A stretch of DNA of 64,000 bases from Desulfovibrio psychrotolerans. Lineage in GTDB: Bacteria; Desulfobacterota; Desulfovibrionia; Desulfovibrionales; Desulfovibrionaceae. The position numbers were made by a program, and so were the translations under genes. Location of the stretch: NCBI RefSeq assembly GCF_013340305.1, contig NZ_BLVP01000001.1:310001-374000 (forward strand). Reading direction: 5' to 3'. Below the pieces are notes generated by a model that saw only the letters and a list, made by a program, of their open reading frames with translations, did no database searches and was not told the origin of the DNA. Of this stretch, positions 1-64,000 are shown in pieces. Numbering within the stretch: position 1 is the first letter of the stretch; every line of letters begins with the position of its first letter.

Positions 1-1636
1 CCCGCTCACGCGGTGTCCAGAGGCACGAGCCGACCACATAGCACAGCACGTTCATGAGCATGCTCCAGAACAGCGTGTGCGCCAGGGGCGAGAACACCTC
101 AAGCCCCAGCAGTTGCTCAGGACGGAGCCATCCTATGCCAAAGGGACCGGCCTCCAGCATGGACGATTCCAGCACGCCGCTACGGATAAGCACCGGGACA
201 CACTGCGTGTAAAACCACAGCCCAAACCCGGCCAAAAGGCCGCTCACGGCTCCCGCCCTGTTGCCCGTGGTCCAGAACAACCCGCCCACCGCCGCCGGTC
301 CGAGCTGGGCAAACGCCATCATGGATACTATGCCAAGGCTGACCAGCGTATACGATTCGCCCACCAGCAGATACACGCCGTACCCCATAGTCAGATAGGC
401 GCACACAACCACCCAGCGGCATTGCAGAATATAGCGGCGCAGCCACGCCATACGCGGCAGCAGATTCAGAACAGGCAGCAGAAGGTCATTGGTCAGCATG
501 GTCGTCATGGTCATGGTGGCAATGACAAGCATGCTCATCCCGGCGGAAAACCCGCCCAGAAAAACCAGCATGCTCAGCCAGTGCACGCCTTCCTGCAACG
601 GCAGAAGCAGCACAAACCAGTCTCCGTGCGTCGCATCATATCCCTGCAGAAGTCCCGCCAGCGCCATAGGCATGACAAAGACGGTAATAAGCAGCATATA
701 CAGAGGGAGCAGCCACATGGCCGTGCGCACATGCCGTTCATCGGAGTTCTCCACCACAGCCAGATGAAACTGGCGGGGCAGCAGCAATACCGCGGGCGCG
801 AACAGAAACGCCCGCATAACCCACTCCATATAGCCGCCCTCAATACGCCCGGGGCTAAGCAGTGAGGCAAACCCCACCTCAACGCTGCGTGAAAAGATAT
901 CACCAAACCCGTTGTACATGCCGTAGGTGACAAATATTCCGGCAGCCATAAACGCAACAACCTTCACCACAGATTCCACGGCAATAACGGCCACCATCCC
1001 CTGATGCCGTTCAGTGGGGTCCAGCCTGCGCACACCGGCAAGGATGGTGAACAAAATGGAGAATCCAAGCAGCGCAGGACCGGCAAAACCGCCCTGCACC
1101 TGCAATACAGCCCCCTCCCACGGAACAAGGGACAAAGAGTGGTCCCAAAGCCCCGTTCCCGCGTTAACTGCAGAATCTGCCGGACCATGCGCGGCAAGCA
1201 TTATCCCCAGCGTTGCCAGAATGGCCTTGAACTGAATGGCCACATACGGGAGGCTGCCCAGCACGGAAAACAACGCCACAACCCCGGCGATGAAATGGGA
1301 CTTGCCATACCGCGCGCTGAAAAAGTCGGCTATGCTGGTGATACGGTAGCGGGATTTAAGGCGTATCATGCGCCGTAAAACCCACCACCACACCGCCACG
1401 CCGAAAAAGGTGCCAATGAAGGAAACAAGAAACGCCATCCCCGACTGTGCCGCCTGTCCTACATTGCCGTAGAAGGTCCATGCGGTCATGTATACCGTTA
1501 GGGAAAGCGCGTAGACGTAGGGGCTGGAGGCCACTTTCCGGCGCAGGCCGGGCGTTTTTTCAACCCGCAGCGCAAACCAGAGAAGCGCAGCCACATACAA
1601 CACGAAAACGACGGGGAATACAGTCTCCGGCCCCAT
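1..1636 (-). CDS. Sodium:solute symporter-like (SLC5/CbrA-type) membrane protein, C-terminus outside window
   Basis: An open frame runs leftward from an ATG at 1636 for 545 codons and leaves the window without a stop. The translation is almost entirely hydrophobic helices, with about 12 membrane segments. The motif TAWTFYGNVGQAAQSG (about residues 54-69) followed by SRYRITSIADFFSARYG and LGSLPYVAIQFKA matches the SSS-like sensory module of CbrA-type histidine kinases better than a plain transporter. In that family the symporter domain is followed by PAS and kinase domains, but those would lie beyond base 1, so the kinase part is inferred. It starts 2 bases after the stop of the small membrane gene upstream, so the two are probably co-translated. 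An ordinary SSS transporter is the alternative. Confidence 0.75.
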   Translation of the reverse strand, partial: MGPETVFPVVFVLYVAALLWFALRVEKTPGLRRKVASSPYVYALSLTVYMTAWTFYGNVGQAAQSGMAFLVSFIGTFFGVAVWWWVLRRMIRLKSRYRITSIADFFSARYGKSHFIAGVVALFSVLGSLPYVAIQFKAILATLGIMLAAHGPADSAVNAGTGLWDHSLSLVPWEGAVLQVQGGFAGPALLGFSILFTILAGVRRLDPTERHQGMVAVIAVESVVKVVAFMAAGIFVTYGMYNGFGDIFSRSVEVGFASLLSPGRIEGGYMEWVMRAFLFAPAVLLLPRQFHLAVVENSDERHVRTAMWLLPLYMLLITVFVMPMALAGLLQGYDATHGDWFVLLLPLQEGVHWLSMLVFLGGFSAGMSMLVIATMTMTTMLTNDLLLPVLNLLPRMAWLRRYILQCRWVVVCAYLTMGYGVYLLVGESYTLVSLGIVSMMAFAQLGPAAVGGLFWTTGNRAGAVSGLLAGFGLWFYTQCVPVLIRSGVLESSMLEAGPFGIGWLRPEQLLGLEVFSPLAHTLFWSMLMNVLCYVVGSCLWTPRER

Positions 1637-1638
1637 GC

Positions 1639-1902
1639 CTAGCCTCCGGAATCCACATCGTCATGCAGTGCCTGCCGTGCGCCCCCTCCCCTGCGGGAGG
1701 ACTCGTACCGGGCGGAAACCACGGCCCAAACGAAAATGGCGGCAATCCCCGCCCCCCACATGCCGAAAAGATACAGATACATCACCTGCGGCGAGGCTGC
1801 TTCCAGAACGGTAGGAAAGGGCCAGACAACGCACAGAAAGGTCAGCGCGATGACACAGAGAAGATACGTGCTTGTGGCTGCGAAGGGTTTTTTCTCATGC
1901 AT
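1639..1902 (-). CDS. Small two-helix membrane protein
   Basis: An 87-residue protein with two clear hydrophobic segments (about residues 12-30 and 40-62) and a charged C-terminal tail rich in Arg, Gly and Asp. It ends two bases before the SSS/CbrA-like gene, so the two form a tight operon. Small membrane partners are known for several SSS-type transporters (for example DUF4212 or YjcH-like subunits), but I do not recognise a specific family here. A purine-rich stretch (GGGGAA) lies upstream of the ATG. The role as an accessory subunit of the downstream membrane protein is inferred from position only. Confidence 0.6.
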   Translation of the reverse strand: MHEKKPFAATSTYLLCVIALTFLCVVWPFPTVLEAASPQVMYLYLFGMWGAGIAAIFVWAVVSARYESSRRGGGARQALHDDVDSGG

Positions 1903-2259
1903 GCCGAATCCGTGTTCCCCGAAAGACTGGTCGTAACGGAAGAAAAACCGGTTGCGTCAGTTGTGTTACGCTCCCAATGCAGCCGCCAGTCGCAACGGCT
2001 GCCCCCTGCCCGGCAAGCCCCCTGAGCATTCTAGAGACTATGGCACACCAGCGGCACGGATGCAATAAACACACGCCGCCACACCATGCGTCATGTCCCC
2101 GACAGCCCGCAGGGCGCGACCACGCTGCCCCTGTGCCGCAAACCCGGTTTATTCATGGGGGCTCCGCACGGTGGCCGGAAAACATGGCACTCTTCTTGCT
2201 CAAACAGAGCAGACTGCATGAGGGGAAATAAATGCAGGGCATCATAGGAGGTGATCGCC
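1903..2259. other. Divergent intergenic region
   Basis: This gap separates the leftward membrane genes from the rightward unknown gene. The only confident element is the sigma-54-type promoter at 2185-2200. I see no RNA gene or credible small ORF in the remainder. A GTTGCGTCAG stretch near 1950 weakly resembles the GTTGCGCAAC palindrome upstream of the paralogue at 37.3 kb. Confidence 0.5.
2185..2200 (+). promoter_or_regulatory. Candidate sigma-54 promoter of the 2260 gene
   Basis: TGGCACTCTTCTTGCT matches the consensus TGGCACG-N4-TTGCW at every fixed position except one (T for G at the seventh base). The invariant GG (2186-2187) and GC (2198-2199) are separated by exactly 10 bases, as required. 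Transcription would start near 2211, about 49 bases before the GTG start at 2260. Confidence 0.7.
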
Positions 2260-2844
2260 GTGACCATAGATGGCGTATACAATAACCTGAACAGCATGAT
2301 GAGCATCCAGTCGCGCGATGCCGACAAAGAGCGGACACCGGACGGTACGGGGGTTGACCTCGCCCGGCTCACCGACTCCATCAGCCTGTCATCCATCGAT
2401 CCCAAGCTGCGTGCCGTGCTGGAAGATATTTCCGTCCGCGGCGGCAACGTGGTGGACGCGCTCGAAGGAAATATCAACACGCTTCAGGAAGGATTCGTAG
2501 AAACCCTGCATACCCGCCTGTCTGCGGCGGGCGTAAGTCTTGACGACAAGATCACCCTTCGTCTCGGAAACGATGATGCACTGCAACTGGTGGGCAACCA
2601 TCCGGACAGGACACGCATAGAAGAAGTGCTCTCCGCCAACCCGGACCTCAAAGAAGCGTTTCAGGAGATAGCCGGACAGTCCGAACTGGTGCGCGATATC
2701 AGGAACATCCGTAAGGTTGTGGGCACCCGGGGCGGCGTTGCACAGTACGAACAGATGGCGCAGGAAAACAGCGGCAGTGCAGACGCTTATCAGTTGAGCA
2801 TGCGCGGCTCCTTCTCGCACTTCTATTTCTCCCCGGAAGGGTAA
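2260..2844 (+). CDS. Unknown protein, paralogue of the protein at 36597-37238
   Basis: A 194-residue soluble protein without signal peptide or membrane segment. I chose the GTG at 2260 because a perfect Shine-Dalgarno (AGGAGGTGATC, 2246-2256) sits 8 bases ahead of it; the in-frame GTG at 2251 lies inside that Shine-Dalgarno. Residues about 73-140 align with residues about 85-150 of the other protein. The shared pattern is L-x3-F-x-E, then a Gly-Val plus Asp turn, a stretch ending in H-x-D, and I/V-E-x3-x-A-N-P-[DE]-x3-x-F-x-x-I. I know no function for this family. Both copies have sigma-54 promoters at the same distance, which points to a regulated, possibly surface- or motility-linked role, but that is inference. 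Confidence 0.75.
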   Translation: MTIDGVYNNLNSMMSIQSRDADKERTPDGTGVDLARLTDSISLSSIDPKLRAVLEDISVRGGNVVDALEGNINTLQEGFVETLHTRLSAAGVSLDDKITLRLGNDDALQLVGNHPDRTRIEEVLSANPDLKEAFQEIAGQSELVRDIRNIRKVVGTRGGVAQYEQMAQENSGSADAYQLSMRGSFSHFYFSPEG

Positions 2845-3161
2845 TCCACCCTGCCGGATAATTGATTCACCGCAGTTGCCCTCAGTCTTTCCCGACCCGC
2901 GTATAGCCCCTTTTCCGCCCCCCTGCCCGTGTCAACAGAGCGGCATCGCCCGTAACACGGTACGCAGCTAACGCACTCGGCAGAATGCCCCCCTTCCTTT
3001 CCCGCACAAGCCTGAACGCAAAATCCCTTGCACCTCCGAGGGAAAAGACGTAAGCAGTCTTCCCGTCCGGCACCGCTTTTTTGCGTACTGCGGTTGCCAC
3101 GGACGAAATGGGGATTATATTCCCCACAGCAACGGCACCAAGCCGCCAGAATGAATCAAAT
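2845..3161. other. Intergenic region upstream of tmRNA
   Basis: No credible gene is seen here. The right end carries the likely ssrA promoter; the rest shows nothing recognisable. Confidence 0.5.
3094..3121 (+). promoter_or_regulatory. Probable ssrA promoter
   Basis: TTGCCA (3094-3099) and TATATT (3116-3121) are separated by 16 bases. Transcription would begin about 35 bases before the mature tmRNA 5' end, which fits a short leader removed by RNase P. Confidence 0.5.
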
Positions 3162-3520
3162 GGGGGCGCCCTGGTTTCGACGGGGATTGAAGATGCCGGA
3201 GTGGCAGGCCGAGGCGCCGCTGGCCTCGTTAAAAGCGGCACAAAAGTAATTGCCAACGATAATTACGACTACGCACTGGCTGCTTAATTGCAGTCACATC
3301 CATGCAGCGGACGCCTGATAGGCTGCACGGGTGACAAAAAGCATCAGGCTGGCTTCCGATGGCGTTTGCCCCTGAGGAAGTAAGAACTTTCAGACAAACT
3401 GGCTGCAAGCCACCTGGTCATGGGTAACACTTGCAGCGAGATTATGAACATGACCTAAGCCTGTAGAAGCTTCGAGCGGACCGTTCTCGGACGCGAGTTC
3501 GATTCTCGCCGCCTCCACCA
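3162..3520 (+). ncRNA. ssrA: Transfer-messenger RNA (tmRNA)
   Basis: The 5' end GGGGGCG pairs with CGCCTCC just before the encoded CCA at 3518-3520, forming the tRNA-like acceptor stem with one G-U pair. The typical GGTTTCGACGGGG block follows the 5' end, and GAGTTCGATTCTCGC forms the T arm near the 3' end. The tag reading frame starts with the resume codon GCC at 3252 and ends at TAA 3285-3287, giving the tag ANDNYDYALAA. The product rescues stalled ribosomes and marks their nascent proteins for proteolysis. It is a one-piece tmRNA of about 359 nt. Confidence 0.97.
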
Positions 3521-3557
3521 TTCTTAGATGTAACACGTTGATTTACAGCGCGTTACG

Positions 3558-3625
3558 CAAAGGGCCAGCATCTCAGAATCGTCAGTGAAACGCATTGACG
3601 ATGCATAATGAGGCGCTGGCCTTTG
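3558..3625. repeat. Long nested hairpin downstream of tmRNA
   Basis: CAAAGGgCCAGC (3558-3569) pairs with GCTGGCCTTTG (3615-3625) with one bulge. Inside it CTCA (3572-3575) pairs with TGAG (3609-3612), and ATCGTCA (3578-3584) pairs perfectly with TGACGAT (3596-3602) around an 11-base loop. It may terminate ssrA, although the T tract is poor, or be a folded transcript or a small palindromic repeat element. Confidence 0.6.
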
Positions 3626-3787
3626 TCTTATAGCTACCTGATACCCCCTCCCACAGGCTACGGAATCCGCTTCAGGGTTCCGGCTGCCCCTCCGGAACAT
3701 ATCGTACGTTACTGCCCACGCTTGACCGCAGTATCCATCTTGTAACGTTTGCACCGCACATAGCACCCGCTGCCAACGCCCCACACC

Positions 3788-3824
3788 TTGACCCCATGCC
3801 GAAATTGTACTACTCTTTGTACAA
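3788..3824 (+). promoter_or_regulatory. yefM promoter and YefM operator
   Basis: A possible -35 TTGACC (3788-3793) is followed 17 bases later by a weak -10 TACTCT (3811-3816). The palindrome TTGTACAA (3817-3824) and an additional TTGTAC half (3805-3810) flank the -10. TGTACA-centred palindromes are the known binding core of YefM in Escherichia coli, so this is a good candidate autoregulatory operator. Confidence 0.7.
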
Positions 3825-3841
3825 CTATGGAGGATACCGCA

Positions 3842-4099
3842 ATGCCCGAAGCACTTACCTATTCCGATGCCCGCAAAAACCTTGCCTCAACCATGGATAA
3901 GGTATGCGACACGCACGACCCCGTCATTATCACCCGGCGCAAGGCAAAGCCCGTGGTCATGATGTCGCTGGAAGATTACAACAGCATTGCGGAAACAGCC
4001 TATCTCCTCCACAGCCCCGCCAACGCAGCACGCCTGCGCGAGAGCATTCAGGCTGCGGAAGCGAAAAAAACAACCGCACATACGCTGCTGGAAGCGTAA
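3842..4099 (+). CDS. yefM: YefM antitoxin, type II TA system
   Basis: An 85-residue Phd/YefM-family antitoxin. It should bind and neutralise YoeB through its C-terminus and repress its own operon through its N-terminal DNA-binding fold. YSDARKNLASTMDKV at the start and ITRRKAKPVVMMSLEDYNS, then ETAYLLHSPANAARL, follow the E. coli protein closely. The ATG at 3842 is preceded by a good Shine-Dalgarno (TGGAGGA); the longer in-frame start at 3788 would overlap the operator. The stop overlaps the yoeB start by one base (TAATG), as is usual for translationally coupled TA pairs. Confidence 0.95.
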   Translation: MPEALTYSDARKNLASTMDKVCDTHDPVIITRRKAKPVVMMSLEDYNSIAETAYLLHSPANAARLRESIQAAEAKKTTAHTLLEA

Positions 4100-4362
4100 T
4101 GCCCAACCTTACGTGGACAGGCCATGCATGGGAAGACTACCTGTATTGGCAAAAGACCGATAAAGCGATGGTCAAGCGTATAAACACGCTGATTAAAAAC
4201 GCCATGCGCACCCCATTTGAAGGGAGTGGCAAGCCGGAACCATTGCGCTTTGACCTTGCCGGCTACTGGTCACGACGCATAAATCAGGAACATAGAATAG
4301 TGTACAGCTACGATGACAAGACCGACACCCTTGTCATACTGCAATGCCGCTATCACTACTAA
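4099..4362 (+). CDS. yoeB: YoeB toxin, ribosome-dependent mRNA endonuclease
   Basis: An 87-residue RelE-fold toxin that cleaves mRNA in the ribosomal A site when freed from YefM. Residues corresponding to the E. coli catalytic set are all present: E47 in KPEPL, R66 in INQEHRIVY, and the C-terminal H86-Y87 pair in CRYHY. DYLYWQKTDK and RTPFEGSGKPEPL are hallmark stretches of the family. The length is normal, so the toxin looks intact and active. Translation is coupled to yefM by a one-base overlap. The proximity to tmRNA is notable because trans-translation relieves ribosome stalling caused by this kind of toxin. Confidence 0.95.
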   Translation: MPNLTWTGHAWEDYLYWQKTDKAMVKRINTLIKNAMRTPFEGSGKPEPLRFDLAGYWSRRINQEHRIVYSYDDKTDTLVILQCRYHY

Positions 4363-4366
4363 TGCT

Positions 4367-4398
4367 AACGCGCCCACCCGTTTTTGGATGGGCGCGTT
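4367..4398. terminator. Bidirectional terminator between two TA modules
   Basis: AACGCGCCCA (4367-4376) and TGGGCGCGTT (4389-4398) form a perfect 10-bp stem; a T run sits in the loop and TTTCATT follows. It lies 4 bases after the yoeB stop and 8 bases from the stop of the opposing antitoxin, so it probably serves both operons. Confidence 0.75.
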
Positions 4399-4406
4399 TC
4401 ATTATC

Positions 4407-4709
4407 TTAATGATGCACAGCCGCATTAGGCCTTGCATGCAGCGAAACCCCCAACGCGGAAAGCACCTTATGAATAGTATCATACCGGGGTTTTGCTCCG
4501 GGGGCCAACGCCTTGTAAAGGCTTTCGCGGCCTAATCCGGCATCCTTCGCCAGCCTGCTCATACCTCTGGCCTTAGCTACATCGGCAATGGCTACAAGCA
4601 GAATATCAGGATCATCCTCTTCCAGTGCGGCATTAATGTACGCGGCAATGGTTTCTTCGCTGTCCAGATAGTCGGCGGCATCAAATTTGGTGATTTTTGA
4701 ATTGCTCAT
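4407..4709 (-). CDS. HigA-like antitoxin, addiction-module HTH protein
   Basis: A 100-residue protein with an N-terminal segment typical of the putative addiction module antidote family (TKFDAADYLDSEETIAAYINAAL) and a Cro/CI-type helix-turn-helix (about residues 40-92, including GMSRLAKDAGLGRESLYKAL). It should neutralise the toxin encoded just upstream and repress the operon. Its ATG overlaps the toxin stop in the sequence TAATG, and a GGAG-type Shine-Dalgarno lies within the end of the toxin gene. The toxin-first order is the HigBA arrangement, the reverse of yefM-yoeB next door. Confidence 0.9.
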   Translation of the reverse strand: MSNSKITKFDAADYLDSEETIAAYINAALEEDDPDILLVAIADVAKARGMSRLAKDAGLGRESLYKALAPGAKPRYDTIHKVLSALGVSLHARPNAAVHH

Positions 4710-5008
4710 TATTCATCTCCTAGTTCTTTGGCCAACTTCTTCGCAAGGTCTATGTCCCTTTGCTGCGAAGACTTATTGCCTCCGGCAAGCAGCAGATATA
4801 CCTTACTACCTCGCTTGGTGAAATACACCCTATACCCCGGCCCTGTATGAATGCGCATCTCTGATACGCCTTCCCCAACAGGGGCACAGTCGCCAAAGTT
4901 ACCCTTCTCCGCAGACCGAATCCGAATGAGCACCTTGGCCTTGCCCATGGGGTCTTTCAGTTTGGTAAGCCAACGGTCAAATTGGCTTGTGCGGTCAAAA
5001 TGGTTCAT
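4709..5008 (-). CDS. HigB/RelE-like toxin, addiction-module killer protein
   Basis: A 99-residue protein of the RelE/ParE superfamily, phage Gp49-like killer branch. The segments FDRWLTKLKDPMGKAKVLIRI, VSEMRIHTGPGYRVYFTKRG and LLLAGGNKSSQQRDIDLAKKL are typical of the family. Predicted action is mRNA cleavage, inferred from the fold. I place the start at the ATG at 5008; a longer frame to 5182 exists, but its extra 58 residues are unlike the family. A 16-bp palindrome lies just upstream. Confidence 0.9.
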   Translation of the reverse strand: MNHFDRTSQFDRWLTKLKDPMGKAKVLIRIRSAEKGNFGDCAPVGEGVSEMRIHTGPGYRVYFTKRGSKVYLLLAGGNKSSQQRDIDLAKKLAKELGDE

Positions 5009-5017
5009 GTCACATGG

Positions 5018-5033
5018 GTATCCATTCGGATAC
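5018..5033. promoter_or_regulatory. Palindromic operator candidate for the HigBA-like operon
   Basis: GTATCC-ATTC-GGATAC is a perfect 6-4-6 palindrome ending 10 bases before the toxin ATG. On the minus strand TTGACA (5043-5038) lies just upstream of it and could be the -35; the matching -10 (TACCCA, 5020-5015) overlaps the palindrome and is weak. Binding by the antitoxin HTH is the natural hypothesis. Confidence 0.55.
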
Positions 5034-5121
5034 ACAATGTCAATGATGAGCAGGCGACAATGGCTGCATACGGTGTTCAATTGCAAGCTGTGGCGAGGTA
5101 GAATTGGTTCTGCCCTGCCCC

Positions 5122-5218
5122 GCAACCAACGTTGCACCTGCAACAAAAGTTGCTCACCACGCCCTTCATTTTTCCCCGCCACCCGCCAACATAGCGCTCA
5201 TCCGTCAACCTTGGTTGC
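5122..5218 (+). promoter_or_regulatory. Three GCAAC-N4-GTTGC inverted repeats, candidate activator-binding sites
   Basis: GCAAC-CAAC-GTTGC (5122-5135) and GCAAC-AAAA-GTTGC (5140-5153) are perfect dyads with centres 18 bp apart. A third copy with one mismatch (TCAAC-CTTG-GTTGC) is at 5205-5218. They lie about 150-250 bp upstream of the sigma-54 promoter candidate at 5365, the normal position for enhancer sites of NtrC-family activators. Such an activator is encoded in the same operon (14132-15589). Confidence 0.6.
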
Positions 5219-5364
5219 ACGCCCCCGTTGCCCGCCAAAGGCATTCTGCCGCGCCATAGCCTTATCCGCCATCACCTCAGTATCGCAAAAAACAATACAA
5301 CACCCTTAAATCACTTACTTAGCCTGCAAACACTCCCTGCTCACCACTCCCGTCCTGCGCCTTC

Positions 5365-5380
5365 TGGCACGAACCTTCCT
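5365..5380 (+). promoter_or_regulatory. Candidate sigma-54 promoter of the ABC transporter operon
   Basis: TGGCACG-AACC-TTCCT fits TGGCACG-N4-TTGCW with one mismatch, in the -12 element (C for G). The -24 element is perfect. The predicted start of transcription is near 5391, 30 bases before the ATG at 5421. Confidence 0.6.
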
Positions 5381-5420
5381 ATAGGCTCCCACATCGTTCA
5401 CCCGAGAAGAAGGAGCCACC

Positions 5421-6074
5421 ATGTTTGTCGGGCTTAAAATGCTTAAAAATTTCATCGCCATGCCCCCGGACGCCCTTGTGGAGGACGCGCAGCGCCTCAT
5501 GGAGGAGCAACGGTTCTGGATGCTGTTCGTCGTCAAGGAAGGCAGGCTCGTGGGCTATGTCCGTACAGAGGATATCCACGCTGCCATGCCTTCCCTCATG
5601 ACCGGGCTGGACAGGCACGAGATCAACTACCTGCTCTCCAAGCTTACCGTGGGCCGCATCATGCGCACAGATATCACCTCCGTCACACCGGAAACGGAAA
5701 TAGAATCCGCCGCCATGCTCATGCACAATAAAAACCTCGCCGGACTCGCGGTGGTAAACCCGGCGGGCGACCTCATCGGCTACATAAACCGCACCGTCAT
5801 GCTGGAAGTGCTGGCAGAAGAAATGGGCTACGGCAAGGGCGGCTCACGCATCGTGTTCGAGGTAGTAGACCGCCCCGGCGTGCTCAAGCAGGTCTCCGGC
5901 ATCATAGACGAAATGGGCTACTCCATCATCTCTACAGGCACCTTCACCCACCGTGACCGCCGCATGGTGGTTATCCGGGTAGATACCCCCAATCCCTCAA
6001 CCATTGCCGCCGCGCTGCAAAAAAACGGGTACGATGTGGTCGGGCCGGAGGACTTCAAGCATGAGTGGCAGTAA
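5421..6074 (+). CDS. CBS-pair and ACT domain protein
   Basis: A 217-residue cytoplasmic protein. Two CBS motifs occupy about residues 5-135 (VEDAQRLMEEQRFWMLFVV, VGRIMRTDITSVTPETEI, NKNLAGLAVVNPAGDLIGYI), and an ACT domain about 142-212 (IVFEVVDRPGVLKQVSGIIDEMG). CBS pairs usually bind adenine nucleotides and ACT domains small molecules such as amino acids. It is the first gene of the transporter/CoA-ligase operon, has a strong Shine-Dalgarno (GAAGGAG), and its end overlaps the next gene by 14 bases. A sensor that adjusts transporter or ligase activity to energy or substrate level is a reasonable inference. AcuB-like proteins are the nearest described relatives. Confidence 0.85.
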   Translation: MFVGLKMLKNFIAMPPDALVEDAQRLMEEQRFWMLFVVKEGRLVGYVRTEDIHAAMPSLMTGLDRHEINYLLSKLTVGRIMRTDITSVTPETEIESAAMLMHNKNLAGLAVVNPAGDLIGYINRTVMLEVLAEEMGYGKGGSRIVFEVVDRPGVLKQVSGIIDEMGYSIISTGTFTHRDRRMVVIRVDTPNPSTIAAALQKNGYDVVGPEDFKHEWQ

Positions 6075-6855
6075 CCCCGTGCTTGAGGTGCAGGAGGTTA
6101 CGCTCACCTTCAAGAACGTTGCCGCCCTGTCACGCGTCTCCTGCTCGGTGCCGGAGGGAAGCATAACCTCGCTCATCGGCCCCAACGGCGCGGGCAAAAC
6201 AAGCATGCTGAACTGTATTTCCGGTCGGTACACCCCCACCAAGGGCACTATCCGCATGCGCGGGAACGAACTGAACGGCGTGCCTGCGCACAAGCGCACC
6301 GGGCTCGGGCTTGCGCGCACCTTCCAGAACATCGCCCTGTTCCGCGGCCTCTCCGTGCTGGATAACCTTATGGTGGGCCGCCATTCGCGCCTGCAATACG
6401 GCCTGCTGGCCTCCATCTTCTATCTGGGCAAGGCCCGTGCGGAAGAAGACAGGCACCGGGAACGGGTAGAAGAGATCATAGATTTCCTTAACCTCTCCCC
6501 CTACCGCCACCAGATAGCCGGGCACCTGCCCTACGGGGTGCAGAAAAAGGTGGAACTCGGGCGCGCGCTGGCGGCGGAACCATCCCTGCTGCTGCTCGAT
6601 GAACCCATGGCGGGCATGAATCTGGAAGAAACCGAAGACATGGCCCGCTACATTCTGGACATTAACGAAGAATGGGGCATCACCGTCTTTCTGGTGGAAC
6701 ACGACATGGGCGTGGTCATGGATATTTCCGACCACGTGGTGGTGCTGGACTTCGGACGCATCCTCGCAAGCGGCACACCGCAGGACATACAAACCAACCC
6801 CAAAGTCATCAGCGCCTATCTGGGCGAAGATGACGGCCTGTACAAGGGACGTTAG
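6061..6855 (+). CDS. livG: LivG-type ABC transporter ATP-binding protein
   Basis: A 264-residue ATPase of the branched-chain amino acid type importer family, working at the inner face of the membrane. Walker A is GPNGAGKT (about residues 40-47) and Walker B is LLLLDEP; the H-loop histidine is in FLVEHDMGVVM. The family-specific segment RTGLGLARTFQNIALF and the LivG-type signature variant LPYGVQKKVELGRAL are present. The start is the ATG at 6061, inside the end of the CBS-ACT gene, suggesting translational coupling. It is separated from the second ATPase (LivF) by four genes, an uncommon split within such operons. Confidence 0.93.
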   Translation: MSGSNPVLEVQEVTLTFKNVAALSRVSCSVPEGSITSLIGPNGAGKTSMLNCISGRYTPTKGTIRMRGNELNGVPAHKRTGLGLARTFQNIALFRGLSVLDNLMVGRHSRLQYGLLASIFYLGKARAEEDRHRERVEEIIDFLNLSPYRHQIAGHLPYGVQKKVELGRALAAEPSLLLLDEPMAGMNLEETEDMARYILDINEEWGITVFLVEHDMGVVMDISDHVVVLDFGRILASGTPQDIQTNPKVISAYLGEDDGLYKGR

Positions 6856-8751
6856 ATGGCCAACCTTTACGATACCACGCTGCCCATGCTGCTGTTGGAA
6901 AACAGCCTCACCAGACCAAACCACACTGCCCTGCGCGAAAAGCACATGGGCGTCTGGCAGCCCTTCACCTACGCACGCTACCACGCCATCACCGCAGAAT
7001 TTGCCGCGGGGCTTAAGGCGCTGGGTTTCGGCAAAGGCGACACCATCGTCATCATAGGCGACAACCGCCCGGAATGGCTGTGGGCGCAGCTTGCCATACA
7101 GGGGCTGGGCGGCAGGTCGCTCGGCCTGTATCAGGATTCTCCGGCAGAAGAAATCGGCTACGTGTTCGAACTCTCCTCAGCCCGGCTTGTGGTGGCGGAA
7201 GATCAGGAGCAGGTGGATAAAATACTCTCCATCCGGCAATCGCTGCCGCTCCTGCAATACATCGTCTACCACGACCCCAAAGGCCTCATTGCTTACGATG
7301 CGTCGGGCCTGAAGTCCTTTGACGAAATCTGCGCCCTGGGCAGAGACCGCGCTGCAGAGTTCGACCGCTGGGCGGCAGAAGTCTCCCCGGACGAAATAGC
7401 TCTCATCGCCACCACCTCAGGCTCCACCGGGCGTCCCAAGCTTGCCCTGCTCTCGCACCGCAACCTGCTTTCCATGGCGTGGAACCTCGGCCTTTCGGAC
7501 CCCAAGCACCAGACGGACGAATTCGTCTCCTTCCTGCCGCTGGCGTGGATGGGCGAGCAGATGATGGCCGCCTCCTCCGCCCTGCTGTTCGGATTCTGCG
7601 TGAACTTTCCCGAAGAGCCGGACACCGTGCAGGAAAACATCCGCGAAATCGGCCCGCATCTCATCTTCTCCCCGCCACGCGTGTGGGAAAACATGGCCGC
7701 CAAGGTGCGCGTGCGCATCATGGAAACCACGCCGTTCAAACGCCTGCTCTTCAACCTGTTTATGCCCGTGGGCATGCGCCACGCCTCCACCGTGCTGCGC
7801 GGCGAAAAACCCGGCGCCGGCCTGCGCATAGCCTACACCCTCGCCCAGTGGGGTCTCTTCCGTGCCCTGCGCGACAGGCTGGGCTTCTCGCGCATCCGTT
7901 CCGCCTCCACAGGCGGCGCACCGCTGGGGCCGGATACCTTCACCTTCTTCCACGCGCTCGGCGTCAATCTCAAGCAGATATACGGGCAAACGGAAATCGC
8001 GGGCATATCCTGCATCCACCGTGACGGAGCCGTCAGCTTCGAAACCGTGGGCGAACCCATTGCCGAAACGGAAATCCGCATCTCGGAAGAAGGCGAAATC
8101 CTCTCCCGCAGCCCCGCCGTCTTCCACGGCTACCTCGGCAACGATAAAGCAACTGCAGAAACCATCACAGAAGGCTGGCTGCACTCCGGCGATGCCGGAT
8201 ACGTTAACGACAACGGCCAGCTCGTCATCATAGACCGCCTGTCGGACGTCATGACCACAGCAGGCGGCACCCGTTTCTCGCCGCAGTTCATCGAGAACAA
8301 ACTCAAGTTCTCCACCTACATTCAGGAAGCCGTGGTGCTCGGGCACGAGCGGGACTTCATCACGGCCATCATCTGTCTGGACGGCGACATTGCCGGCCGC
8401 TGGGCGGAATCCAATGCCCTCACCTACACCACCTATCAGGACCTTGCCGCCAAACGGGAGCTGTATGACCTCATAGAGGCCGAAATAGCCGCCATAAACC
8501 CCGCGCTGCAAAACGGCACGCAGATACGGCGGTTCGCGCTGCTGTTCAAGGAGCTGGATGCGGACGACAACGAGCTGACCCGTACCCGCAAGATACGGCG
8601 CAAGATCATAGGCGAACGCTACGCGCCGCTCATCCACGCCCTGTATAACGGCACGTCAATCACCGACCTTTCCATAGAGATCACCTATCAGGACGGCTCC
8701 CGGCGGCAGATATCCGGCCCCGTCGCCATCCGCACGGTGGGAGAACAGTAA
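6856..8751 (+). CDS. AMP-binding long-chain-type acyl-CoA synthetase
   Basis: A 631-residue adenylate-forming enzyme that activates a carboxylic acid to its CoA thioester through an acyl-AMP. The AMP/P-loop motif TTSGSTGRPK lies near residue 186, YGQTE near 375, and the hinge region GDAGYVNDNGQLVIIDRLSDVM near 435-460. It belongs to the FadD15-like group that is often encoded with LivFGHMK-type importers. It begins immediately after the livG stop and is followed by livH after 10 bases. The natural substrate cannot be read from sequence; an imported fatty or aromatic acid is the likely case. Confidence 0.9.
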   Translation: MANLYDTTLPMLLLENSLTRPNHTALREKHMGVWQPFTYARYHAITAEFAAGLKALGFGKGDTIVIIGDNRPEWLWAQLAIQGLGGRSLGLYQDSPAEEIGYVFELSSARLVVAEDQEQVDKILSIRQSLPLLQYIVYHDPKGLIAYDASGLKSFDEICALGRDRAAEFDRWAAEVSPDEIALIATTSGSTGRPKLALLSHRNLLSMAWNLGLSDPKHQTDEFVSFLPLAWMGEQMMAASSALLFGFCVNFPEEPDTVQENIREIGPHLIFSPPRVWENMAAKVRVRIMETTPFKRLLFNLFMPVGMRHASTVLRGEKPGAGLRIAYTLAQWGLFRALRDRLGFSRIRSASTGGAPLGPDTFTFFHALGVNLKQIYGQTEIAGISCIHRDGAVSFETVGEPIAETEIRISEEGEILSRSPAVFHGYLGNDKATAETITEGWLHSGDAGYVNDNGQLVIIDRLSDVMTTAGGTRFSPQFIENKLKFSTYIQEAVVLGHERDFITAIICLDGDIAGRWAESNALTYTTYQDLAAKRELYDLIEAEIAAINPALQNGTQIRRFALLFKELDADDNELTRTRKIRRKIIGERYAPLIHALYNGTSITDLSIEITYQDGSRRQISGPVAIRTVGEQ

Positions 8752-8760
8752 GGAAACGCC

Positions 8761-9648
8761 ATGGAATACTACCTGCAACTCATCATCAACGGCCTTGTTG
8801 TCGGCTCCATCTACAGCCTGGTTGCTCTCGGCTTCGTCATCATTTTCAAGGCGACCAAGGTGGTCAACTTTGCACAGGGCGAAATGGTCATGGTGGGCGC
8901 CTATGTCTGCTTTGCCCTGACCGTGCAGTTTCAACTGCCCTTCCTGCTCTCCTTCCTGATGACGCTGGCCTTTTCCGTGCTTCTGGCACTGGCTGTGGAA
9001 CGCATGGTGCTGCGCCCCCTCATCGGCGAACCCATCATATCCGTCATCATGGTCACCATCGGCCTCTCCTCCATGCTCAAGGCTTTCGTGCAGATGTGCT
9101 GGGGCACGCAAATTCAGGTTTTCCCGCCCATTCTGCCGCAGGACCCGTTTGTGCTCATGGGCCTGCCCATCGCTCCGGTATACGTGGCCGCCTTCTGCCT
9201 TTCACTACTGCTGTTCGGCATATTCAGCCTGTTCTTCAAATACTCCTCGCTGGGCATAGCCATGCGCGCCACCGCCTTCGACCAGCAGGCAGCGCAGTCC
9301 ATGGGCATAGGCATCAAATCCATCTTCGCCCTGTCATGGTGCATTGCGGCGGTCGTTTCCAGCATAGGCGGCATCATTCTGGGCAACATTAACGGCATAA
9401 ACGCCCAGCTGGGCCACCTTGGCCTCAAGGTCTTTCCCGCCGTCATTCTGGGCGGGCTGGACAGCCTGCTCGGTGCCGCTCTGGGCGGCCTCATCATCGG
9501 CGTGCTGGAAAACCTGTGCGAAGGCGTGGTGAAAGACCTGTTCGGGCTGGGCGGCTTCCGCGAAGTGGCTTCCTTCATCGTGCTGGTCATCATCCTTATG
9601 GTCAAACCCTACGGCCTGTTCGGAACCAAAGAGATTGAGCGGGTATAA
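8761..9648 (+). CDS. livH: LivH-type ABC transporter permease
   Basis: A 295-residue inner-membrane permease with about 8 hydrophobic segments. The start LIINGLVVGSIYSLVALGF and the segment FKATKVVNFAQGEMVMVGAY are characteristic of LivH, as is GLKVFPAVILGGLDSLLGA near residue 220, the contact region for the ATPase. A purine-rich Shine-Dalgarno (AAGGAA) lies before the ATG. With LivM it forms the channel of a hydrophobic or aromatic acid / amino acid importer. Confidence 0.95.
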   Translation: MEYYLQLIINGLVVGSIYSLVALGFVIIFKATKVVNFAQGEMVMVGAYVCFALTVQFQLPFLLSFLMTLAFSVLLALAVERMVLRPLIGEPIISVIMVTIGLSSMLKAFVQMCWGTQIQVFPPILPQDPFVLMGLPIAPVYVAAFCLSLLLFGIFSLFFKYSSLGIAMRATAFDQQAAQSMGIGIKSIFALSWCIAAVVSSIGGIILGNINGINAQLGHLGLKVFPAVILGGLDSLLGAALGGLIIGVLENLCEGVVKDLFGLGGFREVASFIVLVIILMVKPYGLFGTKEIERV

Positions 9649-9650
9649 TC

Positions 9651-10694
9651 ATGCAAAAATGCGGTCTTTTCTACACATCCTACGCGGCGGAAGACGCCCT
9701 CTTCCCCTCGCGCTTCCAGAAAGGGTGCCTTGCCCTCTTCTTTGCGGCCCTGCTGGCCTGCCCGCTGGCACTGGATGCCTATGCCATATCGGTGCTTAAC
9801 CTCATCCTCATCGCGGTCATCGGCGCGGTTTCTCTGAACCTGCTCACGGGCATGTGCGGCCAGATGTCTCTTGGCCATGGTGCCTTCGTGGGCGTAGGAG
9901 CTTACGGTGCTGCGGTGCTTTCCAACATGGGGCTGCCCTTCTTCGCCGCCCTGCTCGGGGGCGGTCTTCTCGCAGCCATGGTGGGCATGTTCTTCGGCAT
10001 TCCTTCCCTGCGACTCAAGGGCATCTACCTGGCCATCTCCACGCTGGCAGCGCAGCTTATTCTGGAATACGTGTTCCTGCACTGGTCCGGCTTCACGGGC
10101 GGGGCTAACGGCCTGCCCGTAGAACCCCCGCAGATCTTCGGCTATTCCTTTGATTCAGATGCCAGCATCTTCTACCTCATCCTCGGCGTCACCACGCTGT
10201 CCGTGCTTGCCGTAAGCAACGTTGCACGCTGCCGGTCCGGCAGAGCCTTTGTGGCCATACGCGACTACCACCAGTCCGCAGAAAACGTGGGGGTGAACCT
10301 GTTCACCTTCAAGCTTCAGGCCTTCGGCTTCAGTTCCTTTCTGGCGGGCATCGCAGGAGGGCTGTGGGCGCACTACACCATGTACATCACGCCGGAACAG
10401 TTCTCCATCTCCCTCTCGGTAAGCTACCTTGCCATGATCATCATCGGCGGCATGGGCTCGGTGCTCGGTTCCATCTTCGGGGCCATCTTCATCACCCTGC
10501 TGCCCGAAGCGCTCAACCTTATCACCACCGGCCTTGCCGGCATCGCCCCGGACATGAGCGCCCTCATCATTCCCATGAAGGAAGGCGTGTTCGGCCTCAT
10601 GCTGGTCCTCTTCCTCATCTTCGAACCGGAAGGGCTGGCCCGCAAATGGCGCCTGACCAAGGCGTACTGGAAACTCTATCCCTTTGCCTACTGA
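9651..10694 (+). CDS. livM: LivM-type ABC transporter permease
   Basis: A 347-residue permease with about 9-10 membrane segments. LNLLTGMCGQMSLGHGAFVGVGAYGAA and the late segment SYLAMIIIGGMGSVLGSIFGA are LivM hallmarks. The ATG follows the livH stop after two bases. The N-terminus of about 25 residues is polar and cytoplasmic before the first helix. Partner of LivH in the same importer. Confidence 0.95.
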   Translation: MQKCGLFYTSYAAEDALFPSRFQKGCLALFFAALLACPLALDAYAISVLNLILIAVIGAVSLNLLTGMCGQMSLGHGAFVGVGAYGAAVLSNMGLPFFAALLGGGLLAAMVGMFFGIPSLRLKGIYLAISTLAAQLILEYVFLHWSGFTGGANGLPVEPPQIFGYSFDSDASIFYLILGVTTLSVLAVSNVARCRSGRAFVAIRDYHQSAENVGVNLFTFKLQAFGFSSFLAGIAGGLWAHYTMYITPEQFSISLSVSYLAMIIIGGMGSVLGSIFGAIFITLLPEALNLITTGLAGIAPDMSALIIPMKEGVFGLMLVLFLIFEPEGLARKWRLTKAYWKLYPFAY

Positions 10695-10743
10695 CGGCGG
10701 CACCGCAAGGCGCATCCGCAACACCCGGAAAATGGAGAACGAC

Positions 10744-11901
10744 ATGAAAAGAATTATCGCTCTGGCCATGCTGGCCCTGTTTCTGAGCACGGGGCCTGCT
10801 TCCGCCGCCTACAAGGTGGGCGTGCTCTCAGATCTTACCGGCCCCACGTCCAGCGTGGGGGTTTCCTATGCGCAGGGCATCAAGGACTGCATAACCTACG
10901 TGAACGAGAACGGCGGCATAAACGGCCAGCCTGTGGAGCTCATTCAGGTGGACTACGCCTACAACGTGCAGCAGGCCCTTGCCGCCTACAAACGGTTTCT
11001 CTCCAGCGGCATAGTGGCCTTGCAGGGCTGGGGCACGGGCGACACGGAAGCTCTGGTCAAGTTCGTCGCCAAGGACAAAATTCCCGTATTCTCCGCCTCT
11101 TACTCCCCGCACCTCATGGACCCCTCCAAGGCTCCCTACAACTTCACCATCTCCCCGGACTATTCCACACAGGGCAGGGCCGGACTCAAATACCTGCGCG
11201 AAACATGGCAGCAGGAGCGCGCCCCCAAACTGGCCTTCATGTTCCCGGATAATCCTTACGGGACAGTGCCCATTGCCGCCATGAAGGAATACGCGGCAGA
11301 GCTGGGCTTCGAGGTCGTGGGACAGGAAAACGTGGACCTCAAGGCCATTGACGCCACCCCGCAGCTTCTGAGCCTCAAAAAGGTGGAACCGGACTTCATC
11401 TGGACAGGCGGCACCACCCCCTCCACCGCCGTGATAATGAAAGACGCGCAGAAGCTGGGCATTGCCTCCACCTTCCTGACCAACATCTGGAGCAGTGACG
11501 AAGACATCTTCAAGCTGGCGGGAGAAGCCGCCACAGGCCACTTCGGCATACAGGCCGCCGCCATCTACGGGCAGGATGTGCCGGGAATGGCAGTCATCCG
11601 CAACATCACGGGCGACACCCCGCAGATGACCCATTACCTGCGCGGCTTTGTCTCTGCCCTTGTCATGTGCGAAGGCATGAAAATGGCTGCCGCTCAGGGC
11701 GAGGTAACCGGCGAGAGCCTGAAAAACGCGCTGGAATCCATGCGCGATTACGACCCCATGGGCCTTGCCCCGGCCGTCAGCTTCTTCGAGAACGACCATC
11801 GCCCGAACATGGCCGTAAACATCTGCACCTTCCGCGAAGGCAAGCTGGAATTCGTTAAAACCGAAACGCTGGAACGCAAGATGGAGTGGCTCGGCCAATA
11901 G
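10744..11901 (+). CDS. livK: Periplasmic substrate-binding protein of the Liv-type importer
   Basis: A 385-residue periplasmic-binding protein of the branched-chain amino acid/amide family. The start at 10744 gives a normal signal peptide (MKRI, a hydrophobic core, then cleavage after ASA near residue 20) and has a GGAG Shine-Dalgarno; the longer in-frame start would spoil the signal. The mature part begins YKVGVLSDLTGPTSSVG, the usual entry to this fold, and QGWGTGDTEALVKFVAKDKIPVFSASYSP follows the family pattern. In this family the ligand may be a branched-chain amino acid, an amide or an aromatic acid; context with two CoA ligases favours a carboxylic acid. Confidence 0.93.
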   Translation: MKRIIALAMLALFLSTGPASAAYKVGVLSDLTGPTSSVGVSYAQGIKDCITYVNENGGINGQPVELIQVDYAYNVQQALAAYKRFLSSGIVALQGWGTGDTEALVKFVAKDKIPVFSASYSPHLMDPSKAPYNFTISPDYSTQGRAGLKYLRETWQQERAPKLAFMFPDNPYGTVPIAAMKEYAAELGFEVVGQENVDLKAIDATPQLLSLKKVEPDFIWTGGTTPSTAVIMKDAQKLGIASTFLTNIWSSDEDIFKLAGEAATGHFGIQAAAIYGQDVPGMAVIRNITGDTPQMTHYLRGFVSALVMCEGMKMAAAQGEVTGESLKNALESMRDYDPMGLAPAVSFFENDHRPNMAVNICTFREGKLEFVKTETLERKMEWLGQ

Positions 11902-11999
11902 CCTGTCATACCGGCGGGCACGGGCACTCAGCCCATGCCCGCCATATTCCGGCAGATTCCCGGCCACAGCGGCCGCAACAACCAAAGAGAGATGAATGC

Positions 12000-12797
12000 A
12001 TGAATGTTCTTCAGGTCATGAACCTGGAAGTGGTCTACAACGATGTGGTGCTGGTGCTCAAAGGCCTTTCTCTGGATGTGGCCAAGGGCAGCATCACCAC
12101 CCTGCTCGGTGCCAACGGCGCGGGCAAGTCCACCACGCTTAAGGCCATATCCGGCCTGCTGGCAGGCGAAAACGGCAAAGTCACCTCCGGCAGCATCCTG
12201 TACAACGGTGCCGAAACCGTCCGCCATAACCCGGAAAAGCTGGTGCGGTCCGGCGTGTTTCAGGTCATGGAAGGCCGCCGCATCTTCGAGGACCTGACCG
12301 TGGAAGAAAACCTGCGCTGCGGAGCATACACCCAGCCCCGCAAGGATTTTGCGCACAACGCGGAAAAGGTGTACACCTATTTCCCACGGCTCAAGGAGCG
12401 GCGCACCCAGCTTGCAGGCTACATGTCCGGCGGCGAACAGCAGATGCTGGCCATCGGGCGGGCGGTCATGGCCTGCCCCAAACTTCTGCTGCTGGATGAA
12501 CCCTCCCTCGGCCTTGCTCCCCTGCTGGTGGAAGAAATCTTCGAGATCGTTGGCAAAATCAACCGTACAGAAGGCGTGAGCGTGCTGCTTGTGGAACAGA
12601 ACGCCCGTATGGGGCTTTCCATCGCCGACTACGGCTACATCATGGAAAACGGCCGTATCGTCATGGACGGCAACGGCAAAGACCTGCTCAACAACCCGGA
12701 TGTGCAGGAATTCTACCTCGGCCTCGGCCACGGCGGAGAAAAACGCAGCTACCGCGATGTAAAACACTACAGACGCCGCAAACGCTGGCTCGGCTAA
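12000..12797 (+). CDS. livF: LivF-type ABC transporter ATP-binding protein
   Basis: A 265-residue ATPase, second of the importer. Walker A GANGAGKS (about residues 37-44), the ABC signature MSGGEQQMLAIGRAV, Walker B LLLLDEPSLGLAP and the H-loop region VLLVEQNARMGL are all intact. FQVMEGRRIFEDLTVEENLRCGAY is a LivF hallmark. I chose the ATG at 12000 (AGAGAG upstream); the frame is open back to 11886, but that part is unlike the family. The C-terminus is about 25 residues longer than usual and basic. Confidence 0.93.
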   Translation: MNVLQVMNLEVVYNDVVLVLKGLSLDVAKGSITTLLGANGAGKSTTLKAISGLLAGENGKVTSGSILYNGAETVRHNPEKLVRSGVFQVMEGRRIFEDLTVEENLRCGAYTQPRKDFAHNAEKVYTYFPRLKERRTQLAGYMSGGEQQMLAIGRAVMACPKLLLLDEPSLGLAPLLVEEIFEIVGKINRTEGVSVLLVEQNARMGLSIADYGYIMENGRIVMDGNGKDLLNNPDVQEFYLGLGHGGEKRSYRDVKHYRRRKRWLG

Positions 12798-12857
12798 CCC
12801 CCTGCCCGCCAACAGCCCAATGAAGAATCAGGACACCAATCCCCAGCCGGAGGAAGC

Positions 12858-14123
12858 ATGAACGCCACGCAGGAACTCTATCATCAGCAAGAGGCGGAAT
12901 CTCCCGAGCAACGCGCCGAACGGCAGTGGACCTCTGTCCGGGCTGTGCTGGACAAGGCCGTTTCCTTTGAAGGCGAATGCCGCTCCCGCCTCGCCGCAGC
13001 AGGCATACAGGCCAGCGACATCCGCTCGCTGGAAGATTTTTCCGCCATCCCGGTGCTGCGCAAAAAGGATATTTCCTCCCTGCAACGCGAGAAGGGGCTG
13101 GAATGGTTTCTTTCCTGCCAGCCGGGCAGACTTTCGCGCATCTACCAGTCCCCCGGCCCGCTCTACGACCCGGAAGGCAACGCGCCGGACTACTGGGGCT
13201 GGACAGAAGCCTTTTACGCAGCGGGTTTCCGCGCGGGAGACCTCGCCCAGATGACCTTCAGTTACCACCTCACCCCTGCGGGCCTCATGCTGGAAGAGCC
13301 CCTGCGCACGCTCGGCTGCGCGGTCATTCCTGCCGGTCCCGGCAACTCCGCCGTGCAGTTGCAGCTCATGACGGAGCTTCCCGTCACCGCCTTCGTGGGC
13401 ATGACCAGCTTTCTGAAATCACTGGGCGAAAACGCGCTGGGCAAGGGCCTTGATCCTGCCGCAAACCTGCGCCTTCGCGTCGGCTTCGTGGCTGCGGAAC
13501 GCCTGCCGGAAAGCCTGCGTACAGAGGTGCAGAACATGTTCGGCATGACCATACGCCAAGGCTACGGCACGGCAGACGTGGGCTGCATCGCCTACGAATG
13601 CCCGCACCTCGGCGGCATGCACCTGTCCACCCGCTGCCTTGTGGAGATATGCGACCCCGCCACGGGACGCCCCGTTTCCCCCGGCGAGATGGGCGAGGTG
13701 GTGGTCACACCTTTCACGCTAGACTATCCTCTGGTCCGCCTCGCCACGGGCGACCTTTCCCGGCTTAGCACCGCTCCCTGCGCCTGCGGACGCACCGCCC
13801 CCAAGCTGCAGGGCATCCTCGGCCGCGTGGACGATACCGCCAAGGTGCGCGGCCAGTTCATCTACCCCGCGCAGGTGGCGCAGGTTATGGCAGGCTTCCC
13901 GCAGATACGGCGGCATCAGGTGCATATCGGCAACGCGGGCGGCAAAGACTCCCTCTCCCTGCGCATTCAGGTGGAAGGTGCCCCCGGCACAGTAGACCCA
14001 GCGGAAGTGGGCGCGGCGTTTCAGGCTGCCCTCAAGCTGCGCCCTGCGGTCACCGTGCTCCCCCCCGGCGAGACTCTGCCGGAAAACGCCCCGCCTCTTG
14101 TGGATGAGCGCAAATACGATTAG
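12858..14123 (+). CDS. Phenylacetate-CoA ligase (PaaK) family protein
   Basis: A 421-residue adenylate-forming enzyme of the PaaK family, expected to convert an aryl-acetate plus ATP and CoA into aryl-acetyl-CoA. The ELYHQ start, FSAIPVLRKKDI, TFSYHLTPAGLMLEEPLRTLGCAVIPAG and RQGYGTADVGCIAYEC fit the family, as does the late GRVDDTAKVRGQFIYPAQV. The usual P-loop (SSGTTG-type) is replaced by a weak IYQSPGPLYDP, so activity on aryl-acetates should be tested rather than assumed. Good GGAGGAAGC Shine-Dalgarno. It lies at the end of the transporter part and 8 bases before the response regulator. Confidence 0.85.
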   Translation: MNATQELYHQQEAESPEQRAERQWTSVRAVLDKAVSFEGECRSRLAAAGIQASDIRSLEDFSAIPVLRKKDISSLQREKGLEWFLSCQPGRLSRIYQSPGPLYDPEGNAPDYWGWTEAFYAAGFRAGDLAQMTFSYHLTPAGLMLEEPLRTLGCAVIPAGPGNSAVQLQLMTELPVTAFVGMTSFLKSLGENALGKGLDPAANLRLRVGFVAAERLPESLRTEVQNMFGMTIRQGYGTADVGCIAYECPHLGGMHLSTRCLVEICDPATGRPVSPGEMGEVVVTPFTLDYPLVRLATGDLSRLSTAPCACGRTAPKLQGILGRVDDTAKVRGQFIYPAQVAQVMAGFPQIRRHQVHIGNAGGKDSLSLRIQVEGAPGTVDPAEVGAAFQAALKLRPAVTVLPPGETLPENAPPLVDERKYD

Positions 14124-14131
14124 AGAAGCCC

Positions 14132-15589
14132 ATGACCAGATTCCCCACCTACCCCGTCCTGCTCGTGGATGATGAAGAGACTTGGCTCCGCTCGTTCTCG
14201 CTTGCCCTCAAATCGCAGGGCATAGACAACATCATCTGCTGTCAGGACAGCCGGAAGGTTCCGGAAATTCTGGCGGAAACGGAAATAGAGGTCATCGCGG
14301 CAGACCTTGCCATGCCCGGCATTCCCGGCGATGAACTCATCGACATGGTCACTGCCCGCTATCCGGACATCCCCGTGCTGGTCATCACCGGCCTCAGTCA
14401 GGTAGAAACGGCGGTCAGGTGCATCAAGCGCGGAGCCTTCGACTTCTTCGTCAAAACCAACGACAAGAGCAGCCTTGTCTCCGGCATCCGCCACGCCATC
14501 CAGATACGCGAACTCAAACGCGAAAACAGCAGCCTGCGCTCACGGTTCCTGCACGATACGCTGGAACATCCGGAGGCCTTCGAATCCATTGTCACCTGCT
14601 CCAAGACCATGCGCTCCGTCTTCCAGTACATAGAGGCCATAGCCCCCAGCAGCCAGCCCGTTCTCATCACCGGCGAATCGGGCGTGGGCAAGGAGCTGGT
14701 CGCTCAGGCCATACACAGGCTGAGCGGCAGGCAGGGGGAATTCATCCCTGTCAACGTGGCGGGGCTGGACGACAACATTTTCGCAGACACCCTGTTCGGA
14801 CACCGCAAAGGGGCCTTCACCGGCGCGGACAAGGCCCGTCCGGGACTGGTGGAAAACGCCCGCGGCGGCACACTGTTTCTGGACGAAATAGGCGATCTGG
14901 CTCCCGCCTCGCAGGTCAAGCTGCTCCGGCTGGTACAGGAACGCGAATACCTGCCCATAGGCTCAGATGTAACGCGCAAGACCGATGCGCGCATCATCGC
15001 GGCAACCAATGCGGAACCGGAAGCCCTCAACGACCCGGACCGCTTCCGTTCAGACCTCTACTACCGGCTGCGCGCGCACCATGTACACCTCCCCCCCCTG
15101 CGTGACCGGCGCGAAGACCTGCCCCTGCTGGTAGATCACTTCCTGCGCAAGGGGTGCGGCAACCGCAAAAAGCCCGCCCTGCCCCCGGCCCTGTTGCCCA
15201 TGCTCGCCGCCTACCCCTTTCCCGGCAACGTGCGGGAACTGCAGTTCCTCATACTGGACGCCCTGAGCTGTTCCGGTTCCGATATGCTGGATATGGAACG
15301 CATCAGCACCCATATCGGCAAACATCCCTCCGCAGGTCTCATCCCGCATGCTGTCCATCCGCCGCACAAGGAAGAAACCCCGGAATCCGTATCCCCGGCC
15401 CTGCCCGCAACGGAAACAGGCAACGGGCACATCCTTTTCGGGCCGGAACTGCCCACCCTCAGGCACGCCTGTGATGCGCTGGTAAGCGAGGCCATGCGCC
15501 GCACAGGCGGCAATCAGGCCCTTGCGGCAACCCTGCTGGGCATTTCCCGTCAGGCTCTCAACAAACGCCTGCACAAGGCCAGAGACTGA
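14132..15589 (+). CDS. Sigma-54-dependent response regulator (NtrC family)
   Basis: A 485-residue three-domain activator. The receiver domain (about 1-125) has the acidic pair in LLVDDEE, phospho-acceptor D58 in AADLAMPG and the conserved Lys in FFVKTNDK. The AAA+ domain (about 150-385) has Walker A GESGVGKE near 180-187, the sigma-54-contacting GAFTGA loop and Walker B GTLFLDEIGD. The C-terminal Fis-type helix-turn-helix ends ALAATLLGISRQALNKRLHKA. It is encoded with its sensor kinase, and probably activates the sigma-54 promoter candidate at 5365 by binding the GCAAC-N4-GTTGC dyads; that link is inferred. Confidence 0.95.
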   Translation: MTRFPTYPVLLVDDEETWLRSFSLALKSQGIDNIICCQDSRKVPEILAETEIEVIAADLAMPGIPGDELIDMVTARYPDIPVLVITGLSQVETAVRCIKRGAFDFFVKTNDKSSLVSGIRHAIQIRELKRENSSLRSRFLHDTLEHPEAFESIVTCSKTMRSVFQYIEAIAPSSQPVLITGESGVGKELVAQAIHRLSGRQGEFIPVNVAGLDDNIFADTLFGHRKGAFTGADKARPGLVENARGGTLFLDEIGDLAPASQVKLLRLVQEREYLPIGSDVTRKTDARIIAATNAEPEALNDPDRFRSDLYYRLRAHHVHLPPLRDRREDLPLLVDHFLRKGCGNRKKPALPPALLPMLAAYPFPGNVRELQFLILDALSCSGSDMLDMERISTHIGKHPSAGLIPHAVHPPHKEETPESVSPALPATETGNGHILFGPELPTLRHACDALVSEAMRRTGGNQALAATLLGISRQALNKRLHKARD

Positions 15590-15599
15590 AGAGGCGTGC

Positions 15600-17204
15600 A
15601 TGACAGGAGATGACCTGCTCACCCGGCTGCGAGAAGCAGAGCGCAAAAACCGCCTCCTCGCCCGTGAACTGGACGACCTGCGCACGCTGGTAGATACGCC
15701 GCGCAACGTCATGCTCTTTTCCTTTGACCTCAACTACAACTATATCGCCTTCAATCAGGCCCACCGCGAATTCGTCAAGCATAACTGGAATCTGGACATC
15801 CACCCCGGCATGCACGTGTTCGACATCCTGCCGGACCCGGAAGAGCGGGCCGCCTCGCGGCGTAATTTCGACAGGGTTCTCGCCGGAGAATCCTACATCC
15901 TGCGCCGCAGATACCGCAAACCCAAGGGAGAAACCGGCTTCTACCAGAATACCTACGTCCCCATCCTCAAGGGCGGCGAGATTCTGGGAGCCACCGTCTT
16001 CGCCCACGACATCACCGAATGGAGCGAACGCGAAGAAGAAGGCAAAAAATACCGGGCCATCTTCGAAAAAGCGCTGGAAGGCATCTACCGCTCCACGGCA
16101 GGCGGCCGTTTTCTTGAGGCAAACCGCGAGATGGCCCGCATTCTGGGCTACACCTCGCCGGAAGACCTCATGGCCTCCATCACCAACATAAGCCAGCAGC
16201 TTTACTGCGACCCTGCCGACAGGGAACGGGTCTTTTCCATCCTGCGCCGCGACGGAGTGGTCAAAGACTTCGAAACCCGCATGCGCCGCAAGGACCACAG
16301 CGAAATCTGGGTGGAATTCAACGCCCGCATAGAGAAAGACGCCAACAACCGAACCGTGTTCATAGAAGGCAAACTCACAGATATCACCGCCCGCAAACAG
16401 GCGGAGCGCAAGGCGGAACTGCGACGGCAGAAGATGATTCAGGCAGACAAAATGGCCTCTCTGGGCGTGCTGGTGGCGGGGGTGGCGCACGAGATAAACA
16501 ACCCCAACAGCTTCCTCACCCTGAACCTGCCCCTGCTCCGCGATGTCTGGACAGACGCCCTGACCCTGCTGGACGAATACGGCAAGGAGCACGGAGACTT
16601 CGTGCTCGGCGGTCTGGAATTTTCCGAACTGCGCCAGCAGATGCCCCTGCTTCTGCAAGGCATGGAGGAAGGTTCCGCCCGCATTAAAGAAATCGTCTCC
16701 CGCCTCAAAGACTACTCCCGCCAGCGCCCGGAAGGGGAGCGTGAAACAACAGATCTGAATAATGTGGCGGCAGGCGCACTATCCTTTGTTCGGCACAAAC
16801 TCAAAAATGCGGCACCGGGATACATCATCCGCCTCGCACCGGAACCCGTGCTGGTAGAGGCAGACCCCCAGCGGCTGATTCAGGTGCTCATCAACCTGCT
16901 CGTCAACGCCTGCGAGGCGCTTCCTCCATCGGGCGGTCACATCACCCTGCACGTCCTCACCCGCTGGGGCGAAGACGCGGCATGGGCAGGGGTAGAGGTT
17001 GCCGACAACGGCTGCGGCATAGACTCTATGGACCTCAAATACATTCAGGACCCATTCTTCACCACCAAGCGCGAACAGGGCGGCACTGGTCTGGGGCTTT
17101 CCATCTCCACCGCCATCATGCACGACCACGGCGGCAGGCTGGAGTTCGATACCGCCCCCGATAAGGGCACCACGGCACGCATGCTGCTGCCTCTGTCCGC
17201 ATAA
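15600..17204 (+). CDS. PAS-domain sensor histidine kinase
   Basis: A 534-residue kinase without membrane segments, so a cytoplasmic sensor. A short coiled start is followed by two PAS domains (about 25-145 and 155-275); the second continues into TDITARKQAERK. The phospho-acceptor histidine is about H297 in VAGVAHEINNPNSF. The ATPase domain has N-box LINLLVNACEALP, G1 VADNGCGID and G2 GGTGLGLSI. The start is the ATG at 15600, 10 bases after the response regulator stop; the frame is open further upstream, but that overlaps the regulator gene. It should phosphorylate D58 of the upstream regulator. It is the last gene of the operon. Confidence 0.95.
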   Translation: MTGDDLLTRLREAERKNRLLARELDDLRTLVDTPRNVMLFSFDLNYNYIAFNQAHREFVKHNWNLDIHPGMHVFDILPDPEERAASRRNFDRVLAGESYILRRRYRKPKGETGFYQNTYVPILKGGEILGATVFAHDITEWSEREEEGKKYRAIFEKALEGIYRSTAGGRFLEANREMARILGYTSPEDLMASITNISQQLYCDPADRERVFSILRRDGVVKDFETRMRRKDHSEIWVEFNARIEKDANNRTVFIEGKLTDITARKQAERKAELRRQKMIQADKMASLGVLVAGVAHEINNPNSFLTLNLPLLRDVWTDALTLLDEYGKEHGDFVLGGLEFSELRQQMPLLLQGMEEGSARIKEIVSRLKDYSRQRPEGERETTDLNNVAAGALSFVRHKLKNAAPGYIIRLAPEPVLVEADPQRLIQVLINLLVNACEALPPSGGHITLHVLTRWGEDAAWAGVEVADNGCGIDSMDLKYIQDPFFTTKREQGGTGLGLSISTAIMHDHGGRLEFDTAPDKGTTARMLLPLSA

Positions 17205-17709
17205 GTGCCCTGCATTTTCTCCGCTTGTCCGGCAACGCCACGCCCCCCCTTTGGCGCGCCGCCCCACAAGACTCACCGTATTTGGCTAGAATATATGAAA
17301 TACTGCTAAGGACTGATCGTCCAACCAACAGCTTGAGCCATTTTTCACAAATTTTCCCATCTGTTGCACATATGCTATATAATAGAAAATGCAGTGTTCT
17401 TGCCGTACCTCTATGCAACATGCAGGCATCCCTAAAGGTATCCCGCATGTATCCATAGCCACAGCTCAGGCCGGTCTGATCCGATCTGGTCAGAACTGGT
17501 CCGGACTGGTCCGAACTGATCCGGTATGGCACTGAACAAAGAGACCAAACAAGGCATCGCGGCGCGGAACAATACGAACACATTGCCCGCTCCGGCAACC
17601 CCGCAGGCCGCCAGTTCCGGCACCGATGCCAATGTAACGTCCGGCAAAACCATTTTCTGCCCTTCAACGATGGTAACTTTTTTATAGCCTTTCTGTCTCA
17701 GGAGGAAGC
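17205..17709. other. 505-base intergenic region with tandem decamers
   Basis: No recognised gene lies here. An AT-rich stretch near 17345-17390 includes TATAAT (in GCTATATAATAG) and may be a promoter for the molybdoenzyme operon, but no good -35 fits. It is followed by a six-unit decamer array (17471-17530). A 53-codon ORF from ATG 17526 to TAG 17687 begins inside the last decamer; it has no Shine-Dalgarno and no recognisable product. Confidence 0.5.
17471..17530. repeat. Six tandem 10-bp repeats, consensus CCGRWCTGRT
   Basis: The units read CCGGTCTGAT, CCGATCTGGT, CAGAACTGGT, CCGGACTGGT, CCGAACTGAT and CCGGTATGGC without gaps. The period is close to one helical turn, so all units face the same side of the DNA. 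It sits 180-240 bases upstream of the molybdoenzyme gene. Confidence 0.85.
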
Positions 17710-19806
17710 ATGGCAGCAGAAGAATCCGTATACAGCGTCTGTGGAATGTGCAGCGTGCGTTGCCCCATTCTGGTGGAAAAACGCAACGGCGAAGCCTCAT
17801 GGATCATGGGCAACCCTCATTCTCCCCTCAAAGGCGGACTTTGCGCCCGCGGCGCGGCAGGCATTGCCCTTGAGCGCGATACGGAACGCCCCGCCACACC
17901 GCTTATCCGCGTGGGCGAACGGGGCGAAGGCAAATGGCGCGAGGCAAGCTGGGAAGAGGCGCTGGACTATGTTGCCGACCGCCTGAAGGAAATTACCGCC
18001 ATGCACGGAGCGCGCAGCGTCCTGTGGTCAGACCGCGGCGGCCCCTTCGTGGACCTGCATCAGGCGTTCATGCGCGGTCTCGGCTCCCCCAACTATTGCA
18101 ATCACGATGCCTCATGCGCCCGCAACGTGCAGCATGCCGCCCTTTCCGTGCTCGGCATGGGCCGCAAACTCGTGGCATACGATTTCCGCAACGCCAAGCA
18201 CATCATCCTGCAAACCCGCAATATTCTGGAAGCCATTAACGTGGCGGAATGTAATGCGGTCATGGACGCACTGGACAAGGGCTGCAAGCTCTCGGTCATA
18301 GACATCCGCTCCTCCGTCAGCGCGAGCAAGGCAAGCAACTTCTTCATGGTACGCCCCGGCACGGACTATGCGTTCAACCTTGCCATCATCCATGAACTCA
18401 TCACAAAGAAGCTCTACCAGGCCGACTACGTGGCAAAATACGTAGACGGCTTCGATGCCCTGTCCGCCTTCGTCCAGCCCTGCACTCCCGAATGGGCGGA
18501 AAAAGAAACAGGCATTCCCGCAGAACGCATCACCGCCTTTGCGCAGGAACTGGCGGAATCCGCCCCCAACGTCATCTGGCATCCCGGCTGGATGGTGGCC
18601 CGCTACAACGATTCCTTCAACGTTTGCCGCACCGCTTACATCATCAACGCCCTGCTCGGTTCCGTGGGCGTAAAGGGCGGCCTGCCTCTGGTAAACACCC
18701 CCAAGGATGTGGGCCGCAAGGGACTCAAAAAACTGGTGGACCTCTTCCCCAAGCCGGAAGAAAAACGTGCAGACGGCGTAGGCTGGAAGCATCCCCAGTT
18801 TGATGCCGGTCCCGGCCTTGTAAACCTCGCCTATGACGCCATTGCCACCGGCGATCCCTATCCCGTCAAGGCATACCTATGTTTCCGGCACGACCCGCTT
18901 ATGGCCATGCCCGACCCGGAAGCCCTGAAGCGCAAATGGGAAGCACTGGACCTGTTGGTAAGCGTTACCTTCAGCTGGTCCGATACGGCATGGCATTCCG
19001 ATGTGGTGCTCCCCCTTTCCACCTACCTTTCCCGCGAGAGCATCATCGCCTCCAAGGCCGGTCTCAAGCCTCAGTTCTTCGTGCGCAAGCGCGCCATGCA
19101 GCCACTGCTGAACACCCGTGCAGACTGGGAAATCCTGTGCGGGCTGGCCGCACGCCTCAGCGATGTGAATCCGGAAATGAAAAAACTGGCCTTCACGTCC
19201 ATCGAGGATATCTGGAACTACCAGTTGCAGGATACGGGCGTAAGCGTGGCAGACTTCGCCGCCAAGGGCTTTGTGGAACTGGCGGACGCCCCGCTCTACC
19301 GCGAGGTGGAAGCCTACCCCACCCCCTCCGGCAAGCTGGAAATGATAAGCGGCAAATGGTCCAAGGCCAATATAGACACCCTCAAGCCCTACACGTCTCC
19401 TGCCCGGCCCGCCCCCGGCGAGTTCCGCATAGCCTTCGGGCGCGTGGGCGTGCACACGCAGGGGCACACCGTAAACAACCCCCTGCTGCATGAGCAGATG
19501 CCTGAAAACGTAGCCTGGATGCACACATCCCGTGCCGAAGAACTGGGCATAGCAGACGGCGACATGGTCGAGGTGGCCTCCGCAGGCAAATCCGCCGGAC
19601 GCATGAAGGCCTTTGTGACCGAATGTATCCACCCGGAAGCCCTGTTTATGGTACACGGATTCGGGCACAGGCTGCCCGTGGAATCCCGCGCCATCGGCAG
19701 GGGCGTAGCCGATCATGAACTCATGCCCGGCGGCCTTGAAGTATGGGACCGTTCAGGCGGAGGCCTTTCGCTTCAGGAACATTTCGTCACCGTCCGCAAG
19801 GCATAG
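17710..19806 (+). CDS. Molybdopterin oxidoreductase, thiosulfate/polysulfide reductase-like catalytic subunit
   Basis: A 698-residue enzyme of the DMSO-reductase superfamily. The N-terminal [4Fe-4S] site is C11-x2-C14-x3-C18 with C45. C136, in NHDASC, occupies the position of the molybdenum-ligating cysteine of Psr/Phs-type enzymes. FNVCRTAYIINALLGSVGVKGG and the C-terminal molybdopterin dinucleotide domain (MHTSRAEELGIADGDMVEV) are typical. There is no twin-arginine signal, so the protein should stay in the cytoplasm, unlike classical PsrA/PhsA. Strong Shine-Dalgarno (AGGAGGAAGC). The ferredoxin-type subunit follows after 18 bases. Substrate assignment (thiosulfate, polysulfide, sulfur or other) is uncertain. 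Confidence 0.88.
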   Translation: MAAEESVYSVCGMCSVRCPILVEKRNGEASWIMGNPHSPLKGGLCARGAAGIALERDTERPATPLIRVGERGEGKWREASWEEALDYVADRLKEITAMHGARSVLWSDRGGPFVDLHQAFMRGLGSPNYCNHDASCARNVQHAALSVLGMGRKLVAYDFRNAKHIILQTRNILEAINVAECNAVMDALDKGCKLSVIDIRSSVSASKASNFFMVRPGTDYAFNLAIIHELITKKLYQADYVAKYVDGFDALSAFVQPCTPEWAEKETGIPAERITAFAQELAESAPNVIWHPGWMVARYNDSFNVCRTAYIINALLGSVGVKGGLPLVNTPKDVGRKGLKKLVDLFPKPEEKRADGVGWKHPQFDAGPGLVNLAYDAIATGDPYPVKAYLCFRHDPLMAMPDPEALKRKWEALDLLVSVTFSWSDTAWHSDVVLPLSTYLSRESIIASKAGLKPQFFVRKRAMQPLLNTRADWEILCGLAARLSDVNPEMKKLAFTSIEDIWNYQLQDTGVSVADFAAKGFVELADAPLYREVEAYPTPSGKLEMISGKWSKANIDTLKPYTSPARPAPGEFRIAFGRVGVHTQGHTVNNPLLHEQMPENVAWMHTSRAEELGIADGDMVEVASAGKSAGRMKAFVTECIHPEALFMVHGFGHRLPVESRAIGRGVADHELMPGGLEVWDRSGGGLSLQEHFVTVRKA

Positions 19807-19824
19807 CCGAGTCAGGAGAGCACC

Positions 19825-20277
19825 ATGAGCAAGTACAGACTGAAATTGGACAAGAACCGCTGCATCCACTGCAAGGCATGCGAAGTACACTGCAAATCCA
19901 AGAACAACACCCCGCTCGGTATCAAGCTGGGGGTGCACACCTCTTCCCTACCGGTCATGAAAGACGGCGTGCCGTTCATAAAAGCGTCCTACCAGTGCTG
20001 CTATCACTGTGAGGAACCCGCCTGCGTGGACGTATGCCCCACCGAAGCCATGAAGCGGCGTGAATCAGACGGCATTGTCTACGTGGTTCAGGAAGAATGC
20101 ATTGGCTGCGAGGCCTGCATAGAAGCCTGCCCGTGGCATATCCCCGTGTTCAACGCGGCAACCAACACCGTCCTCAAGTGCGACTTCTGCATGGACCGCG
20201 TGGATAAGGGGCTCAAGCCCGCCTGTGTCACAGCGTGCACCACGCACGCCCTGTCCTTCGGAGAAAAGCAGAAATAG
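19825..20277 (+). CDS. 4Fe-4S dicluster electron-transfer subunit (PhsB/PsrB-like)
   Basis: A 150-residue protein with four cysteine groups for up to four [4Fe-4S] clusters: CIHCKACEVHC, CCYHCEEPACVDVCP, CIGCEACIEACP and CDFCMDRVDKGLKPACVTAC. It passes electrons to or from the molybdenum subunit encoded directly upstream. It lacks a signal sequence, matching the cytoplasmic catalytic subunit. No NrfD/PsrC-type membrane anchor follows; the operon ends at a terminator, so the electron partner is probably soluble (a ferredoxin or NAD(P)H-linked protein). Confidence 0.92.
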   Translation: MSKYRLKLDKNRCIHCKACEVHCKSKNNTPLGIKLGVHTSSLPVMKDGVPFIKASYQCCYHCEEPACVDVCPTEAMKRRESDGIVYVVQEECIGCEACIEACPWHIPVFNAATNTVLKCDFCMDRVDKGLKPACVTACTTHALSFGEKQK

Positions 20278-20333
20278 CGCTCCCCACTCCGCTCAATAGG
20301 CGCTGTAAAGCGCTGGTCCCTGTCATACACTCA

Positions 20334-20366
20334 CCCCCGCGCCGGTAATGCCGGTGCGGGGGTTTT
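20334..20366 (+). terminator. Rho-independent terminator after the PhsAB-like pair
   Basis: CCCCCGCgCCGG pairs with CCGGtGCGGGGG around a TAATG loop and is followed by TTTT. It lies about 57 bases after the stop at 20277. Confidence 0.75.
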
Positions 20367-20524
20367 CCCGTCTGATCTCCCCTGCTCACTTGCTCCCCTG
20401 CTCCTTTGGGGCAACCAACATGCACAGTCAGGCCGCAAACCGCATCCGCCGCTTTCAACCTGAACCGCATTCTGATAGACTGTTCCCCATAGCCCCTTGC
20501 GGGCACATGCCTAAAGGAGAATCC

Positions 20525-21247
20525 ATGAACGAGCAAAAATGCCAGTCCTCGGCCCTCGTGCTTTCTGCCCTTGCCCTCGCCGTGGCCATTGTTGCGGCAA
20601 GCGTCATTCTGGGAAAAGCCGTCGGAGAGTTCAAAGCCTACGACCGCTACGTCTCGGTCAAAGGCCTTGCGGAACAGGAATTCCCCGCAGACAGCGTGAT
20701 CTGGCCTATCAGCTTCACCGTTACCGCCAACGAACTGCCGGTCCTGCAACAGAAGATTGAAGAATCGGAGCTGCGCATTCAGGCATTTCTGGCGCAGCAC
20801 CAATTGGAGGCAGCCGACAAGACCCGCTCCACGCCCCGCATAACAGACCATTATGCCTACGGGGCCAACCCGGACCAGCGCCCGCCCCACCGGTATTCCG
20901 CAGAGGCGGTGCTCACCGTCCGCTCCGACCGCATACAGGCTGTTAAGGCCGCCATGGCAGCCTCCGGCGGCCTTCTCGCGCAGGGCGTCATGCTGGTCTA
21001 TTCCTATGACTTTCAGCCCCGGTTCGACTTCACCAGACTGAACGAGGTAAAACCGGAGATGATAGCCGCCGCCACGCGCAATGCGCGCGAAGCCGCCAAC
21101 CAGTTTGCCGCCGATTCAGGCAGCACGGTGGGCAGCATCCGCACGGCACGGCAGGGAGTGTTCACCATAGACCAGCGCGACCCTTACTCGCCCGAGATAA
21201 AGGTTGTCCGCGTGGTGACAAGCGTGGATTTCTTTCTGGAAAAATAA
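20525..21247 (+). CDS. SIMPL (DUF541) domain protein
   Basis: A 240-residue protein with an N-terminal hydrophobic anchor (about residues 10-31), then a periplasmic SIMPL domain. YVSVKGLAEQEFPADSVIWPISFTVTAN and the late TARQGVFTID follow the E. coli YggE/DUF541 pattern, although the function of that family is poorly defined (oligomeric rings, stress-related). I chose the ATG at 20525 because AAGGAGA precedes it. It follows a terminator and appears monocistronic. Confidence 0.88.
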   Translation: MNEQKCQSSALVLSALALAVAIVAASVILGKAVGEFKAYDRYVSVKGLAEQEFPADSVIWPISFTVTANELPVLQQKIEESELRIQAFLAQHQLEAADKTRSTPRITDHYAYGANPDQRPPHRYSAEAVLTVRSDRIQAVKAAMAASGGLLAQGVMLVYSYDFQPRFDFTRLNEVKPEMIAAATRNAREAANQFAADSGSTVGSIRTARQGVFTIDQRDPYSPEIKVVRVVTSVDFFLEK

Positions 21248-21259
21248 CGGCTATACTGG

Positions 21260-21360
21260 GCGGGCCGGAATCCGGCCCGCAATCCGATCACAACCGGGCC
21301 ACAATCGGGCCAGCAGTCCGATCACAACCGGGCCGCAGCTCAACCACAGTCCGGGCCACC
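21260..21360. repeat. Palindrome and interspersed direct repeats
   Basis: GCGGGCCGGA-A-TCCGGCCCGC (21260-21280) is a perfect 10-bp-arm palindrome just after the SIMPL stop and may act as a weak terminator. It is followed by two copies of TCCGATCACAACCGGGCC (21283-21300 and 21317-21334, period 34) and further short CGGGCCA units up to about 21360. Confidence 0.75.
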
Positions 21361-21383
21361 GTCCGGGCCAGCCCCCGCCCAAC

Positions 21384-21947
21384 CTACAGAGGCAGCATCC
21401 TGATAATATGGTCGCCTATGCGGGCAACGGTTTCCGGCGGGTCTCCGTTCTTGAAGGTAATCTCAATATCAGCCATGGCGGCAGGGTTCTTGCCCTGCAT
21501 ATCCATGACCGGGGCACCCCGGTGCCTGTCTTCACTCTCCGCCACAGGCATCTGGATAACAGGGACCGCATCACGCCCCAGCCCAGTAATGGCCCGGACC
21601 ATGGTTTTAAAATCAAACCCCTTCTTGGTCTCCTTAGCTTCCTCAAAACCAGTCAGCGATGCCTTAAAGTTGATACGCACCGTATCAATAACCAGCGATG
21701 AAGGCGGGGTAAGGGCTATCAGCGGCAATTCAACGGCCCTGTACCGCACCTCCCCGCTCTCCACAAAGGGTAGCTGCACCACAGTAACCTTGGGCCTGCC
21801 CTTTTCCAGGTCATCATACGTTGCGTTTTCGTCATCAAAATTGAAATAACGCAGCAGCACGCGCATGTGCTGCTGCTCCGATATCTGCTGCGCCCTGACC
21901 ACAGAATTGTGCATGGCACGCAACATGTCGTCCAGTTTGATAGCCAC
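21384..21947 (-). CDS. DUF2589 domain protein (intact copy)
   Basis: A 187-residue soluble protein of the DUF2589 family, for which I know no established function. It has the family layout: an N-terminal helix (MLRAMHNSVVRAQQISEQQ), then a beta-rich body with VELPLIALTPPSSLVIDTVRINF, equivalent to the PLLAIVPIPSL segment of the other copy. The C-terminus (MADIEITFKNGDPPETVARIGDHI) is a short separate module. The start is GTG at 21947, 7 bases after GGGAGG; an ATG nearby is out of frame. It is the last of four genes transcribed leftward from about 23315. Confidence 0.85.
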   Translation of the reverse strand: MAIKLDDMLRAMHNSVVRAQQISEQQHMRVLLRYFNFDDENATYDDLEKGRPKVTVVQLPFVESGEVRYRAVELPLIALTPPSSLVIDTVRINFKASLTGFEEAKETKKGFDFKTMVRAITGLGRDAVPVIQMPVAESEDRHRGAPVMDMQGKNPAAMADIEITFKNGDPPETVARIGDHIIRMLPL

Positions 21948-21970
21948 GGCTCATCCTCCCTGCCCCTGTC

Positions 21971-22234
21971 CTATTCGTCCCATGACGGCTTGCGAGGAAA
22001 TCCCACATGATACGTCGTCGCCTGCATCACCACCTGATGCTCCCCCACGGAATACACACCAAAGCTTACGTCCCGGCCGATAATCCGTCCCCGGGGCACC
22101 TCGTTGAGGCATCTGTTAAGCTCACTTACCTGACGATCCCTCTCGGCATCGGTGGCCTGAAGATTGGGATTCGTCGACCCCACGGTAATTTTCTTGATGA
22201 ACCGCACATCTTCCAAGGCAACGTCGTTGTTCAT
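21971..22234 (-). CDS. Small protein of the DUF2589 operon
   Basis: An 87-residue protein of unknown family. The ATG at 22234 has a purine-rich Shine-Dalgarno (AGAGGGCGGGA), better than the start five codons upstream. The sequence is polar with a beta-rich second half (RGRIIGRDVSFGVYSVGEHQVVMQ) and no signal or membrane segment. It lies between the two DUF2589 genes, 23 bases before the intact copy, so it is likely part of the same pathway or complex. No function can be assigned. Confidence 0.65.
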   Translation of the reverse strand: MNNDVALEDVRFIKKITVGSTNPNLQATDAERDRQVSELNRCLNEVPRGRIIGRDVSFGVYSVGEHQVVMQATTYHVGFPRKPSWDE

Positions 22235-22340
22235 TCCCGCCCTCTGCATGCGCTGTCAGAACGCTGGTCACGCACGGCTACACATTGATGCATGAATGCT
22301 CCAGACCCATGCCGCGTGTCCTGCCTCCGGTCTTCCGTGT

Positions 22341-22369
22341 GGTCCGGCAGCACTGCACCCTGCCGGACC
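22341..22369 (-). repeat. Intercistronic stem-loop
   Basis: GGTCCGGCAG and CTGCCGGACC form a perfect 10-bp stem with a 9-base loop between the frameshifted DUF2589 gene and the next gene. It lacks a T run, so attenuation or mRNA stabilisation is more likely than termination. Confidence 0.6.
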
Positions 22370-22394
22370 GGTGCCTTGAGCAATCCGTTCACGC

Positions 22395-22975
22395 CTACTG
22401 CTTGGGTTCGGCAGAAGCCAGCGGCACGGGAACCACGCTCTTGTTCATGATATCGAGCACACGGGCAAGCCCTTCGGAAGTGCCGTTATCCACGGCTGTC
22501 ACCTGCACGTGGTATTTTGCGGACTTGTCCGTGGACCGCGTGTTTTCCTGATGCGTGGAAACAGAGCCGGAAACCTTGACGCTCACCTTAAAAGGACCCC
22601 ATCCCACCGAACCGGAGCTTCAAACGCTCCCTGCTTGTCGGACGATTCCTTGCTCGATTCGCTACTGCGCACCTCCATATCAAAGGTAATGTCCACATTG
22701 CTCACCTTCAGGCTGGGAATGGGAACAATGGCGAGCAGCGGCGTGGAAATCTGATACTCCACCGGCTTGTTGTCCGGTCCGGGCACGCTGTAGCGGAAAT
22801 CCGCAGTGCGCACTTCCTGATTAGGCTTTCCGTCGTCACCTATCTGAAATCCCACCGCCTGAATGAAATCGCTGGTTGCCTGTGCCAGCTTGAGGTTGGC
22901 GGTGCATGCTGCGGAAAGCGGGCTGCCGATAAGCTCTTCCATGGGCAAGCCCCTGAATTCATCACCCATTGCCAT
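22395..22975 (-). pseudogene. DUF2589 domain gene interrupted by a frameshift
   Basis: The first part (ATG 22975, good AAGGAG Shine-Dalgarno) reads ELIGSPLSAACTANLKLAQ and STPLLAIVPIPSLKVSNVDITF, clear DUF2589. It leaves the family at about 22622 and stops shortly after. The next frame carries the missing second half (SSGSVGWGPFKVSVKVSGSVS through VDNGTSEGLARVLDIM) to 22395. Joining the two gives about 193 residues, the normal length. One base appears to be missing around GCGTTTGAAGC (plus-strand 22618-22626). A -1 shift would also restore the frame, but no classical slippery heptamer is seen. It may be a real mutation or a sequencing error. Confidence 0.85.
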
Positions 22976-23014
22976 AACAACTCCTTGTGTTTTCGGTGAA
23001 AATCATTCTCCTGA

Positions 23015-23230
23015 TCAGCCCGTAAACTCCAATCCGTTCTCCGGCGGAGATGACTGATTCGACCGATACGATCCCGCCCTGACATTCCACATGCCGCCGA
23101 GCGTTGTTCCCAGCCATCGTTCAATGCGCGTTATAAGCGTTGCATCATGCACATGCGTGTTGCATCTCCAATACACCCGCACCATCACGCCGCTTACGCT
23201 ATTCTGAAAATTTTCAATACAATAGGCCAT
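23015..23230 (-). CDS. Small protein, first gene of the DUF2589 operon
   Basis: A 71-residue protein of unknown family, with a strong Shine-Dalgarno (AGAGGAG) 5 bases before the ATG at 23230. It has no signal peptide; a beta-rich N-terminal half (VSGVMVRVYWRCNTHV) is followed by an Arg/Trp-containing middle and a polar tail. It is the first gene after the promoter candidate at 23322-23350, and 39 bases separate it from the DUF2589 gene. No function is known to me. Confidence 0.6.
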   Translation of the reverse strand: MAYCIENFQNSVSGVMVRVYWRCNTHVHDATLITRIERWLGTTLGGMWNVRAGSYRSNQSSPPENGLEFTG

Positions 23231-23321
23231 TTTTTCTCCTCTGGTATGCAGTATGGCGATCCTTTAAGGGCATTCGCAGGGCTTCTGGGAGCGATCATAA
23301 AACGTATAGCCGATATATGTT

Positions 23322-23350
23322 ATTATATACTGACCACAGCACGTTTGGAA
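23322..23350 (-). promoter_or_regulatory. Probable promoter of the DUF2589 operon
   Basis: On the minus strand TTCCAA (23350-23345) and a perfect TATAAT (23327-23322) are 17 bases apart. Transcription would start near 23315, about 85 bases before the first ATG. This AT-rich patch contrasts with its GC-rich surroundings. Confidence 0.6.
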
Positions 23351-23495
23351 AGATTAAAGAATCGTTTCAAGAAAGCGGCCCATTACAGGGCTGACCAAGA
23401 CTGGTTGAAAAATGTTAACCAGTTAGGCGGGCAGGATTGAAAGGGAAAATCTATTGGCAGGAAGACAGCCGACATACGCCAAGCATAACACGGCT

Positions 23496-23540
23496 GGCCC
23501 GACAGGCCCGACAGGCACGACGGGCACGACGGGCACAGCT
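23496..23540 (+). repeat. Five tandem 9-bp repeats coding for Gly-X-Y
   Basis: Units are GGCCCGACA twice, GGCACGACG twice and GGCACAGCT once. In one frame they read as collagen-like GPT-GPT-GTT-GTT-GTA, followed by a few more codons and a stop. There is no good start codon with Shine-Dalgarno, so this is probably a remnant or a non-coding repeat. Confidence 0.8.
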
Positions 23541-23841
23541 GGTATAATGGAATTGACTGGAAAGTCAGGCGAAATAGGCTGAGAGGGCAAAGGGGGATTG
23601 CATAGCAGAGCAATAGATCATGCCTCACGGCAGACAACGCTGCGGGCACGGAACAAAATACAGAACAGGGTACAGAGCAGGGTGCGAAACGGCCATACTT
23701 TCAGGCAGATGGGAACAGACGGCAGGTATTCACAGCGGCTTCCTTTTGCACAGGGCGTTCACTCAGCGGACTCCGAAGGTCCGCTTACGCTCCCGTACGC
23801 CCTCCAAACACCGCCCTCCTCCAGCCCGCCATAGCACCGTA

Positions 23842-24561
23842 TTACGGAACAAAAACAGTCACGCTGACAGGACACCCCGTCCCGCCTTCCAGACGCAGCC
23901 CGCCGATAACAGCCGTGGCTCCTGTGGCGGGAAGCACGTTCAGACCGGCAAGACATTCCAGCACCAATCCGCCCGCCGCCAGCACGGTGCGGTTCACGGC
24001 ATAGCCATCATCCGCCGGACTATCCACGCCGTGCGTGTCTATGCCCACCCCGGCAGCGCCCCGCCCATGCATGAGCAGCTCTGCCGTCTCCTGCGCAAAG
24101 GCGGGAAAGCACATCACACCCTTCCCCTCCTGTTCCCGGCACAGTCCGAGGAACTGCCGGGGCTGCGCCCACAACACATCCCATCCTGTATGCACACAGA
24201 ACAGCGTTCCCGGCTGTACGAGCCCGTTACGCCCTTCCCAGCCCGCCAGATGTTCCGGCAAAAACAGGGCACGGGCATCCCGTGCCGCATGTTCCGAAAA
24301 GTCAGCCACGGCAATGGGCAGCACGGGCGGCTCGTGCAGCACCTGCGCTATATCGGGTCCGGTGGGGAAAAAGGTATTCGGCGCATTGCAATGCGTGCCC
24401 CCATGCTCGCTCATGGAAAAAGCACGCAGGGCAAACCCGTGCTCTGCAATATCAGCGCAGGGCATAAACCGCGTAGCCGGATCCCCCGGCCACAGAGGCA
24501 TTCCCTCATAAACAGGGTGGGAACAATCCACAATGCGACTATAGGTTATGCAGTGCTTCAT
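23842..24561 (-). CDS. Cyclase family protein (kynurenine formamidase-like)
   Basis: A 239-residue metal-dependent hydrolase of the cyclase/KynB fold. The start IVDCSHPVYEGMPLWPGDP is typical. The metal motif normally reads H-x-G-T-H-x-D-x-P-x-H; here it is HGGTHCNAPNTF, with Asn for the metal-binding Asp and Thr for the last His, so the metal site is changed. GIDTHGVDSPADD and VLECLAGLNVLP near the C-terminus match the family. I use the ATG at 24561; the frame extends to 24642 without family similarity. No neighbours of tryptophan degradation are present, so the substrate is unknown. Confidence 0.85.
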   Translation of the reverse strand: MKHCITYSRIVDCSHPVYEGMPLWPGDPATRFMPCADIAEHGFALRAFSMSEHGGTHCNAPNTFFPTGPDIAQVLHEPPVLPIAVADFSEHAARDARALFLPEHLAGWEGRNGLVQPGTLFCVHTGWDVLWAQPRQFLGLCREQEGKGVMCFPAFAQETAELLMHGRGAAGVGIDTHGVDSPADDGYAVNRTVLAAGGLVLECLAGLNVLPATGATAVIGGLRLEGGTGCPVSVTVFVP

Positions 24562-24665
24562 AACTGGCTCACAGGTTTTGAAAAATAGTAATAAACAACG
24601 GGCAAACGAAAAGGCGCCATTCTCAGCCTGTACAACGTTCACCTGCCGTTTCCCGCCCGAAAGGC

Positions 24666-24718
24666 CACTCGCCAGATCCCGCCACTCACCAGATCACTCG
24701 CCAGATCATTCAGCAGAT
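24666..24718. repeat. 12-bp repeats, consensus CACTCGCCAGAT
   Basis: CACTCGCCAGAT (24666-24677) is followed, after a 5-base break, by CACTCACCAGAT (24683-24694), CACTCGCCAGAT (24695-24706) and CATTCAGCAGAT (24707-24718). The last three are in perfect tandem. Confidence 0.8.
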
Positions 24719-24885
24719 CGGTCGGCAAGCCATTCGGCGGCCACGTGTCCGTTCAGTGCGCCCGCCCCTGCGGCATCCCGTTCAAAAATGGTAACCACAT
24801 GATTACAAATAGTATTTTCAAAGAATCAACTATCGCAGCCCCGCAGCAAAAAATAGGGCGGACAAAGCCCACCCGGCATAGCCAG

Positions 24886-24915
24886 TTGCCCGTCACCCAA
24901 TATCCATGCTATACA
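24886..24915 (+). promoter_or_regulatory. Possible promoter of the SulP gene
   Basis: TTGCCC (24886-24891) and TATACA (24910-24915) are 18 bases apart, giving a start near 24922 and a leader of about 150 bases that contains the GCCGCT/AGCGGC hairpin. Confidence 0.4.
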
Positions 24916-25069
24916 AAGGGTTAAATGCTGCTTACAATGTTTTCGCAAACCATAGCCGCTCATAGCGGCATTGCCTAGCGATATATGTTCCACGGTTCCA
25001 CGGCAGGCGGTACATGCCGATACCCGCCGTGCTGAACAAATGGCCGGAAAGCAAGACCGAGGTAACATC

Positions 25070-27655
25070 GTGGCCCTATTCCACTGCAAGGCATGCGGAG
25101 TCCAAAAGAACGTCCCGGACAGATTTGCGGGTACCAAAGTGCGCTGTTCCTCATGCAGACAGGCGGTACTTGTCACGCCAACCCCGGAACAGGCCCCAAA
25201 AGCCCCCTCAGGGGAGCTTGAAAAATCCGGCATGCACGGCACGGACAATGCGCTCGCCAATGCTGCCGGAAACACCCTCCCCAAATCCGGCAGTACGGCA
25301 GAGCAGGCAGAAGGCGAGGCTTTTCTTGCCTCCCTGCATATTCAAGATGCCGCGCGCGCACCATCCGACCCTTCCCGCACAGCCAGGGATAATAACGCAA
25401 AACCTGCGGCACCAGCCCCCTCTGTCGATTTTGGCCTGCGTCAGACGCACAGTCGCCTCCCCCTTTTGCACGGAGGAATAACCAGAAACGTGCTGAGCGG
25501 TCTGGAGAGCGGCCTGCTGCTCATCTTCTTCTGCCTCTCCTTTGCCATGCTCATCCATGAAGCCGCCCCCGGCCTATGCTCGGCTGATCTGGTGTTCGGC
25601 ATGGCGCTCACTTCCTCCACGGTCTTCTGCATCGTCATGTCGGTGCGGGGCCGCCTGCCCGTTCTCGCGGCAGGACCGGAAACCGTAACATGCAGCCTGC
25701 TGTTCCTGTTTGCCCTCTTCCTGCACGGGCAAACAGGCTCCCTGTCACCGGAGCAGGCCAGTGCCACACTCATTGCAGGCATGATCATCACCGCCCTGCT
25801 CACGGGCATAGCGGCACAACTGGCCGCGCGCATGGATGCAGGCCGTGTCCTCAGGTTCATTCCCCAGCCGGTCATAGGTGGCCTTCTCGCTGCCGTGGGG
25901 CTGGTCCTCCTTCAGGGGGCATACAGGATAACGGCGGCAGACCCGTTCTGCCTGGCCGGAATAGCTCCGGCCATAAGCGCGGGCCAGTGCATGAAGTGGC
26001 TTCCTGCCCTCGGACTGGGCATAATACTCCTGCTCTTTGTCTACCGCTCCAAGAGCGCCCTGCGTAAGATTCTGCTGCTCGCACTGGTCATCGGCGCGGC
26101 TCACGGCCTATACATTTTCTCAGGCACGGGCATCTCCTCTGCGCAGGATGCAGGCACGCTGCTGGCTCCCGTCTTTCCGGCCATGCCTTGGCACATACTG
26201 CACGCCAGCATACTCGCAGACATCCAGTGGCCGGTTCTTCTGGAAGGACTACCCTATCTTGCAGCCGCCATGGTGCTGGTCATCCTCTCCCTTGCTGACA
26301 AGGTTTATACGCTGGAACTGCTTCTGGAAGACGACGTGGACCTCAACGACCTGCTGCGCAGCCTTGCCATGTCCAACACAATAAGCGCCATGCTGGGCGG
26401 GCTTCCGGGTTCCATATCCGTAAACCGCAGCATGGGTGCCGGTTCCGCCCGCAGGCACGGACCGCTGGCCGGTGTGGTGGCGGGCGTGCTCTGCGGCTCG
26501 GCCCTCTTCTGGGCGGGACCGCTGGCGGGCTACCTTCCGCGCTTCGTTCCCGCCGGTCTGCTTGTCTTTTTCGGTCTCGCCCTGCTGCGCAAATGGCTTG
26601 TAGACACTAAACGCCAGTTCACCCGGATGGACGATTACGTCCTTCTGGTCATCATATTTGTTACCGCCGCCGTATTCGGAATACTGGCCGGCATGGCAGC
26701 CGCCTTTCTGCTTTCCATCCTCGTTCTGGCGCACCGCTACAGCAAAAGCACCGTCATCAAACATCTTCTGCCCGGCAGCACCCACCGCAGCCGGGTGGAC
26801 AGAAGTGCCAATCATCTGGCCATGCTCAAAACGCGGGGCAATGAAATACTGATGATGCGCCTGCAGGGTTTCATATTCCTCGGTTCCACCACTCCCGTCA
26901 TCGCCGCCATCCGCAACCGCCTGCGCGACGATGCCCTGCCTTCCCTGCGCTACCTCATTCTGGACTTTTCGCTGGTAAACGGGCTGGCAGCGCAGGTCGC
27001 CATCAGCTTCACCCAGCTCAAACAACTCGCCTCCAAAAACGGTTTCCTACTCATCTTCACCAACGTCCCCTTCGAGGTTGAGCAGCAACTGGAATCCGCC
27101 GGTTATGCCCTGAACGAGGCAGACGGCAGTTCCATCTCCTTCGTGGACATGGATTACGCGCTGGAATGGTGCGAAGACCGCATCCTCTCCGAGGAAGGAC
27201 TGGACGACGAAGAGGATAAATCCCTCACAGACATGCTGGCTCCGCTTTTCCCGGAACCGGACAAGCTCTCCCGTCTCATGCCTTTTCTGGAACGCATGGA
27301 GTTCCGCAACAAAGAGGTCGTCTTCCGGCAGGGCGATACGGCAGACGCCATGTATTTCATCGAATCCGGCATGGTAAACATCCAGCTGGAACTGGGTGCC
27401 AGAAAGACCACCCGCCTCAAAAAGATGGGCCCGGGAACCGTCTTTGGCGAAATGGGCATCTACACCCAAGCCCCCCGCTCCGCCTCTGCCGTTGCCGCCG
27501 GAAAGTGCGTTCTCTACCGGCTTTCGCAAACCACGCTGGACCACATGCAACACTCAGATCCACAGTTACTTTCGGCCATCCACAGGTTCATCGTCCACCT
27601 GCTTTCGCAGCGCGTGAACGATGCCAACTTCCGGGTCATGGACCTGCTGCGCTGA
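25070..27655 (+). CDS. Zinc-ribbon / SulP anion transporter / STAS / cNMP-binding fusion
   Basis: An 861-residue multidomain membrane protein. A zinc-ribbon (CKAC and CSSC, first 30 residues) and a low-complexity linker (to about 135) precede a SulP/SLC26 transporter with about 10-12 helices (about 145-560). ILRFIPQPVIGG-like and MLGGLPGSISVNRS segments match SulP. A STAS domain (about 590-700) and a cyclic-nucleotide-binding domain (about 745-855, with FGEMGIYTQAPRSASAVA) follow. The usual phosphorylatable D-S-S/T of the STAS loop is replaced by LAAQV. I prefer the GTG at 25070, preceded by GAGGT; the frame is open to a TTG at 24971. Second-messenger gating of anion transport is inferred. 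Confidence 0.88.
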   Translation: MALFHCKACGVQKNVPDRFAGTKVRCSSCRQAVLVTPTPEQAPKAPSGELEKSGMHGTDNALANAAGNTLPKSGSTAEQAEGEAFLASLHIQDAARAPSDPSRTARDNNAKPAAPAPSVDFGLRQTHSRLPLLHGGITRNVLSGLESGLLLIFFCLSFAMLIHEAAPGLCSADLVFGMALTSSTVFCIVMSVRGRLPVLAAGPETVTCSLLFLFALFLHGQTGSLSPEQASATLIAGMIITALLTGIAAQLAARMDAGRVLRFIPQPVIGGLLAAVGLVLLQGAYRITAADPFCLAGIAPAISAGQCMKWLPALGLGIILLLFVYRSKSALRKILLLALVIGAAHGLYIFSGTGISSAQDAGTLLAPVFPAMPWHILHASILADIQWPVLLEGLPYLAAAMVLVILSLADKVYTLELLLEDDVDLNDLLRSLAMSNTISAMLGGLPGSISVNRSMGAGSARRHGPLAGVVAGVLCGSALFWAGPLAGYLPRFVPAGLLVFFGLALLRKWLVDTKRQFTRMDDYVLLVIIFVTAAVFGILAGMAAAFLLSILVLAHRYSKSTVIKHLLPGSTHRSRVDRSANHLAMLKTRGNEILMMRLQGFIFLGSTTPVIAAIRNRLRDDALPSLRYLILDFSLVNGLAAQVAISFTQLKQLASKNGFLLIFTNVPFEVEQQLESAGYALNEADGSSISFVDMDYALEWCEDRILSEEGLDDEEDKSLTDMLAPLFPEPDKLSRLMPFLERMEFRNKEVVFRQGDTADAMYFIESGMVNIQLELGARKTTRLKKMGPGTVFGEMGIYTQAPRSASAVAAGKCVLYRLSQTTLDHMQHSDPQLLSAIHRFIVHLLSQRVNDANFRVMDLLR

Positions 27656-27714
27656 CAACACGATTGAGCTGCCCGAGCTTCCAGCGTCAACGGCACCCCC
27701 CCAGCATACAAAAA

Positions 27715-27752
27715 AATCGGCCTTCTCCGCATTTCTGCGGAAAAGGCCGATT
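27715..27752. terminator. Bidirectional terminator
   Basis: AATCGGCCTTcTCCGC pairs with GCGGAaAAGGCCGATT around a short loop, with an A run on the left and T-rich sequence on the right. It serves the SulP gene and the opposing lipoprotein gene. Confidence 0.85.
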
Positions 27753-27780
27753 GCTTTACATAGACGGAGCGGTGCAGAAA

Positions 27781-28230
27781 CTACATCCGCACCCGCTCTC
27801 CGGAAAGGTCCGCGGCTTCGCCTGAACGGGCCTCCCGCAGAATAACACCGGGGGCGCTCAGGTCCACATCCTTTCCGGTGTGGTTCGCGACAACGGCCTC
27901 AATATACTCTTCCTGCAGCAGGGCGGGATCAACCTGCACCACACGCATGCCGCCCGCTCCCGCCTCATCTGAGGCGACTTGGCTTCCGGTCCCGGAATCC
28001 GCTGTTCCGGGCAGATAAATAGCGCCGGTGCCAAAGTCCACGGCAAAGGCTATCACACCGGGGATGATGAAGAAAAACAGCCCCACAGCGTCCAGAATGG
28101 CCACGCCGGGGTCTATCCTTCCGGGTTTCTGCCCCTTGCGTTCCGGGTACAGAATAATGCCGCAGCCCGCCAACTGAACCAGCAGAACGGAACAGACTGC
28201 CAGAGAAACAAGTCGTTGCCAAATGCGCAC
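27781..28230 (-). CDS. Predicted lipoprotein
   Basis: A 149-residue protein with a lipoprotein signal: positively charged start, hydrophobic core and lipobox LAGC with the acylated Cys near residue 23. GRIDPGVAILDAVGLFFFIIPGVIAFAVDFGTGAIYLP is a conserved stretch that I recognise from uncharacterised small lipoproteins (two short hydrophobic segments ending in a polar tail). The C-terminal third is acidic and variable. It follows ppiA by about 50 bases and is probably co-transcribed with it. No function known. Confidence 0.75.
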   Translation of the reverse strand: MRIWQRLVSLAVCSVLLVQLAGCGIILYPERKGQKPGRIDPGVAILDAVGLFFFIIPGVIAFAVDFGTGAIYLPGTADSGTGSQVASDEAGAGGMRVVQVDPALLQEEYIEAVVANHTGKDVDLSAPGVILREARSGEAADLSGERVRM

Positions 28231-28281
28231 GAAAGCAACCTCGCTGTTTGAAGTTACCCCCCTGAAAACCCCGCGAACCGC

Positions 28282-28863
28282 TTATTCCACCACGCTGGCC
28301 TTAAGAATGGCCACAGGCTCCGCAGGCACGTTCTCATGAAAACCATAGGAACCTGTAGCCACGGCCTTAATCTTGTCCACCACCTCGGTTCCCTGCACCA
28401 CCTTGCCGAACACGGCATATCCCCAGCCCTGCATGGTCTTACCGGTGTGGTTAAGGAAATGGTTGTCATTCACATTGATGAAAAACTGGGAACTGGCGGA
28501 ATGCGGGGCTGCCGTACGGGCCATGGCAATGGTGTAGCGGTCGTTCTTCAGTCCGTTGTCCGCTTCGTTCTCAATCTCCTCACGGGTGGGCTTCTGCACC
28601 ATCTGGGCATCAAACCCGCCGCCCTGAATCATAAATCCGTCAATGACACGGTGAAAAATGGTATTGTCGTAATGCCCTTCCCGCACGTACTGCACAAAGT
28701 TGGCAACGGTCTTGGGGGCTTTTTCGGCATCCAGTTCAAGTACCATGGTTCCCATGGTGGTTTCCAGTTGTATCATGGGATATTCCCCTTGAGCCAGCGC
28801 GGGGCCGGCGGTCATGGTTAGCAACGCAAGCGCGAAAACGCGCACCAAATGAAAAAACCGCAT
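28282..28863 (-). CDS. ppiA: Periplasmic cyclophilin-type peptidyl-prolyl isomerase
   Basis: A 193-residue cyclophilin with a signal peptide (cleavage after ALA near residue 24), so it assists proline isomerisation in the periplasm. The active-site stretch IFHRVIDGFMIQGG has the catalytic Arg, and MARTAAPHSASSQFFINVNDNHFLN contains the conserved Gln-Phe-Phe. Length and motifs are typical of bacterial PpiA. It lies after clpB but is separated from it by a large palindromic terminator. Confidence 0.93.
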   Translation of the reverse strand: MRFFHLVRVFALALLTMTAGPALAQGEYPMIQLETTMGTMVLELDAEKAPKTVANFVQYVREGHYDNTIFHRVIDGFMIQGGGFDAQMVQKPTREEIENEADNGLKNDRYTIAMARTAAPHSASSQFFINVNDNHFLNHTGKTMQGWGYAVFGKVVQGTEVVDKIKAVATGSYGFHENVPAEPVAILKASVVE

Positions 28864-28961
28864 GGAAATGCTCCCTGTTTATACGTGAGAGGGCTGATCC
28901 TGAGCGCAGGGTTTCTTACCAGAAGTCTCCCTGCCCGGCAACCGCCGGAAAAAGCACGCAG

Positions 28962-29005
28962 CAAGGCCGCCCCGTCTCGCTGATCAGCGAGACGGGGCGG
29001 CCTTG
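28962..29005. terminator. 44-bp perfect palindrome between clpB and ppiA
   Basis: The arms CAAGGCCGCCCCGTCTCGC (and complement) meet at TGATCA with no mismatch over 44 bp. On the minus strand a TTTTT tract follows about 9 bases later, so it probably terminates the clpB transcript. The first 15 bases after its leading C (AAGGCCGCCCCGTCT) recur in the terminator at 36549-36574. Confidence 0.75.
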
Positions 29006-29061
29006 TGGAGCACGGAATCAAACATCTGTTAAAAGGTGCATGAACAGCAGGACTGAAGACG

Positions 29062-31674
29062 TTACGCCCGGTCGCTGCCGGGCACCTCAAACACCAGCCT
29101 TCCTTCACGCAGGCCAATCGAAACAGCCCTGCCGTCCGGCAACTCGCCCGCAATGATCTTGCGTGCCAGCGGCGTTTCCACATGCTGCTGGAGATAGCGC
29201 CGCAAAGGCCGCGCGCCGTACACAGGATCATACGCAGCGGCGGCGATGAACTCGCGTGCCGGTTCGTCCAGCGTCACGGTTATCTTGCGGTCTGCCAGCC
29301 GCGCCTGAATACGCTGCATGAGCAGGTCCACGATACGCTGTATCTGCTCCCGCAGCAGCGGACGGAACAGCACGGTCTCGTCCACGCGGTTCAGAAACTC
29401 GGGCCTGAAATTCGCCCGCAGTTCGTTCAGCACCGCCTCCCGCACGCCGGGGCGGAATTCGCCTTCATCCGTTATGCCTTCCAGCATCAGCGGCGCGCCG
29501 ATATTGGAGGTCATTATGACAATGGTGTTCTTGAAGTTCACCGTGCGCCCGTGGCTGTCCGTCAGCCTTCCGTCATCCAGTATCTGCAGCAGGGCGTTAA
29601 AGACATCCGGGTGCGCCTTTTCTATTTCATCAAACAGCACCACGCTGTACTGCTTGCGGCGAACAGCCTCGGTAAGCTGGCCTCCCTCGTCATACCCCAC
29701 ATACCCGGGCGGCGCGCCTATAAGCCGTGCCACGGTATGTTTTTCCATATACTCGCTCATGTCTAGGCGCACAATATTGTCTTCGGAATCAAAGAGCGCC
29801 GCAGCCAGTGTTTTGCACAGCTCTGTCTTGCCCACCCCGGTGGGGCCAAGGAAAATGAACGAGCCTATGGGCCTGTTGGGGTCCGAAAGCCCGGCGCGTG
29901 AACGCAGCACCGCTTCCGCCACCGCAGCCACGGCCTCTTCCTGCCCCACAACCCGGCGGTGCAGTTCGTCACCAAGCCGCAGCAGCTTTTCCCGCTCGGC
30001 CTCCAGCAGCTTGGAGACAGGTATCCCCGTCCAGCGGGCCACTATCTCGGCCACGTCATCAGGGTGCACCTCTTCCTTGAGCAGCCTGCCGTCCTTGCTC
30101 TCCCCTCCGCTCAGCTCCGCAAGACGTTTCTCCAGATTGAGCAGCGTGGAATACTTCAACTCGGCCGCCCGGTTGAGATCGTAATTGCGTTCCGCCTCCT
30201 CAATGGCACGTCGGGTGCGTTCAATCTCTTCCTTGAGACTGCGCTCGGAGTCTATGGACCCCTTCTCGCGCTCCCACTGGGCCAACAGGGCGGCCTGCGT
30301 CTCACGCAGCCCGGCAAGCTCATTCTCCAACTTCTTCAGCCGCTCGCGTGAAGCCTCATCGCTCTCGCGTCTCAAGGCCTCCCGCTCTATCTCCAGCTGC
30401 ATAATCTTCCGGTTGGCCTCGTCCAGTTCCGCAGGCAGGGAATCTATCTCCGTGCGGATCATGGCAGCAGCCTCGTCAATCAGGTCAATGGCCTTGTCCG
30501 GCAGCTGACGGTCTGAAATGTACCTGTCAGAGAGCATCACCGCCTCCACAATGGAGGAGTCGCTTATGCGCACGCCGTGGTGCACCTCAAACCGCTCCCG
30601 CAGACCGCGCAAAATGGAGATGGTATCCTCCACCGTGGGTTCGTCCACCAGAATAGGCTGAAAACGGCGCTCAAAGGCGGGGTCCTTTTCAATGTACTTG
30701 CGGTACTCGTCCAGCGTGGTCGCGCCTATGCAGTGCAGCTCGCCCCTCGCCAGCATGGGCTTGAGCAGGTTGCTGGCGTCCATGGCTCCTTCCGTCTTGC
30801 CCGCTCCCACAATGGTGTGCAGTTCATCTATGAACATGAGAATACGGCCTTCCGCCTTCTCCACTTCCTTGAGCACGGCTTTCAGGCGCTCCTCAAACTC
30901 ACCGCGATACTTGGCTCCGGCGATAAGCGAGCCCATATCCAGCGCGAACAGGCTCTTGTCTTTCAGGCTTTCCGGCACGTCACCATTGAGTATACGGTGG
31001 GCAAGCCCTTCCACAATGGCGGTTTTGCCCACGCCTGCCTCACCTATGAGCACGGGGTTGTTCTTGGTACGCCGCGAAAGAATGCGGATGGTGCGGCGAA
31101 TCTCCGCATCCCGGCCGATCACAGGGTCAAGCTTGCCCTTGCGGGCCTCTTCCACCAAATCGCGTCCGTACTTCTTCAGTGCCTCGTAGGTATCTTCAGG
31201 ATTCTGGGAGGTTACGCGCTGCGCGCCGCGCACACGGGTCAGCGCGGCAAGCACCGAGTCCTGCGTAAGGCCGAAATCCTTGTTCACGCGCCCCATATCC
31301 GTGGATACCGGCTCGTCCAGCGCGGCGCAGAAAAGGTGTTCCACGCTCACGTATTCGTCCTGCAGCCGTTTGGCAAAATCCTGCGCCCGCACCAGCAGGC
31401 GGTTCAGGCGCTGCGTCACATAGATGGAGTCCGGGCTGGCACCGGGACCGCTCACGGCGGGACGCTTGCGCAGCACCTTGTCCACCGCATCGCGGTACGC
31501 CTTGGGTTTGTGCCCCATCTGTTCAAGCAGCCGCGGCACAAGCCCGCCGTCCTGCTCCATAAGCGCCACCACAAGGTGTTCCACATCCACCTGCTGATGT
31601 CCGAGACGGACGGCGATATTCTGCGACTCGCTTACAGCCTGTTGTGATTTTTCCGTAAACTGATTCAAGTTCAT
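29062..31674 (-). CDS. clpB: ClpB protein disaggregase
   Basis: An 870-residue AAA+ chaperone that extracts proteins from aggregates together with DnaK/DnaJ. The N-domain repeats (to about 145), first ATPase (Walker A GEAGVGKT near 205, Walker B LMFIDELH), coiled-coil middle domain (about 400-520) and second ATPase (Walker [10 protein letters not shown] near 610, Walker [14 protein letters not shown]) are all intact, and the length is normal. ATG with GGGAGTGA upstream. It is third in an operon with cbpA and cbpM, so disaggregase and J-protein are co-expressed. Confidence 0.98.
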
Positions 31675-31733
31675 GTCTGTTCACTCCCTGCATGGCCCGG
31701 ATGCACTGCCGGGCCGCAAATGCGGCTGTACGG

Positions 31734-32051
31734 TTACTCCCTGAGCAACAATTCCAGTTCCTGCACCTTGCGTTCAAGCTGGTCTATCCGCTCCAGCAGG
31801 TCCACAATAATGGAGCCGCCCAGCGCGGAAAGGGTAAAGTCAGTGCAGATACGTTCCAGCTTGCGTAAACGGTACACGTCCTTACGGGTGAAAAGATATT
31901 CCTGCTGTCCCGTGCGTGCCGGATTAAGCCAGCCAAGCTCCAGCAGTTCGCCAAGCCTTGTGGGATGCACGGCGGTCAGCTCCAGAAATTCAGCCCAGGC
32001 AATATACTCAGACTGAATGGGCAAATCTTCTTCGTAGCGGTATTTATCCAT
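31734..32051 (-). CDS. cbpM: CbpM-like chaperone modulator (MerR-type HTH)
   Basis: A 105-residue protein with a MerR-like winged helix (about 18-60: FLELTAVHPTRLGELLELGWL, then RLRKLERI) and a C-terminal coiled coil (LLERIDQLERKVQELELL). In E. coli CbpM binds the J-domain of CbpA and inhibits it; location directly after the cbpA-like gene supports the same role. The ATG at 32051 follows GCGGAGG. HspR-like repression of the operon is an alternative. Confidence 0.85.
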   Translation of the reverse strand: MDKYRYEEDLPIQSEYIAWAEFLELTAVHPTRLGELLELGWLNPARTGQQEYLFTRKDVYRLRKLERICTDFTLSALGGSIIVDLLERIDQLERKVQELELLLRE

Positions 32052-32075
32052 CAGCAACCTCCGCAGGAAACCGGG

Positions 32076-33014
32076 CTAGTATTCACGCGCCTTGAACGGA
32101 GAGGCATCACGCAGGTCTTCCCACAGTGCACGCTCCTTTTCCGTAAGCGAATCAGGCACCTTAACCACAATACGCACGTACTGGTCGCCCCGTGCGGATA
32201 CAGGCCCAAGCCCCTTGCCGCGCAACCGCAATCTGCGCCCGCTGCCCGTGCCGGGGGGTATGTTCAGTTCTATATCTCCGTCCAGCGTGGGAACGCGCAC
32301 GGTAGCTCCCAGCACGGCCTCCCACGGTGCCAGCGGCAGATCCAGCACCACGTTCACCCCGTCAAGCTGGAAGCGGTGGTGCGGAAGAATAGCCACCTTA
32401 AGATACAGGTCCCCGGCGGGTCCGCCGCCCATCCCCTTATCCCCCTGCCCGGAAAGGCGAATCTTGGCGCCATCCTTGATGCCTGCGGGAATATTCACTT
32501 CCAGCGTCTTGGTTCCGCCGGGTCCGGAATCCTGAATGGTCACAGCCTTTCTGCCACCGGCAAAGGCTTCTTCAAGCGAAAGGCTGAGTGTGGCCTCCAC
32601 ATCCCTGCCACGGCGCGGGCGACCGGACGAATAGCCGCCGAACGGGTCCGCCCCGAAGCCGCCACCGGCGCGGCGATACCCGCCCCCGCCGAAAATGGTT
32701 TCAAAGAAGTCGCTGAAATCGCCTCCGCCCTGAAAATCAAAATGCGCGTTCTCAAATCCGGGCGGACGCTGAAAGTTCTGCCCGTGCTGCCAGTTAGGGC
32801 CCAACTGGTCATAGAGCTTCCGCTTTTCATCATCCTTCAGAACTTCATACGCCTCGTTAATCTCCTTGAACTTGGCTTCCGATCCCTTGTTGTTCGGATT
32901 CAGGTCAGGATGGTACTGACGGGCCAACTTCTTGAATGCCTTGGCGATATCGTCTTTGGATGAGCTTTTGGAAACGCCCAGAAGCTTGTAATAATCCTTG
33001 TATTCAACACCCAT
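32076..33014 (-). CDS. cbpA: CbpA-type J-domain co-chaperone
   Basis: A 312-residue DnaJ-family protein. The J-domain (about 6-72) has the HPD motif in RQYHPDLNPNN; a Gly/Phe-rich stretch follows (about 85-135). The two C-terminal substrate-binding domains lie at about 140-300 (VNIPAGIKDGAKIRLSGQGDKG, then LNIPPGTGSGRRLRLRGKGL). There is no zinc-finger, which separates CbpA from DnaJ. Good GAGGAGAG Shine-Dalgarno. First gene of the cbpA-cbpM-clpB operon; it stimulates DnaK ATPase. Confidence 0.95.
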   Translation of the reverse strand: MGVEYKDYYKLLGVSKSSSKDDIAKAFKKLARQYHPDLNPNNKGSEAKFKEINEAYEVLKDDEKRKLYDQLGPNWQHGQNFQRPPGFENAHFDFQGGGDFSDFFETIFGGGGYRRAGGGFGADPFGGYSSGRPRRGRDVEATLSLSLEEAFAGGRKAVTIQDSGPGGTKTLEVNIPAGIKDGAKIRLSGQGDKGMGGGPAGDLYLKVAILPHHRFQLDGVNVVLDLPLAPWEAVLGATVRVPTLDGDIELNIPPGTGSGRRLRLRGKGLGPVSARGDQYVRIVVKVPDSLTEKERALWEDLRDASPFKAREY

Positions 33015-33082
33015 CTCGTATAGCTCTCCTCAGTAAGACGACTGGCGGTACTACGCCGCGAACATGTACAGACAAGCGTTCT

Positions 33083-33125
33083 GCATTTTCGAATGCTAAC
33101 ATAACGCACCATAATTCATAGTCAA
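33083..33125 (-). promoter_or_regulatory. Promoter of the cbpA-cbpM-clpB operon
   Basis: On the minus strand TTGACT (33125-33120) and TATGTT (33103-33098) are 16 bases apart. A small inverted repeat GCATT-TTCG-AATGC (33083-33096) covers the expected start. It is not a CIRCE element, and no clear sigma-32 promoter is visible. Confidence 0.55.
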
Positions 33126-33148
33126 CCTGCCACCCCCTCAAGTTATTC

Positions 33149-34249
33149 ATGAGCCTATCCCTTCCGGTACTGATGTACCATTACATTTCCTGCTGGAATA
33201 ACCCCATCGCCGTCTCGCCCGAACGGTTCGAGGAGCACTGCCGGACCATGCGGCGCGGCGGCTGGCGCGGAGTGGGACTGGAAGAGGCAGAAGCCTTTTT
33301 CCTGCGCGGCACGCCCCTGCCGCCCAAATCCGTGCTCATTACCTTTGACGACGGATTTCTGGACAACCACGTTCACGCCCTGCCCATTCTGGAACAATAC
33401 GGCCACAAAGGCACGGTGTTTGCGGTAGCGGGCAAACTGGAAACGGCAGGTGACGTGCGCCCCACCATGGCCGATGTCCGGAACGGTCGGTGCATGCCCG
33501 ATGCTCTCCCCCGGGTGGATGCCCCCTACGTCCCGCACAGGCTGGGATTTGAAGAACGGCAGGATATGTTCCTGAACTGGAACGAAGCACGGGCCATGGA
33601 ACAGAGCGGCATCATGCGCGTGGCCTCACACTCCATGTGGCACCGTACCGTGTTCGTCAGCCCGGAATATGACGGGTTCCATAAACCGGAAAAACGCACC
33701 CGCACCTTTGACCGCGTGGACGCCGAAGTCGTGTGGGGGCTGCCCCGCTTCAAGGCGCGCCCCCGCCTTGCCAACAGGGCGTTCGTCCCCTCTGCGGCAC
33801 TCACGGAAGCCGTCCGCGCGCTGGTGCCGCAGGATAAGGACGCCGCCTTCGCCTTTTTTAAAGACCCGGCCAATGAAGAACGGCTTGCCGCGCTGGTACG
33901 CGGATTCGCACCGGAGTATCTGGGCGGTTATGAAGATGACCGGACCATGGAGCACGCCATACGGCGCGAACTGGCCGAATCAAAAGAATTGCTGGAACGG
34001 AAACTCGGCAGACCGGAAAACGCACTCTGCTGGCCGTGGGGGGCCTTTTCGCCGCTGGCACTGCGCATTGCCAAAGAAGTGGGCTACACGGTGTTTTTCA
34101 CCACCGCCATGGGGTCCAATCCGGCGGGACAGGCAGAGCATATCCACCGGTTCAAGGCCAAGGACAAATCCGGCGCGTGGCTCTCGCTCCGTCTCCATCT
34201 GTACTCCCGCCCGTGGCTGGCGGGGCTGTACGCATCCATGCGCATCTGA
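33149..34249 (+). CDS. Polysaccharide deacetylase family protein
   Basis: A 366-residue carbohydrate esterase 4 type protein without signal peptide. VLMYHYIS at the start and LITFDDGFLDNHVHALPIL (metal-binding Asp pair in TFDDG) are hallmarks, and MRVASHSMWHR supplies the H-S/T-x3-H metal histidines. The C-terminal half (DRTMEHAIRRELAESKELLERKLG, CWPWGAFSPLALRIAKEVGY) closes the barrel. The ATG at 33149 has no clear Shine-Dalgarno. Probable substrate is a cell-surface glycan; the glycosyltransferase gene nearby supports a surface role. Confidence 0.88.
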   Translation: MSLSLPVLMYHYISCWNNPIAVSPERFEEHCRTMRRGGWRGVGLEEAEAFFLRGTPLPPKSVLITFDDGFLDNHVHALPILEQYGHKGTVFAVAGKLETAGDVRPTMADVRNGRCMPDALPRVDAPYVPHRLGFEERQDMFLNWNEARAMEQSGIMRVASHSMWHRTVFVSPEYDGFHKPEKRTRTFDRVDAEVVWGLPRFKARPRLANRAFVPSAALTEAVRALVPQDKDAAFAFFKDPANEERLAALVRGFAPEYLGGYEDDRTMEHAIRRELAESKELLERKLGRPENALCWPWGAFSPLALRIAKEVGYTVFFTTAMGSNPAGQAEHIHRFKAKDKSGAWLSLRLHLYSRPWLAGLYASMRI

Positions 34250-34323
34250 AGACACCTTCGGCCCGCTCGCAAGTCAGAACAACATCAGGTATCAGGTAAC
34301 GTTAGGCCAACGCCGGGCTATCA

Positions 34324-35355
34324 TCAGGCCAGTGCGCCCAGCATGTTCAGAAAGGCGTCCACCTCTTCCTCCGTGGTGTCGAAGGAGCAGACAAGACGCA
34401 CCAGATGCGCCGCTTCGTCCCACACATAGAAATAGAAATGCTCCTGCAGCGCGGCAATATGCCCGGGCTGCATACAGGCAAACACCTCGTTGGCCTGCAC
34501 CCTGTTGGCAAGCCGCACATGGGGCAGTGCCGCCAGTCCTTCCGCCAGCCGCGTGGCCATGGCATTGGCATGGGCCGCGTTCTCCAGCCACAGCCCGTCG
34601 CGCAGCATTTCTGCGAACTGGCACGAGGCGTAGCGCATTTTGGAAAAGAGTTGCAGATTCTGTTTGCGCAGGTAGGGAAAATCCGCAACGGCGTCCCTGC
34701 GTTCTCCGGCCCGGAAAAAAACCACCGCCTCGCCGAACATCATCCCGTTCTTGGTACCGCCAAAAGAAAGCACGTCCACACCCGCATCGCGGGTAAAGGC
34801 ATTCACGTCCCCCCCGAGCGAGGCTGCGGCATTGGCAAGGCGCGCGCCGTCCATATGCAGGAACATGCCATTCTCATGGGCAAGATCTGCAAGGGCACGC
34901 ACCTCCTGCGGAGTGTACACCTCTCCAAACTCCGTTGCCTGCGTAATGGAAATACCCTTGGGCTGGTTGTGGTGCACCACCCCCTTGGCGGCAAGCAGCG
35001 GACGCACCTGCTCAGGAGTTATCTTGCCGTTGGCGGAAACCAGCGGCAACAGCTTGCAGCCTGCCTGCGCTTCCGGGGCACCTGTCTCGTCCACATTAAT
35101 ATGCGCCATCTGCGCGCACACCACCGCATGGTACGACCGGGTAAGGCTCTTCAGCGCAAGCACGTTGGCCCCTGTGCCGTTCACCACATAAAATACCGCA
35201 ATATTATCGCCGAAAATCCTGCGGAAAGCATCGTCCGCCTCCTGCGTAAAGGGGTCATCACCGTAGGCGCGGGCAAAGCCGCTGTTGGCGCGGCCAAGGG
35301 CTTCCAGTACTCGCGGATGCACGCCGGATGCGTTGTCGCTGGCAAAATTGATCAT
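34324..35355 (-). CDS. ltaE: Low-specificity L-threonine aldolase
   Basis: A 343-residue PLP enzyme of the beta-eliminating lyase fold that splits L-threonine or allo-threonine into glycine and acetaldehyde. INFASDNASGVHPRVLEAL opens the protein, FLHMDGARLANAAA contains the cofactor Asp, and SFGGTKNGMMFGEA carries the PLP-binding Lys. The ATG at 35355 follows AAAGG. It starts 14 bases after the glycosyltransferase gene and is probably co-transcribed, although no pathway link is obvious. Confidence 0.93.
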   Translation of the reverse strand: MINFASDNASGVHPRVLEALGRANSGFARAYGDDPFTQEADDAFRRIFGDNIAVFYVVNGTGANVLALKSLTRSYHAVVCAQMAHINVDETGAPEAQAGCKLLPLVSANGKITPEQVRPLLAAKGVVHHNQPKGISITQATEFGEVYTPQEVRALADLAHENGMFLHMDGARLANAAASLGGDVNAFTRDAGVDVLSFGGTKNGMMFGEAVVFFRAGERRDAVADFPYLRKQNLQLFSKMRYASCQFAEMLRDGLWLENAAHANAMATRLAEGLAALPHVRLANRVQANEVFACMQPGHIAALQEHFYFYVWDEAAHLVRLVCSFDTTEEEVDAFLNMLGALA

Positions 35356-35369
35356 ATGTGAAGAACCTT

Positions 35370-36497
35370 TCAGAGAATGCTGTTGTACAGGGCGAGGGTG
35401 CGCCCGAGAAAATCGTCGCCGCTCAGCGAGCGGATGCGCGGCTGCTGACCGGCAAGCAATGTGGTACGGTATTCCGGTTCGGTCGCCAGACGGCGCACAG
35501 CCTCTGCAAGGGCGGGCACATCCGCAGGCGGAAAAAGGGCCTCCCCATCCAGCAGGTCGGGCATAACCCCCACAGACGTGGAAACCAGCGGCCTGTGGCA
35601 GGACATGATCTCCAGCGCGGCGCGGGCAATGGTCTCGGACCACTTGGAAGCGACCACCCCGGCATCCAGCGCGGAAAGGCAGGCAACCACATCATCACGC
35701 CTGCCGGATATTGCGGCAATGTCCTGCAACTTGTAGCGGCGTATCCAGCCTTCCACCTCCGCCTGCGGGGTCGCACTGTCAAACCCCAGCAACAGCAGCC
35801 GCAGGTGCCGCAGCCCCTGCCCGTGGTACAGTTCGGCCACAGCCTCAATGGTTTCGCGCTGCCCCTTCACCTCGTCAAACCGCCCGAGCAGACCAACCAC
35901 AAAATGCCCGTCATCGTAGCCGAATTCCGCCCGCACACGCGTTCTGCCTGCTTCATCAAACCGGAAGCGCCGGGCGTCCACACCGCCGAGAATGGTATGC
36001 ACCCTTTCGGGCGACACCCCGAGCACATCGGTAAAATGGCGGGCCATAACGCTGTTGGTGGCCACCACCGCATCCGCCACGCTGCCGTGCAGCCAGCGGT
36101 TAGCCGCGTTGTTTTTCGGAAGACGCTGATCGCCCCGGGTACGCACAAGCCGGAACCCGCCAGCTTCCCCCGCCATCTGCCGCTTCAGGATGCCCCAGAG
36201 CAGAAACCCTTCCCCTCTGTGGCAGTTCACCACATGGGGCCGGAACTCACGCACAAGCCGGTGCATGGCAGCATAGGTCCGGGCAAGGCGCAGCGGATTG
36301 GCCGCGTTCAGGTCCATGGGAACAACATCGGCCCCCCACTCCCGCGCCTTTGCGGCGCTTGCTGTGCCCTCCAGCACAAGAACGCGAGTATCGTGCCCGG
36401 CATTGCGGAGCAGCGTGGCGAGGTAGAGCCCGTACCACGCCGTAGCGTTGAACCAGCGGACATTGATTATCTGAAGCGTGCGCATGGGCGCATTCAT
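35370..36497 (-). CDS. Glycosyltransferase family 4 protein
   Basis: A 375-residue GT-B fold glycosyltransferase. QIINVRWFNATAWYGLYLATLL starts the acceptor domain, VVNCHRGEGFLLWG is its nucleotide-fold strand, and FVVGLLGRFDEVKGQRETIEAVAEL plus the E-x7-E type segment ETIARAALEIMSCHRPLV identify the donor domain of GT4 enzymes. The ATG at 36497 is tentative; an in-frame ATG four codons later is equally possible. It likely adds a sugar to LPS or another envelope glycan. Confidence 0.88.
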   Translation of the reverse strand: MNAPMRTLQIINVRWFNATAWYGLYLATLLRNAGHDTRVLVLEGTASAAKAREWGADVVPMDLNAANPLRLARTYAAMHRLVREFRPHVVNCHRGEGFLLWGILKRQMAGEAGGFRLVRTRGDQRLPKNNAANRWLHGSVADAVVATNSVMARHFTDVLGVSPERVHTILGGVDARRFRFDEAGRTRVRAEFGYDDGHFVVGLLGRFDEVKGQRETIEAVAELYHGQGLRHLRLLLLGFDSATPQAEVEGWIRRYKLQDIAAISGRRDDVVACLSALDAGVVASKWSETIARAALEIMSCHRPLVSTSVGVMPDLLDGEALFPPADVPALAEAVRRLATEPEYRTTLLAGQQPRIRSLSGDDFLGRTLALYNSIL

Positions 36498-36548
36498 GAC
36501 AGCAACATCATGAAAAGACAAGGGCAGTACATGGCAGTACATGCAAAA

Positions 36549-36574
36549 ACGGGGCAGCCACAAGGCCGCCCCGT
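36549..36574 (-). terminator. Terminator of the 36597-37238 gene
   Basis: ACGGGGCaGCC and GGCcGCCCCGT form a stem with a CACAA-type loop; on the minus strand TTTTT follows directly. Confidence 0.8.
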
Positions 36575-36596
36575 CTATCTTTTGTCAAAACGCATG

Positions 36597-37238
36597 CTAC
36601 ACCGTGAGGTTAAGCCCGAACATACCCGCAGAATAGCCTGATGCGGAAAAATCCATCAGTTCAGAGGCCAGCGACATGCCGTTGCCCTGCGCGGCACTCA
36701 TAAACACCTCCACGCCCTGCATCTGTATTTCGCGGCGCATGTCCGTAATGGGCCTGTTCTGGAACTGCCGCGCCCGGTCAAAGTTGCCGAGCGTCTCAAT
36801 CTGGTTGAAGCGCTCCACCATCTCCGGGTTGGCCTTGAAATACCGCTCCACCATGGCTGCGTCCTTATGGTCGGACAGAACGGATATACCGCCACCACTC
36901 ACGGAAACAAGGCGGAATTCGATATCCTCATCCACCCCCAGCGCGCGCAGGTCCTTCTTTACTTCTTCCGCAAAATCATTTTCCAGCTTCTTCTTGTGGT
37001 CCGCCACCTGCTGAAAAGTAATGCGCCCGTTACTGTCCGGCTGCACGTTGGCAAGGGCCGCCTCCACCTGCCGGGCAATACCCGCCATGGTGTTGCTCCC
37101 GGTGTACATGGTGGCGCGGCGCGCAGCGGTCCGTTCGGCAGCAGTCTCTTTTGCGGTTGCCGAATCAGCGGCCTTGTTGTCTGTACGCAGTCCGCTGTAG
37201 GCTATGCCGTCCAGCTTTTCTATGCTTGTGGTATACAT
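36597..37238 (-). CDS. Unknown protein, paralogue of the protein at 2260-2844
   Basis: A 213-residue soluble protein with an Ala/Thr-rich N-terminal region (about 20-45). Residues about 85-150 match the other copy: LENDFAEEVKKDLRALGVDED, then SDHKDAAMVERYFKANPEMVERFNQIETL. The C-terminus (about 165-213) is Met/Ser/Gly-rich and ends in a short hydrophobic stretch (AGMFGLNLTV). The ATG at 37238 has an excellent Shine-Dalgarno (GGGAGGA). It stands alone between a sigma-54 promoter candidate and a terminator. I know no function for the family. Confidence 0.8.
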   Translation of the reverse strand: MYTTSIEKLDGIAYSGLRTDNKAADSATAKETAAERTAARRATMYTGSNTMAGIARQVEAALANVQPDSNGRITFQQVADHKKKLENDFAEEVKKDLRALGVDEDIEFRLVSVSGGGISVLSDHKDAAMVERYFKANPEMVERFNQIETLGNFDRARQFQNRPITDMRREIQMQGVEVFMSAAQGNGMSLASELMDFSASGYSAGMFGLNLTV

Positions 37239-37284
37239 GTCCGTTCCTCCCTGCAATCTGCCATGCGCGGCAGAGTCTTCCGAC

Positions 37285-37312
37285 TGGCAATTCCCTTGCA
37301 GCATCCGTACCA
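37285..37312. promoter_or_regulatory. Overlapping sigma-54 promoter candidates
   Basis: Minus strand: TGGTACG-GATG-CTGCA (37312-37297) fits TGGCACG-N4-TTGCA with two mismatches and GG/GC spacing of 10; it would start transcription near 37286, 48 bases before the ATG at 37238. Plus strand: TGGCAAT-TCCC-TTGCA (37285-37300) also fits with two mismatches and points toward phoH. The minus-strand site repeats the geometry seen at 2185. Confidence 0.55.
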
Positions 37313-37380
37313 ACGAACAGATATTGCCTCACCTCTTCAAACCAATGCCATCTCTAGACTTTTACTAATATTGACAGACT

Positions 37381-37390
37381 GTTGCGCAAC
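37381..37390. promoter_or_regulatory. GTTGCGCAAC palindrome
   Basis: A perfect 10-bp dyad about 70 bases upstream of the minus-strand sigma-54 candidate. Possible activator site, or an operator for phoH. A TTGACA lies 7 bases to its left (37373-37378). Confidence 0.4.
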
Positions 37391-37484
37391 GAGCAAAGTA
37401 TTGGACGCTGTGACCGAAAAAGGGTAGCGTCTGCACACCCATATTTTCCCAAGACAGCTTTTTGCCGCAAGGCATTGAAATTAT

Positions 37485-38486
37485 ATGACAGAACAGACCA
37501 TCACCAGAAAGCTGGAATTCGATGACGCACGGTTGGCCAACGACCTGTTCGGCCCTCAGAACAGCAATCTGGCCCTCATTTCGGAGAAAAGCGGCGTGGC
37601 GCTGCACACAAAGGGCGCAACCCTTTCCGCCACCTGCGCCGACGCAACCGAACTGAACACCGTGCTCAATCTTATGACGCAGCTCTACGGCCTGCTCAAA
37701 TCCGGCAATCCGCTCTACCCGCGAGATGTGGTCTATGCTTACGGCATGCTCTCGCGGGAGCCGGGCACAGACCTCAAGGCCATCTTCAAAGAGGCGGTGT
37801 TTGTCGCCTCCCCCAAAAAGACCATCACCCCCAAAACCCTGAGCCAGCGCGACTACGTGTCCGCCCTGCGGGATCACGACATGGTCTTCGCCGTCGGTCC
37901 GGCAGGCACGGGAAAAACCTATCTTGCGGTTGCCATGGCCCTTTCCAAACTGCTTTCCAAGCAGGTCAAGCGCATCATACTCACCCGCCCCGCCGTGGAA
38001 GCCGGTGAAAAGCTGGGATTCCTGCCCGGTGACATGGTGGAAAAGGTAAATCCCTACCTCCGTCCATTGTATGATGCCCTGCACGACATGCTGGACTTCG
38101 AAAAGGTTTCGGAGATGCTGGAAACCGGCGTCATAGAAATCGCTCCTCTCGCCTTCATGCGCGGAAGAACCCTCAATGATGCCTTCATTATCCTTGATGA
38201 GGCGCAGAACACGACCCCGGAACAGATGAAGATGTTTCTCACCCGCCTCGGCTTCGGCTCGCGGGCTGTCATAACGGGAGACATCACCCAGATAGACCTG
38301 CCCGCAGGCGAGAGGGGCAGGAACCTGCAACGGTCCGGGCTGGTGGATGCTGCGCGCATCCTCGACGGTGTCAAGGGAATCCGGTTTCTCACCTTCCATG
38401 AAGACGACGTGATCCGCCACCCTCTGGTAGGCCGGATCGTACAGGCATATGAGCGTAACCAAACAGAATCAGCCAAAAACGGCTAG
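37485..38486 (+). CDS. phoH: PhoH family ATPase
   Basis: A 333-residue PhoH-like P-loop protein. Walker A GPAGTGKT (about 137-144) and Walker B FIILDEAQNTT (about 232-242) are intact; the N-terminal KH-like region (about 30-70) is typical of the PhoH group next to ybeY. Residues ITGDITQIDLP form the conserved motif III. The next gene begins inside its 3' end (38-base overlap). PhoH-PgpH-YbeY is a conserved order linked to RNA and ribosome maintenance; PhoH itself is probably an RNA helicase-like ATPase. Confidence 0.93.
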   Translation: MTEQTITRKLEFDDARLANDLFGPQNSNLALISEKSGVALHTKGATLSATCADATELNTVLNLMTQLYGLLKSGNPLYPRDVVYAYGMLSREPGTDLKAIFKEAVFVASPKKTITPKTLSQRDYVSALRDHDMVFAVGPAGTGKTYLAVAMALSKLLSKQVKRIILTRPAVEAGEKLGFLPGDMVEKVNPYLRPLYDALHDMLDFEKVSEMLETGVIEIAPLAFMRGRTLNDAFIILDEAQNTTPEQMKMFLTRLGFGSRAVITGDITQIDLPAGERGRNLQRSGLVDAARILDGVKGIRFLTFHEDDVIRHPLVGRIVQAYERNQTESAKNG

Positions 38487-40941
38487 CGACGGCAAACTGT
38501 CGCGCCTGATGGCCCTGTTGCCCCTCTTCAGGCGCAGAAAGCCGAAAAAATCCGGTCGCCCCGTGTTCGGGCTTATCTTTATCGTGCTGGTGCTTGCGGG
38601 CATATCCGTCATGGGCGGTCTGCACCTGCGCCCGCAACTCCAGCTTTTCGTAGCGGGAGAGATAGCCACGCAGGACGTAACCGCCGATCAGGACCTCCTG
38701 CTGGAAGACCAGCCCTCCACCCTTGCCAAGCGCAAGCAGGTGGCCGAGGTGCAACCCCCCGTCTTCGACCTCAGCCAGGAACCACTGGACCAGATGCACG
38801 CCCGGGTGGCCGACCTGTTCGAGGCACTGACGTCACCGGATAAAGATGAGGCCGATCAGGAGCACCTGCGCTGGCTCATTTCCGAAACGCTGAACGCCGA
38901 AATCACACCGCAAACCATGGAAGACTGGCGCAGAGAAGCCTTTCAGACCGTCATGCGCACCAAAATCCTGCCGTGGCTGTCCTTCCGGCTCAGCGAAGGC
39001 GTGGTAACGGATAAATCCCTGCTGCAACAGTACCGGCACGGCATCATGGTCCGCGACCTGATGACGGAAACCGAAACACTGCGCACGGAGCTGCAAGGCA
39101 TTCCGGATATTGAAGATATCCGCACCGCCCTTGCTGAACACATCAAAGACGACCTAAAACTTTCCCTGCGCATACGCCGTTCGGTCACGGCACTTACCAC
39201 GCCTCTCATCGCCCCCACGCTCACACTGAACAGAGAAGCTTCCACCCAGCGTATGCAGCTTGCGCTGGATTCCGTTCCCCCCGTCTATTACCAGATCAAG
39301 AAAGGCCAGATCATCGTCCGTCAGGGGCAAAAGGTGACGGAAGAAGACCAACTGCAACTGCAGGCTCTGCTCAGCCACAAGCCCCAGACCATCTTCCCCA
39401 TGCGCATAACCGGCCTGTTCATCACCACCCTGCTGCTGGGCGGCGGGCTGGCCTTTGCCAAACCGGGCCAACGCATTTCCGATGTTAAGAATAAAGATCT
39501 CTATTTCATGGGCCTGCTGGTGCTGCTCTTCGCCGTCGGTGCAAAAATGCTCATGCTGGCTCACGGCTCCTTTACCGACCAGACCCCCAACGTACGGACC
39601 GAGCTGCTCCCCCTGCTCTTCCCCGTCTCAGGCGGGCTCGGGCTTGTAGCCATGGTCTTCGGCTTCAAGCGGTGCAGTGTCGCGGCCCTCATCCTGTCCT
39701 TCATGTGCAGCATGATGACAGGCGGCACCATCTGGCTCTTCCTGTTCTACTTCATAGGCTCCATGTGGTACGTTCTGCTGGTCAAACGGGCCCAGACCCG
39801 CACAGATATTGCCCTCAGCGTTTTCCCGCACACCATGGGCCTGCTGGCCACATGGTTCGGCGTTGCGCTTCTGCAGCAAATGGAAAGCACCCAGATATGG
39901 ACAGGCTGCCTGTACGTGGGCGCTAACGGCCTGCTCTCCCTGCTGGTCCTCTTCGCCATCAGCCCACTCATAGAAATCGTCTTCAGCTACACCACCCGCT
40001 TCCGGCTCATGGAACTGATGAATCTGGAACAGCCCATGCTGCAACGCCTCATGCTGGAAGCCCCCGGCACCTACCACCATTCCCTCATCGTGGCCAACAT
40101 GGTGGAGGCGGGAGCCAAAGCCGTGGGAGCCAACAGCCTGCTATGCAAAGTCGCCGCGCTCTATCACGACATGGGCAAACTGGCCAAACCCGAATACTTT
40201 ATCGAAAACCAAGGCCGCGCCAAAAACCCGCACGACAAGATAGCCCCCTCCATGAGCACGCTGGTCATAAGCACCCATGTAAAGCGCGGTGTGGAAATGG
40301 CCCGCAAGCACAGACTGGGTGACGAAATCGCAGACATCATCGCCCAGCACCACGGCACCTCGCTCATCCGCTTCTTTTTCAACAAAGCCAAAGAAAACGG
40401 CGACAACCCGCGTGAAGAAGACTACAGCTACCCCGGTCCCAAGCCGCAGACCAGAGAGGCAGCCATTGTCATGTTGGCAGACGCCGTAGAGGCATCCAGC
40501 CGCGTACTGGCAGACCCCACCCCAAGCCGCATCCGGGGGCACATAGACTCCATAGTCAAATCCATTTTTGCTGAAGGTCAGCTCGACGAATCGGAACTCA
40601 CGCTCCGCGACCTGCATACGCTGACGGAAAGCTTCCACCGCATTCTCACGGGCATTTTCCATCGGCGCATTGAATACCCGGACGACCGCAAGGACAAGAA
40701 TGGCGGCAAGAAGGGAGAATCCAAGCAGCACGAAACCCAGCCCGACCCCCAACCGGATGCCGCGGCAGACGCAGGCGCAACTCCTGCGGGCATGAACCGG
40801 AGCAAACTCTCCGGCAGCAAATCAGCAGGACGCGGCACAACGCATGTGCATGAGGCAAAGCAGGAAAAGCCCCGTCCTGTTTCGCCCGTACGTAGCAAAA
40901 CAGGGTTGCGCCCCGCCGCACTCTTTACCGCCGGAAGCTGA
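38449..40941 (+). CDS. pgpH: 7TM-HD (PgpH-type) cyclic di-AMP phosphodiesterase-like protein
   Basis: An 830-residue membrane protein: an N-terminal helix (about 43-62), an extracytoplasmic 7TMR-HDED domain (about 65-310), seven helices (about 320-515) and a cytoplasmic HD domain (about 535-740). The HD domain has TYHHSLIVANMVEAGA, YHDMGKL and IIAQHHGTSL, the metal ligands of the HDIG class. PgpH proteins hydrolyse cyclic di-AMP in Gram-positives; whether that is the substrate here is inferred. The last 90 residues are a low-complexity, basic tail. It overlaps phoH by 38 bases in another frame. Confidence 0.9.
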   Translation: MSVTKQNQPKTASDGKLSRLMALLPLFRRRKPKKSGRPVFGLIFIVLVLAGISVMGGLHLRPQLQLFVAGEIATQDVTADQDLLLEDQPSTLAKRKQVAEVQPPVFDLSQEPLDQMHARVADLFEALTSPDKDEADQEHLRWLISETLNAEITPQTMEDWRREAFQTVMRTKILPWLSFRLSEGVVTDKSLLQQYRHGIMVRDLMTETETLRTELQGIPDIEDIRTALAEHIKDDLKLSLRIRRSVTALTTPLIAPTLTLNREASTQRMQLALDSVPPVYYQIKKGQIIVRQGQKVTEEDQLQLQALLSHKPQTIFPMRITGLFITTLLLGGGLAFAKPGQRISDVKNKDLYFMGLLVLLFAVGAKMLMLAHGSFTDQTPNVRTELLPLLFPVSGGLGLVAMVFGFKRCSVAALILSFMCSMMTGGTIWLFLFYFIGSMWYVLLVKRAQTRTDIALSVFPHTMGLLATWFGVALLQQMESTQIWTGCLYVGANGLLSLLVLFAISPLIEIVFSYTTRFRLMELMNLEQPMLQRLMLEAPGTYHHSLIVANMVEAGAKAVGANSLLCKVAALYHDMGKLAKPEYFIENQGRAKNPHDKIAPSMSTLVISTHVKRGVEMARKHRLGDEIADIIAQHHGTSLIRFFFNKAKENGDNPREEDYSYPGPKPQTREAAIVMLADAVEASSRVLADPTPSRIRGHIDSIVKSIFAEGQLDESELTLRDLHTLTESFHRILTGIFHRRIEYPDDRKDKNGGKKGESKQHETQPDPQPDAAADAGATPAGMNRSKLSGSKSAGRGTTHVHEAKQEKPRPVSPVRSKTGLRPAALFTAGS

Positions 40942-40955
40942 AGGCCGGGTCAATC

Positions 40956-41522
40956 ATGATACGGATAGCCAAAACACCGGGTATCACATGGATGCTGCCC
41001 CTCTGCACGCGCGAACTCCGCGCGGCCGCAGCGGTCATCTGCACCCACATCGGCCACGACGGGGCTTCGCTGGATATCAATCTGGTGGATGATGCAGAAA
41101 TAGCGGAACTGAACAGTGCCTTTCTGGGCTGTCACGGCCCCACAAACATCCTGTCATTCCCGGTGGGCACCGAAGAAAAAGACGAACCGGCTGCACATGC
41201 CGACATATCGGCACATGCAACCGGTTGGAAAATCTCAAGCCCTGAAAGTCCGAATACTTTGGCCGGAACACTCTATTCCGCCGGAACGGACGCAGCCTCC
41301 GGCCAGGCGGACGCACGGGCAAACTGCCACATAGGCTGGCTCGCTCTGTCGCTGGAAACCACCGTCCGCGAGGCCCATCTCTACGGACAGGACATATCCG
41401 AACACGCCATCCGCCTGCTTGCTCACGGCATCCTGCATCTTGCAGGCTACGACCACAGCGAAGAAATGTTTTCGCTCACAGAAAGTGCTCTGAACGCCGC
41501 CCTCGACAGCTTGTCCTCATAA
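40956..41522 (+). CDS. ybeY: YbeY endoribonuclease with an insertion
   Basis: A 188-residue YbeY, the zinc endoribonuclease for 16S rRNA 3' maturation and ribosome quality control. The signature HGILHLAGYDH near the C-terminus supplies the three zinc histidines, and GPTNILSFP matches the family. Between LSFP and the following HIGWLALSLE there is an extra stretch of about 40 residues (about 75-120), rich in Ala, Ser, Thr and Gly, making the protein longer than the usual 150-160. Third gene of the phoH-pgpH-ybeY cluster, 14 bases after pgpH. Confidence 0.93.
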   Translation: MIRIAKTPGITWMLPLCTRELRAAAAVICTHIGHDGASLDINLVDDAEIAELNSAFLGCHGPTNILSFPVGTEEKDEPAAHADISAHATGWKISSPESPNTLAGTLYSAGTDAASGQADARANCHIGWLALSLETTVREAHLYGQDISEHAIRLLAHGILHLAGYDHSEEMFSLTESALNAALDSLSS

Positions 41523-41609
41523 ATCGCGGAACCCGCTGAAAGGCCAGACGCGCTCCCGACGCTCATGGTTTGCTGCCGCCATCTTGCATGCCGGCAACAT
41601 GCTGAAAAA

Positions 41610-41771
41610 TCAGGACTGAGACGAAGCTATCATCTCACGGGTAATCGCCAGACTTTCCTTGCAGTAGGGGCACTGCAGGTTCAGCTTCTTCTGGTCATCC
41701 CGAATGGGCTTCACCTTCAGCTTGAACACTTTCTGGCAGTAGGGGCAGCGGATTCGCTTCTCATCACTCAT
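41610..41771 (-). CDS. Small zinc-ribbon protein
   Basis: A 53-residue protein with CPYCQ and CPYCK knuckles about 20 residues apart, a zinc ribbon of the kind found in small DNA/RNA- or protein-binding factors. The ATG at 41771 follows GGAGATAGT; the frame is open further upstream but without coding character. Basic middle part (KLKVKPIRDDQKK). Converges on ybeY. Function unknown. Confidence 0.7.
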   Translation of the reverse strand: MSDEKRIRCPYCQKVFKLKVKPIRDDQKKLNLQCPYCKESLAITREMIASSQS

Positions 41772-42066
41772 ACTATCTCCATGCGGGCGCACCCGGATAC
41801 ATAGGCAGTTCGCGGGACCATAATCCCGGAAACGCCACGCCGGTGCGCGCATCGGGGGCTCGGGTGGTAGGAAAAACTGAAAAACGGAACGCACGGCAAT
41901 GCAGCAGCGCACACCATGCAGCAATGTCTTCATATCGTGTCCGCCTGCCGATAGCAACCGCTTCGCTCAGACCACTCCGGGAAACGAATCCTTCCAAACC
42001 CTTGACTGCCGCGCCGCGCCACACTAGTAACTCCAAGGCACCAAACAACTACCCTGCGAGCCGCCA

Positions 42067-43236
42067 TTGCCCGTCATCAGCTTCAACCGCACTCTTTTCA
42101 TCATCTTCGGCATCACTCTCATGGTTGTCATGGGCGTTTCCAGCATCATGCCCGTGCTCCCCATGCTGGCAAGAGAACTGGATGCCCCCATAGAATCCAT
42201 GGGGCTGATACTCACCGCCTTCACCCTTCCGGGGGTGTTTCTCGCTCCCGTGGCAGGCATACTGGCAGACAGGCTGGGCCGCAAACGCCTTCTCGTTCCC
42301 GGCCTGCTCATCTTCGGACTTGCAGGCAGTGCCTGCGGCTTTGCAGAAAATCTGACCACGCTCATCGCACTACGCTTTGTTCAGGGTATCGGGGCCGCCC
42401 CGCTTGGCGTGCTCTACACCACCATCATAGCCGATCTCTATACCGGACCGGACCGCACCCGCATCATGGGCTACAACGCCGGAGTTCTGGGCATGGGCAC
42501 AGCCATATTCCCCATGCTCGGCGGCCTGCTGGGTGAACTGGGGTGGCACTGGCCCTTCTTCATGCCGCTGCTGGCGCTCCCGTTGTGCTACGCGGTCATC
42601 ACCTGGCTGGATATCCCGGAACCGGATTCCACCCAGAGCCTGCGCAGCTACTTCCAGTCCGCGCTCTCCATCATCAAAAGCCCGCAGGCCATGGCCCTGT
42701 TCACCATAACTCTGCTCACCTTTTCCATCCTCTACGGCCCCATCGTCACATTCTTTCCCGTGCTGGCAGACACGCGCTTTACCATGCCCCCCTCTGCCAT
42801 TGGCGGACTCTTCGGCGCATCCTCCCTTGCCACGGCCCTTGCCGCGGCGTGCATCGGCAAGCTCACCCGCTGGCTCAGCGAACGCACCATGCTGTGCATA
42901 GGCCACATTCTCTATTTCGTTTCCATGGTGCTCATTCCGTTCACCCCGCAATTCTGGTGGCTGCTTTTCCCCGTTTTCGCCTTCGGGCTTGCTCAGGGGT
43001 TCAACTTTCCCAACCTCACCACCCTGCTCACCGGCCTTGCCGCTACAGAACACCGGGCAGTCGTCATGTCCGTCAACGGCACCGTCCTGCGCCTTGCCCA
43101 GACCATCGCGCCCATACTCTTCACCCTCATGTTCTGGGTGGGCGGACTCACTGCCGTATACCTTGCCGGTGCCTGCGTTGCGCTTGCCATGCTCTTCCTC
43201 ACCGTCCGCTATGTCCGCCCGTCCACAAATAACTGA
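42067..43236 (+). CDS. Major facilitator superfamily transporter
   Basis: A 389-residue protein with about 12 helices. MFS motif A is in GILADRLGRKRLL between helices 2 and 3, and ALRFVQGIGAAPLGVLYTTIIADLY (helix 4-5) resembles drug:proton antiporters of the DHA1 type. The start is TTG at 42067 (GCGAG upstream); no ATG lies near. Probable efflux pump for an unknown small molecule. The 295-base gap before it (41772-42066) shows nothing else I can name. Confidence 0.88.
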   Translation: MPVISFNRTLFIIFGITLMVVMGVSSIMPVLPMLARELDAPIESMGLILTAFTLPGVFLAPVAGILADRLGRKRLLVPGLLIFGLAGSACGFAENLTTLIALRFVQGIGAAPLGVLYTTIIADLYTGPDRTRIMGYNAGVLGMGTAIFPMLGGLLGELGWHWPFFMPLLALPLCYAVITWLDIPEPDSTQSLRSYFQSALSIIKSPQAMALFTITLLTFSILYGPIVTFFPVLADTRFTMPPSAIGGLFGASSLATALAAACIGKLTRWLSERTMLCIGHILYFVSMVLIPFTPQFWWLLFPVFAFGLAQGFNFPNLTTLLTGLAATEHRAVVMSVNGTVLRLAQTIAPILFTLMFWVGGLTAVYLAGACVALAMLFLTVRYVRPSTNN

Positions 43237-43458
43237 CCCTGCAAACTCCAACGGGCTCCAACGGGCTGTAACCAACTAACGCTGGCCGCAAGTGGCCGCA
43301 ACAATCACGCCGCTCACCGTGCCGCACAAGCATTTTCCACTATGCAAACGCACACCTTGCACAGCCGCGTCATCTTCTTTATACAAGCCCTGCCGCTGCT
43401 GTGCCGCTGCGGACGGATTCATCATCAGCCATAAGCGCCATCCCATAAGGATCACGCC

Positions 43459-45324
43459 TTGAAACAGAGCCCCAACAGGATACAGTATCTCGACGGCAAA
43501 CGGTTCAAACGTGTCATTGAAGCCGCCACCCGGCGGCTGGTGGAGCACCACGGCCACCTCAACGACATAAACGTCTTCCCCGTGCCGGATGGCGATACCG
43601 GAAGCAACATGGCAGGCACCATGCGCAGCATTGTCAGCCGTTCCGCCCAGTCCATAGAGCATTCCATAGGCAAGATGAGCGGCATCATCGCCCAGTCGGC
43701 CCTCATGAGCGCACGCGGCAACTCCGGGGTCATTCTCGCGCAGTTCCTGTGCGGTTTTTCAGAAGGCGTCAAAGACCTGCGGCGCATTTCTCCCAGCGAT
43801 TTCGCGCAGGCCGCAGCCACAGCGGCAAGCCGCGCCCGCGAGGCTATTTCCGACCCCAGAGACGGCACCATCCTTTCCGTCATCAACGACTGGGCCACCC
43901 ACCTGAAGCAGAACTGCCACTCCTACCAGAATTTCCACGACCTGCTGCACGATTCGCTGGAGCGCGCCAAAGAATCCGTGCGCAGCACCACGGGCAAGCT
44001 TGCCGCTCTTAAATCCGCCAATGTGGTGGATGCCGGGGGCCTCGGATTCGTCTACCTGCTGGAAGGCATTGTCGAATTCACAGAAAAAGGGTCCCTGCGC
44101 GACTCCGCAGCCCCTGCCCTGCGTTCCCCCTCCTCCGGTCAGCACACCACTCCGGTGCAGGACCGCGTTGCCGTAGATTCACTGGAATACCTCTACTGCA
44201 CAGAGTGCCTCATCGCGGCAACCGGAACAGCCCCCATAGACAGAGACGCCCTGCGCACCCTCCTCGCCCCGCTGGGCGACAGCCTCATCGTTGCGGGCGG
44301 GGCGGACAACGTGCGCATCCATGTGCACACCAACGAACCGGAAACCGTCTTCACCATCGCCTCACGCTACGGTTCCGTCAGTTGCCGCAAGGCTGAAAAC
44401 ATGCTCGAACAGCACCGCAACCTGCTGGAAGAAACCGTCTCCGCACAGGTCATCCCGCAAACTGCGCTGCAGCGCACTGGCATCCTCACAGATTCCACCT
44501 GCGACCTGCCACAGAACCTGCTGGACGAATACGGCATCCGGGTTGCCCCCCTGCGCCTTTTCCTCAATGAGGAAGAGTTCGTGGACAAAGTCACCATAAG
44601 CACGGAAGAATTCAATACACGCCTTGCCGGGTCTGCCTCAGCCAGAACCTCACAGCCCGTCCCCGCCGACTTTCTGCTCCTCTATGAAGAGATGCGCGCT
44701 TCCTTCCGGGAAGTAGCCGCCCTGCATGTCATGGGCATGTACAGCGGCACGCTGCAATCCTCCCGCGCGGTGGGTTGCTCCGTATGGCCTTCACTGGAAA
44801 GTCTGGATACCGGCACCCTCACCGGCGGACTCGGGATGGTGACATTGCAGGCGGCGCAGCGCGCCCGTCTGGGCATGAGCGCGGAAGAAATCGTACACCT
44901 TGCCCGCAAGGACGCGCAGAACGTGCGTGTCTTCGTCTCCATGAACACACTGGATTTTGCGGTACGCGGCGGCAGAATGAGCCGCAGTCAGGGCATGCTG
45001 GCGCGCCTGCTGAACGTAAAGCCTGTTCTGGAGTTCAATTCCCGCCAGCAGGGCCAAGTTTCCGCCGTAGCCAAGGCCATTGGCCCCAAACGATGCGAAG
45101 ACCGCCTCTTCGCGCTGCTGGAACGGGATGCGGCTGCCCACGGTAAAGGCACCCCCATGTTCGCCGTTACCCACGTAAACGTGGAAGAAGTAGCCCATCG
45201 CTATGCGGAGCGTATCCGCAGGCAATTCGGCACCGACCCTTTGTACATAATGCAGGCGTCACCCGTTCTGGGCTGCCACAGCGGTCCCGGAGCGTGCGCC
45301 GTAGCCATGCTCCTGCCGGAATAG
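43459..45324 (+). CDS. DhaL/FakA-DegV (FakB) fusion protein
   Basis: A 621-residue protein joining both halves of the fatty-acid kinase system. Residues about 10-210 are a DhaL-type nucleotide domain (INVFPVPDGDTGSNM with the Mg-binding Asp residues, ARGNSGVILAQF). Residues about 235-335 match the FakA middle domain (YLYCTECLIAAT, NVRIHVHTNEPETVF, ENMLEQH). Residues about 342-620 are a DegV/FakB lipid-binding domain (ILTDSTCDLPQNLL, the TSQP motif near 394, FAVRGGRMSRSQG). In Firmicutes FakB presents a fatty acid and FakA phosphorylates it; here both are on one chain, replacing the FakA C-terminal domain. TTG start with AAGGA. Confidence 0.88.
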   Translation: MKQSPNRIQYLDGKRFKRVIEAATRRLVEHHGHLNDINVFPVPDGDTGSNMAGTMRSIVSRSAQSIEHSIGKMSGIIAQSALMSARGNSGVILAQFLCGFSEGVKDLRRISPSDFAQAAATAASRAREAISDPRDGTILSVINDWATHLKQNCHSYQNFHDLLHDSLERAKESVRSTTGKLAALKSANVVDAGGLGFVYLLEGIVEFTEKGSLRDSAAPALRSPSSGQHTTPVQDRVAVDSLEYLYCTECLIAATGTAPIDRDALRTLLAPLGDSLIVAGGADNVRIHVHTNEPETVFTIASRYGSVSCRKAENMLEQHRNLLEETVSAQVIPQTALQRTGILTDSTCDLPQNLLDEYGIRVAPLRLFLNEEEFVDKVTISTEEFNTRLAGSASARTSQPVPADFLLLYEEMRASFREVAALHVMGMYSGTLQSSRAVGCSVWPSLESLDTGTLTGGLGMVTLQAAQRARLGMSAEEIVHLARKDAQNVRVFVSMNTLDFAVRGGRMSRSQGMLARLLNVKPVLEFNSRQQGQVSAVAKAIGPKRCEDRLFALLERDAAAHGKGTPMFAVTHVNVEEVAHRYAERIRRQFGTDPLYIMQASPVLGCHSGPGACAVAMLLPE

Positions 45325-45399
45325 CGGAAAGCTCTTTGCATTTCCCGCCGTATTGCATCATACTATACTCAGTCACCTTCAACGGAGCCACGCCACGCC

Positions 45400-45840
45400 A
45401 TGCGTCTGACAGCCATATTGCTTACAGTCCTCTGCCTTGCCCTGATGCCTTTTTCCGTTTCTGCCGAAAAGGGAAAGAAGGAAGAGAAAAAGCTCACCCC
45501 CGCGACCGTAAAGAACATGGGCGTCACCAAGGACGGCGACGTGGAGTTGTTCTGCATGGATTTCAGTAACCCGCGCGTGCCCGACCTTCAGACCATTGAC
45601 GATGAGGCCAACCCCCGCGTGTTCTTCGACATCCCGGCCATCGCGGAATGGAAAGGCCAGTCGACATACGAAATCAAGGGCTCGCTCATCAAACAGGTCC
45701 GCACGGGGTACAACGGCAAGGATAAGAAACTACGCGTGGTTATCGATCTGGCTCCCGTCTACAACTACAATGTGGAGCCGTCTTTCGACGACAGATACAA
45801 CCTCTTCTGTGTAGCTTTTTCCGCCCGGTCCGTGCGGTAG
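45400..45840 (+). CDS. Secreted AMIN-like domain protein
   Basis: A 146-residue exported protein: signal peptide with cleavage after VSA near residue 22, a Lys/Glu-rich linker, then a beta-rich domain (about 45-146). IKGSLIKQVRTGYN and KKLRVVIDLAPVYNYNVEP resemble AMIN domains, which bind peptidoglycan or envelope components in AmiC and PilQ. The ATG at 45400 has a distant GGAG. It stands alone between the DhaL-DegV gene and a small gene. Confidence 0.75.
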   Translation: MRLTAILLTVLCLALMPFSVSAEKGKKEEKKLTPATVKNMGVTKDGDVELFCMDFSNPRVPDLQTIDDEANPRVFFDIPAIAEWKGQSTYEIKGSLIKQVRTGYNGKDKKLRVVIDLAPVYNYNVEPSFDDRYNLFCVAFSARSVR

Positions 45841-45920
45841 CCACAAAAAACAGATTTCACGGGTTTCCTTTTCCTCCTGCACGTCTTACAGTATAGCTGT
45901 AACCATGGGGAGTGGCACAT

Positions 45921-46154
45921 ATGGCAATCATCCGCTCAGATCTGGTCATGTTCGAAGGCCGGCGCATGCTGGAACAGCAATTCGCGCAGCAAATCCGTAC
46001 CGGAAGACGCATCAGCGTGACGGACGACATTCTCATGCAGTACTTCATGTCTCTGCGCATTGCGGAACAATACCCCATGCGCGTGCACACGGCAGGCAAC
46101 CAGACCAACCTGAACGAATACCTGCTGGGCATGTTCGCCAACATAGATATCTGA
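45921..46154 (+). CDS. Small protein of unknown function
   Basis: A 77-residue protein starting at an ATG 9 bases after GGGAG; an in-frame GTG three codons earlier overlaps that site. It is mostly helical and amphipathic (MFEGRRMLEQQFAQQIRTGRRI), with no signal, membrane segment or recognised domain. A strong terminator follows, which supports a real transcript. Function unknown. Confidence 0.6.
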   Translation: MAIIRSDLVMFEGRRMLEQQFAQQIRTGRRISVTDDILMQYFMSLRIAEQYPMRVHTAGNQTNLNEYLLGMFANIDI

Positions 46155-46186
46155 CAGCCCACACCTCTTCTGCCTGAACAAAAAAC

Positions 46187-46226
46187 ACCCCCGGAAGCAG
46201 TTACAACATGCCTTCCGGGGGTATTT
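46187..46226. terminator. Bidirectional terminator
   Basis: ACCCCCGGAAG (46187-46197) and CTTCCGGGGGT (46212-46222) form an 11-bp stem; ATTTTA follows, and an A run (46181-46185) precedes it, suiting both directions. Confidence 0.85.
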
Positions 46227-46262
46227 TACGTACCCGGCCCGAAGCGGGACCGCAGAGACGGA

Positions 46263-46553
46263 CTACTCCGTATCCTTCACCCACATCTGCAAGGTCTCAA
46301 TAATCTTTTTCGCCTGATCCACGCTGGAAATATTGAACTTGGACTTGGCCCGGTACTCCCCCTCATACTTCTGATAGCGGCGGATGACGTACTTATCCGG
46401 TCCATAGTCGTCCAGCTTATTATCCCACTGCCTGTAGCGGAACATCACAGTGGCCCACGCTCCCTTGGTAAGCACCACCTTGTCCAGTTCCTCCACCACG
46501 AGTCTGCCGTCTTCCTCGTAGTTCACCGTCAATTCATCCACTGTCGTGCTCAT
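46263..46553 (-). CDS. Conserved small protein of unknown function
   Basis: A 96-residue protein beginning MSTTVDELTVNYEEDGRL, with GAGGAG before the ATG at 46553. It is rich in Tyr, Lys, Arg and Asp (MFRYRQWDNKLDDYG, KYVIRRYQKYEG) and ends in an amphipathic helix. The look is that of a cytoplasmic protein conserved in sulfate reducers, but I recall no function. It is separated from oorC by a 348-base gap with a terminator, so it has its own transcript. Confidence 0.7.
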   Translation of the reverse strand: MSTTVDELTVNYEEDGRLVVEELDKVVLTKGAWATVMFRYRQWDNKLDDYGPDKYVIRRYQKYEGEYRAKSKFNISSVDQAKKIIETLQMWVKDTE

Positions 46554-46901
46554 ACTGCTCCTCTTCCGTGCCGGATCCCACAGCATTTGCATGCGGCAAC
46601 CCTTTCGGCACAACGTTTGCGGCACAGGTACTATGCCACCCTGCACATGGCAAGAGCCACGCCGTCTAAAATAACGGAGGCGGAGTCCCTTGCCTCCGCC
46701 TCCGTCAAACACCATGCCGTACGTCTCATGTCCCGGCTGTCAGCAAATAACAGACCGGAAAGCCTGCGGGCAAACACTGCCTGCTGTCCGCACTGCGTGC
46801 CGGCCGCTTGCACAGGCAATCTGCCCGACATAACAACTGGCTGGCATAACAACTGTGTGCCATACAAGCTGTTCTCGCCATAACAGGCAAACGCCGGCCC
46901 G
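46554..46901. other. Gap between oorC and the small gene
   Basis: Contains the oor terminator (46674-46705) and repeated CATAACAACTG units around 46828-46880. No gene is seen. Confidence 0.5.
46674..46705 (-). terminator. Terminator of the oorDABC operon
   Basis: ACGGAGGCGGAG (46674-46685) and CTCCGCCTCCGT (46694-46705) form a perfect 12-bp stem with an 8-base loop; on the minus strand TATTTTAG follows. It lies about 200 bases after the oorC stop. Confidence 0.75.
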
Positions 46902-47525
46902 TTAGTCAGAAAAATCCGCTTCAGCCTCCGCCTGCGCCTCTGCCGCCTGCCAGAGTCCGGGTGTTTCACCAAACTGCTGCCGCGCCTGCTTAAGGCCAAG
47001 GTTAAATGCCTTCAGGTTTACCTCATGAATCTTGGCCGGCAGGTTTTCCACCAAGGCCGTCCGCATGGTACGCGGTTCCGCAAAGGGCAGCAGATGTGTC
47101 ACCGCCCCCAGAACCAGTGTATTCAGCGTCAGCGGATTCCCTATCTTCTTGGTGGCAAGCTCGGTAAACGGCAATCCCAGAAACACGTTGGTGGGCGGCT
47201 GCTGCACCAGTGTCGTATCCACAAGCAGAATGCCGGAACGCTTCATGTAGTGATAATACGTGTTGCAGGCCTGTTGCGAAAGCGCCACCAGCAGGTCCAG
47301 ATTCTCCGTCTTGGGATAGCTGATGGGCTTGCTGCTCACCACCACGTCCGCCCGGCTGGAACCGCCGCGCGCCTCAGGCCCGTAACTCTGGGTCTGGGTA
47401 ACATGATACCCGTGGCCTATGGCCAGAGCATAGCCCAGCATCCTGCCAAGGGTTATCAGGCCCTGCCCGCCCGTGCCGGAAAGGCGCACTTCAAATCGCT
47501 CAATCTGCTGAAGTTTCTTCATCAC
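46902..47525 (-). CDS. oorC: 2-oxoacid:ferredoxin oxidoreductase, gamma subunit
   Basis: A 207-residue gamma-domain protein of the 2-oxoacid:acceptor oxidoreductase family. VRLSGTGGQGLITLGRML is the typical start, and TQTQSYGPEARGGSSRADVVVS the conserved loop. It forms part of the CoA-binding and electron-transfer assembly with OorA, OorB and OorD. The ATG overlaps the end of oorB by 4 bases. Likely substrate is 2-oxoglutarate, by comparison with four-subunit OorDABC/KorDABC enzymes. Confidence 0.93.
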   Translation of the reverse strand: MMKKLQQIERFEVRLSGTGGQGLITLGRMLGYALAIGHGYHVTQTQSYGPEARGGSSRADVVVSSKPISYPKTENLDLLVALSQQACNTYYHYMKRSGILLVDTTLVQQPPTNVFLGLPFTELATKKIGNPLTLNTLVLGAVTHLLPFAEPRTMRTALVENLPAKIHEVNLKAFNLGLKQARQQFGETPGLWQAAEAQAEAEADFSD

Positions 47526-48343
47526 GCACGCCCCTTTGCCCGCAACGAGGCCTTAAGCTCCGCATACCGGTCTTCCAGACCGGGCCTGTCCAACGCACGG
47601 AACACGCCTATGGGAATCCGGGTGTCATCTTCCTTGCGATTTTCCAGTTTCACGGTGTTCTTCTTCAGCCATTCATACATAGACACCGCGTCACGGAACT
47701 TGTTCTTGCGCCCGTACTGGGTGGGACACGGAGAAAGCGCTTCCACCATGGAAAAACCGGGGTGCTGAATCGCGTCTGTTATCAGCCTGTCCAGCATGTT
47801 AGCGTGAAAAGACGTGCCCCGTGCCACATAATTCGCTCCGGCGGCGGATACAAGCTCCACCGCGTCAAAGGGCTGCTCCAGCGAGCCGTGGGGGGTGGTC
47901 ATGGACGTGTTGCCCTGCGGCGTGGCCGGGGAACACTGCCCTCCGGTCATGCCGTAGATCATGTTGTTCAGAACGAGGGCTGTCACGCCTATATTCCTGC
48001 GGGCAGCGTGAATGAGATGGTTGCCCCCTATGGACAGGGCATCGCCGTCTCCCATGACGCATATGACCTTAAGCCGGGGGTTGGCCATCTTGATGCCGGT
48101 GGCAAAGGTCAACGCCCTGCCGTGCGTGGTATGCACGGTGTTAAAATCCACATACACGGCCATACGGCCCGAGCAGCCTATGCCCGCCACCACCACCACG
48201 TCGTCCTTGGGCAGTTGCAGGGCGTGCACACTGCGTATGAGGGAGCCGAGCACAATACCGTGCCCGCAGCCCGGGCAGAACACATGCGGAAACTTCTTGT
48301 TGTGCCGCAGGTATTCATGAATGAGTTGCGTTACATCCGCCAT
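47522..48343 (-). CDS. oorB: 2-oxoacid:ferredoxin oxidoreductase, beta (TPP) subunit
   Basis: A 273-residue thiamine-diphosphate subunit. FPHVFCPGCGHGIVLGSLIR carries the family Cys-x2-Cys, GIGCSGRMAVYVDFNTVHTTHGRAL follows the pattern of KorB/OorB, and VMGDGDALSIGGNHLIHAARRN is the TPP-Mg binding motif (GDGDA...N). The ATG at 48343 is preceded by AGGTG; the upstream open frame overlaps oorA. Seven bases separate it from the oorA stop. Confidence 0.95.
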   Translation of the reverse strand: MADVTQLIHEYLRHNKKFPHVFCPGCGHGIVLGSLIRSVHALQLPKDDVVVVAGIGCSGRMAVYVDFNTVHTTHGRALTFATGIKMANPRLKVICVMGDGDALSIGGNHLIHAARRNIGVTALVLNNMIYGMTGGQCSPATPQGNTSMTTPHGSLEQPFDAVELVSAAGANYVARGTSFHANMLDRLITDAIQHPGFSMVEALSPCPTQYGRKNKFRDAVSMYEWLKKNTVKLENRKEDDTRIPIGVFRALDRPGLEDRYAELKASLRAKGRA

Positions 48344-48350
48344 GGCGCAC

Positions 48351-49499
48351 CTACAGTATGGCTTTAAGGATTTCGGAAGGAGTGATGATCTGCCCGTCCA
48401 CACGGTTAAGCGTCCGCACACGGGTGTACCCGTTGTTCACACGCTTCACCTCGCGGGAAATCTGGCCCATGTTCATCTCCGGCACCAGCACATGCTTGCA
48501 CCGGCGGCACAGCTTCTCCACCGCAGGTCGCGGGAAGGGGAACAGGGTCTTCAAGGTCAGCAGTCCCGCCTTCACTCCCCGCGCGCGTGCCTGCTCAACG
48601 GCATACCGGGCAGACCGCGCCACGCTGCCGTAGGCAAGCACCGCCACCTCGGCGTCATCGGTCATGAACTCGTCCACCATCATGATATCGCCGTAGAACT
48701 GGTCAATCTTGCGGAACATGCGCTTCATGGCCTCGTTCACTTCATCAGGCCGCGAGGTGGGAAAACCCATCTGGTCATGGGTAAGCCCTGTCACATGAAT
48801 ACGGTAGCCGGAACCTATGGGAGCCATGGCGGGCACGGCACGGGTGGCTTCGGCAAATGGCTTGAACCATTCCGGCGGCACCGTAGGCGTCACGCGGGAG
48901 AGTATCTCAAGCTCATCGCGATAAGGAATGGTAATTTTTTCGCGGGTGTGGGCCGTCACCTCGTCCACCAGCAGAATGACCGGCGTGCGGTATTTTTCCG
49001 CCATATTAAAGGCCACCACCGTCATCTCCAGACACTCCTGCACGGTGGATGCGGAAAGTACAATGATGGAATGGTCGCCGTGGGTGCCCCAGCGGGCCAT
49101 CTGCACGTCTCCCTGCGCCGGGCTGGTAGGCAGCCCCGTGCTGGGTCCGCCGCGCATGACGTTCACCACCACCAGCGGAGCCTCCACCATGCAGGCATAG
49201 CCAATATGCTCCTGCATCAGCGAGAACCCCGGCCCGGACGTGGCCGTCATGGCCTTGCGCCCCGCAAGGGATGCCCCGATAATGGCCCCCATGCTCGCAA
49301 TCTCGTCTTCCATCTGAATAAACACGCCGTCCTCGGAAGGGGGAAGCCGCTGAGACATCACTTCCATAATCTCGGTAGACGGCGTAATGGGATAGCCGCC
49401 GAAGAAAGAACAGCCCGCAAGCAGCGCGCCTTCGGCAATGGCCTCGTTCCCCTGCGCGAACACTTCTACCCTTTTGCGTCTCGTGTTCATATTGGGCAT
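48351..49499 (-). CDS. oorA: 2-oxoacid:ferredoxin oxidoreductase, alpha subunit
   Basis: A 382-residue alpha subunit. GNEAIAEGALLAGCSFFGGYPITPSTEI and MEDEIASMGAIIGASLAGRKAMTATSGPGFSLM are diagnostic. RGGPSTGLPTSPAQGDVQMARWGTHGDH and HTREKITIP fit 2-oxoglutarate or 2-oxoacid enzymes (KorA/OorA). I chose the ATG at 49499, nine bases after GAGGT; starts at 49508 and 49490 are possible. Overlaps or abuts the oorD end, so the two are translationally coupled. Confidence 0.95.
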   Translation of the reverse strand: MPNMNTRRKRVEVFAQGNEAIAEGALLAGCSFFGGYPITPSTEIMEVMSQRLPPSEDGVFIQMEDEIASMGAIIGASLAGRKAMTATSGPGFSLMQEHIGYACMVEAPLVVVNVMRGGPSTGLPTSPAQGDVQMARWGTHGDHSIIVLSASTVQECLEMTVVAFNMAEKYRTPVILLVDEVTAHTREKITIPYRDELEILSRVTPTVPPEWFKPFAEATRAVPAMAPIGSGYRIHVTGLTHDQMGFPTSRPDEVNEAMKRMFRKIDQFYGDIMMVDEFMTDDAEVAVLAYGSVARSARYAVEQARARGVKAGLLTLKTLFPFPRPAVEKLCRRCKHVLVPEMNMGQISREVKRVNNGYTRVRTLNRVDGQIITPSEILKAIL

Positions 49500-49501
49500 G
49501 A

Positions 49502-49771
49502 TCAGCATACCTCGCTTTCAGTGGGGGGACCGGAAGGAAAAGTGGGGCACGAAGCTCCCTTCTCCTTGGGACGGATGGAGATGGCAAAATCGGGACAGTG
49601 CAATTCGCAGAATCCGCAATTGATGCAGTCTTCTTCGCGCACGGGCTCCGCCTTGCCCAGCACGCTCATCTCCAGCACCTTTCCCGGACAGAACGCGACA
49701 CACAGGCCGCATCCCTTGCACCAGTCCGGGTACACGCAAACCAGCGTTTGCCCTTTTGTTTTCTTTGGCAT
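49502..49771 (-). CDS. oorD: Ferredoxin-type delta subunit of 2-oxoacid oxidoreductase
   Basis: An 89-residue protein with two [4Fe-4S] motifs, CKGCGLCVAFCP and CINCGFCELHCP, the electron outlet of the OorDABC complex. I start it at the ATG at 49771; the longer frame adds Cys-rich residues without family similarity. First gene of the oor operon and divergent from the gamma-glutamyltransferase gene. Confidence 0.92.
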   Translation of the reverse strand: MPKKTKGQTLVCVYPDWCKGCGLCVAFCPGKVLEMSVLGKAEPVREEDCINCGFCELHCPDFAISIRPKEKGASCPTFPSGPPTESEVC

Positions 49772-49939
49772 TACCGTACCGGATACCTGTTGCTTGTGGC
49801 AGCATGCTGCCGTAGGAAAAAAACAGCAACCGGCGCACCGCACGCCGATTCCAGAAAATTGTCTGGCCTATCCTGTTACCTTGAGAAAAATTAGGCCGCA
49901 ATACCAAAACGGAAAATTTCGACAAAAAAATCTTCATGT

Positions 49940-49953
49940 TGTGCGATTGCACA
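49940..49953. promoter_or_regulatory. TGTGC-GATT-GCACA palindrome in the oorD/ggt divergent region
   Basis: A perfect 5-4-5 dyad 18 bases before the ggt ATG and about 170 bases before oorD. It resembles binding sites of dimeric regulators (Crp/Fnr-like half-sites with shorter spacing). The regulator is unknown. Confidence 0.45.
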
Positions 49954-49970
49954 GTGCAAAAGGGAACACA

Positions 49971-51626
49971 ATGCCCGGAATAAGCAGTTCTTCACGCCGC
50001 CTTGCCCCGTTTGCCTTTTCCTCCCGCCGGTCGCCCGTCTATGCGGAAGGGGGCATGGTCGCCGCTTCCCAACCCTCTGCGGTGGAAGCGGGCCTTCACA
50101 TGCTGCGGCAGGGCGGTTCCGCTGCAGATGCCGCCGTGGCTGCGGCCGCCGTTCTGGCTGTTACGGAACCTTGTTCAACCGGCCCCGGGGGCGATGCATT
50201 CGTCCTGTACCACCATGCCGCCACCAAGACCGTCCACGCCCTGAACGGGTCCGGGCGCAGCCCGTCGCGCCTTGGTCTGGATGCACTGCTTGCACAGGGC
50301 TGGGAAAACATTCCGGAACATCACGGCCTGGCGGTAACCACACCGGGAGCCGTGGCGGCGTGGTGCGCCCTGCACGCACGCTTCGGCAGACTGGAGCGCA
50401 CGGCAGTATTCCAGCCCGCCATCCGCCTTGCCGAAGAAGGATTCAGCATCGGTCCGGTCACCTCCGAGCTGTGGTCCCATGCAGATGCCCTGCGCGCCCA
50501 TGCCTCCGGCGATAGCGCAACAGCCCCACACGCCGCCCTGCTTCCGGGCGCACGGGCCCCCATGCCGGGAGAGCGCGTACGCAATCCGCACCTTGCCGCC
50601 GTCCTTTCCGCCATAGCCCAAAAGGGGCCGCAGGCCTTCTATGAAGGCGAAACGGCCCGTTGCATGGCGCAGGCAGTGCAGGCAGCGGGCGGCGTGCTGG
50701 AAGAAGAGGATCTCGCCGCATGCACGGCTGAGTGGGTCACCCCCCTGTCGCTTGCCTACGGCGGGGTAACGGTTCATGAATGCCCGCCTAACGGGCAGGG
50801 CATCGTTGCCCTCTCTGCATTGGGCATTCTGAGCCACACGGACCATCTTGCCCATGCGCCGCTCTCCCCGGAGCGACTGCACCGGCAGATCGAAGCCCTG
50901 CGTCTGGCATTTGCCGATGCCCGCCGCTACATCTGCGACCCCGCCCACGCAGACGCATCCCTCTGGTCTGCCCTCATCGCCCCGGAATACACGGCGCAGC
51001 GCGCCCAACGCATCCTGCCGGACCGCCGCAACCCCGCCATCATGCACGGCACGCCGGAAACCGGAAGCGATACCGTCCTGTTCTGCGCTGCAGACCGCGA
51101 CGGCAACGCCGTCTCCATGGTCAACTCCGTCTACGGCAACTTCGGCAGCGGCATCGTGCCGTACGGGCTCGGCTTCGCCCTCCAGAACCGGGGCTGCAAT
51201 TTCTCTCTGGTCCCGGATCATCCAAACTGTGCCGCTCCCGCCAAACGCCCCTATCACACCATCATCCCCTGCCTCACCACCCTGCCGGACGGTTCCCTGC
51301 ACGCCGCACTGGGGGTTATGGGCGGCTTCATGCAGCCGCAGGGGCACATTCAGGTGCTTTCCGCCATGCTGGATGACGGATGCGATACGCAGACTGCTCT
51401 GGACCAGCCCCGCTTCTGCGTTCAACCGGACGGAAGCGTGGCGTTGGAAGAAGGTCTGCCCGAACACGCGGCGGAAATTCTGGGAACCATGCGGCATCCT
51501 GTGCAGGTGGTGTCGGGATTCGAGCGCAAACTCTTCGGACGCGGGCAGATCATCCTGCGGGACGGCAACGGGTTCTACGAAGGCGGCAGCGATCCCAGAG
51601 CAGACGGCTGCGCCTTCGGCATATAG
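49971..51626 (+). CDS. ggt: Gamma-glutamyltransferase family Ntn-hydrolase
   Basis: A 551-residue member of the GGT/cephalosporin-acylase family. AEGGMVAASQPSAVEAGLHMLRQGGSAADAAVA is the diagnostic N-terminal block. The catalytic Thr that becomes the new N-terminus after self-cleavage is in SDTVLFCAADRDGNAVSMV (about residue 365). NSVYGNFGSGIV and RPYHTIIPCL belong to the substrate site. No signal peptide is visible, so unlike E. coli GGT it may act in the cytoplasm. AGGGAACAC precedes the ATG at 49971. The frame is open far to the left, but that part is antisense to oorABD. Confidence 0.9.
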   Translation: MPGISSSSRRLAPFAFSSRRSPVYAEGGMVAASQPSAVEAGLHMLRQGGSAADAAVAAAAVLAVTEPCSTGPGGDAFVLYHHAATKTVHALNGSGRSPSRLGLDALLAQGWENIPEHHGLAVTTPGAVAAWCALHARFGRLERTAVFQPAIRLAEEGFSIGPVTSELWSHADALRAHASGDSATAPHAALLPGARAPMPGERVRNPHLAAVLSAIAQKGPQAFYEGETARCMAQAVQAAGGVLEEEDLAACTAEWVTPLSLAYGGVTVHECPPNGQGIVALSALGILSHTDHLAHAPLSPERLHRQIEALRLAFADARRYICDPAHADASLWSALIAPEYTAQRAQRILPDRRNPAIMHGTPETGSDTVLFCAADRDGNAVSMVNSVYGNFGSGIVPYGLGFALQNRGCNFSLVPDHPNCAAPAKRPYHTIIPCLTTLPDGSLHAALGVMGGFMQPQGHIQVLSAMLDDGCDTQTALDQPRFCVQPDGSVALEEGLPEHAAEILGTMRHPVQVVSGFERKLFGRGQIILRDGNGFYEGGSDPRADGCAFGI

Positions 51627-51683
51627 GCTGGCATTCAGCGCAGCAGCACCCTCTTTCCGATGGCTCCCCTGCGCCCAACACCT

Positions 51684-51715
51684 AAAAAAAGGGCGGCGTC
51701 ATCACAACGCCGCCC
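51684..51715 (-). terminator. Terminator of the ior-nifA operon
   Basis: GGGCGGCGT (51691-51699) and ACGCCGCCC (51707-51715) form a 9-bp stem; on the minus strand a run of seven T residues follows. It may also end ggt from the other side. Confidence 0.88.
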
Positions 51716-51771
51716 CTCAAATTAGTCCTTCAATGCCTCACCCTGGCTGCACACAGGAGGCCAGCCACACG

Positions 51772-53352
51772 CTAGCGAGGTCTGCCCTTAGCCACGGCAA
51801 ACTTCTTGGCGTCCAGCCCGTACTTCTTCACCTTGTAGTTCACAATACGGTAACTCACGCGCAGGTCACGGGCTGCCTGCAACATGTTGCCGCGTGCCTT
51901 CTTCAGGGCATCCACCAGCAGTTCCTGTTCAAACTTGGCTACCGCCTCGCAGAAGGAAAGGTTGGAATCCGTCGCCGTGCTTTCCGCCGTCTGCAACGAT
52001 GGCGGCAAATGGTACGTGCGGATAACGTGCTCATCGCACACCAGCACTGCCCGCTCAATGCAGTTCTTCAATTCGCGGATGTTACCCGGCCAGTGGTACT
52101 GCGTGAACAGGTCAATGGCCGGAGTAGATATCCGTTTAATATCACGGGTATACTCTTCGGCGTACAGACTGAGGAAATGCTCCGCCAACGGCAGAATATC
52201 CTCACGCCGCTCCCGCAGCGGCGGAATGAACACCGGAAAAACGTTAATGCGGTAGTACAAATCTTCGCGGAACAGCCCCTTTTCCACCAGCTCTTCAAGG
52301 GGCTGGTGCGTGGCGCAGATGAGCCGCACATCAACCGTTATGGTCTTTTCGCTGCCAAGGCGCTGTATTTCCTGCTCCTGAATAGCACGCAGCACCTTTG
52401 CCTGCGCCGTGGGACTAAGCTCGCCCACCTCGTCAAGGAACAGGGTACCCTTGTTCGCCAGTTCAAAAAGGCCCTTCTTGTCCTGCACTGCGCCGGTAAA
52501 AGCGCCCTTCTGGTAGCCGAAGAGTTCGCTCTCCACCAGTTCGGATGGCAGAGCCGCGCAGTTGAGCTTGATAAGCTGCTGCTCCCTGCGCGGGCTGGCC
52601 TGATGAATGGCCTCCGCGAGCAATTCCTTGCCCGTGCCGGATTCCCCGCGTAGCAGCGCGGTGGCACGGCTGGGTCCGACTTGCGCAGTCTGGTTCAGCA
52701 CCAGCCGCATGGCCTTGGAAGCGGCAACGATGTTGGGCGGAATAAATCCCGTCTCCACGTTGTCGCCCGCAATAAGCCCCTGCGACATCAGATGCTTCTG
52801 CCTCGCCATTTCCTCCTGCAGGTAGGCGGCGTGGTTGGCAATCATGCCCGCCACCACGGCAAGGAACTTGGACTGCCCGTTCAGCTTCTGCATCTCGCTC
52901 ACGGGGGTATCCACACTCAACGTGCCGATAACCTCCCGCGAATCGTCGTCCTCGCCCGGCCCAAGCACCGGCACGCAGATGAATGCCAGCGACTTCAGCT
53001 CCTCCTCAGTCCGTCCAAAAGCACGGTTAAGGAATGCCGGATGATCCTTCATGCGCGGCACAATGACCGGCTGGCCGGTGGAGAACACCTGCCCTGTCAC
53101 GCCCACTCCCGGCTCGTATTCCACATGCGCCTGCTTAATGGGAGTATGCGTCAGGCTGAGTTTGAGCGTGCGCGTTTCCGGGTCAAAGATGACCAGATGC
53201 GGACGCTGAAAATCATGGTTCTCCGCCAGCGTTTTCAGAAGCGACTTCAGAGTGGACTGAAAGGGGCGCTGAGGCCCCATTTCAGAAACAATGCGCTGAA
53301 GCGTACCGAGATACGGCTGCAGACTGACGTCTTGTAGATTGGTTACACTCAT
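51772..53352 (-). CDS. NifA-like sigma-54-dependent activator (GAF-AAA-HTH)
   Basis: A 526-residue enhancer-binding protein with an N-terminal GAF domain (about 25-180: LVIFDPETRTLKLSL, PGVGVTGQVFSTGQPVIVPRM). The AAA+ domain (about 205-430) has Walker A GESGTGKE at 236-243, the GAFTGA loop at 283-288 and Walker B GTLFLDEVGE. The C-terminal helix-turn-helix lies at about 480-515 (ARGNMLQAARDLRVSYRIVNYKVKKYG). There is no receiver domain, so it senses a ligand or a partner through GAF. It is the last gene behind iorAB, and probably controls that locus or other amino-acid-linked genes; no sigma-54 site was found directly before iorA. Confidence 0.93.
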   Translation of the reverse strand: MSVTNLQDVSLQPYLGTLQRIVSEMGPQRPFQSTLKSLLKTLAENHDFQRPHLVIFDPETRTLKLSLTHTPIKQAHVEYEPGVGVTGQVFSTGQPVIVPRMKDHPAFLNRAFGRTEEELKSLAFICVPVLGPGEDDDSREVIGTLSVDTPVSEMQKLNGQSKFLAVVAGMIANHAAYLQEEMARQKHLMSQGLIAGDNVETGFIPPNIVAASKAMRLVLNQTAQVGPSRATALLRGESGTGKELLAEAIHQASPRREQQLIKLNCAALPSELVESELFGYQKGAFTGAVQDKKGLFELANKGTLFLDEVGELSPTAQAKVLRAIQEQEIQRLGSEKTITVDVRLICATHQPLEELVEKGLFREDLYYRINVFPVFIPPLRERREDILPLAEHFLSLYAEEYTRDIKRISTPAIDLFTQYHWPGNIRELKNCIERAVLVCDEHVIRTYHLPPSLQTAESTATDSNLSFCEAVAKFEQELLVDALKKARGNMLQAARDLRVSYRIVNYKVKKYGLDAKKFAVAKGRPR

Positions 53353-53367
53353 AGAATTTGTGTTTTC

Positions 53368-53958
53368 CTAGCCGGCCAGTGCCTGAACTCCCAGCTCCAC
53401 AGCCTTAAGGTTCATATCCACCAGCGAAGGCTTCAGATATTTCCGGATTGCGGTTTCCAGCGCCTGCGGGCCAAACGGCGACAACCCGGAGGCGCACAGC
53501 GCGCCAAGCAGCACAATATTCCCCGCCTGCACAGACCCGGCCTGTACGCCCAGTGTCCTGCACGGCAGGAACCAACACTTGGCGGAACACCCCTTCACCC
53601 GCTCCGATATGTGTTCCATGGAGGGATAGCTTTCCCTGCCGCATGAAACGCCTACGGGAGGCAACGGTTCAGTATTGCTGATAACACTGCCGCCCTTGGC
53701 AAGATAGGGAAGCGCGCGCAGGGTTTCCAGCGGTTCGAACCCAAGCACGATATCGGCTTCACCATGGCTTATCTTGGGGCTCTTCCAGCCGCCCAGCAGC
53801 ACGGTAGATTCCACCACCCCGCCACGCTGCGCCATACCGTGAATCTCGCCGGAAACCACGTCCAGTCCCTGTTCAAGGGCGGCACGGGCAAACAGCGTGG
53901 TCGCGGTAAGGGTGCCCTGCCCGCCAACGCCGGTCATGAATATGCGGATGCGATCCAT
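53368..53958 (-). CDS. iorB: Indolepyruvate ferredoxin oxidoreductase, beta subunit
   Basis: A 196-residue gamma-domain-type subunit. IFMTGVGGQGTLTATTLFARAALEQG and GEIHGMAQRGGVVESTV are hallmarks of IorB. With IorA it converts aryl-pyruvates (indolepyruvate, phenylpyruvate) and CoA to aryl-acetyl-CoA and reduced ferredoxin, or the reverse. Its start directly follows the iorA stop, and 15 bases separate its stop from the NifA-like gene. Confidence 0.94.
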   Translation of the reverse strand: MDRIRIFMTGVGGQGTLTATTLFARAALEQGLDVVSGEIHGMAQRGGVVESTVLLGGWKSPKISHGEADIVLGFEPLETLRALPYLAKGGSVISNTEPLPPVGVSCGRESYPSMEHISERVKGCSAKCWFLPCRTLGVQAGSVQAGNIVLLGALCASGLSPFGPQALETAIRKYLKPSLVDMNLKAVELGVQALAG

Positions 53959-55797
53959 CTAGGCACTCCTTTTGCGGGCTTTGAAGGTCTTGCTGATCTG
54001 CATGCACACCATGCAGCCGGAACAGAGAGACTCATCCACCTGCACGCCCGTATCGTCACGGTAGAAGGCAGGACAGGCAAAATCGTTCAGCACGCGGTCC
54101 GTCTCCGGCCCCTGCTCCGCCACATAGGCAGCCTGCGGACGCACCAGCTTGAACGCACGCCGCGCATACAGAATGCAAGGTTCTTCGGTAATGATAACCC
54201 GCACTCCGGACTTGGCCTTCATTTCCTCAAATACCTTGGTGGTGGCCTTCAGGTTAAAAGGCTTCACCTTGGCAACTTCGGTCACGCCGCACCCGCGCAC
54301 AATGGATTCTATGTCCAGATGCACACAGGCATCGCCCAGCACCTTGGCGTCCACGCCGGGGTTAAGCTGATGCCCGGTCATGGCAGTCGTGCCGTTGTCC
54401 AGCACCACTACCAGCACATCGTGCTTGTTGAACACCGCGTTCACCAGCCCGGTGATGCCGGAGTGGAAGAAGGTGGAATCGCCGATAAAGGCCACCACGT
54501 CCTTGCCGGAAGAACGGGCGAACCCGGTGCCGGAAGAAACGGAAGAACCCATGCAGAACAGAAAATCCGCCATCCGCAGCGGGGGCAGCAGCCCCAGCGT
54601 GTAGCAGCCGATGTCGCTGGAATAGTAGGCATCGTCGCCAAATATCTGCCGCACCACGTAATAGACCGCCCGGTGCGAGCAGCCCGCACACAGGTTCGGC
54701 GGACGCACGGGCAGGTCCGCATCTCCTTCAAAACAGACGGGAGAAACAGGCTCAGCCTCCAGATGCTGCGCCAGCGCCATCTGAATAGCCGTGGTGGTGT
54801 ATTCACCCTGAATGGTCAGGTACTCACCCTTGCCATACACCTGCAACCCAAGTCCGCGCTCCTGCACCAGCGCGCGGATATCCTTTTCCAACAGGGGTTC
54901 CAGCTCCTCAATCACAATCACCTTGGTGACGTTGCGCAGAAAATCTTCAATAAGCGCAAGCGGCAAAGGCCAGCTCATACCCAGATCCAGCACAGAAACC
55001 TTGTCTTCCCAGCCCTGCTCGGCGAGCACGTCGGCAAGATAGGACCGCGCAATGCCGGAAGCAATTATCCCCACCCTGCCGGTACCGCGCACGGTGTTCC
55101 ACGGAGAATTCTCCGCCACCTCGCGGATATTTTCCATGGCCTTGGCCAGTTCCACGTGCCGGGCGCGCGCCACGGCGGGCACAGGCACAAAGCGCCTTAC
55201 ATTACGGGCAAACTCCACTATCTCCGCCGGCTTCGGCCGCTCGTCAAAAACAACCGGGCCGCGCAGATGGTTCACGCGGGTAGTCGTGCGCAGCATCACA
55301 GGCTGCTGGGTCTTGCGGGCAAGCAGCAGGGCCTCGCGGGCCATATCCTTGGCTTCCTGCGCTGTGGAAGGCTCAAAACAGGGCATATTCGCCATGCGGG
55401 CGTAATAGCGGTTATCCTGCTCGTTCTGGCTGGAATGGCATCCCGGGTCATCGGCAGAGAGCAGCACCAATCCGCCGGGAAGACCGGTGTAAGTCATGGT
55501 CAGCAGCGGGTCCGCCGCCACGTTCACGCCCACGTGCTTCATGGTCACCAACGTCAGGGCTCCGCCAAGCGCCGCTCCGGCAGCCACTTCCATGGCCACC
55601 TTTTCGTTCACGGAATATTCAAAATAGTAGCTGCCGTCCTTAAGACGATGAAACGTGTCGGGAACTTCGGAAGAAGGTGTACCCGGGTAACAGGTAACAA
55701 CATTCACGCCCGCTTCCAACGCGCCACGCACAATGGCCTCGTTGCCGAGCAGCAGGTGTTTTTCACCGGAATTTCCGGCCAGAATCGGATGCGCCAT
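53959..55797 (-). CDS. iorA: Indolepyruvate ferredoxin oxidoreductase, alpha subunit
   Basis: A 612-residue TPP enzyme subunit. LLLGNEAIVRGALEAGVNVVTCYPGTPSSEVPDTF opens the pyrimidine domain; SDIGCYTLGLLPPL and FIGDSTFFHSGITGLVNAVFNKHD contain the TPP motif. The C-terminal ferredoxin domain looks reduced: CPAF and CSGCMVC remain, but the Cys residues for a second cluster and the usual final C-P are missing, and the chain ends about 13 residues later. So only one [4Fe-4S] is likely, where most IorA have two. I start at the ATG at 55797, after CAGGAG. Confidence 0.93.
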   Translation of the reverse strand: MAHPILAGNSGEKHLLLGNEAIVRGALEAGVNVVTCYPGTPSSEVPDTFHRLKDGSYYFEYSVNEKVAMEVAAGAALGGALTLVTMKHVGVNVAADPLLTMTYTGLPGGLVLLSADDPGCHSSQNEQDNRYYARMANMPCFEPSTAQEAKDMAREALLLARKTQQPVMLRTTTRVNHLRGPVVFDERPKPAEIVEFARNVRRFVPVPAVARARHVELAKAMENIREVAENSPWNTVRGTGRVGIIASGIARSYLADVLAEQGWEDKVSVLDLGMSWPLPLALIEDFLRNVTKVIVIEELEPLLEKDIRALVQERGLGLQVYGKGEYLTIQGEYTTTAIQMALAQHLEAEPVSPVCFEGDADLPVRPPNLCAGCSHRAVYYVVRQIFGDDAYYSSDIGCYTLGLLPPLRMADFLFCMGSSVSSGTGFARSSGKDVVAFIGDSTFFHSGITGLVNAVFNKHDVLVVVLDNGTTAMTGHQLNPGVDAKVLGDACVHLDIESIVRGCGVTEVAKVKPFNLKATTKVFEEMKAKSGVRVIITEEPCILYARRAFKLVRPQAAYVAEQGPETDRVLNDFACPAFYRDDTGVQVDESLCSGCMVCMQISKTFKARKRSA

Positions 55798-55857
55798 GGT
55801 AGATTGTACTCCTGAAGGGGCCGGAATTCCCGGCCCGGTCATGATGATGGATAGAGC

Positions 55858-56670
55858 CTAGCCCTTGCGCGCCTTAAGGTCGGCAATCTTGTGGGCAAAC
55901 ATCTCCTTGTCTCCGTCGGTACCCTGCGTCATCAGGCTTTCATACGCGGCAATAGCCCGGTCCAGCCTGCCAACCTGCTCTGCGACAACCGCAAGCTGCA
56001 GCAGTGCAATATTTTTAAAGCTCTCAGGCGCGGCCGCCTCCGCAGCCTCCATGGCTGCAAACGCTTCTTCCGCCTTTCCGGCGGCCACAAGCGTCTGCGC
56101 CCTGCCCATACGGGCAATGAATACGGCATCTCCCGTGGCGGTGGCCACCAGCGAATCCCAAGCGGCCCCTGCGCGGTCATACGCACCGGCCTCAAGGCTC
56201 AGGCGGGCCAGTTCAAACAACGCAGACGTGCGCACGGCAACGGGGGCCTTGGCGGCAAAAGCCTCCAACGCCTCCAGCCTGGCCTGCCCGTCTCGGTTCA
56301 CCAGTATCTCACCCAGTTCGGTACGGGCAGAGACAATAGCACTCCTGCTGCTGTATTCATATGCGCCGTATCCGGCCACAATGACCAGAACAGCGCCTAT
56401 TCCCACAAGAATTTTCTTGTAATTATCCGTCAGAAACGTAAGCAGCGGCTGCGCCTCGCGGGAAACACCATGCTGCAATTCATCCATAAATCCGGCACCG
56501 CCGGGCTGCGCCATGCCCCCTTTGCAACCGGGCTGCGCACCAGATGCGCAGGAAGAACCCGCCAACGCCGCCGTGCCCACAGGCCCTGCGGAACTGGAAG
56601 AGTGTGCGGCTCCCGTTGCTTTAACGGAATCCTTGGACCCGGCCTTATGAGACTCCCTGTTCTCCGACAT
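55858..56670 (-). CDS. Membrane-anchored TPR protein (YfgM-like)
   Basis: A 270-residue protein with a long polar, Ser/Ala/Gly-rich N-terminus (to about 75), one membrane helix (KILVGIGAVLVIVAGYGAYEY, about 87-107) and a TPR-like periplasmic domain (about 115-265; repeated A-rich helix pairs such as GQARLEALEAFAAKAP and AFAAMEAAEAAAPESF). This is the layout of YfgM-type proteins, which work with SecYEG and periplasmic chaperones. ATG at 56670 with AGGAGAG. It lies 61 bases before iorA and may be first in that operon, which would be unexpected functionally. Confidence 0.8.
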   Translation of the reverse strand: MSENRESHKAGSKDSVKATGAAHSSSSAGPVGTAALAGSSCASGAQPGCKGGMAQPGGAGFMDELQHGVSREAQPLLTFLTDNYKKILVGIGAVLVIVAGYGAYEYSSRSAIVSARTELGEILVNRDGQARLEALEAFAAKAPVAVRTSALFELARLSLEAGAYDRAGAAWDSLVATATGDAVFIARMGRAQTLVAAGKAEEAFAAMEAAEAAAPESFKNIALLQLAVVAEQVGRLDRAIAAYESLMTQGTDGDKEMFAHKIADLKARKG

Positions 56671-56930
56671 GCAGTATTCTCTCCTAAATTGTGTCGTATG
56701 ACAGTTGACTCGCGCTGCGCACAGCACAAAAACGCACTCACTTGTAAGCTGGTCTTACGAAAATGTCAAAAGGGATTTCGGCGTCCGTGCTCGGAACTAT
56801 CGTACGCCGCAAAGCGGATTTTCGCAGAATGCGAAGCCCAGAATGCACGATTGCGCATGCTTGCGCAAGCCCCGCCAACCGGGTATTATCATGTATTATA
56901 CTTACGAACAACACACAAGGTGGAGGGTTC
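56671..56930. promoter_or_regulatory. Divergent region with three dyads
   Basis: The 260-base gap between the TPR gene and proA contains three inverted repeats: GTAAG-N5-CTTAC (56744-56758), TTCGCA-GAA-TGCGAA (56821-56835, perfect) and GCTTGCGCAAGC (56859-56870, perfect). They may be operators for either direction; the regulators are unknown. The core TTGCGCAA also occurs at 37382-37389. Confidence 0.5.
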
Positions 56931-58190
56931 ATGGATATTTCGGCATACATGACGCAGATGGGGAAGAAAGCAAAAGAGGCCGCCAGAATCATCGGTGCAG
57001 CCCCCCCGGCCATGAAGTCCGAAGCCCTCGAACGGCTGGCGGACCTGCTCGTGCAGCGCGAGGCTCAGATAACCGCCGCCAACGAACTGGACCTCGAAGC
57101 CGCCCGCCAGCGCGGGATGGACGCCCCCCGCATGGACCGCCTGCGCCTCACTCCCGCCATCATTGCGGAAATGGCTTCGGCCTGCAGGCAGATAGCCGCC
57201 ATGCCCGACCCAGTCGGCGCGCTGGAATCGCAATGGCAGCGCCCCAACGGCCTTCTGGTGGGCAAAATGCGCATCCCCCTCGGCGTTATCGCCATGATTT
57301 ACGAATCCCGTCCCAACGTCACGGTCGATTCGGGCATCCTCTGCCTCAAGGCGGGCAACGCCGTCATCCTGCGCGGCGGCAGCGAGGCCATCCACTCCAA
57401 TCTCGCGCTTGCCGCTCTGGTGCACGAGGCGCTGGAAGCAGCCGGCCTGCCCCGCCACGCCGTGCAGGTGGTGGAAACCACAGACCGCGCCGCCATAGAG
57501 GCCATGTGCAAACTGGAGCAATACATAGATGTCATCATCCCCCGCGGGGGCGAATCGCTCATCCGCAACGTGGTGCAGATGGCCACCATGCCCGTGCTGA
57601 AACACTACGAAGGCGTGTGCCACGCCTACGTCGATCAGGGAGCCGACCTTGCGCAGGCCCTTGAGGTGGTCATGAATTCCAAGACCCACCGCCCCGGTGT
57701 GTGTAACGCGCTGGAAGGGCTTCTGGTACACGCGGACGAGGCACAGGCATTCCTCCCCATGGTGGCAGAGCGTCTCGGCGGTGCCGGGGTGGAATTCCGG
57801 GCCTGTCCCCGTTCCCTGCCCCTGTTGGGCAAGACCGCCGTTCCCATGCGGGAAGACGACCCCGGAACGGAATTTCACGCCCTCATCCTGCTGGTCAAGG
57901 TGGTCGATTCCATGCGTGAGGCGCAGGACCATATCGCCGCATACGGCTCCAACCACACAGAACTCATCTGCACGCGCGACCACAACCGGGCCATGCAGTT
58001 CGTCCGGGAGGTAGATGCCTCCATGGTGGCGGTAAACGCCTCATCCCGGTTCAACGATGGCGGTCAGCTCGGTCTGGGAGCAGAAATAGGTATCAGCACG
58101 TCCAAGCTGCATTCCTACGGTCCCATGGGGGTAACGGAACTCACCACAACCAAGTTCGTGGTCTTCGGCAGGGGACAGGTGCGGGCATAA
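56931..58190 (+). CDS. proA: Gamma-glutamyl phosphate reductase
   Basis: A 419-residue enzyme of the aldehyde-dehydrogenase superfamily that reduces gamma-glutamyl phosphate to glutamate semialdehyde in proline synthesis. LGVIAMIYESRPNVTVDSGILCLKAGNAVILRGGSEA is diagnostic, and HRPGVCNALEGLLVH carries the catalytic Cys. ASSRFNDGGQLGLGAEIGISTSKLH closes the active site. The ATG at 56931 has a strong GGTGGAGG Shine-Dalgarno. The following nadD starts one base after the stop. No proB is in the window. Confidence 0.97.
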   Translation: MDISAYMTQMGKKAKEAARIIGAAPPAMKSEALERLADLLVQREAQITAANELDLEAARQRGMDAPRMDRLRLTPAIIAEMASACRQIAAMPDPVGALESQWQRPNGLLVGKMRIPLGVIAMIYESRPNVTVDSGILCLKAGNAVILRGGSEAIHSNLALAALVHEALEAAGLPRHAVQVVETTDRAAIEAMCKLEQYIDVIIPRGGESLIRNVVQMATMPVLKHYEGVCHAYVDQGADLAQALEVVMNSKTHRPGVCNALEGLLVHADEAQAFLPMVAERLGGAGVEFRACPRSLPLLGKTAVPMREDDPGTEFHALILLVKVVDSMREAQDHIAAYGSNHTELICTRDHNRAMQFVREVDASMVAVNASSRFNDGGQLGLGAEIGISTSKLHSYGPMGVTELTTTKFVVFGRGQVRA

Positions 58191-58191
58191 C

Positions 58192-58884
58192 ATGCAGTGC
58201 ATAGGCATTCTGGGCGGCACATTCAATCCGGTTCACATAGGGCACATACGCCCCGCCGTGGAGGTGTTCGAAGCACTGCGCCCCGTCCGCATCGACCTGC
58301 TTCCCTGCGCCTCCCCCCCGCACAAGACAGAAGGAAACCTGCTGCCCTTCGACCTGCGTGTACGCCTGCTGGAGGCTGCGGCACGTCCCTTTCCCTTTCT
58401 GCGGGTAAACACCATGGAAAACGAACGCAGCGGCCCTTCCTACACCTATGACACGCTGTGCGAATACAGGCGTCTGTACCCGCACTCCGGGCTGTTCTTC
58501 ATTCTGGGTGCGGGAGACCTGCTCACCCTGCCCGACTGGCACAGGGGCAGGCAGTTGACGGATATGGCGGATATCGTTGTGTTGCCCCGTTCCGGCAGAG
58601 ATATCGAAACCTTTCACCATGCAACCCGCGCCTGTTGGCCGGACGCGGCAGAGATACGTGCCCCTGCCCCGCTGGAGGCCCTGTACAGACTCCCCTCGGG
58701 TCACCACGTCCGCTTTCTTCCCCAGCCCCGGCTGGACATAAGCGCCACGTTAATACGCGAACGCTGGCTGCGGGGGAGAAACCTCTCCTATCTCGTACCG
58801 GAAGCCGTGCTAAATACCATGCAGCAGCACCGGGACGAAATAACCGCCTGCTGGCAGCGGGAGGAACCGTCGGTCACTTCCTAG
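58192..58884 (+). CDS. nadD: Nicotinate-nucleotide adenylyltransferase
   Basis: A 230-residue nucleotidyltransferase of NAD synthesis that joins nicotinate mononucleotide to AMP. GILGGTFNPVHIGHIR has the nucleotide-binding H-x-G-H, and LDISATLIRERW near the C-terminus has the ISxTxxR signature. The family is usually about 210-220 residues long. It begins 1 base after proA and its 3' end overlaps the opposing GGDEF gene by 11 bases. Confidence 0.96.
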   Translation: MQCIGILGGTFNPVHIGHIRPAVEVFEALRPVRIDLLPCASPPHKTEGNLLPFDLRVRLLEAAARPFPFLRVNTMENERSGPSYTYDTLCEYRRLYPHSGLFFILGAGDLLTLPDWHRGRQLTDMADIVVLPRSGRDIETFHHATRACWPDAAEIRAPAPLEALYRLPSGHHVRFLPQPRLDISATLIRERWLRGRNLSYLVPEAVLNTMQQHRDEITACWQREEPSVTS

Positions 58885-60628
58885 CCTCGCCCTTCCTGCT
58901 CCAGAAGGCAAACGCGCTGGAGGCGTCCATCTTGGCACAATACATGGCCTCGTCCGCACAATGCAGCAGCGAGTCCACATCGCCGCCATCATCGGGAAAC
59001 ACCGCAATACCTACACTGCCGCTTATGCTGTGCACGGGGCCGTTTCCCGACAAAGGCTGCATCAGGGCCTCTCCTATCTCGTGCGCCACGCGCCGCGCAT
59101 CGTCCGAGTCATTAAGCCCCTCAAGCACCACACAGAATTCGTCTCCGCCAATGCGGGCCACCATGTCGCACTCACGCACCCTGTCCCGAATACGCACGGC
59201 CAGTTCCCGCAACACGCGGTCCCCCTCCAGGTGCCCGTAGGTATCGTTCACGTTCTTAAATCCGTTCAGATCAATATACAGCAAAGCCACGCGCGTTCCG
59301 TTGCGGAATGCGGAGGCAAGCGCCCCGTTCAGCCATTCACGAAAGTAATGCCTGTTATACAGCCCGGTCAGGTCATCCCGCGAGGCGCGCCGCCGCAGGT
59401 CCATCTCCACCTTCTTGCGGTCGGTCACGTCAAAAAGCATGCCCTCAATATGGCTTATGGACCCATCAGCACCCCATACAGCGCGGGAAGAAAGCTCCAC
59501 CCATATCCTCTCTCCCCCCCGCCGCTTCATGCGGACCTGAAAACGACTCACCTGCTCGTTCTCCCAAAGGGCCTGCAAAAACACCTTGCGATCCCCTGCA
59601 TCCGCATACATCTGCGTGCCTATGTCGCGCACCAGGTCCACCATGGCAGACGGGGAATCATAGCCGAAAATAGCTGCCATGGCCGGATTCACCTCAAGGA
59701 ACCGGCCCTCAGGCGTGGACTGGTAAATGCCGTCCAGCGCATTCTCAAACAAGGTGCGGTACTTGCTTTCCACCTCACGCAGTGCGCTGGCAGAGGCAAG
59801 CTGTTCAGTCCGGTCGGTGATAACGCAAATGATGCCGCAGCCGGGGTTGGCCGCATCATCTTCTGCAGAAGGCTCGCCCCACATGGTCATGGATATGCGC
59901 ACAGGCACACTGCCCCCTCCGGCACGCAGAATATTGCCCACCAGCACACCACGTCCGCCGCTCCGCACCTTCGCAAGGGTCATAAAAAAATCCCTGCGTG
60001 TGGCATCGCACAGCAGGGATTCAAACAGCAACGGCTCCATAACGCCTGCATACTCGCCTCCGGCCATAGACAGGAAGCTGGCATTGGAAAAAACAATATG
60101 CAGGTCCGTATCCAGAATGACCAGCCCCTCGGACATGGTCTGTACAATGCTCCGGTACTTCTCTTCATTCCTGCGCAGTTGGGCATCCAGTTCCCGCTTA
60201 TACAGCGCCATGCCGATGGAGCGGTGCAGGCTGTCCGGTGTCACGGGCTTTGCCAGCCATGCAAAGGGATTGGTCTCCTTGGCCCGCTGGAACGTGGCGT
60301 CATCCGTGGCGGCTGTAAGATAGATAACAGGCACGTCATGCACGCGACGCACATGCTCCACCACCTCCACGCCATCCATCGAACCGGCAAGGGAAATGTC
60401 TACCAAAAGAATATCCGGCAGACCAAGCCCCTGTCCCGCCGCCGCTTGCGCGCCACCGCACGCCTGCGCCTCGCGCTTCATGGCCTGCACACACTGCACG
60501 GCCTCTTCACCGCTGGCAAATACACCAACGACGTCATACCCCATATTTTCCAGCTGCATGCGCAAAGTCCGGGCCGAAACGGACCCGTCCTCCACCACAA
60601 GCACGCGTACTGCAGTACCCGATAACAT
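58874..60628 (-). CDS. Response regulator-PAS-PAS-GGDEF diguanylate cyclase
   Basis: A protein of about 584 residues. The receiver domain (about 5-140) has VLVVEDGS, the phospho-Asp in ILLVDISLAGSMDG and the Lys in WLAKPVTP; it contains an Ala/Gly-rich insert (about 55-70). Two PAS domains follow (about 155-285 and 290-410). The cyclase domain (about 415-580) has an intact GGDEF in ARIGGDEFCVVLEG and should make cyclic di-GMP. There is no clear RxxD inhibitory site before the active site, though RVREC-D lies near. I prefer the ATG at 60628; a GTG at 60637 sits too close to GGTGGAG. Confidence 0.93.
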   Translation of the reverse strand: MLSGTAVRVLVVEDGSVSARTLRMQLENMGYDVVGVFASGEEAVQCVQAMKREAQACGGAQAAAGQGLGLPDILLVDISLAGSMDGVEVVEHVRRVHDVPVIYLTAATDDATFQRAKETNPFAWLAKPVTPDSLHRSIGMALYKRELDAQLRRNEEKYRSIVQTMSEGLVILDTDLHIVFSNASFLSMAGGEYAGVMEPLLFESLLCDATRRDFFMTLAKVRSGGRGVLVGNILRAGGGSVPVRISMTMWGEPSAEDDAANPGCGIICVITDRTEQLASASALREVESKYRTLFENALDGIYQSTPEGRFLEVNPAMAAIFGYDSPSAMVDLVRDIGTQMYADAGDRKVFLQALWENEQVSRFQVRMKRRGGERIWVELSSRAVWGADGSISHIEGMLFDVTDRKKVEMDLRRRASRDDLTGLYNRHYFREWLNGALASAFRNGTRVALLYIDLNGFKNVNDTYGHLEGDRVLRELAVRIRDRVRECDMVARIGGDEFCVVLEGLNDSDDARRVAHEIGEALMQPLSGNGPVHSISGSVGIAVFPDDGGDVDSLLHCADEAMYCAKMDASSAFAFWSRKGEARK

Positions 60629-60886
60629 CTCAGACACGCTCCACCCCCTTCAACCTCAACGACCGCACCTCTGTCCGGCCGGAAAACGCCCCTACCCCTG
60701 TACAATGTCGACATTCGACGCTAACCGTCAACAGGGTCAAGGCAAGTCCAAGCTAATATCCCATTCCAAATTATTTGCAATCGGAAACTGCCTTACAAAA
60801 TCGGTTCCGCTTAACAATACTTTACTGAAACGGCACAGGCGGCTAGTGTACGTCCGATCAATTCGCCCATGGAGAATCGCCGAAGC

Positions 60887-61714
60887 ATGATGACAACCAC
60901 CACCCCGAAACTCGCCCGGGAGAATCTGGCCCGCGCGCGCGCCTATATGCGCCGCAACGAAATTGTCCGCTCTCTGGAATCGGCATGCAGCGCCTTCACC
61001 GAAATACTGGACTCGCGTCTTATCGGGCAGGCACGCTTCGAAGTTGAGGTTCTCATTCAGGAATATATAACGGAACTTAATAAGCATCCTGAAATAAAGG
61101 CATTCTTTTTTAAAAGAAATATTCACGCCACGCCCTATATCCGATTTATCAAAGGGCGTGAGCGGGACTGTCTGGACAGGCTGGAAAGTATTCTCCACGG
61201 CATGAGAGAAGAAAGCGAAACCGCGCGGGAAAAGCACGAGGAGCGGCACTTTTCCAAAAAACAGGAACTGCTGGAGCGTGGCCAGCAACTCATGGCGGCC
61301 AAGGACTACGCACGGGGCAAAGGTGTGCTGCGCCGCGTGGTGGAAGGCTGGGGGCAGGAGGAAGGACTCGTTACGGAAATTGCCATGCTTTTTCTGGAAC
61401 ACCACCTCTGCATGGAGGCGGCAGACCTCTTCGAGCAGGCCATAGAACGTAACCCGGCAGACAGCAAGGCATACGGCGGTGCGGTACGCTGCTACAAGGA
61501 ACTGCACGAGTTTGAAAAATGCGAAAAAGTATACCTGCGCGCCCTCAAACAGTTCGGTTCGCACCCGCGAACCCTGCTGAACATGGCCGAACTGTACAAG
61601 CGCTGGCGTAAACCGGACGAAGCCTACGACTTTGCCCGGCGGGCACTCTCCGCAGACCCCACACTGGAAGAGGCCAAGGCCATCATTAAAGAGATGGAAG
61701 CAAGAATTTTCTGA
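60887..61714 (+). CDS. TPR-repeat protein
   Basis: A 275-residue helical protein without signal peptide. The first 100 residues are a conserved helical region (LARENLARARAYMRRNEIVRSLESACSAF). A charged linker (about 105-130) leads into TPR-like repeats (about 130-270, for example ALKQFGSHPRTLLNMAELYKRWRKPDEAYDFARRAL). The start is uncertain: ATG 60869 has no Shine-Dalgarno, while ATG 60887 follows GGAG at 12 bases. It converges on the GT9 gene and overlaps its end by 29 bases. A scaffold role is likely; partner unknown. Confidence 0.78.
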   Translation: MMTTTTPKLARENLARARAYMRRNEIVRSLESACSAFTEILDSRLIGQARFEVEVLIQEYITELNKHPEIKAFFFKRNIHATPYIRFIKGRERDCLDRLESILHGMREESETAREKHEERHFSKKQELLERGQQLMAAKDYARGKGVLRRVVEGWGQEEGLVTEIAMLFLEHHLCMEAADLFEQAIERNPADSKAYGGAVRCYKELHEFEKCEKVYLRALKQFGSHPRTLLNMAELYKRWRKPDEAYDFARRALSADPTLEEAKAIIKEMEARIF

Positions 61715-62723
61715 CGGATGCTACCCGCTGCACAGCGTCAAACGCCATACCGGGTGTGAGTGAAGTCATGCATATGTGTTCCCTGCCGCACGGGCGGCTT
61801 CCGTGCAGGGAGCACGGGCGGCAGTCCTCGTCGGCTTCCAGCACCACATCATGTTCCCCTTCCGGATAAAATCCCCACACGCTGTGCGTGGGTCCAAACA
61901 GGGCCACCACAGGCGTACCCACGCCGCAGGCCAGATGCATGGGGCCGGAATCCCCGGTCACCACCACCGAACACCGTTCCAGCAAAGCACATGTCTGGCG
62001 CAGGGTCGTCACGCCGGTAAGATCGTGCACCTCCGGCATATCCTTGAAAATACGCTCCCCTCTGCCCACAACCAGCACACGGTATCCGTCCGCCAGAAGC
62101 ATCCGTGTCAGGGCCAGCCAGTTCTCGGGCAGCCAGGCCTTATTGGCATGGGTGGAATAGGGGTGCAGTGCCACAAGCCCCCTTTCCTGCGTAATACCCC
62201 GCGACTCCAGAATCGCCGTCGCGTCCTCCCGCTCTGACCCGCTCAGGAATATTCTGGGCAGCACCTCCCCCCGCTCCGGCGCAACCTCGTCCAAAGACAG
62301 GGCGTACCGTTGCGGCACATTGTACTGCAGCAGTTTTTCACGGCACAGCGTGCCGCCGGAACGAAGGAACAGCCTGCGCTCCATGCTGAACTTGGGGTAA
62401 TGAAACACCGGACCGGGCCATATGAGCCGCAGAAACCGGGAACGCAGGCTGCCGTGCAGGTCTATCAGGCCATACCCGGCAAGCTCAGATGAAAGCGACC
62501 GGAACAGACGCAGCATGGCGGCGGCACGCACGTCATCCCTGCTCACCCCCACTATCCTGTCAATGGCCGGATGCCCCTCCAGCACAGAAGCCCACTGGGA
62601 AAAAACCAGAAAAGTGAACCGCCAGCCATGCAGCCTGTTCCAACGGTCCAGCACCCCAGTTGTAAGGGCAATATCTCCCAGTGCGCTCAACCGCACAACA
62701 AGCCACTGACGCGGTAACTGCAT
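61686..62723 (-). CDS. Glycosyltransferase family 9 (heptosyltransferase-like)
   Basis: A 345-residue GT-B enzyme of LPS core synthesis type. WLVVRLSALGDIALTTGVL is the GT9 start, VALHPYSTHANKAWLPENWLAL the donor-binding loop, and VVTGDSGPMHLACGVGTPVVALFGPTHSVWGFYP the diagnostic GDSGPMH block. The start at 62723 gives a standard N-terminus; starts at 62759 and 62873 are possible. A Cys-rich C-terminal stretch (CRPCSLHGSRPCGREHICM) is usual in delta-proteobacterial members. It probably adds ADP-heptose or a related sugar to lipid A-core. Confidence 0.9.
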   Translation of the reverse strand: MQLPRQWLVVRLSALGDIALTTGVLDRWNRLHGWRFTFLVFSQWASVLEGHPAIDRIVGVSRDDVRAAAMLRLFRSLSSELAGYGLIDLHGSLRSRFLRLIWPGPVFHYPKFSMERRLFLRSGGTLCREKLLQYNVPQRYALSLDEVAPERGEVLPRIFLSGSEREDATAILESRGITQERGLVALHPYSTHANKAWLPENWLALTRMLLADGYRVLVVGRGERIFKDMPEVHDLTGVTTLRQTCALLERCSVVVTGDSGPMHLACGVGTPVVALFGPTHSVWGFYPEGEHDVVLEADEDCRPCSLHGSRPCGREHICMTSLTPGMAFDAVQRVASVRKFLLPSL

Positions 62724-63288
62724 AGTATAAAAACGTCCTTCCGTCGCGAAAAAGGTCATAAACCCGTTCAGATGCCATTGGGGGATACCTTTGATGCGCG
62801 CAAGTTTCAAGGACAAACTGTTACACCATGGCGCATACCGCCACCAGCGGACAGGCTCATGCCTTCCGGGCAACCGGCTCCCTCATCCGCACGTACCGCC
62901 TCCGGCAAACCTTCGGAAAAGGCAACCTGCTGTGTAGCTGCACATGCCCTCACATCCGCGTCCGCCTCGCTGCGCCCCACGTTGAAAACAGGCCCGAACA
63001 CCTCTTGCACCTTGCAACGCCCTGTTTCCGGTGGGTCCACAGAACGTGACATTTCAACAGGCGACCCTTCTTAAACACTGCGACACACACTTTTCTTACC
63101 GCTGTAACCCACACGTAACAACCAAATTGCCGCAGAGCGTAATAGCTCGAGGTGCGGTACATCTGCTGGCAAAACCAGCTCGGAACACAATTGACACAAC
63201 CATGCGGCACACTTGCATGGTATGAACGTGCGCCACGGCCACGTGACACATAGCACGCAAACGGCTCGTTGCCACGGAGGGAGACATC
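62724..63288. other. 565-base intergenic region
   Basis: I see no gene, RNA or clear promoter in this gap; local ORFs lack Shine-Dalgarno sites and family similarity. The right end has the strong Shine-Dalgarno (GGAGGGAG) of the EAL gene. Confidence 0.5.
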
Positions 63289-64000
63289 ATGCTCGACACA
63301 CTCGGCCACTCCATGCAGCAACCCGGCACGCGCCTGTCCGGCGCATTATCGAATACGTCCATCAAGGGCTTCGTCGCCGGTCATACCGGCCTGAATCTCA
63401 TCATTTTCCGTATCAGCGACCATATCCTCCTGCGCGAACTCTATGGCGACGAGGTGGCCAGCAGCATAGATACCCTGCTCCGCGAAGGCGTGCACGAAGC
63501 CATAACCGACCTGCACGACCCGGAGGCCAAAGGCACCTGCCTCTATCCGCTTGAATCAGGCGAATATCTTCTTCTGTGGCCGGATAACGGCACCCGCAAA
63601 TACCGCCTCTCGGATGCGGCGTTCACCATGAAGCTGCGCATCCAGCAGCATCTGAAGCGCGACCTGCTCCGCTGGACCGGACGCGAGCCGCAGATAAACG
63701 TAGGCTGCGCCAGCTACCGCCGGAGAAACAACGAGCAGCCCGAAGACGATTTCATGCAGGCGGTACGCGAATGCCGCATTCTTGCCCGCAAAGGGTTCGA
63801 TCTGGACGCCCTGCGCCTCTCGCGCGAATTCAAGGCCATTCTTCAAACCCGCGATATCCAGACCCTCTACCAGCCCATCGTCCACTTCGAAACAGGCAGC
63901 ATCATGGCGTGGGAAGCGTTGAGCAGGGGCCCTGCAGATTCTCCCTTCCGCTCTCCCGCCATGCTTTTCGATCTGGCAGAAGAAATGGGCATGCTCTTCG
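63289..64000 (+). CDS. EAL-domain protein, C-terminus outside window
   Basis: An open frame from the ATG at 63289 runs off the window end (237 codons seen). The EAL domain begins near residue 180: ILQTRDIQTLYQPIVHFETGSIMAWEALSRGP has the conserved Q-P-I-V and the E-A-L core. The preceding 170 residues (NLIIFRISDHILLRELYGDEVA) resemble a degenerate GGDEF-like or sensory module without a GGDEF motif. Expected to hydrolyse or bind cyclic di-GMP, together with the cyclase gene 3 kb away. Downstream catalytic residues cannot be checked here. Confidence 0.88.
   Translation, partial: MLDTLGHSMQQPGTRLSGALSNTSIKGFVAGHTGLNLIIFRISDHILLRELYGDEVASSIDTLLREGVHEAITDLHDPEAKGTCLYPLESGEYLLLWPDNGTRKYRLSDAAFTMKLRIQQHLKRDLLRWTGREPQINVGCASYRRRNNEQPEDDFMQAVRECRILARKGFDLDALRLSREFKAILQTRDIQTLYQPIVHFETGSIMAWEALSRGPADSPFRSPAMLFDLAEEMGMLF

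Follow-up and report, generated by a model that had tools for sequence, protein, structure and literature searches.

Proteins of the DUF2589 family (PF11655) are encoded as pairs of related genes, here denoted A and B, which are accompanied in their bacterial form by a gene for a small conserved protein (S) and are repeatedly linked to unrelated families of cell-wall enzymes. We tentatively propose that this cassette is a module linked to lysis or release, a role that we hold to be possible rather than probable. The window, i.e. the whole stretch of 64,000 nucleotides of Desulfovibrio psychrotolerans DNA that was analyzed, contains four leftward open reading frames (ORFs) in 21384-23350, as a sequence-only reading had reported. 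That reading took them for a small fixed system of two DUF2589 proteins and two small proteins of 71 and 87 amino acids (aa) and suggested no function for it. The observed gene order is A-S-B with A frameshifted (Table 1), which makes the locus a window-type cassette, a term defined in the present analysis as A, S, and B being adjacent.

Table 1. Features of the DUF2589 locus and of its borders (positions in the window)
Feature	Position	Strand	Remarks
SIMPL (DUF541) gene, left border of the insertion site	20348..21247	+	PF04402
DUF2589-B	21384..21947	-	187 aa, GTG start; PF11655 72.7 bits
Small protein S	21971..22234	-	87 aa; conserved family; between A and B
DUF2589-A, 3' part	22395..22607	-	70-aa open frame, other frame; PF11655 profile 112-154, 40.9 bits
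DUF2589-A, 5' part	22583..22975	-	130-aa open frame; break near 3' end; PF11655 profile 1-109, 100.8 bits
71-aa ORF	23015..23230	-	upstream of A; probably outside the system, possibly no gene
Stretch without DUF5675 gene; divergent DUF5675 in both sister genomes there	23231..23841	.	
Promoter-like site TTTCCA-18-TATAAT	23322..23351	-	not above chance
Putative cyclase gene, right border of the insertion site	23842..24642	-	PF04199

Two DUF2589 proteins are indeed recognizable, since B and both pieces of A exceed the curated PF11655 cut-off of 23 bits, but A, which the sequence-only reading had regarded as intact, is not intact and lies in two frames. In two sister genomes, A is encoded in one frame (190 and 195 aa), for which reason a programmed frameshift was rejected, and a single alignment column is missing from the window gene compared with the sister genes of L012 and L019; A is thus frameshifted in the assembly. 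Its 5' part is 78% identical to the intact G005 protein. The 3' part shows a dN of 0.10-0.15 at a dS of about 1.7 against the sister genes and hence past constraint. Orthologues of B are found in the same gene order in G003 and G005, and B differs from the sister genes by a dN of 0.15-0.17; for both A halves, B, and S together, dN amounts to 0.10-0.26 with dS above 1 or saturated. The 87-aa protein S has no Pfam family match at E values up to 1, and its family alignment comprises 28 sequences with 10 invariant columns, so that it is a real, conserved protein. The 71-aa ORF fared differently: no phmmer match was obtained beyond the window genome among the loci collected at that stage, and it only weakly resembles one ORF of the sister locus L019, a score that was reached by 20 of 1000 shuffles, so that it was rejected as a conserved part and probably does not belong to the supposed system. 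Shine-Dalgarno-like sequences were seen by eye ahead of each of the four starts, in line with the good sites claimed, and short repeats were located on both sides of the genes (21261-21370, 23496-23536, and 23659-23683), as was also claimed. The TATAAT promoter exists as a sequence, but promoter-like sites are not enriched in the region (two versus 1.3 +/- 0.9 in shuffles). An Rfam scan of the window yielded a tmRNA as its sole match.

The cassette is bordered by a SIMPL and a putative cyclase gene, which also border the site in G005 and G006. The distance between the two is 2.6 kb in the window genome, 2.3 kb in G005, and about 90 bp in G006, in which no DUF2589 was found; the cassette is therefore present or absent at a fixed site. 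G003 and G005, both of the window's genus, show the same cassette order plus a divergent DUF5675 gene (G003:C69:2088-2441; G005:C1:813725-814081), which occurs in these two alone among 10 genomes of the genus. The window genome (G000) has no genome-wide profile match to DUF5675 (PF18925), PF00182, or PF11860, nor was one present in the scanned neighbors, and tblastn gave no significant DUF5675 match in the window. A search restricted to a subject of 871 bases, with composition correction switched off, had a best E value of 0.003, the meaning of which is doubtful, and a DUF5675 remnant is unsupported, the fragments being short or derived from repetitive-looking sequence. Further genes in the flanks belong to a sulfate permease-type family (Pfam, as for SIMPL and the cyclase) and, judged by eye, to a molybdopterin-type oxidoreductase. 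No phage structural genes were detected among the neighbors examined, and the locus does not classify as a prophage. Neither a wall enzyme nor a holin was found beside the window copy; contractile sheath genes do not adjoin it either, the sheath matches of G000 being on other contigs (C9 and C36). With A broken and DUF5675 absent, the window cassette looks like a decaying copy.

DUF2589 was found in 5/99 genomes searched and S in 5/395 genomes of the phylum (the window's own included in both cases), and S adjoins A in all five of the latter. When four aligned A proteins were used to scan a genome collection, 88 relatives were retrieved, from which 80 loci were kept; mutually duplicate loci (L001-L010, L013, L014, L016, and L041) had been removed before clustering, and gene maps were drawn with a GC3-aware caller, after a first caller had picked antisense ORFs in GC-rich loci. 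Of these loci, 27 are of the window type (L019-L045, at least 50% identity), the remaining 53 (L046-L098) being assigned to a distant type. A, S, and B co-occur in all 27 window-type loci, which stem from at least five phyla (Thermodesulfobacteriota, Campylobacterota, Pseudomonadota, Acidobacteriota, and Bacteroidota); one window-type plasmid belongs to a strain that a tree tool placed in Myxococcota. S follows A in each of the 27 (26 by gene map, L034 by phmmer), and B is always adjacent: it precedes A in most cases, while L019, L020, and L042-L045 share the order of the window and of L012, with B behind S; in L037 B is cut by the contig end.

The distant loci are built differently. phmmer detected S in none of the 53; their usual partners are two other proteins, one of about 228 aa (45 loci) and one of about 193 aa (43 loci). 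The first of these (c1) scored 83.0% and 81.3% with two DUF2589 profiles versus 22.6% and 0.3% with two others, which suggests a possible DUF2589 relative. A similar relationship for a gene (C) located after S was not upheld (hhalign 0.1-15.5%); in L121 and L122, the B profile does hit some ORFs at this position. The tree of A proteins (56 sequences) sets the distant type apart on one side of a branch (support 100/100) and unites 17 of 19 phage A proteins in one clade (94/98) among the window type. Within PF11655, three types are distinguished here: the window type with A, S, and B, the phage type with B-A and only rarely S, and the distant type, in which DUF2589 stands with two other proteins. 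The proposed small fixed system holds for A, S, and B, S being beside A wherever it was found in the phylum, but neither for the 71-aa ORF nor for the intactness of the window copy, nor does it hold for the DUF2589 family as a whole, since S recurs in the window type and was not detected by phmmer in the distant loci.

The phage type was recovered from virus contigs. A scan with a mixed A alignment gave 16 loci and a scan with S a single one; a second scan with phage A proteins revealed 221 virus-contig stretches encoding a relative, 80 loci of which were kept, mostly close relatives and thus non-independent. In the automatic maps of these 80, B lies immediately upstream of A in 63 and one gene further up in 13 (76 in total), a contig edge intervenes in three, and B is absent in one. 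S stands beside A in L099 and L100 from the first virus scans and in 1 of 98 loci of later scans. Several of these neighborhoods contain lysis genes: L101 shows the order holin (PF11351), B, A, small ORF, phage lysozyme, L102 and L104 the order holin, B, A, and in L099, whose A groups with bacterial A proteins in the tree, a GH108 endolysin gene overlaps B and is followed by B, A, and S. In L204, B and A precede a gene for a transpeptidase-like enzyme; a lipoprotein-like ORF, noticed by eye, also adjoins this pair. Such transpeptidase-like ORFs occur within the examined flanks of 53/80 virus loci, L204 being the only one in which the ORF shares the strand of A; among the 56 loci whose flank extends 3 kb or more beyond A, 40 have one. 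In the three records of L150, L179, and L190, a distance of about 30-40 kb separates the transpeptidase-like gene from the pair. On other virus contigs, the pair lies near SbcCD-like and exonuclease genes of DNA metabolism, a UvdE gene, or a portal gene.

Wall-related genes also recur beside cellular cassettes. In a set of 34 cellular window-type loci (L012, L015, L017, L019-L045, and L121-L124, the window itself excluded), 23 have a known or probable peptidoglycan (PG)-related gene in the examined flank, 12 of these assignments being firm and 11 less firm. A GH19 enzyme is encoded in nine loci (L022-L028, L030, and L034; by Pfam on L022, L028, and L034, by phmmer on the rest), with an N-terminus that appears by eye to be PG-binding and has a weak Pfam match in L034, and an N-acetylmuramidase (PF11860) in three (L040, L041, and L124, the latter in G351). 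DUF5675, a family of unknown function with a weak match to Tlde1 in L012, is present in L012 and L019. Four Flavobacterium loci harbor the transpeptidase-like family, which has no significant Pfam, NCBIfam, or PDB match and carries an H...SAGC motif that we take to be L,D-transpeptidase-like; its virus member in L204 is fused to what appears by eye to be a PG-binding domain. A relationship between DUF5675 and this family was not upheld (hhalign 1.9%). PG-binding domain proteins are encoded in L122 (profile match), L123 (look-alike by eye), and L036 (weak match); no catalytic part was identified in the three, and the PG-binding part alone was matched in L122 and L036. Two Vibrio plasmids share one protein, which we infer to be MltF-like, as SLT and SBP_bac_3 were tallied in two members each. 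The other 11 loci (L020, L021, L029, L031, L032, L033, L035, L037, L038, L039, and L121) have no PG-related gene in the flank, and five of them (L021, L031, L032, L035, and L037) encode an astacin-like protease. According to hydropathy, an N-terminal hydrophobic stretch is absent from 21 of the 23 wall-related proteins, the two Vibrio proteins having one, and also from the five astacin-like proteases. Small ORFs with one hydrophobic segment are located in L022, L025, L026, L029, L033, and L039; the two that were scanned, in L026 and L029, have no Pfam match, and no recognized holin family was found in the bacterial loci or in the window. A genes accompanied by different wall enzymes are placed on different branches of the tree, and this distribution of unrelated enzyme families suggests a working partnership rather than a single inherited cluster. 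Among 131 neighbors of window-type loci, most of the 25 commonest of 111 Pfam families are cellular, and a Mu-type Mor activator was encountered in two cases.

The linkage is also apparent from the side of the enzymes. Over 15 genomes, both copies of the muramidase and three of five copies of GH19 lie within 2.5 kb of DUF2589, both DUF5675 copies of another 15 genomes lie within 1 kb, and the two cellular genomes searched for the transpeptidase-like family contain one copy each, both near DUF2589 (the first adjoins a window-type locus, the second lies 2.3 kb from one of the distant type). Together, 9/11 copies of the four families (5/7 for the two firm ones) are within 2.5 kb of DUF2589, a count to which no P value is attached, because the families were chosen after they had been sighted near the cassette and sister lineages inherit clusters together. 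As a control with the same seeds only, 2/53 distant loci matched (transpeptidase-like in L088, astacin-like in L085). No wall enzyme is among the 25 commonest of 192 Pfam families in 149 neighbors of distant loci, a tally that is a weak control since it covers these 25 only; the first member listed for the distant type is a D-alanyl-D-alanine carboxypeptidase in L046.

Structure prediction contributed little to the assignment of a function. The AlphaFold2 model of A is poor (pLDDT 61.5), so that its 30 Foldseek matches (best E 3.2) were left unused, and the A profile had no match among PDB sequences. S was modeled as a beta-alpha-beta-beta arrangement (pLDDT 81.6), for which the fold search returned weak hits (best Foldseek E 0.12, with Alba-like and ribosomal S10-like rows; VIA Z at most 4.8; three PDB sequence matches at E 0.7-0.8), and no fold was assigned on such a basis. 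The model of A includes a long N-terminal helix (residues 12-42, modest confidence), and the N-terminal stretches of both A and B show a helical hydrophobic moment. The strands at residues 111-140 of A alternate above most shuffles (p 0.00-0.06 for windows starting at 111 to 131), as do other strands, many windows having been tested. Neither the 80 phage A nor the 76 phage B proteins have a hydropathy peak of the transmembrane type. Among bacterial proteins, 7/30 A show a peak just over the threshold near residues 86-100, 1/30 B has one peak, and 3/4 A proteins of L121-L124 have a peak as well; these peaks presumably reflect a hydrophobic strand. Where scanned, A and B match no holin, endolysin, or spanin family.

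It is supposed that A and B, being related and nearly always paired, would form a mixed cytoplasmic complex that meets the inner membrane via amphipathic helices, with S as a bacterial add-on. This complex would help a wall enzyme, or folded cytoplasmic contents, to exit the cell, much as phage lysis cassettes or type 10 secretion systems (T10SSs) do. Release or lysis appears the likeliest role in view of the neighborhoods and of T10SSs outside phages that are able to act by lysis, while it is from gene neighbors that we infer a mechanism; the formation of a complex, its contact with the membrane, its part in release or lysis, and the direction of its effect (as helper, timer, or inhibitor) are all conjectural. 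In a bolder and rather improbable version, DUF2589 pairs would be soluble proteins of a new class that act on membranes to bring about lysis or release in both phages and bacteria, in conjunction with interchangeable wall enzymes, A doing the work of a holin by inserting a beta region and S serving as a bacterial switch against killing. The inserted region would be the Ser/Thr-rich, alternating beta stretch at residues of about 111-140, which is modeled with low confidence.

Three other explanations have to be weighed, two of which concern the cassette as such. The A-B pair might be a phage accessory unit with an unrelated job (e.g. host takeover or exclusion) that was acquired by bacteria, the wall enzymes being further phage cargo in variable loci. 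The abundance of phage A relatives (221 virus-contig stretches), the variable position of the pair in viruses, with SbcCD-like, exonuclease, UvdE, portal, or lysis genes nearby, the single clade (94/98) that unites 17/19 phage A proteins inside the window type, and the presence or absence of the cassette at a fixed site would all agree with such an origin, whereas the bacterial flanks are not prophage-like, most of the 25 commonest of 111 families being cellular, and one joint capture does not explain different wall-enzyme families on different A branches. We thus consider this origin somewhat unlikely. Quite improbable appears a function as carrier, adaptor, or protection set for signal-less effectors of a contractile injection system. 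A contractile gene cluster about 3 kb from the cassette in G356 (sheath PF04984, other parts by eye) would fit it, as would the weak resemblance of the L012 DUF5675 to Tlde1 and the five astacin-like proteases devoid of an N-terminal hydrophobic stretch, but this is the single neighborhood of its kind that was seen, 7/15 cassette-bearing genomes searched have no sheath match, and on some virus contigs A-B stands beside holins instead.

The third explanation is confined to the window, where the set could be an intact, expressed operon with an assembly error in place of the frameshift. The constraint on both A halves, B, and S implies that any break is either recent or false, and the Shine-Dalgarno-like sites are good; an intact operon is nevertheless judged unlikely, as the window genome also lacks the DUF5675 gene that the sister loci have and the 71-aa ORF is unsupported. 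An experimental entry to the preferred reading, a lysis- or release-linked module, is offered by Pseudomonas, Azospirillum, and Flavobacterium, whose cassettes show no obvious break. Constant partners and the repeated linkage to wall enzymes lead to the testable hypothesis that the cassette participates in the exit of signal-less enzymes from cells or, in phages, is an extra player in lysis.

Among known families and systems, A and B both lie above the cut-off of PF11655, a family named as of unknown function; in the open literature searched, no published function for DUF2589 was found, and the accession PF11655 is not named. To our knowledge, neither DUF2589 proteins nor S are recognized parts of a T10SS. 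The one paper found to name DUF2589, a study on Archaeoglobus fulgidus, reports the DUF2589-related AF0414-AF0417 as up-regulated on lactate (PMC3949148); these resemble the cassette in being short, clustered, DUF2589-related genes, but a part in murein lysis is hardly conceivable for an archaeal copy. The likeness to phage lysis cassettes consists in the placement of the pair beside holin and/or endolysin-type genes in L101, L102, L104, L099, and L204, from which it differs in that the pair is found elsewhere in other virus contigs and in that A and B belong, where scanned, to none of the lysis families. Clusters of holin, endolysin, and spanin genes outside phages are termed T10SSs and can act by lysis, as stated in PMC10847048. 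The constant genes of the present cassette, two DUF2589 genes and S, set it apart from these systems, as does the lack of a recognized holin family in the bacterial loci. Yet the bacterial loci resemble T10SSs in that they encode known or probable peptidoglycan enzymes mostly without an apparent signal peptide, several of them together with a small ORF with one hydrophobic segment, and this layout would be accounted for if folded cytoplasmic proteins were released.

Downstream of the cassette formed by two DUF2589 genes and the gene for the small protein S, proteins of ~130-150 aa (cluster c8) are found repeatedly, and judged by eye they are probably secreted. Proteins resembling this cluster were also recognised by eye close to S at L122 and L123, both cellular loci of the window type. 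A second repeated neighbour, a ~280-aa protein, accompanies the cassette or a DUF2589 pair at 10 loci; three to four transmembrane segments were predicted in the four members examined, and a Pfam search with the L036 copy returned nothing above the cut-off. In the Pseudomonas locus L022, a gene for an EndoU-type nuclease, whose N-terminus looks signal-like by eye, lies downstream of the cassette and a GH19 (peptidoglycan) enzyme.

Features of the window and of loci with DUF2589 relatives (L numbers)
Feature	Location	Pfam match
tmRNA gene	window 3162-3520	
Fusion of a sulfate-permease-type transporter with a STAS and a cyclic-nucleotide-binding domain	window 24971-27655	
EndoU-type nuclease	L022:10850-11407	PF14436
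Cluster c8 protein	L022-L030, L033, L034, L038, L039	
~280-aa protein	L018, L028, L030, L036, L038, L039, L042-L045	

In genome G356, a contractile injection gene cluster (G356:C10:104191-122971; L129, L122) is located ~3 kb from the cassette in the opposite orientation. Its sheath matches PF04984, and the tube, baseplate and other parts were named by eye.

At most of the distant-type loci (L046-L098), DUF2589 is encoded in a three-gene operon together with two uncharacterised partners of ~228 and ~193 aa, the hosts of which comprise bacteria as well as Methanoperedens.
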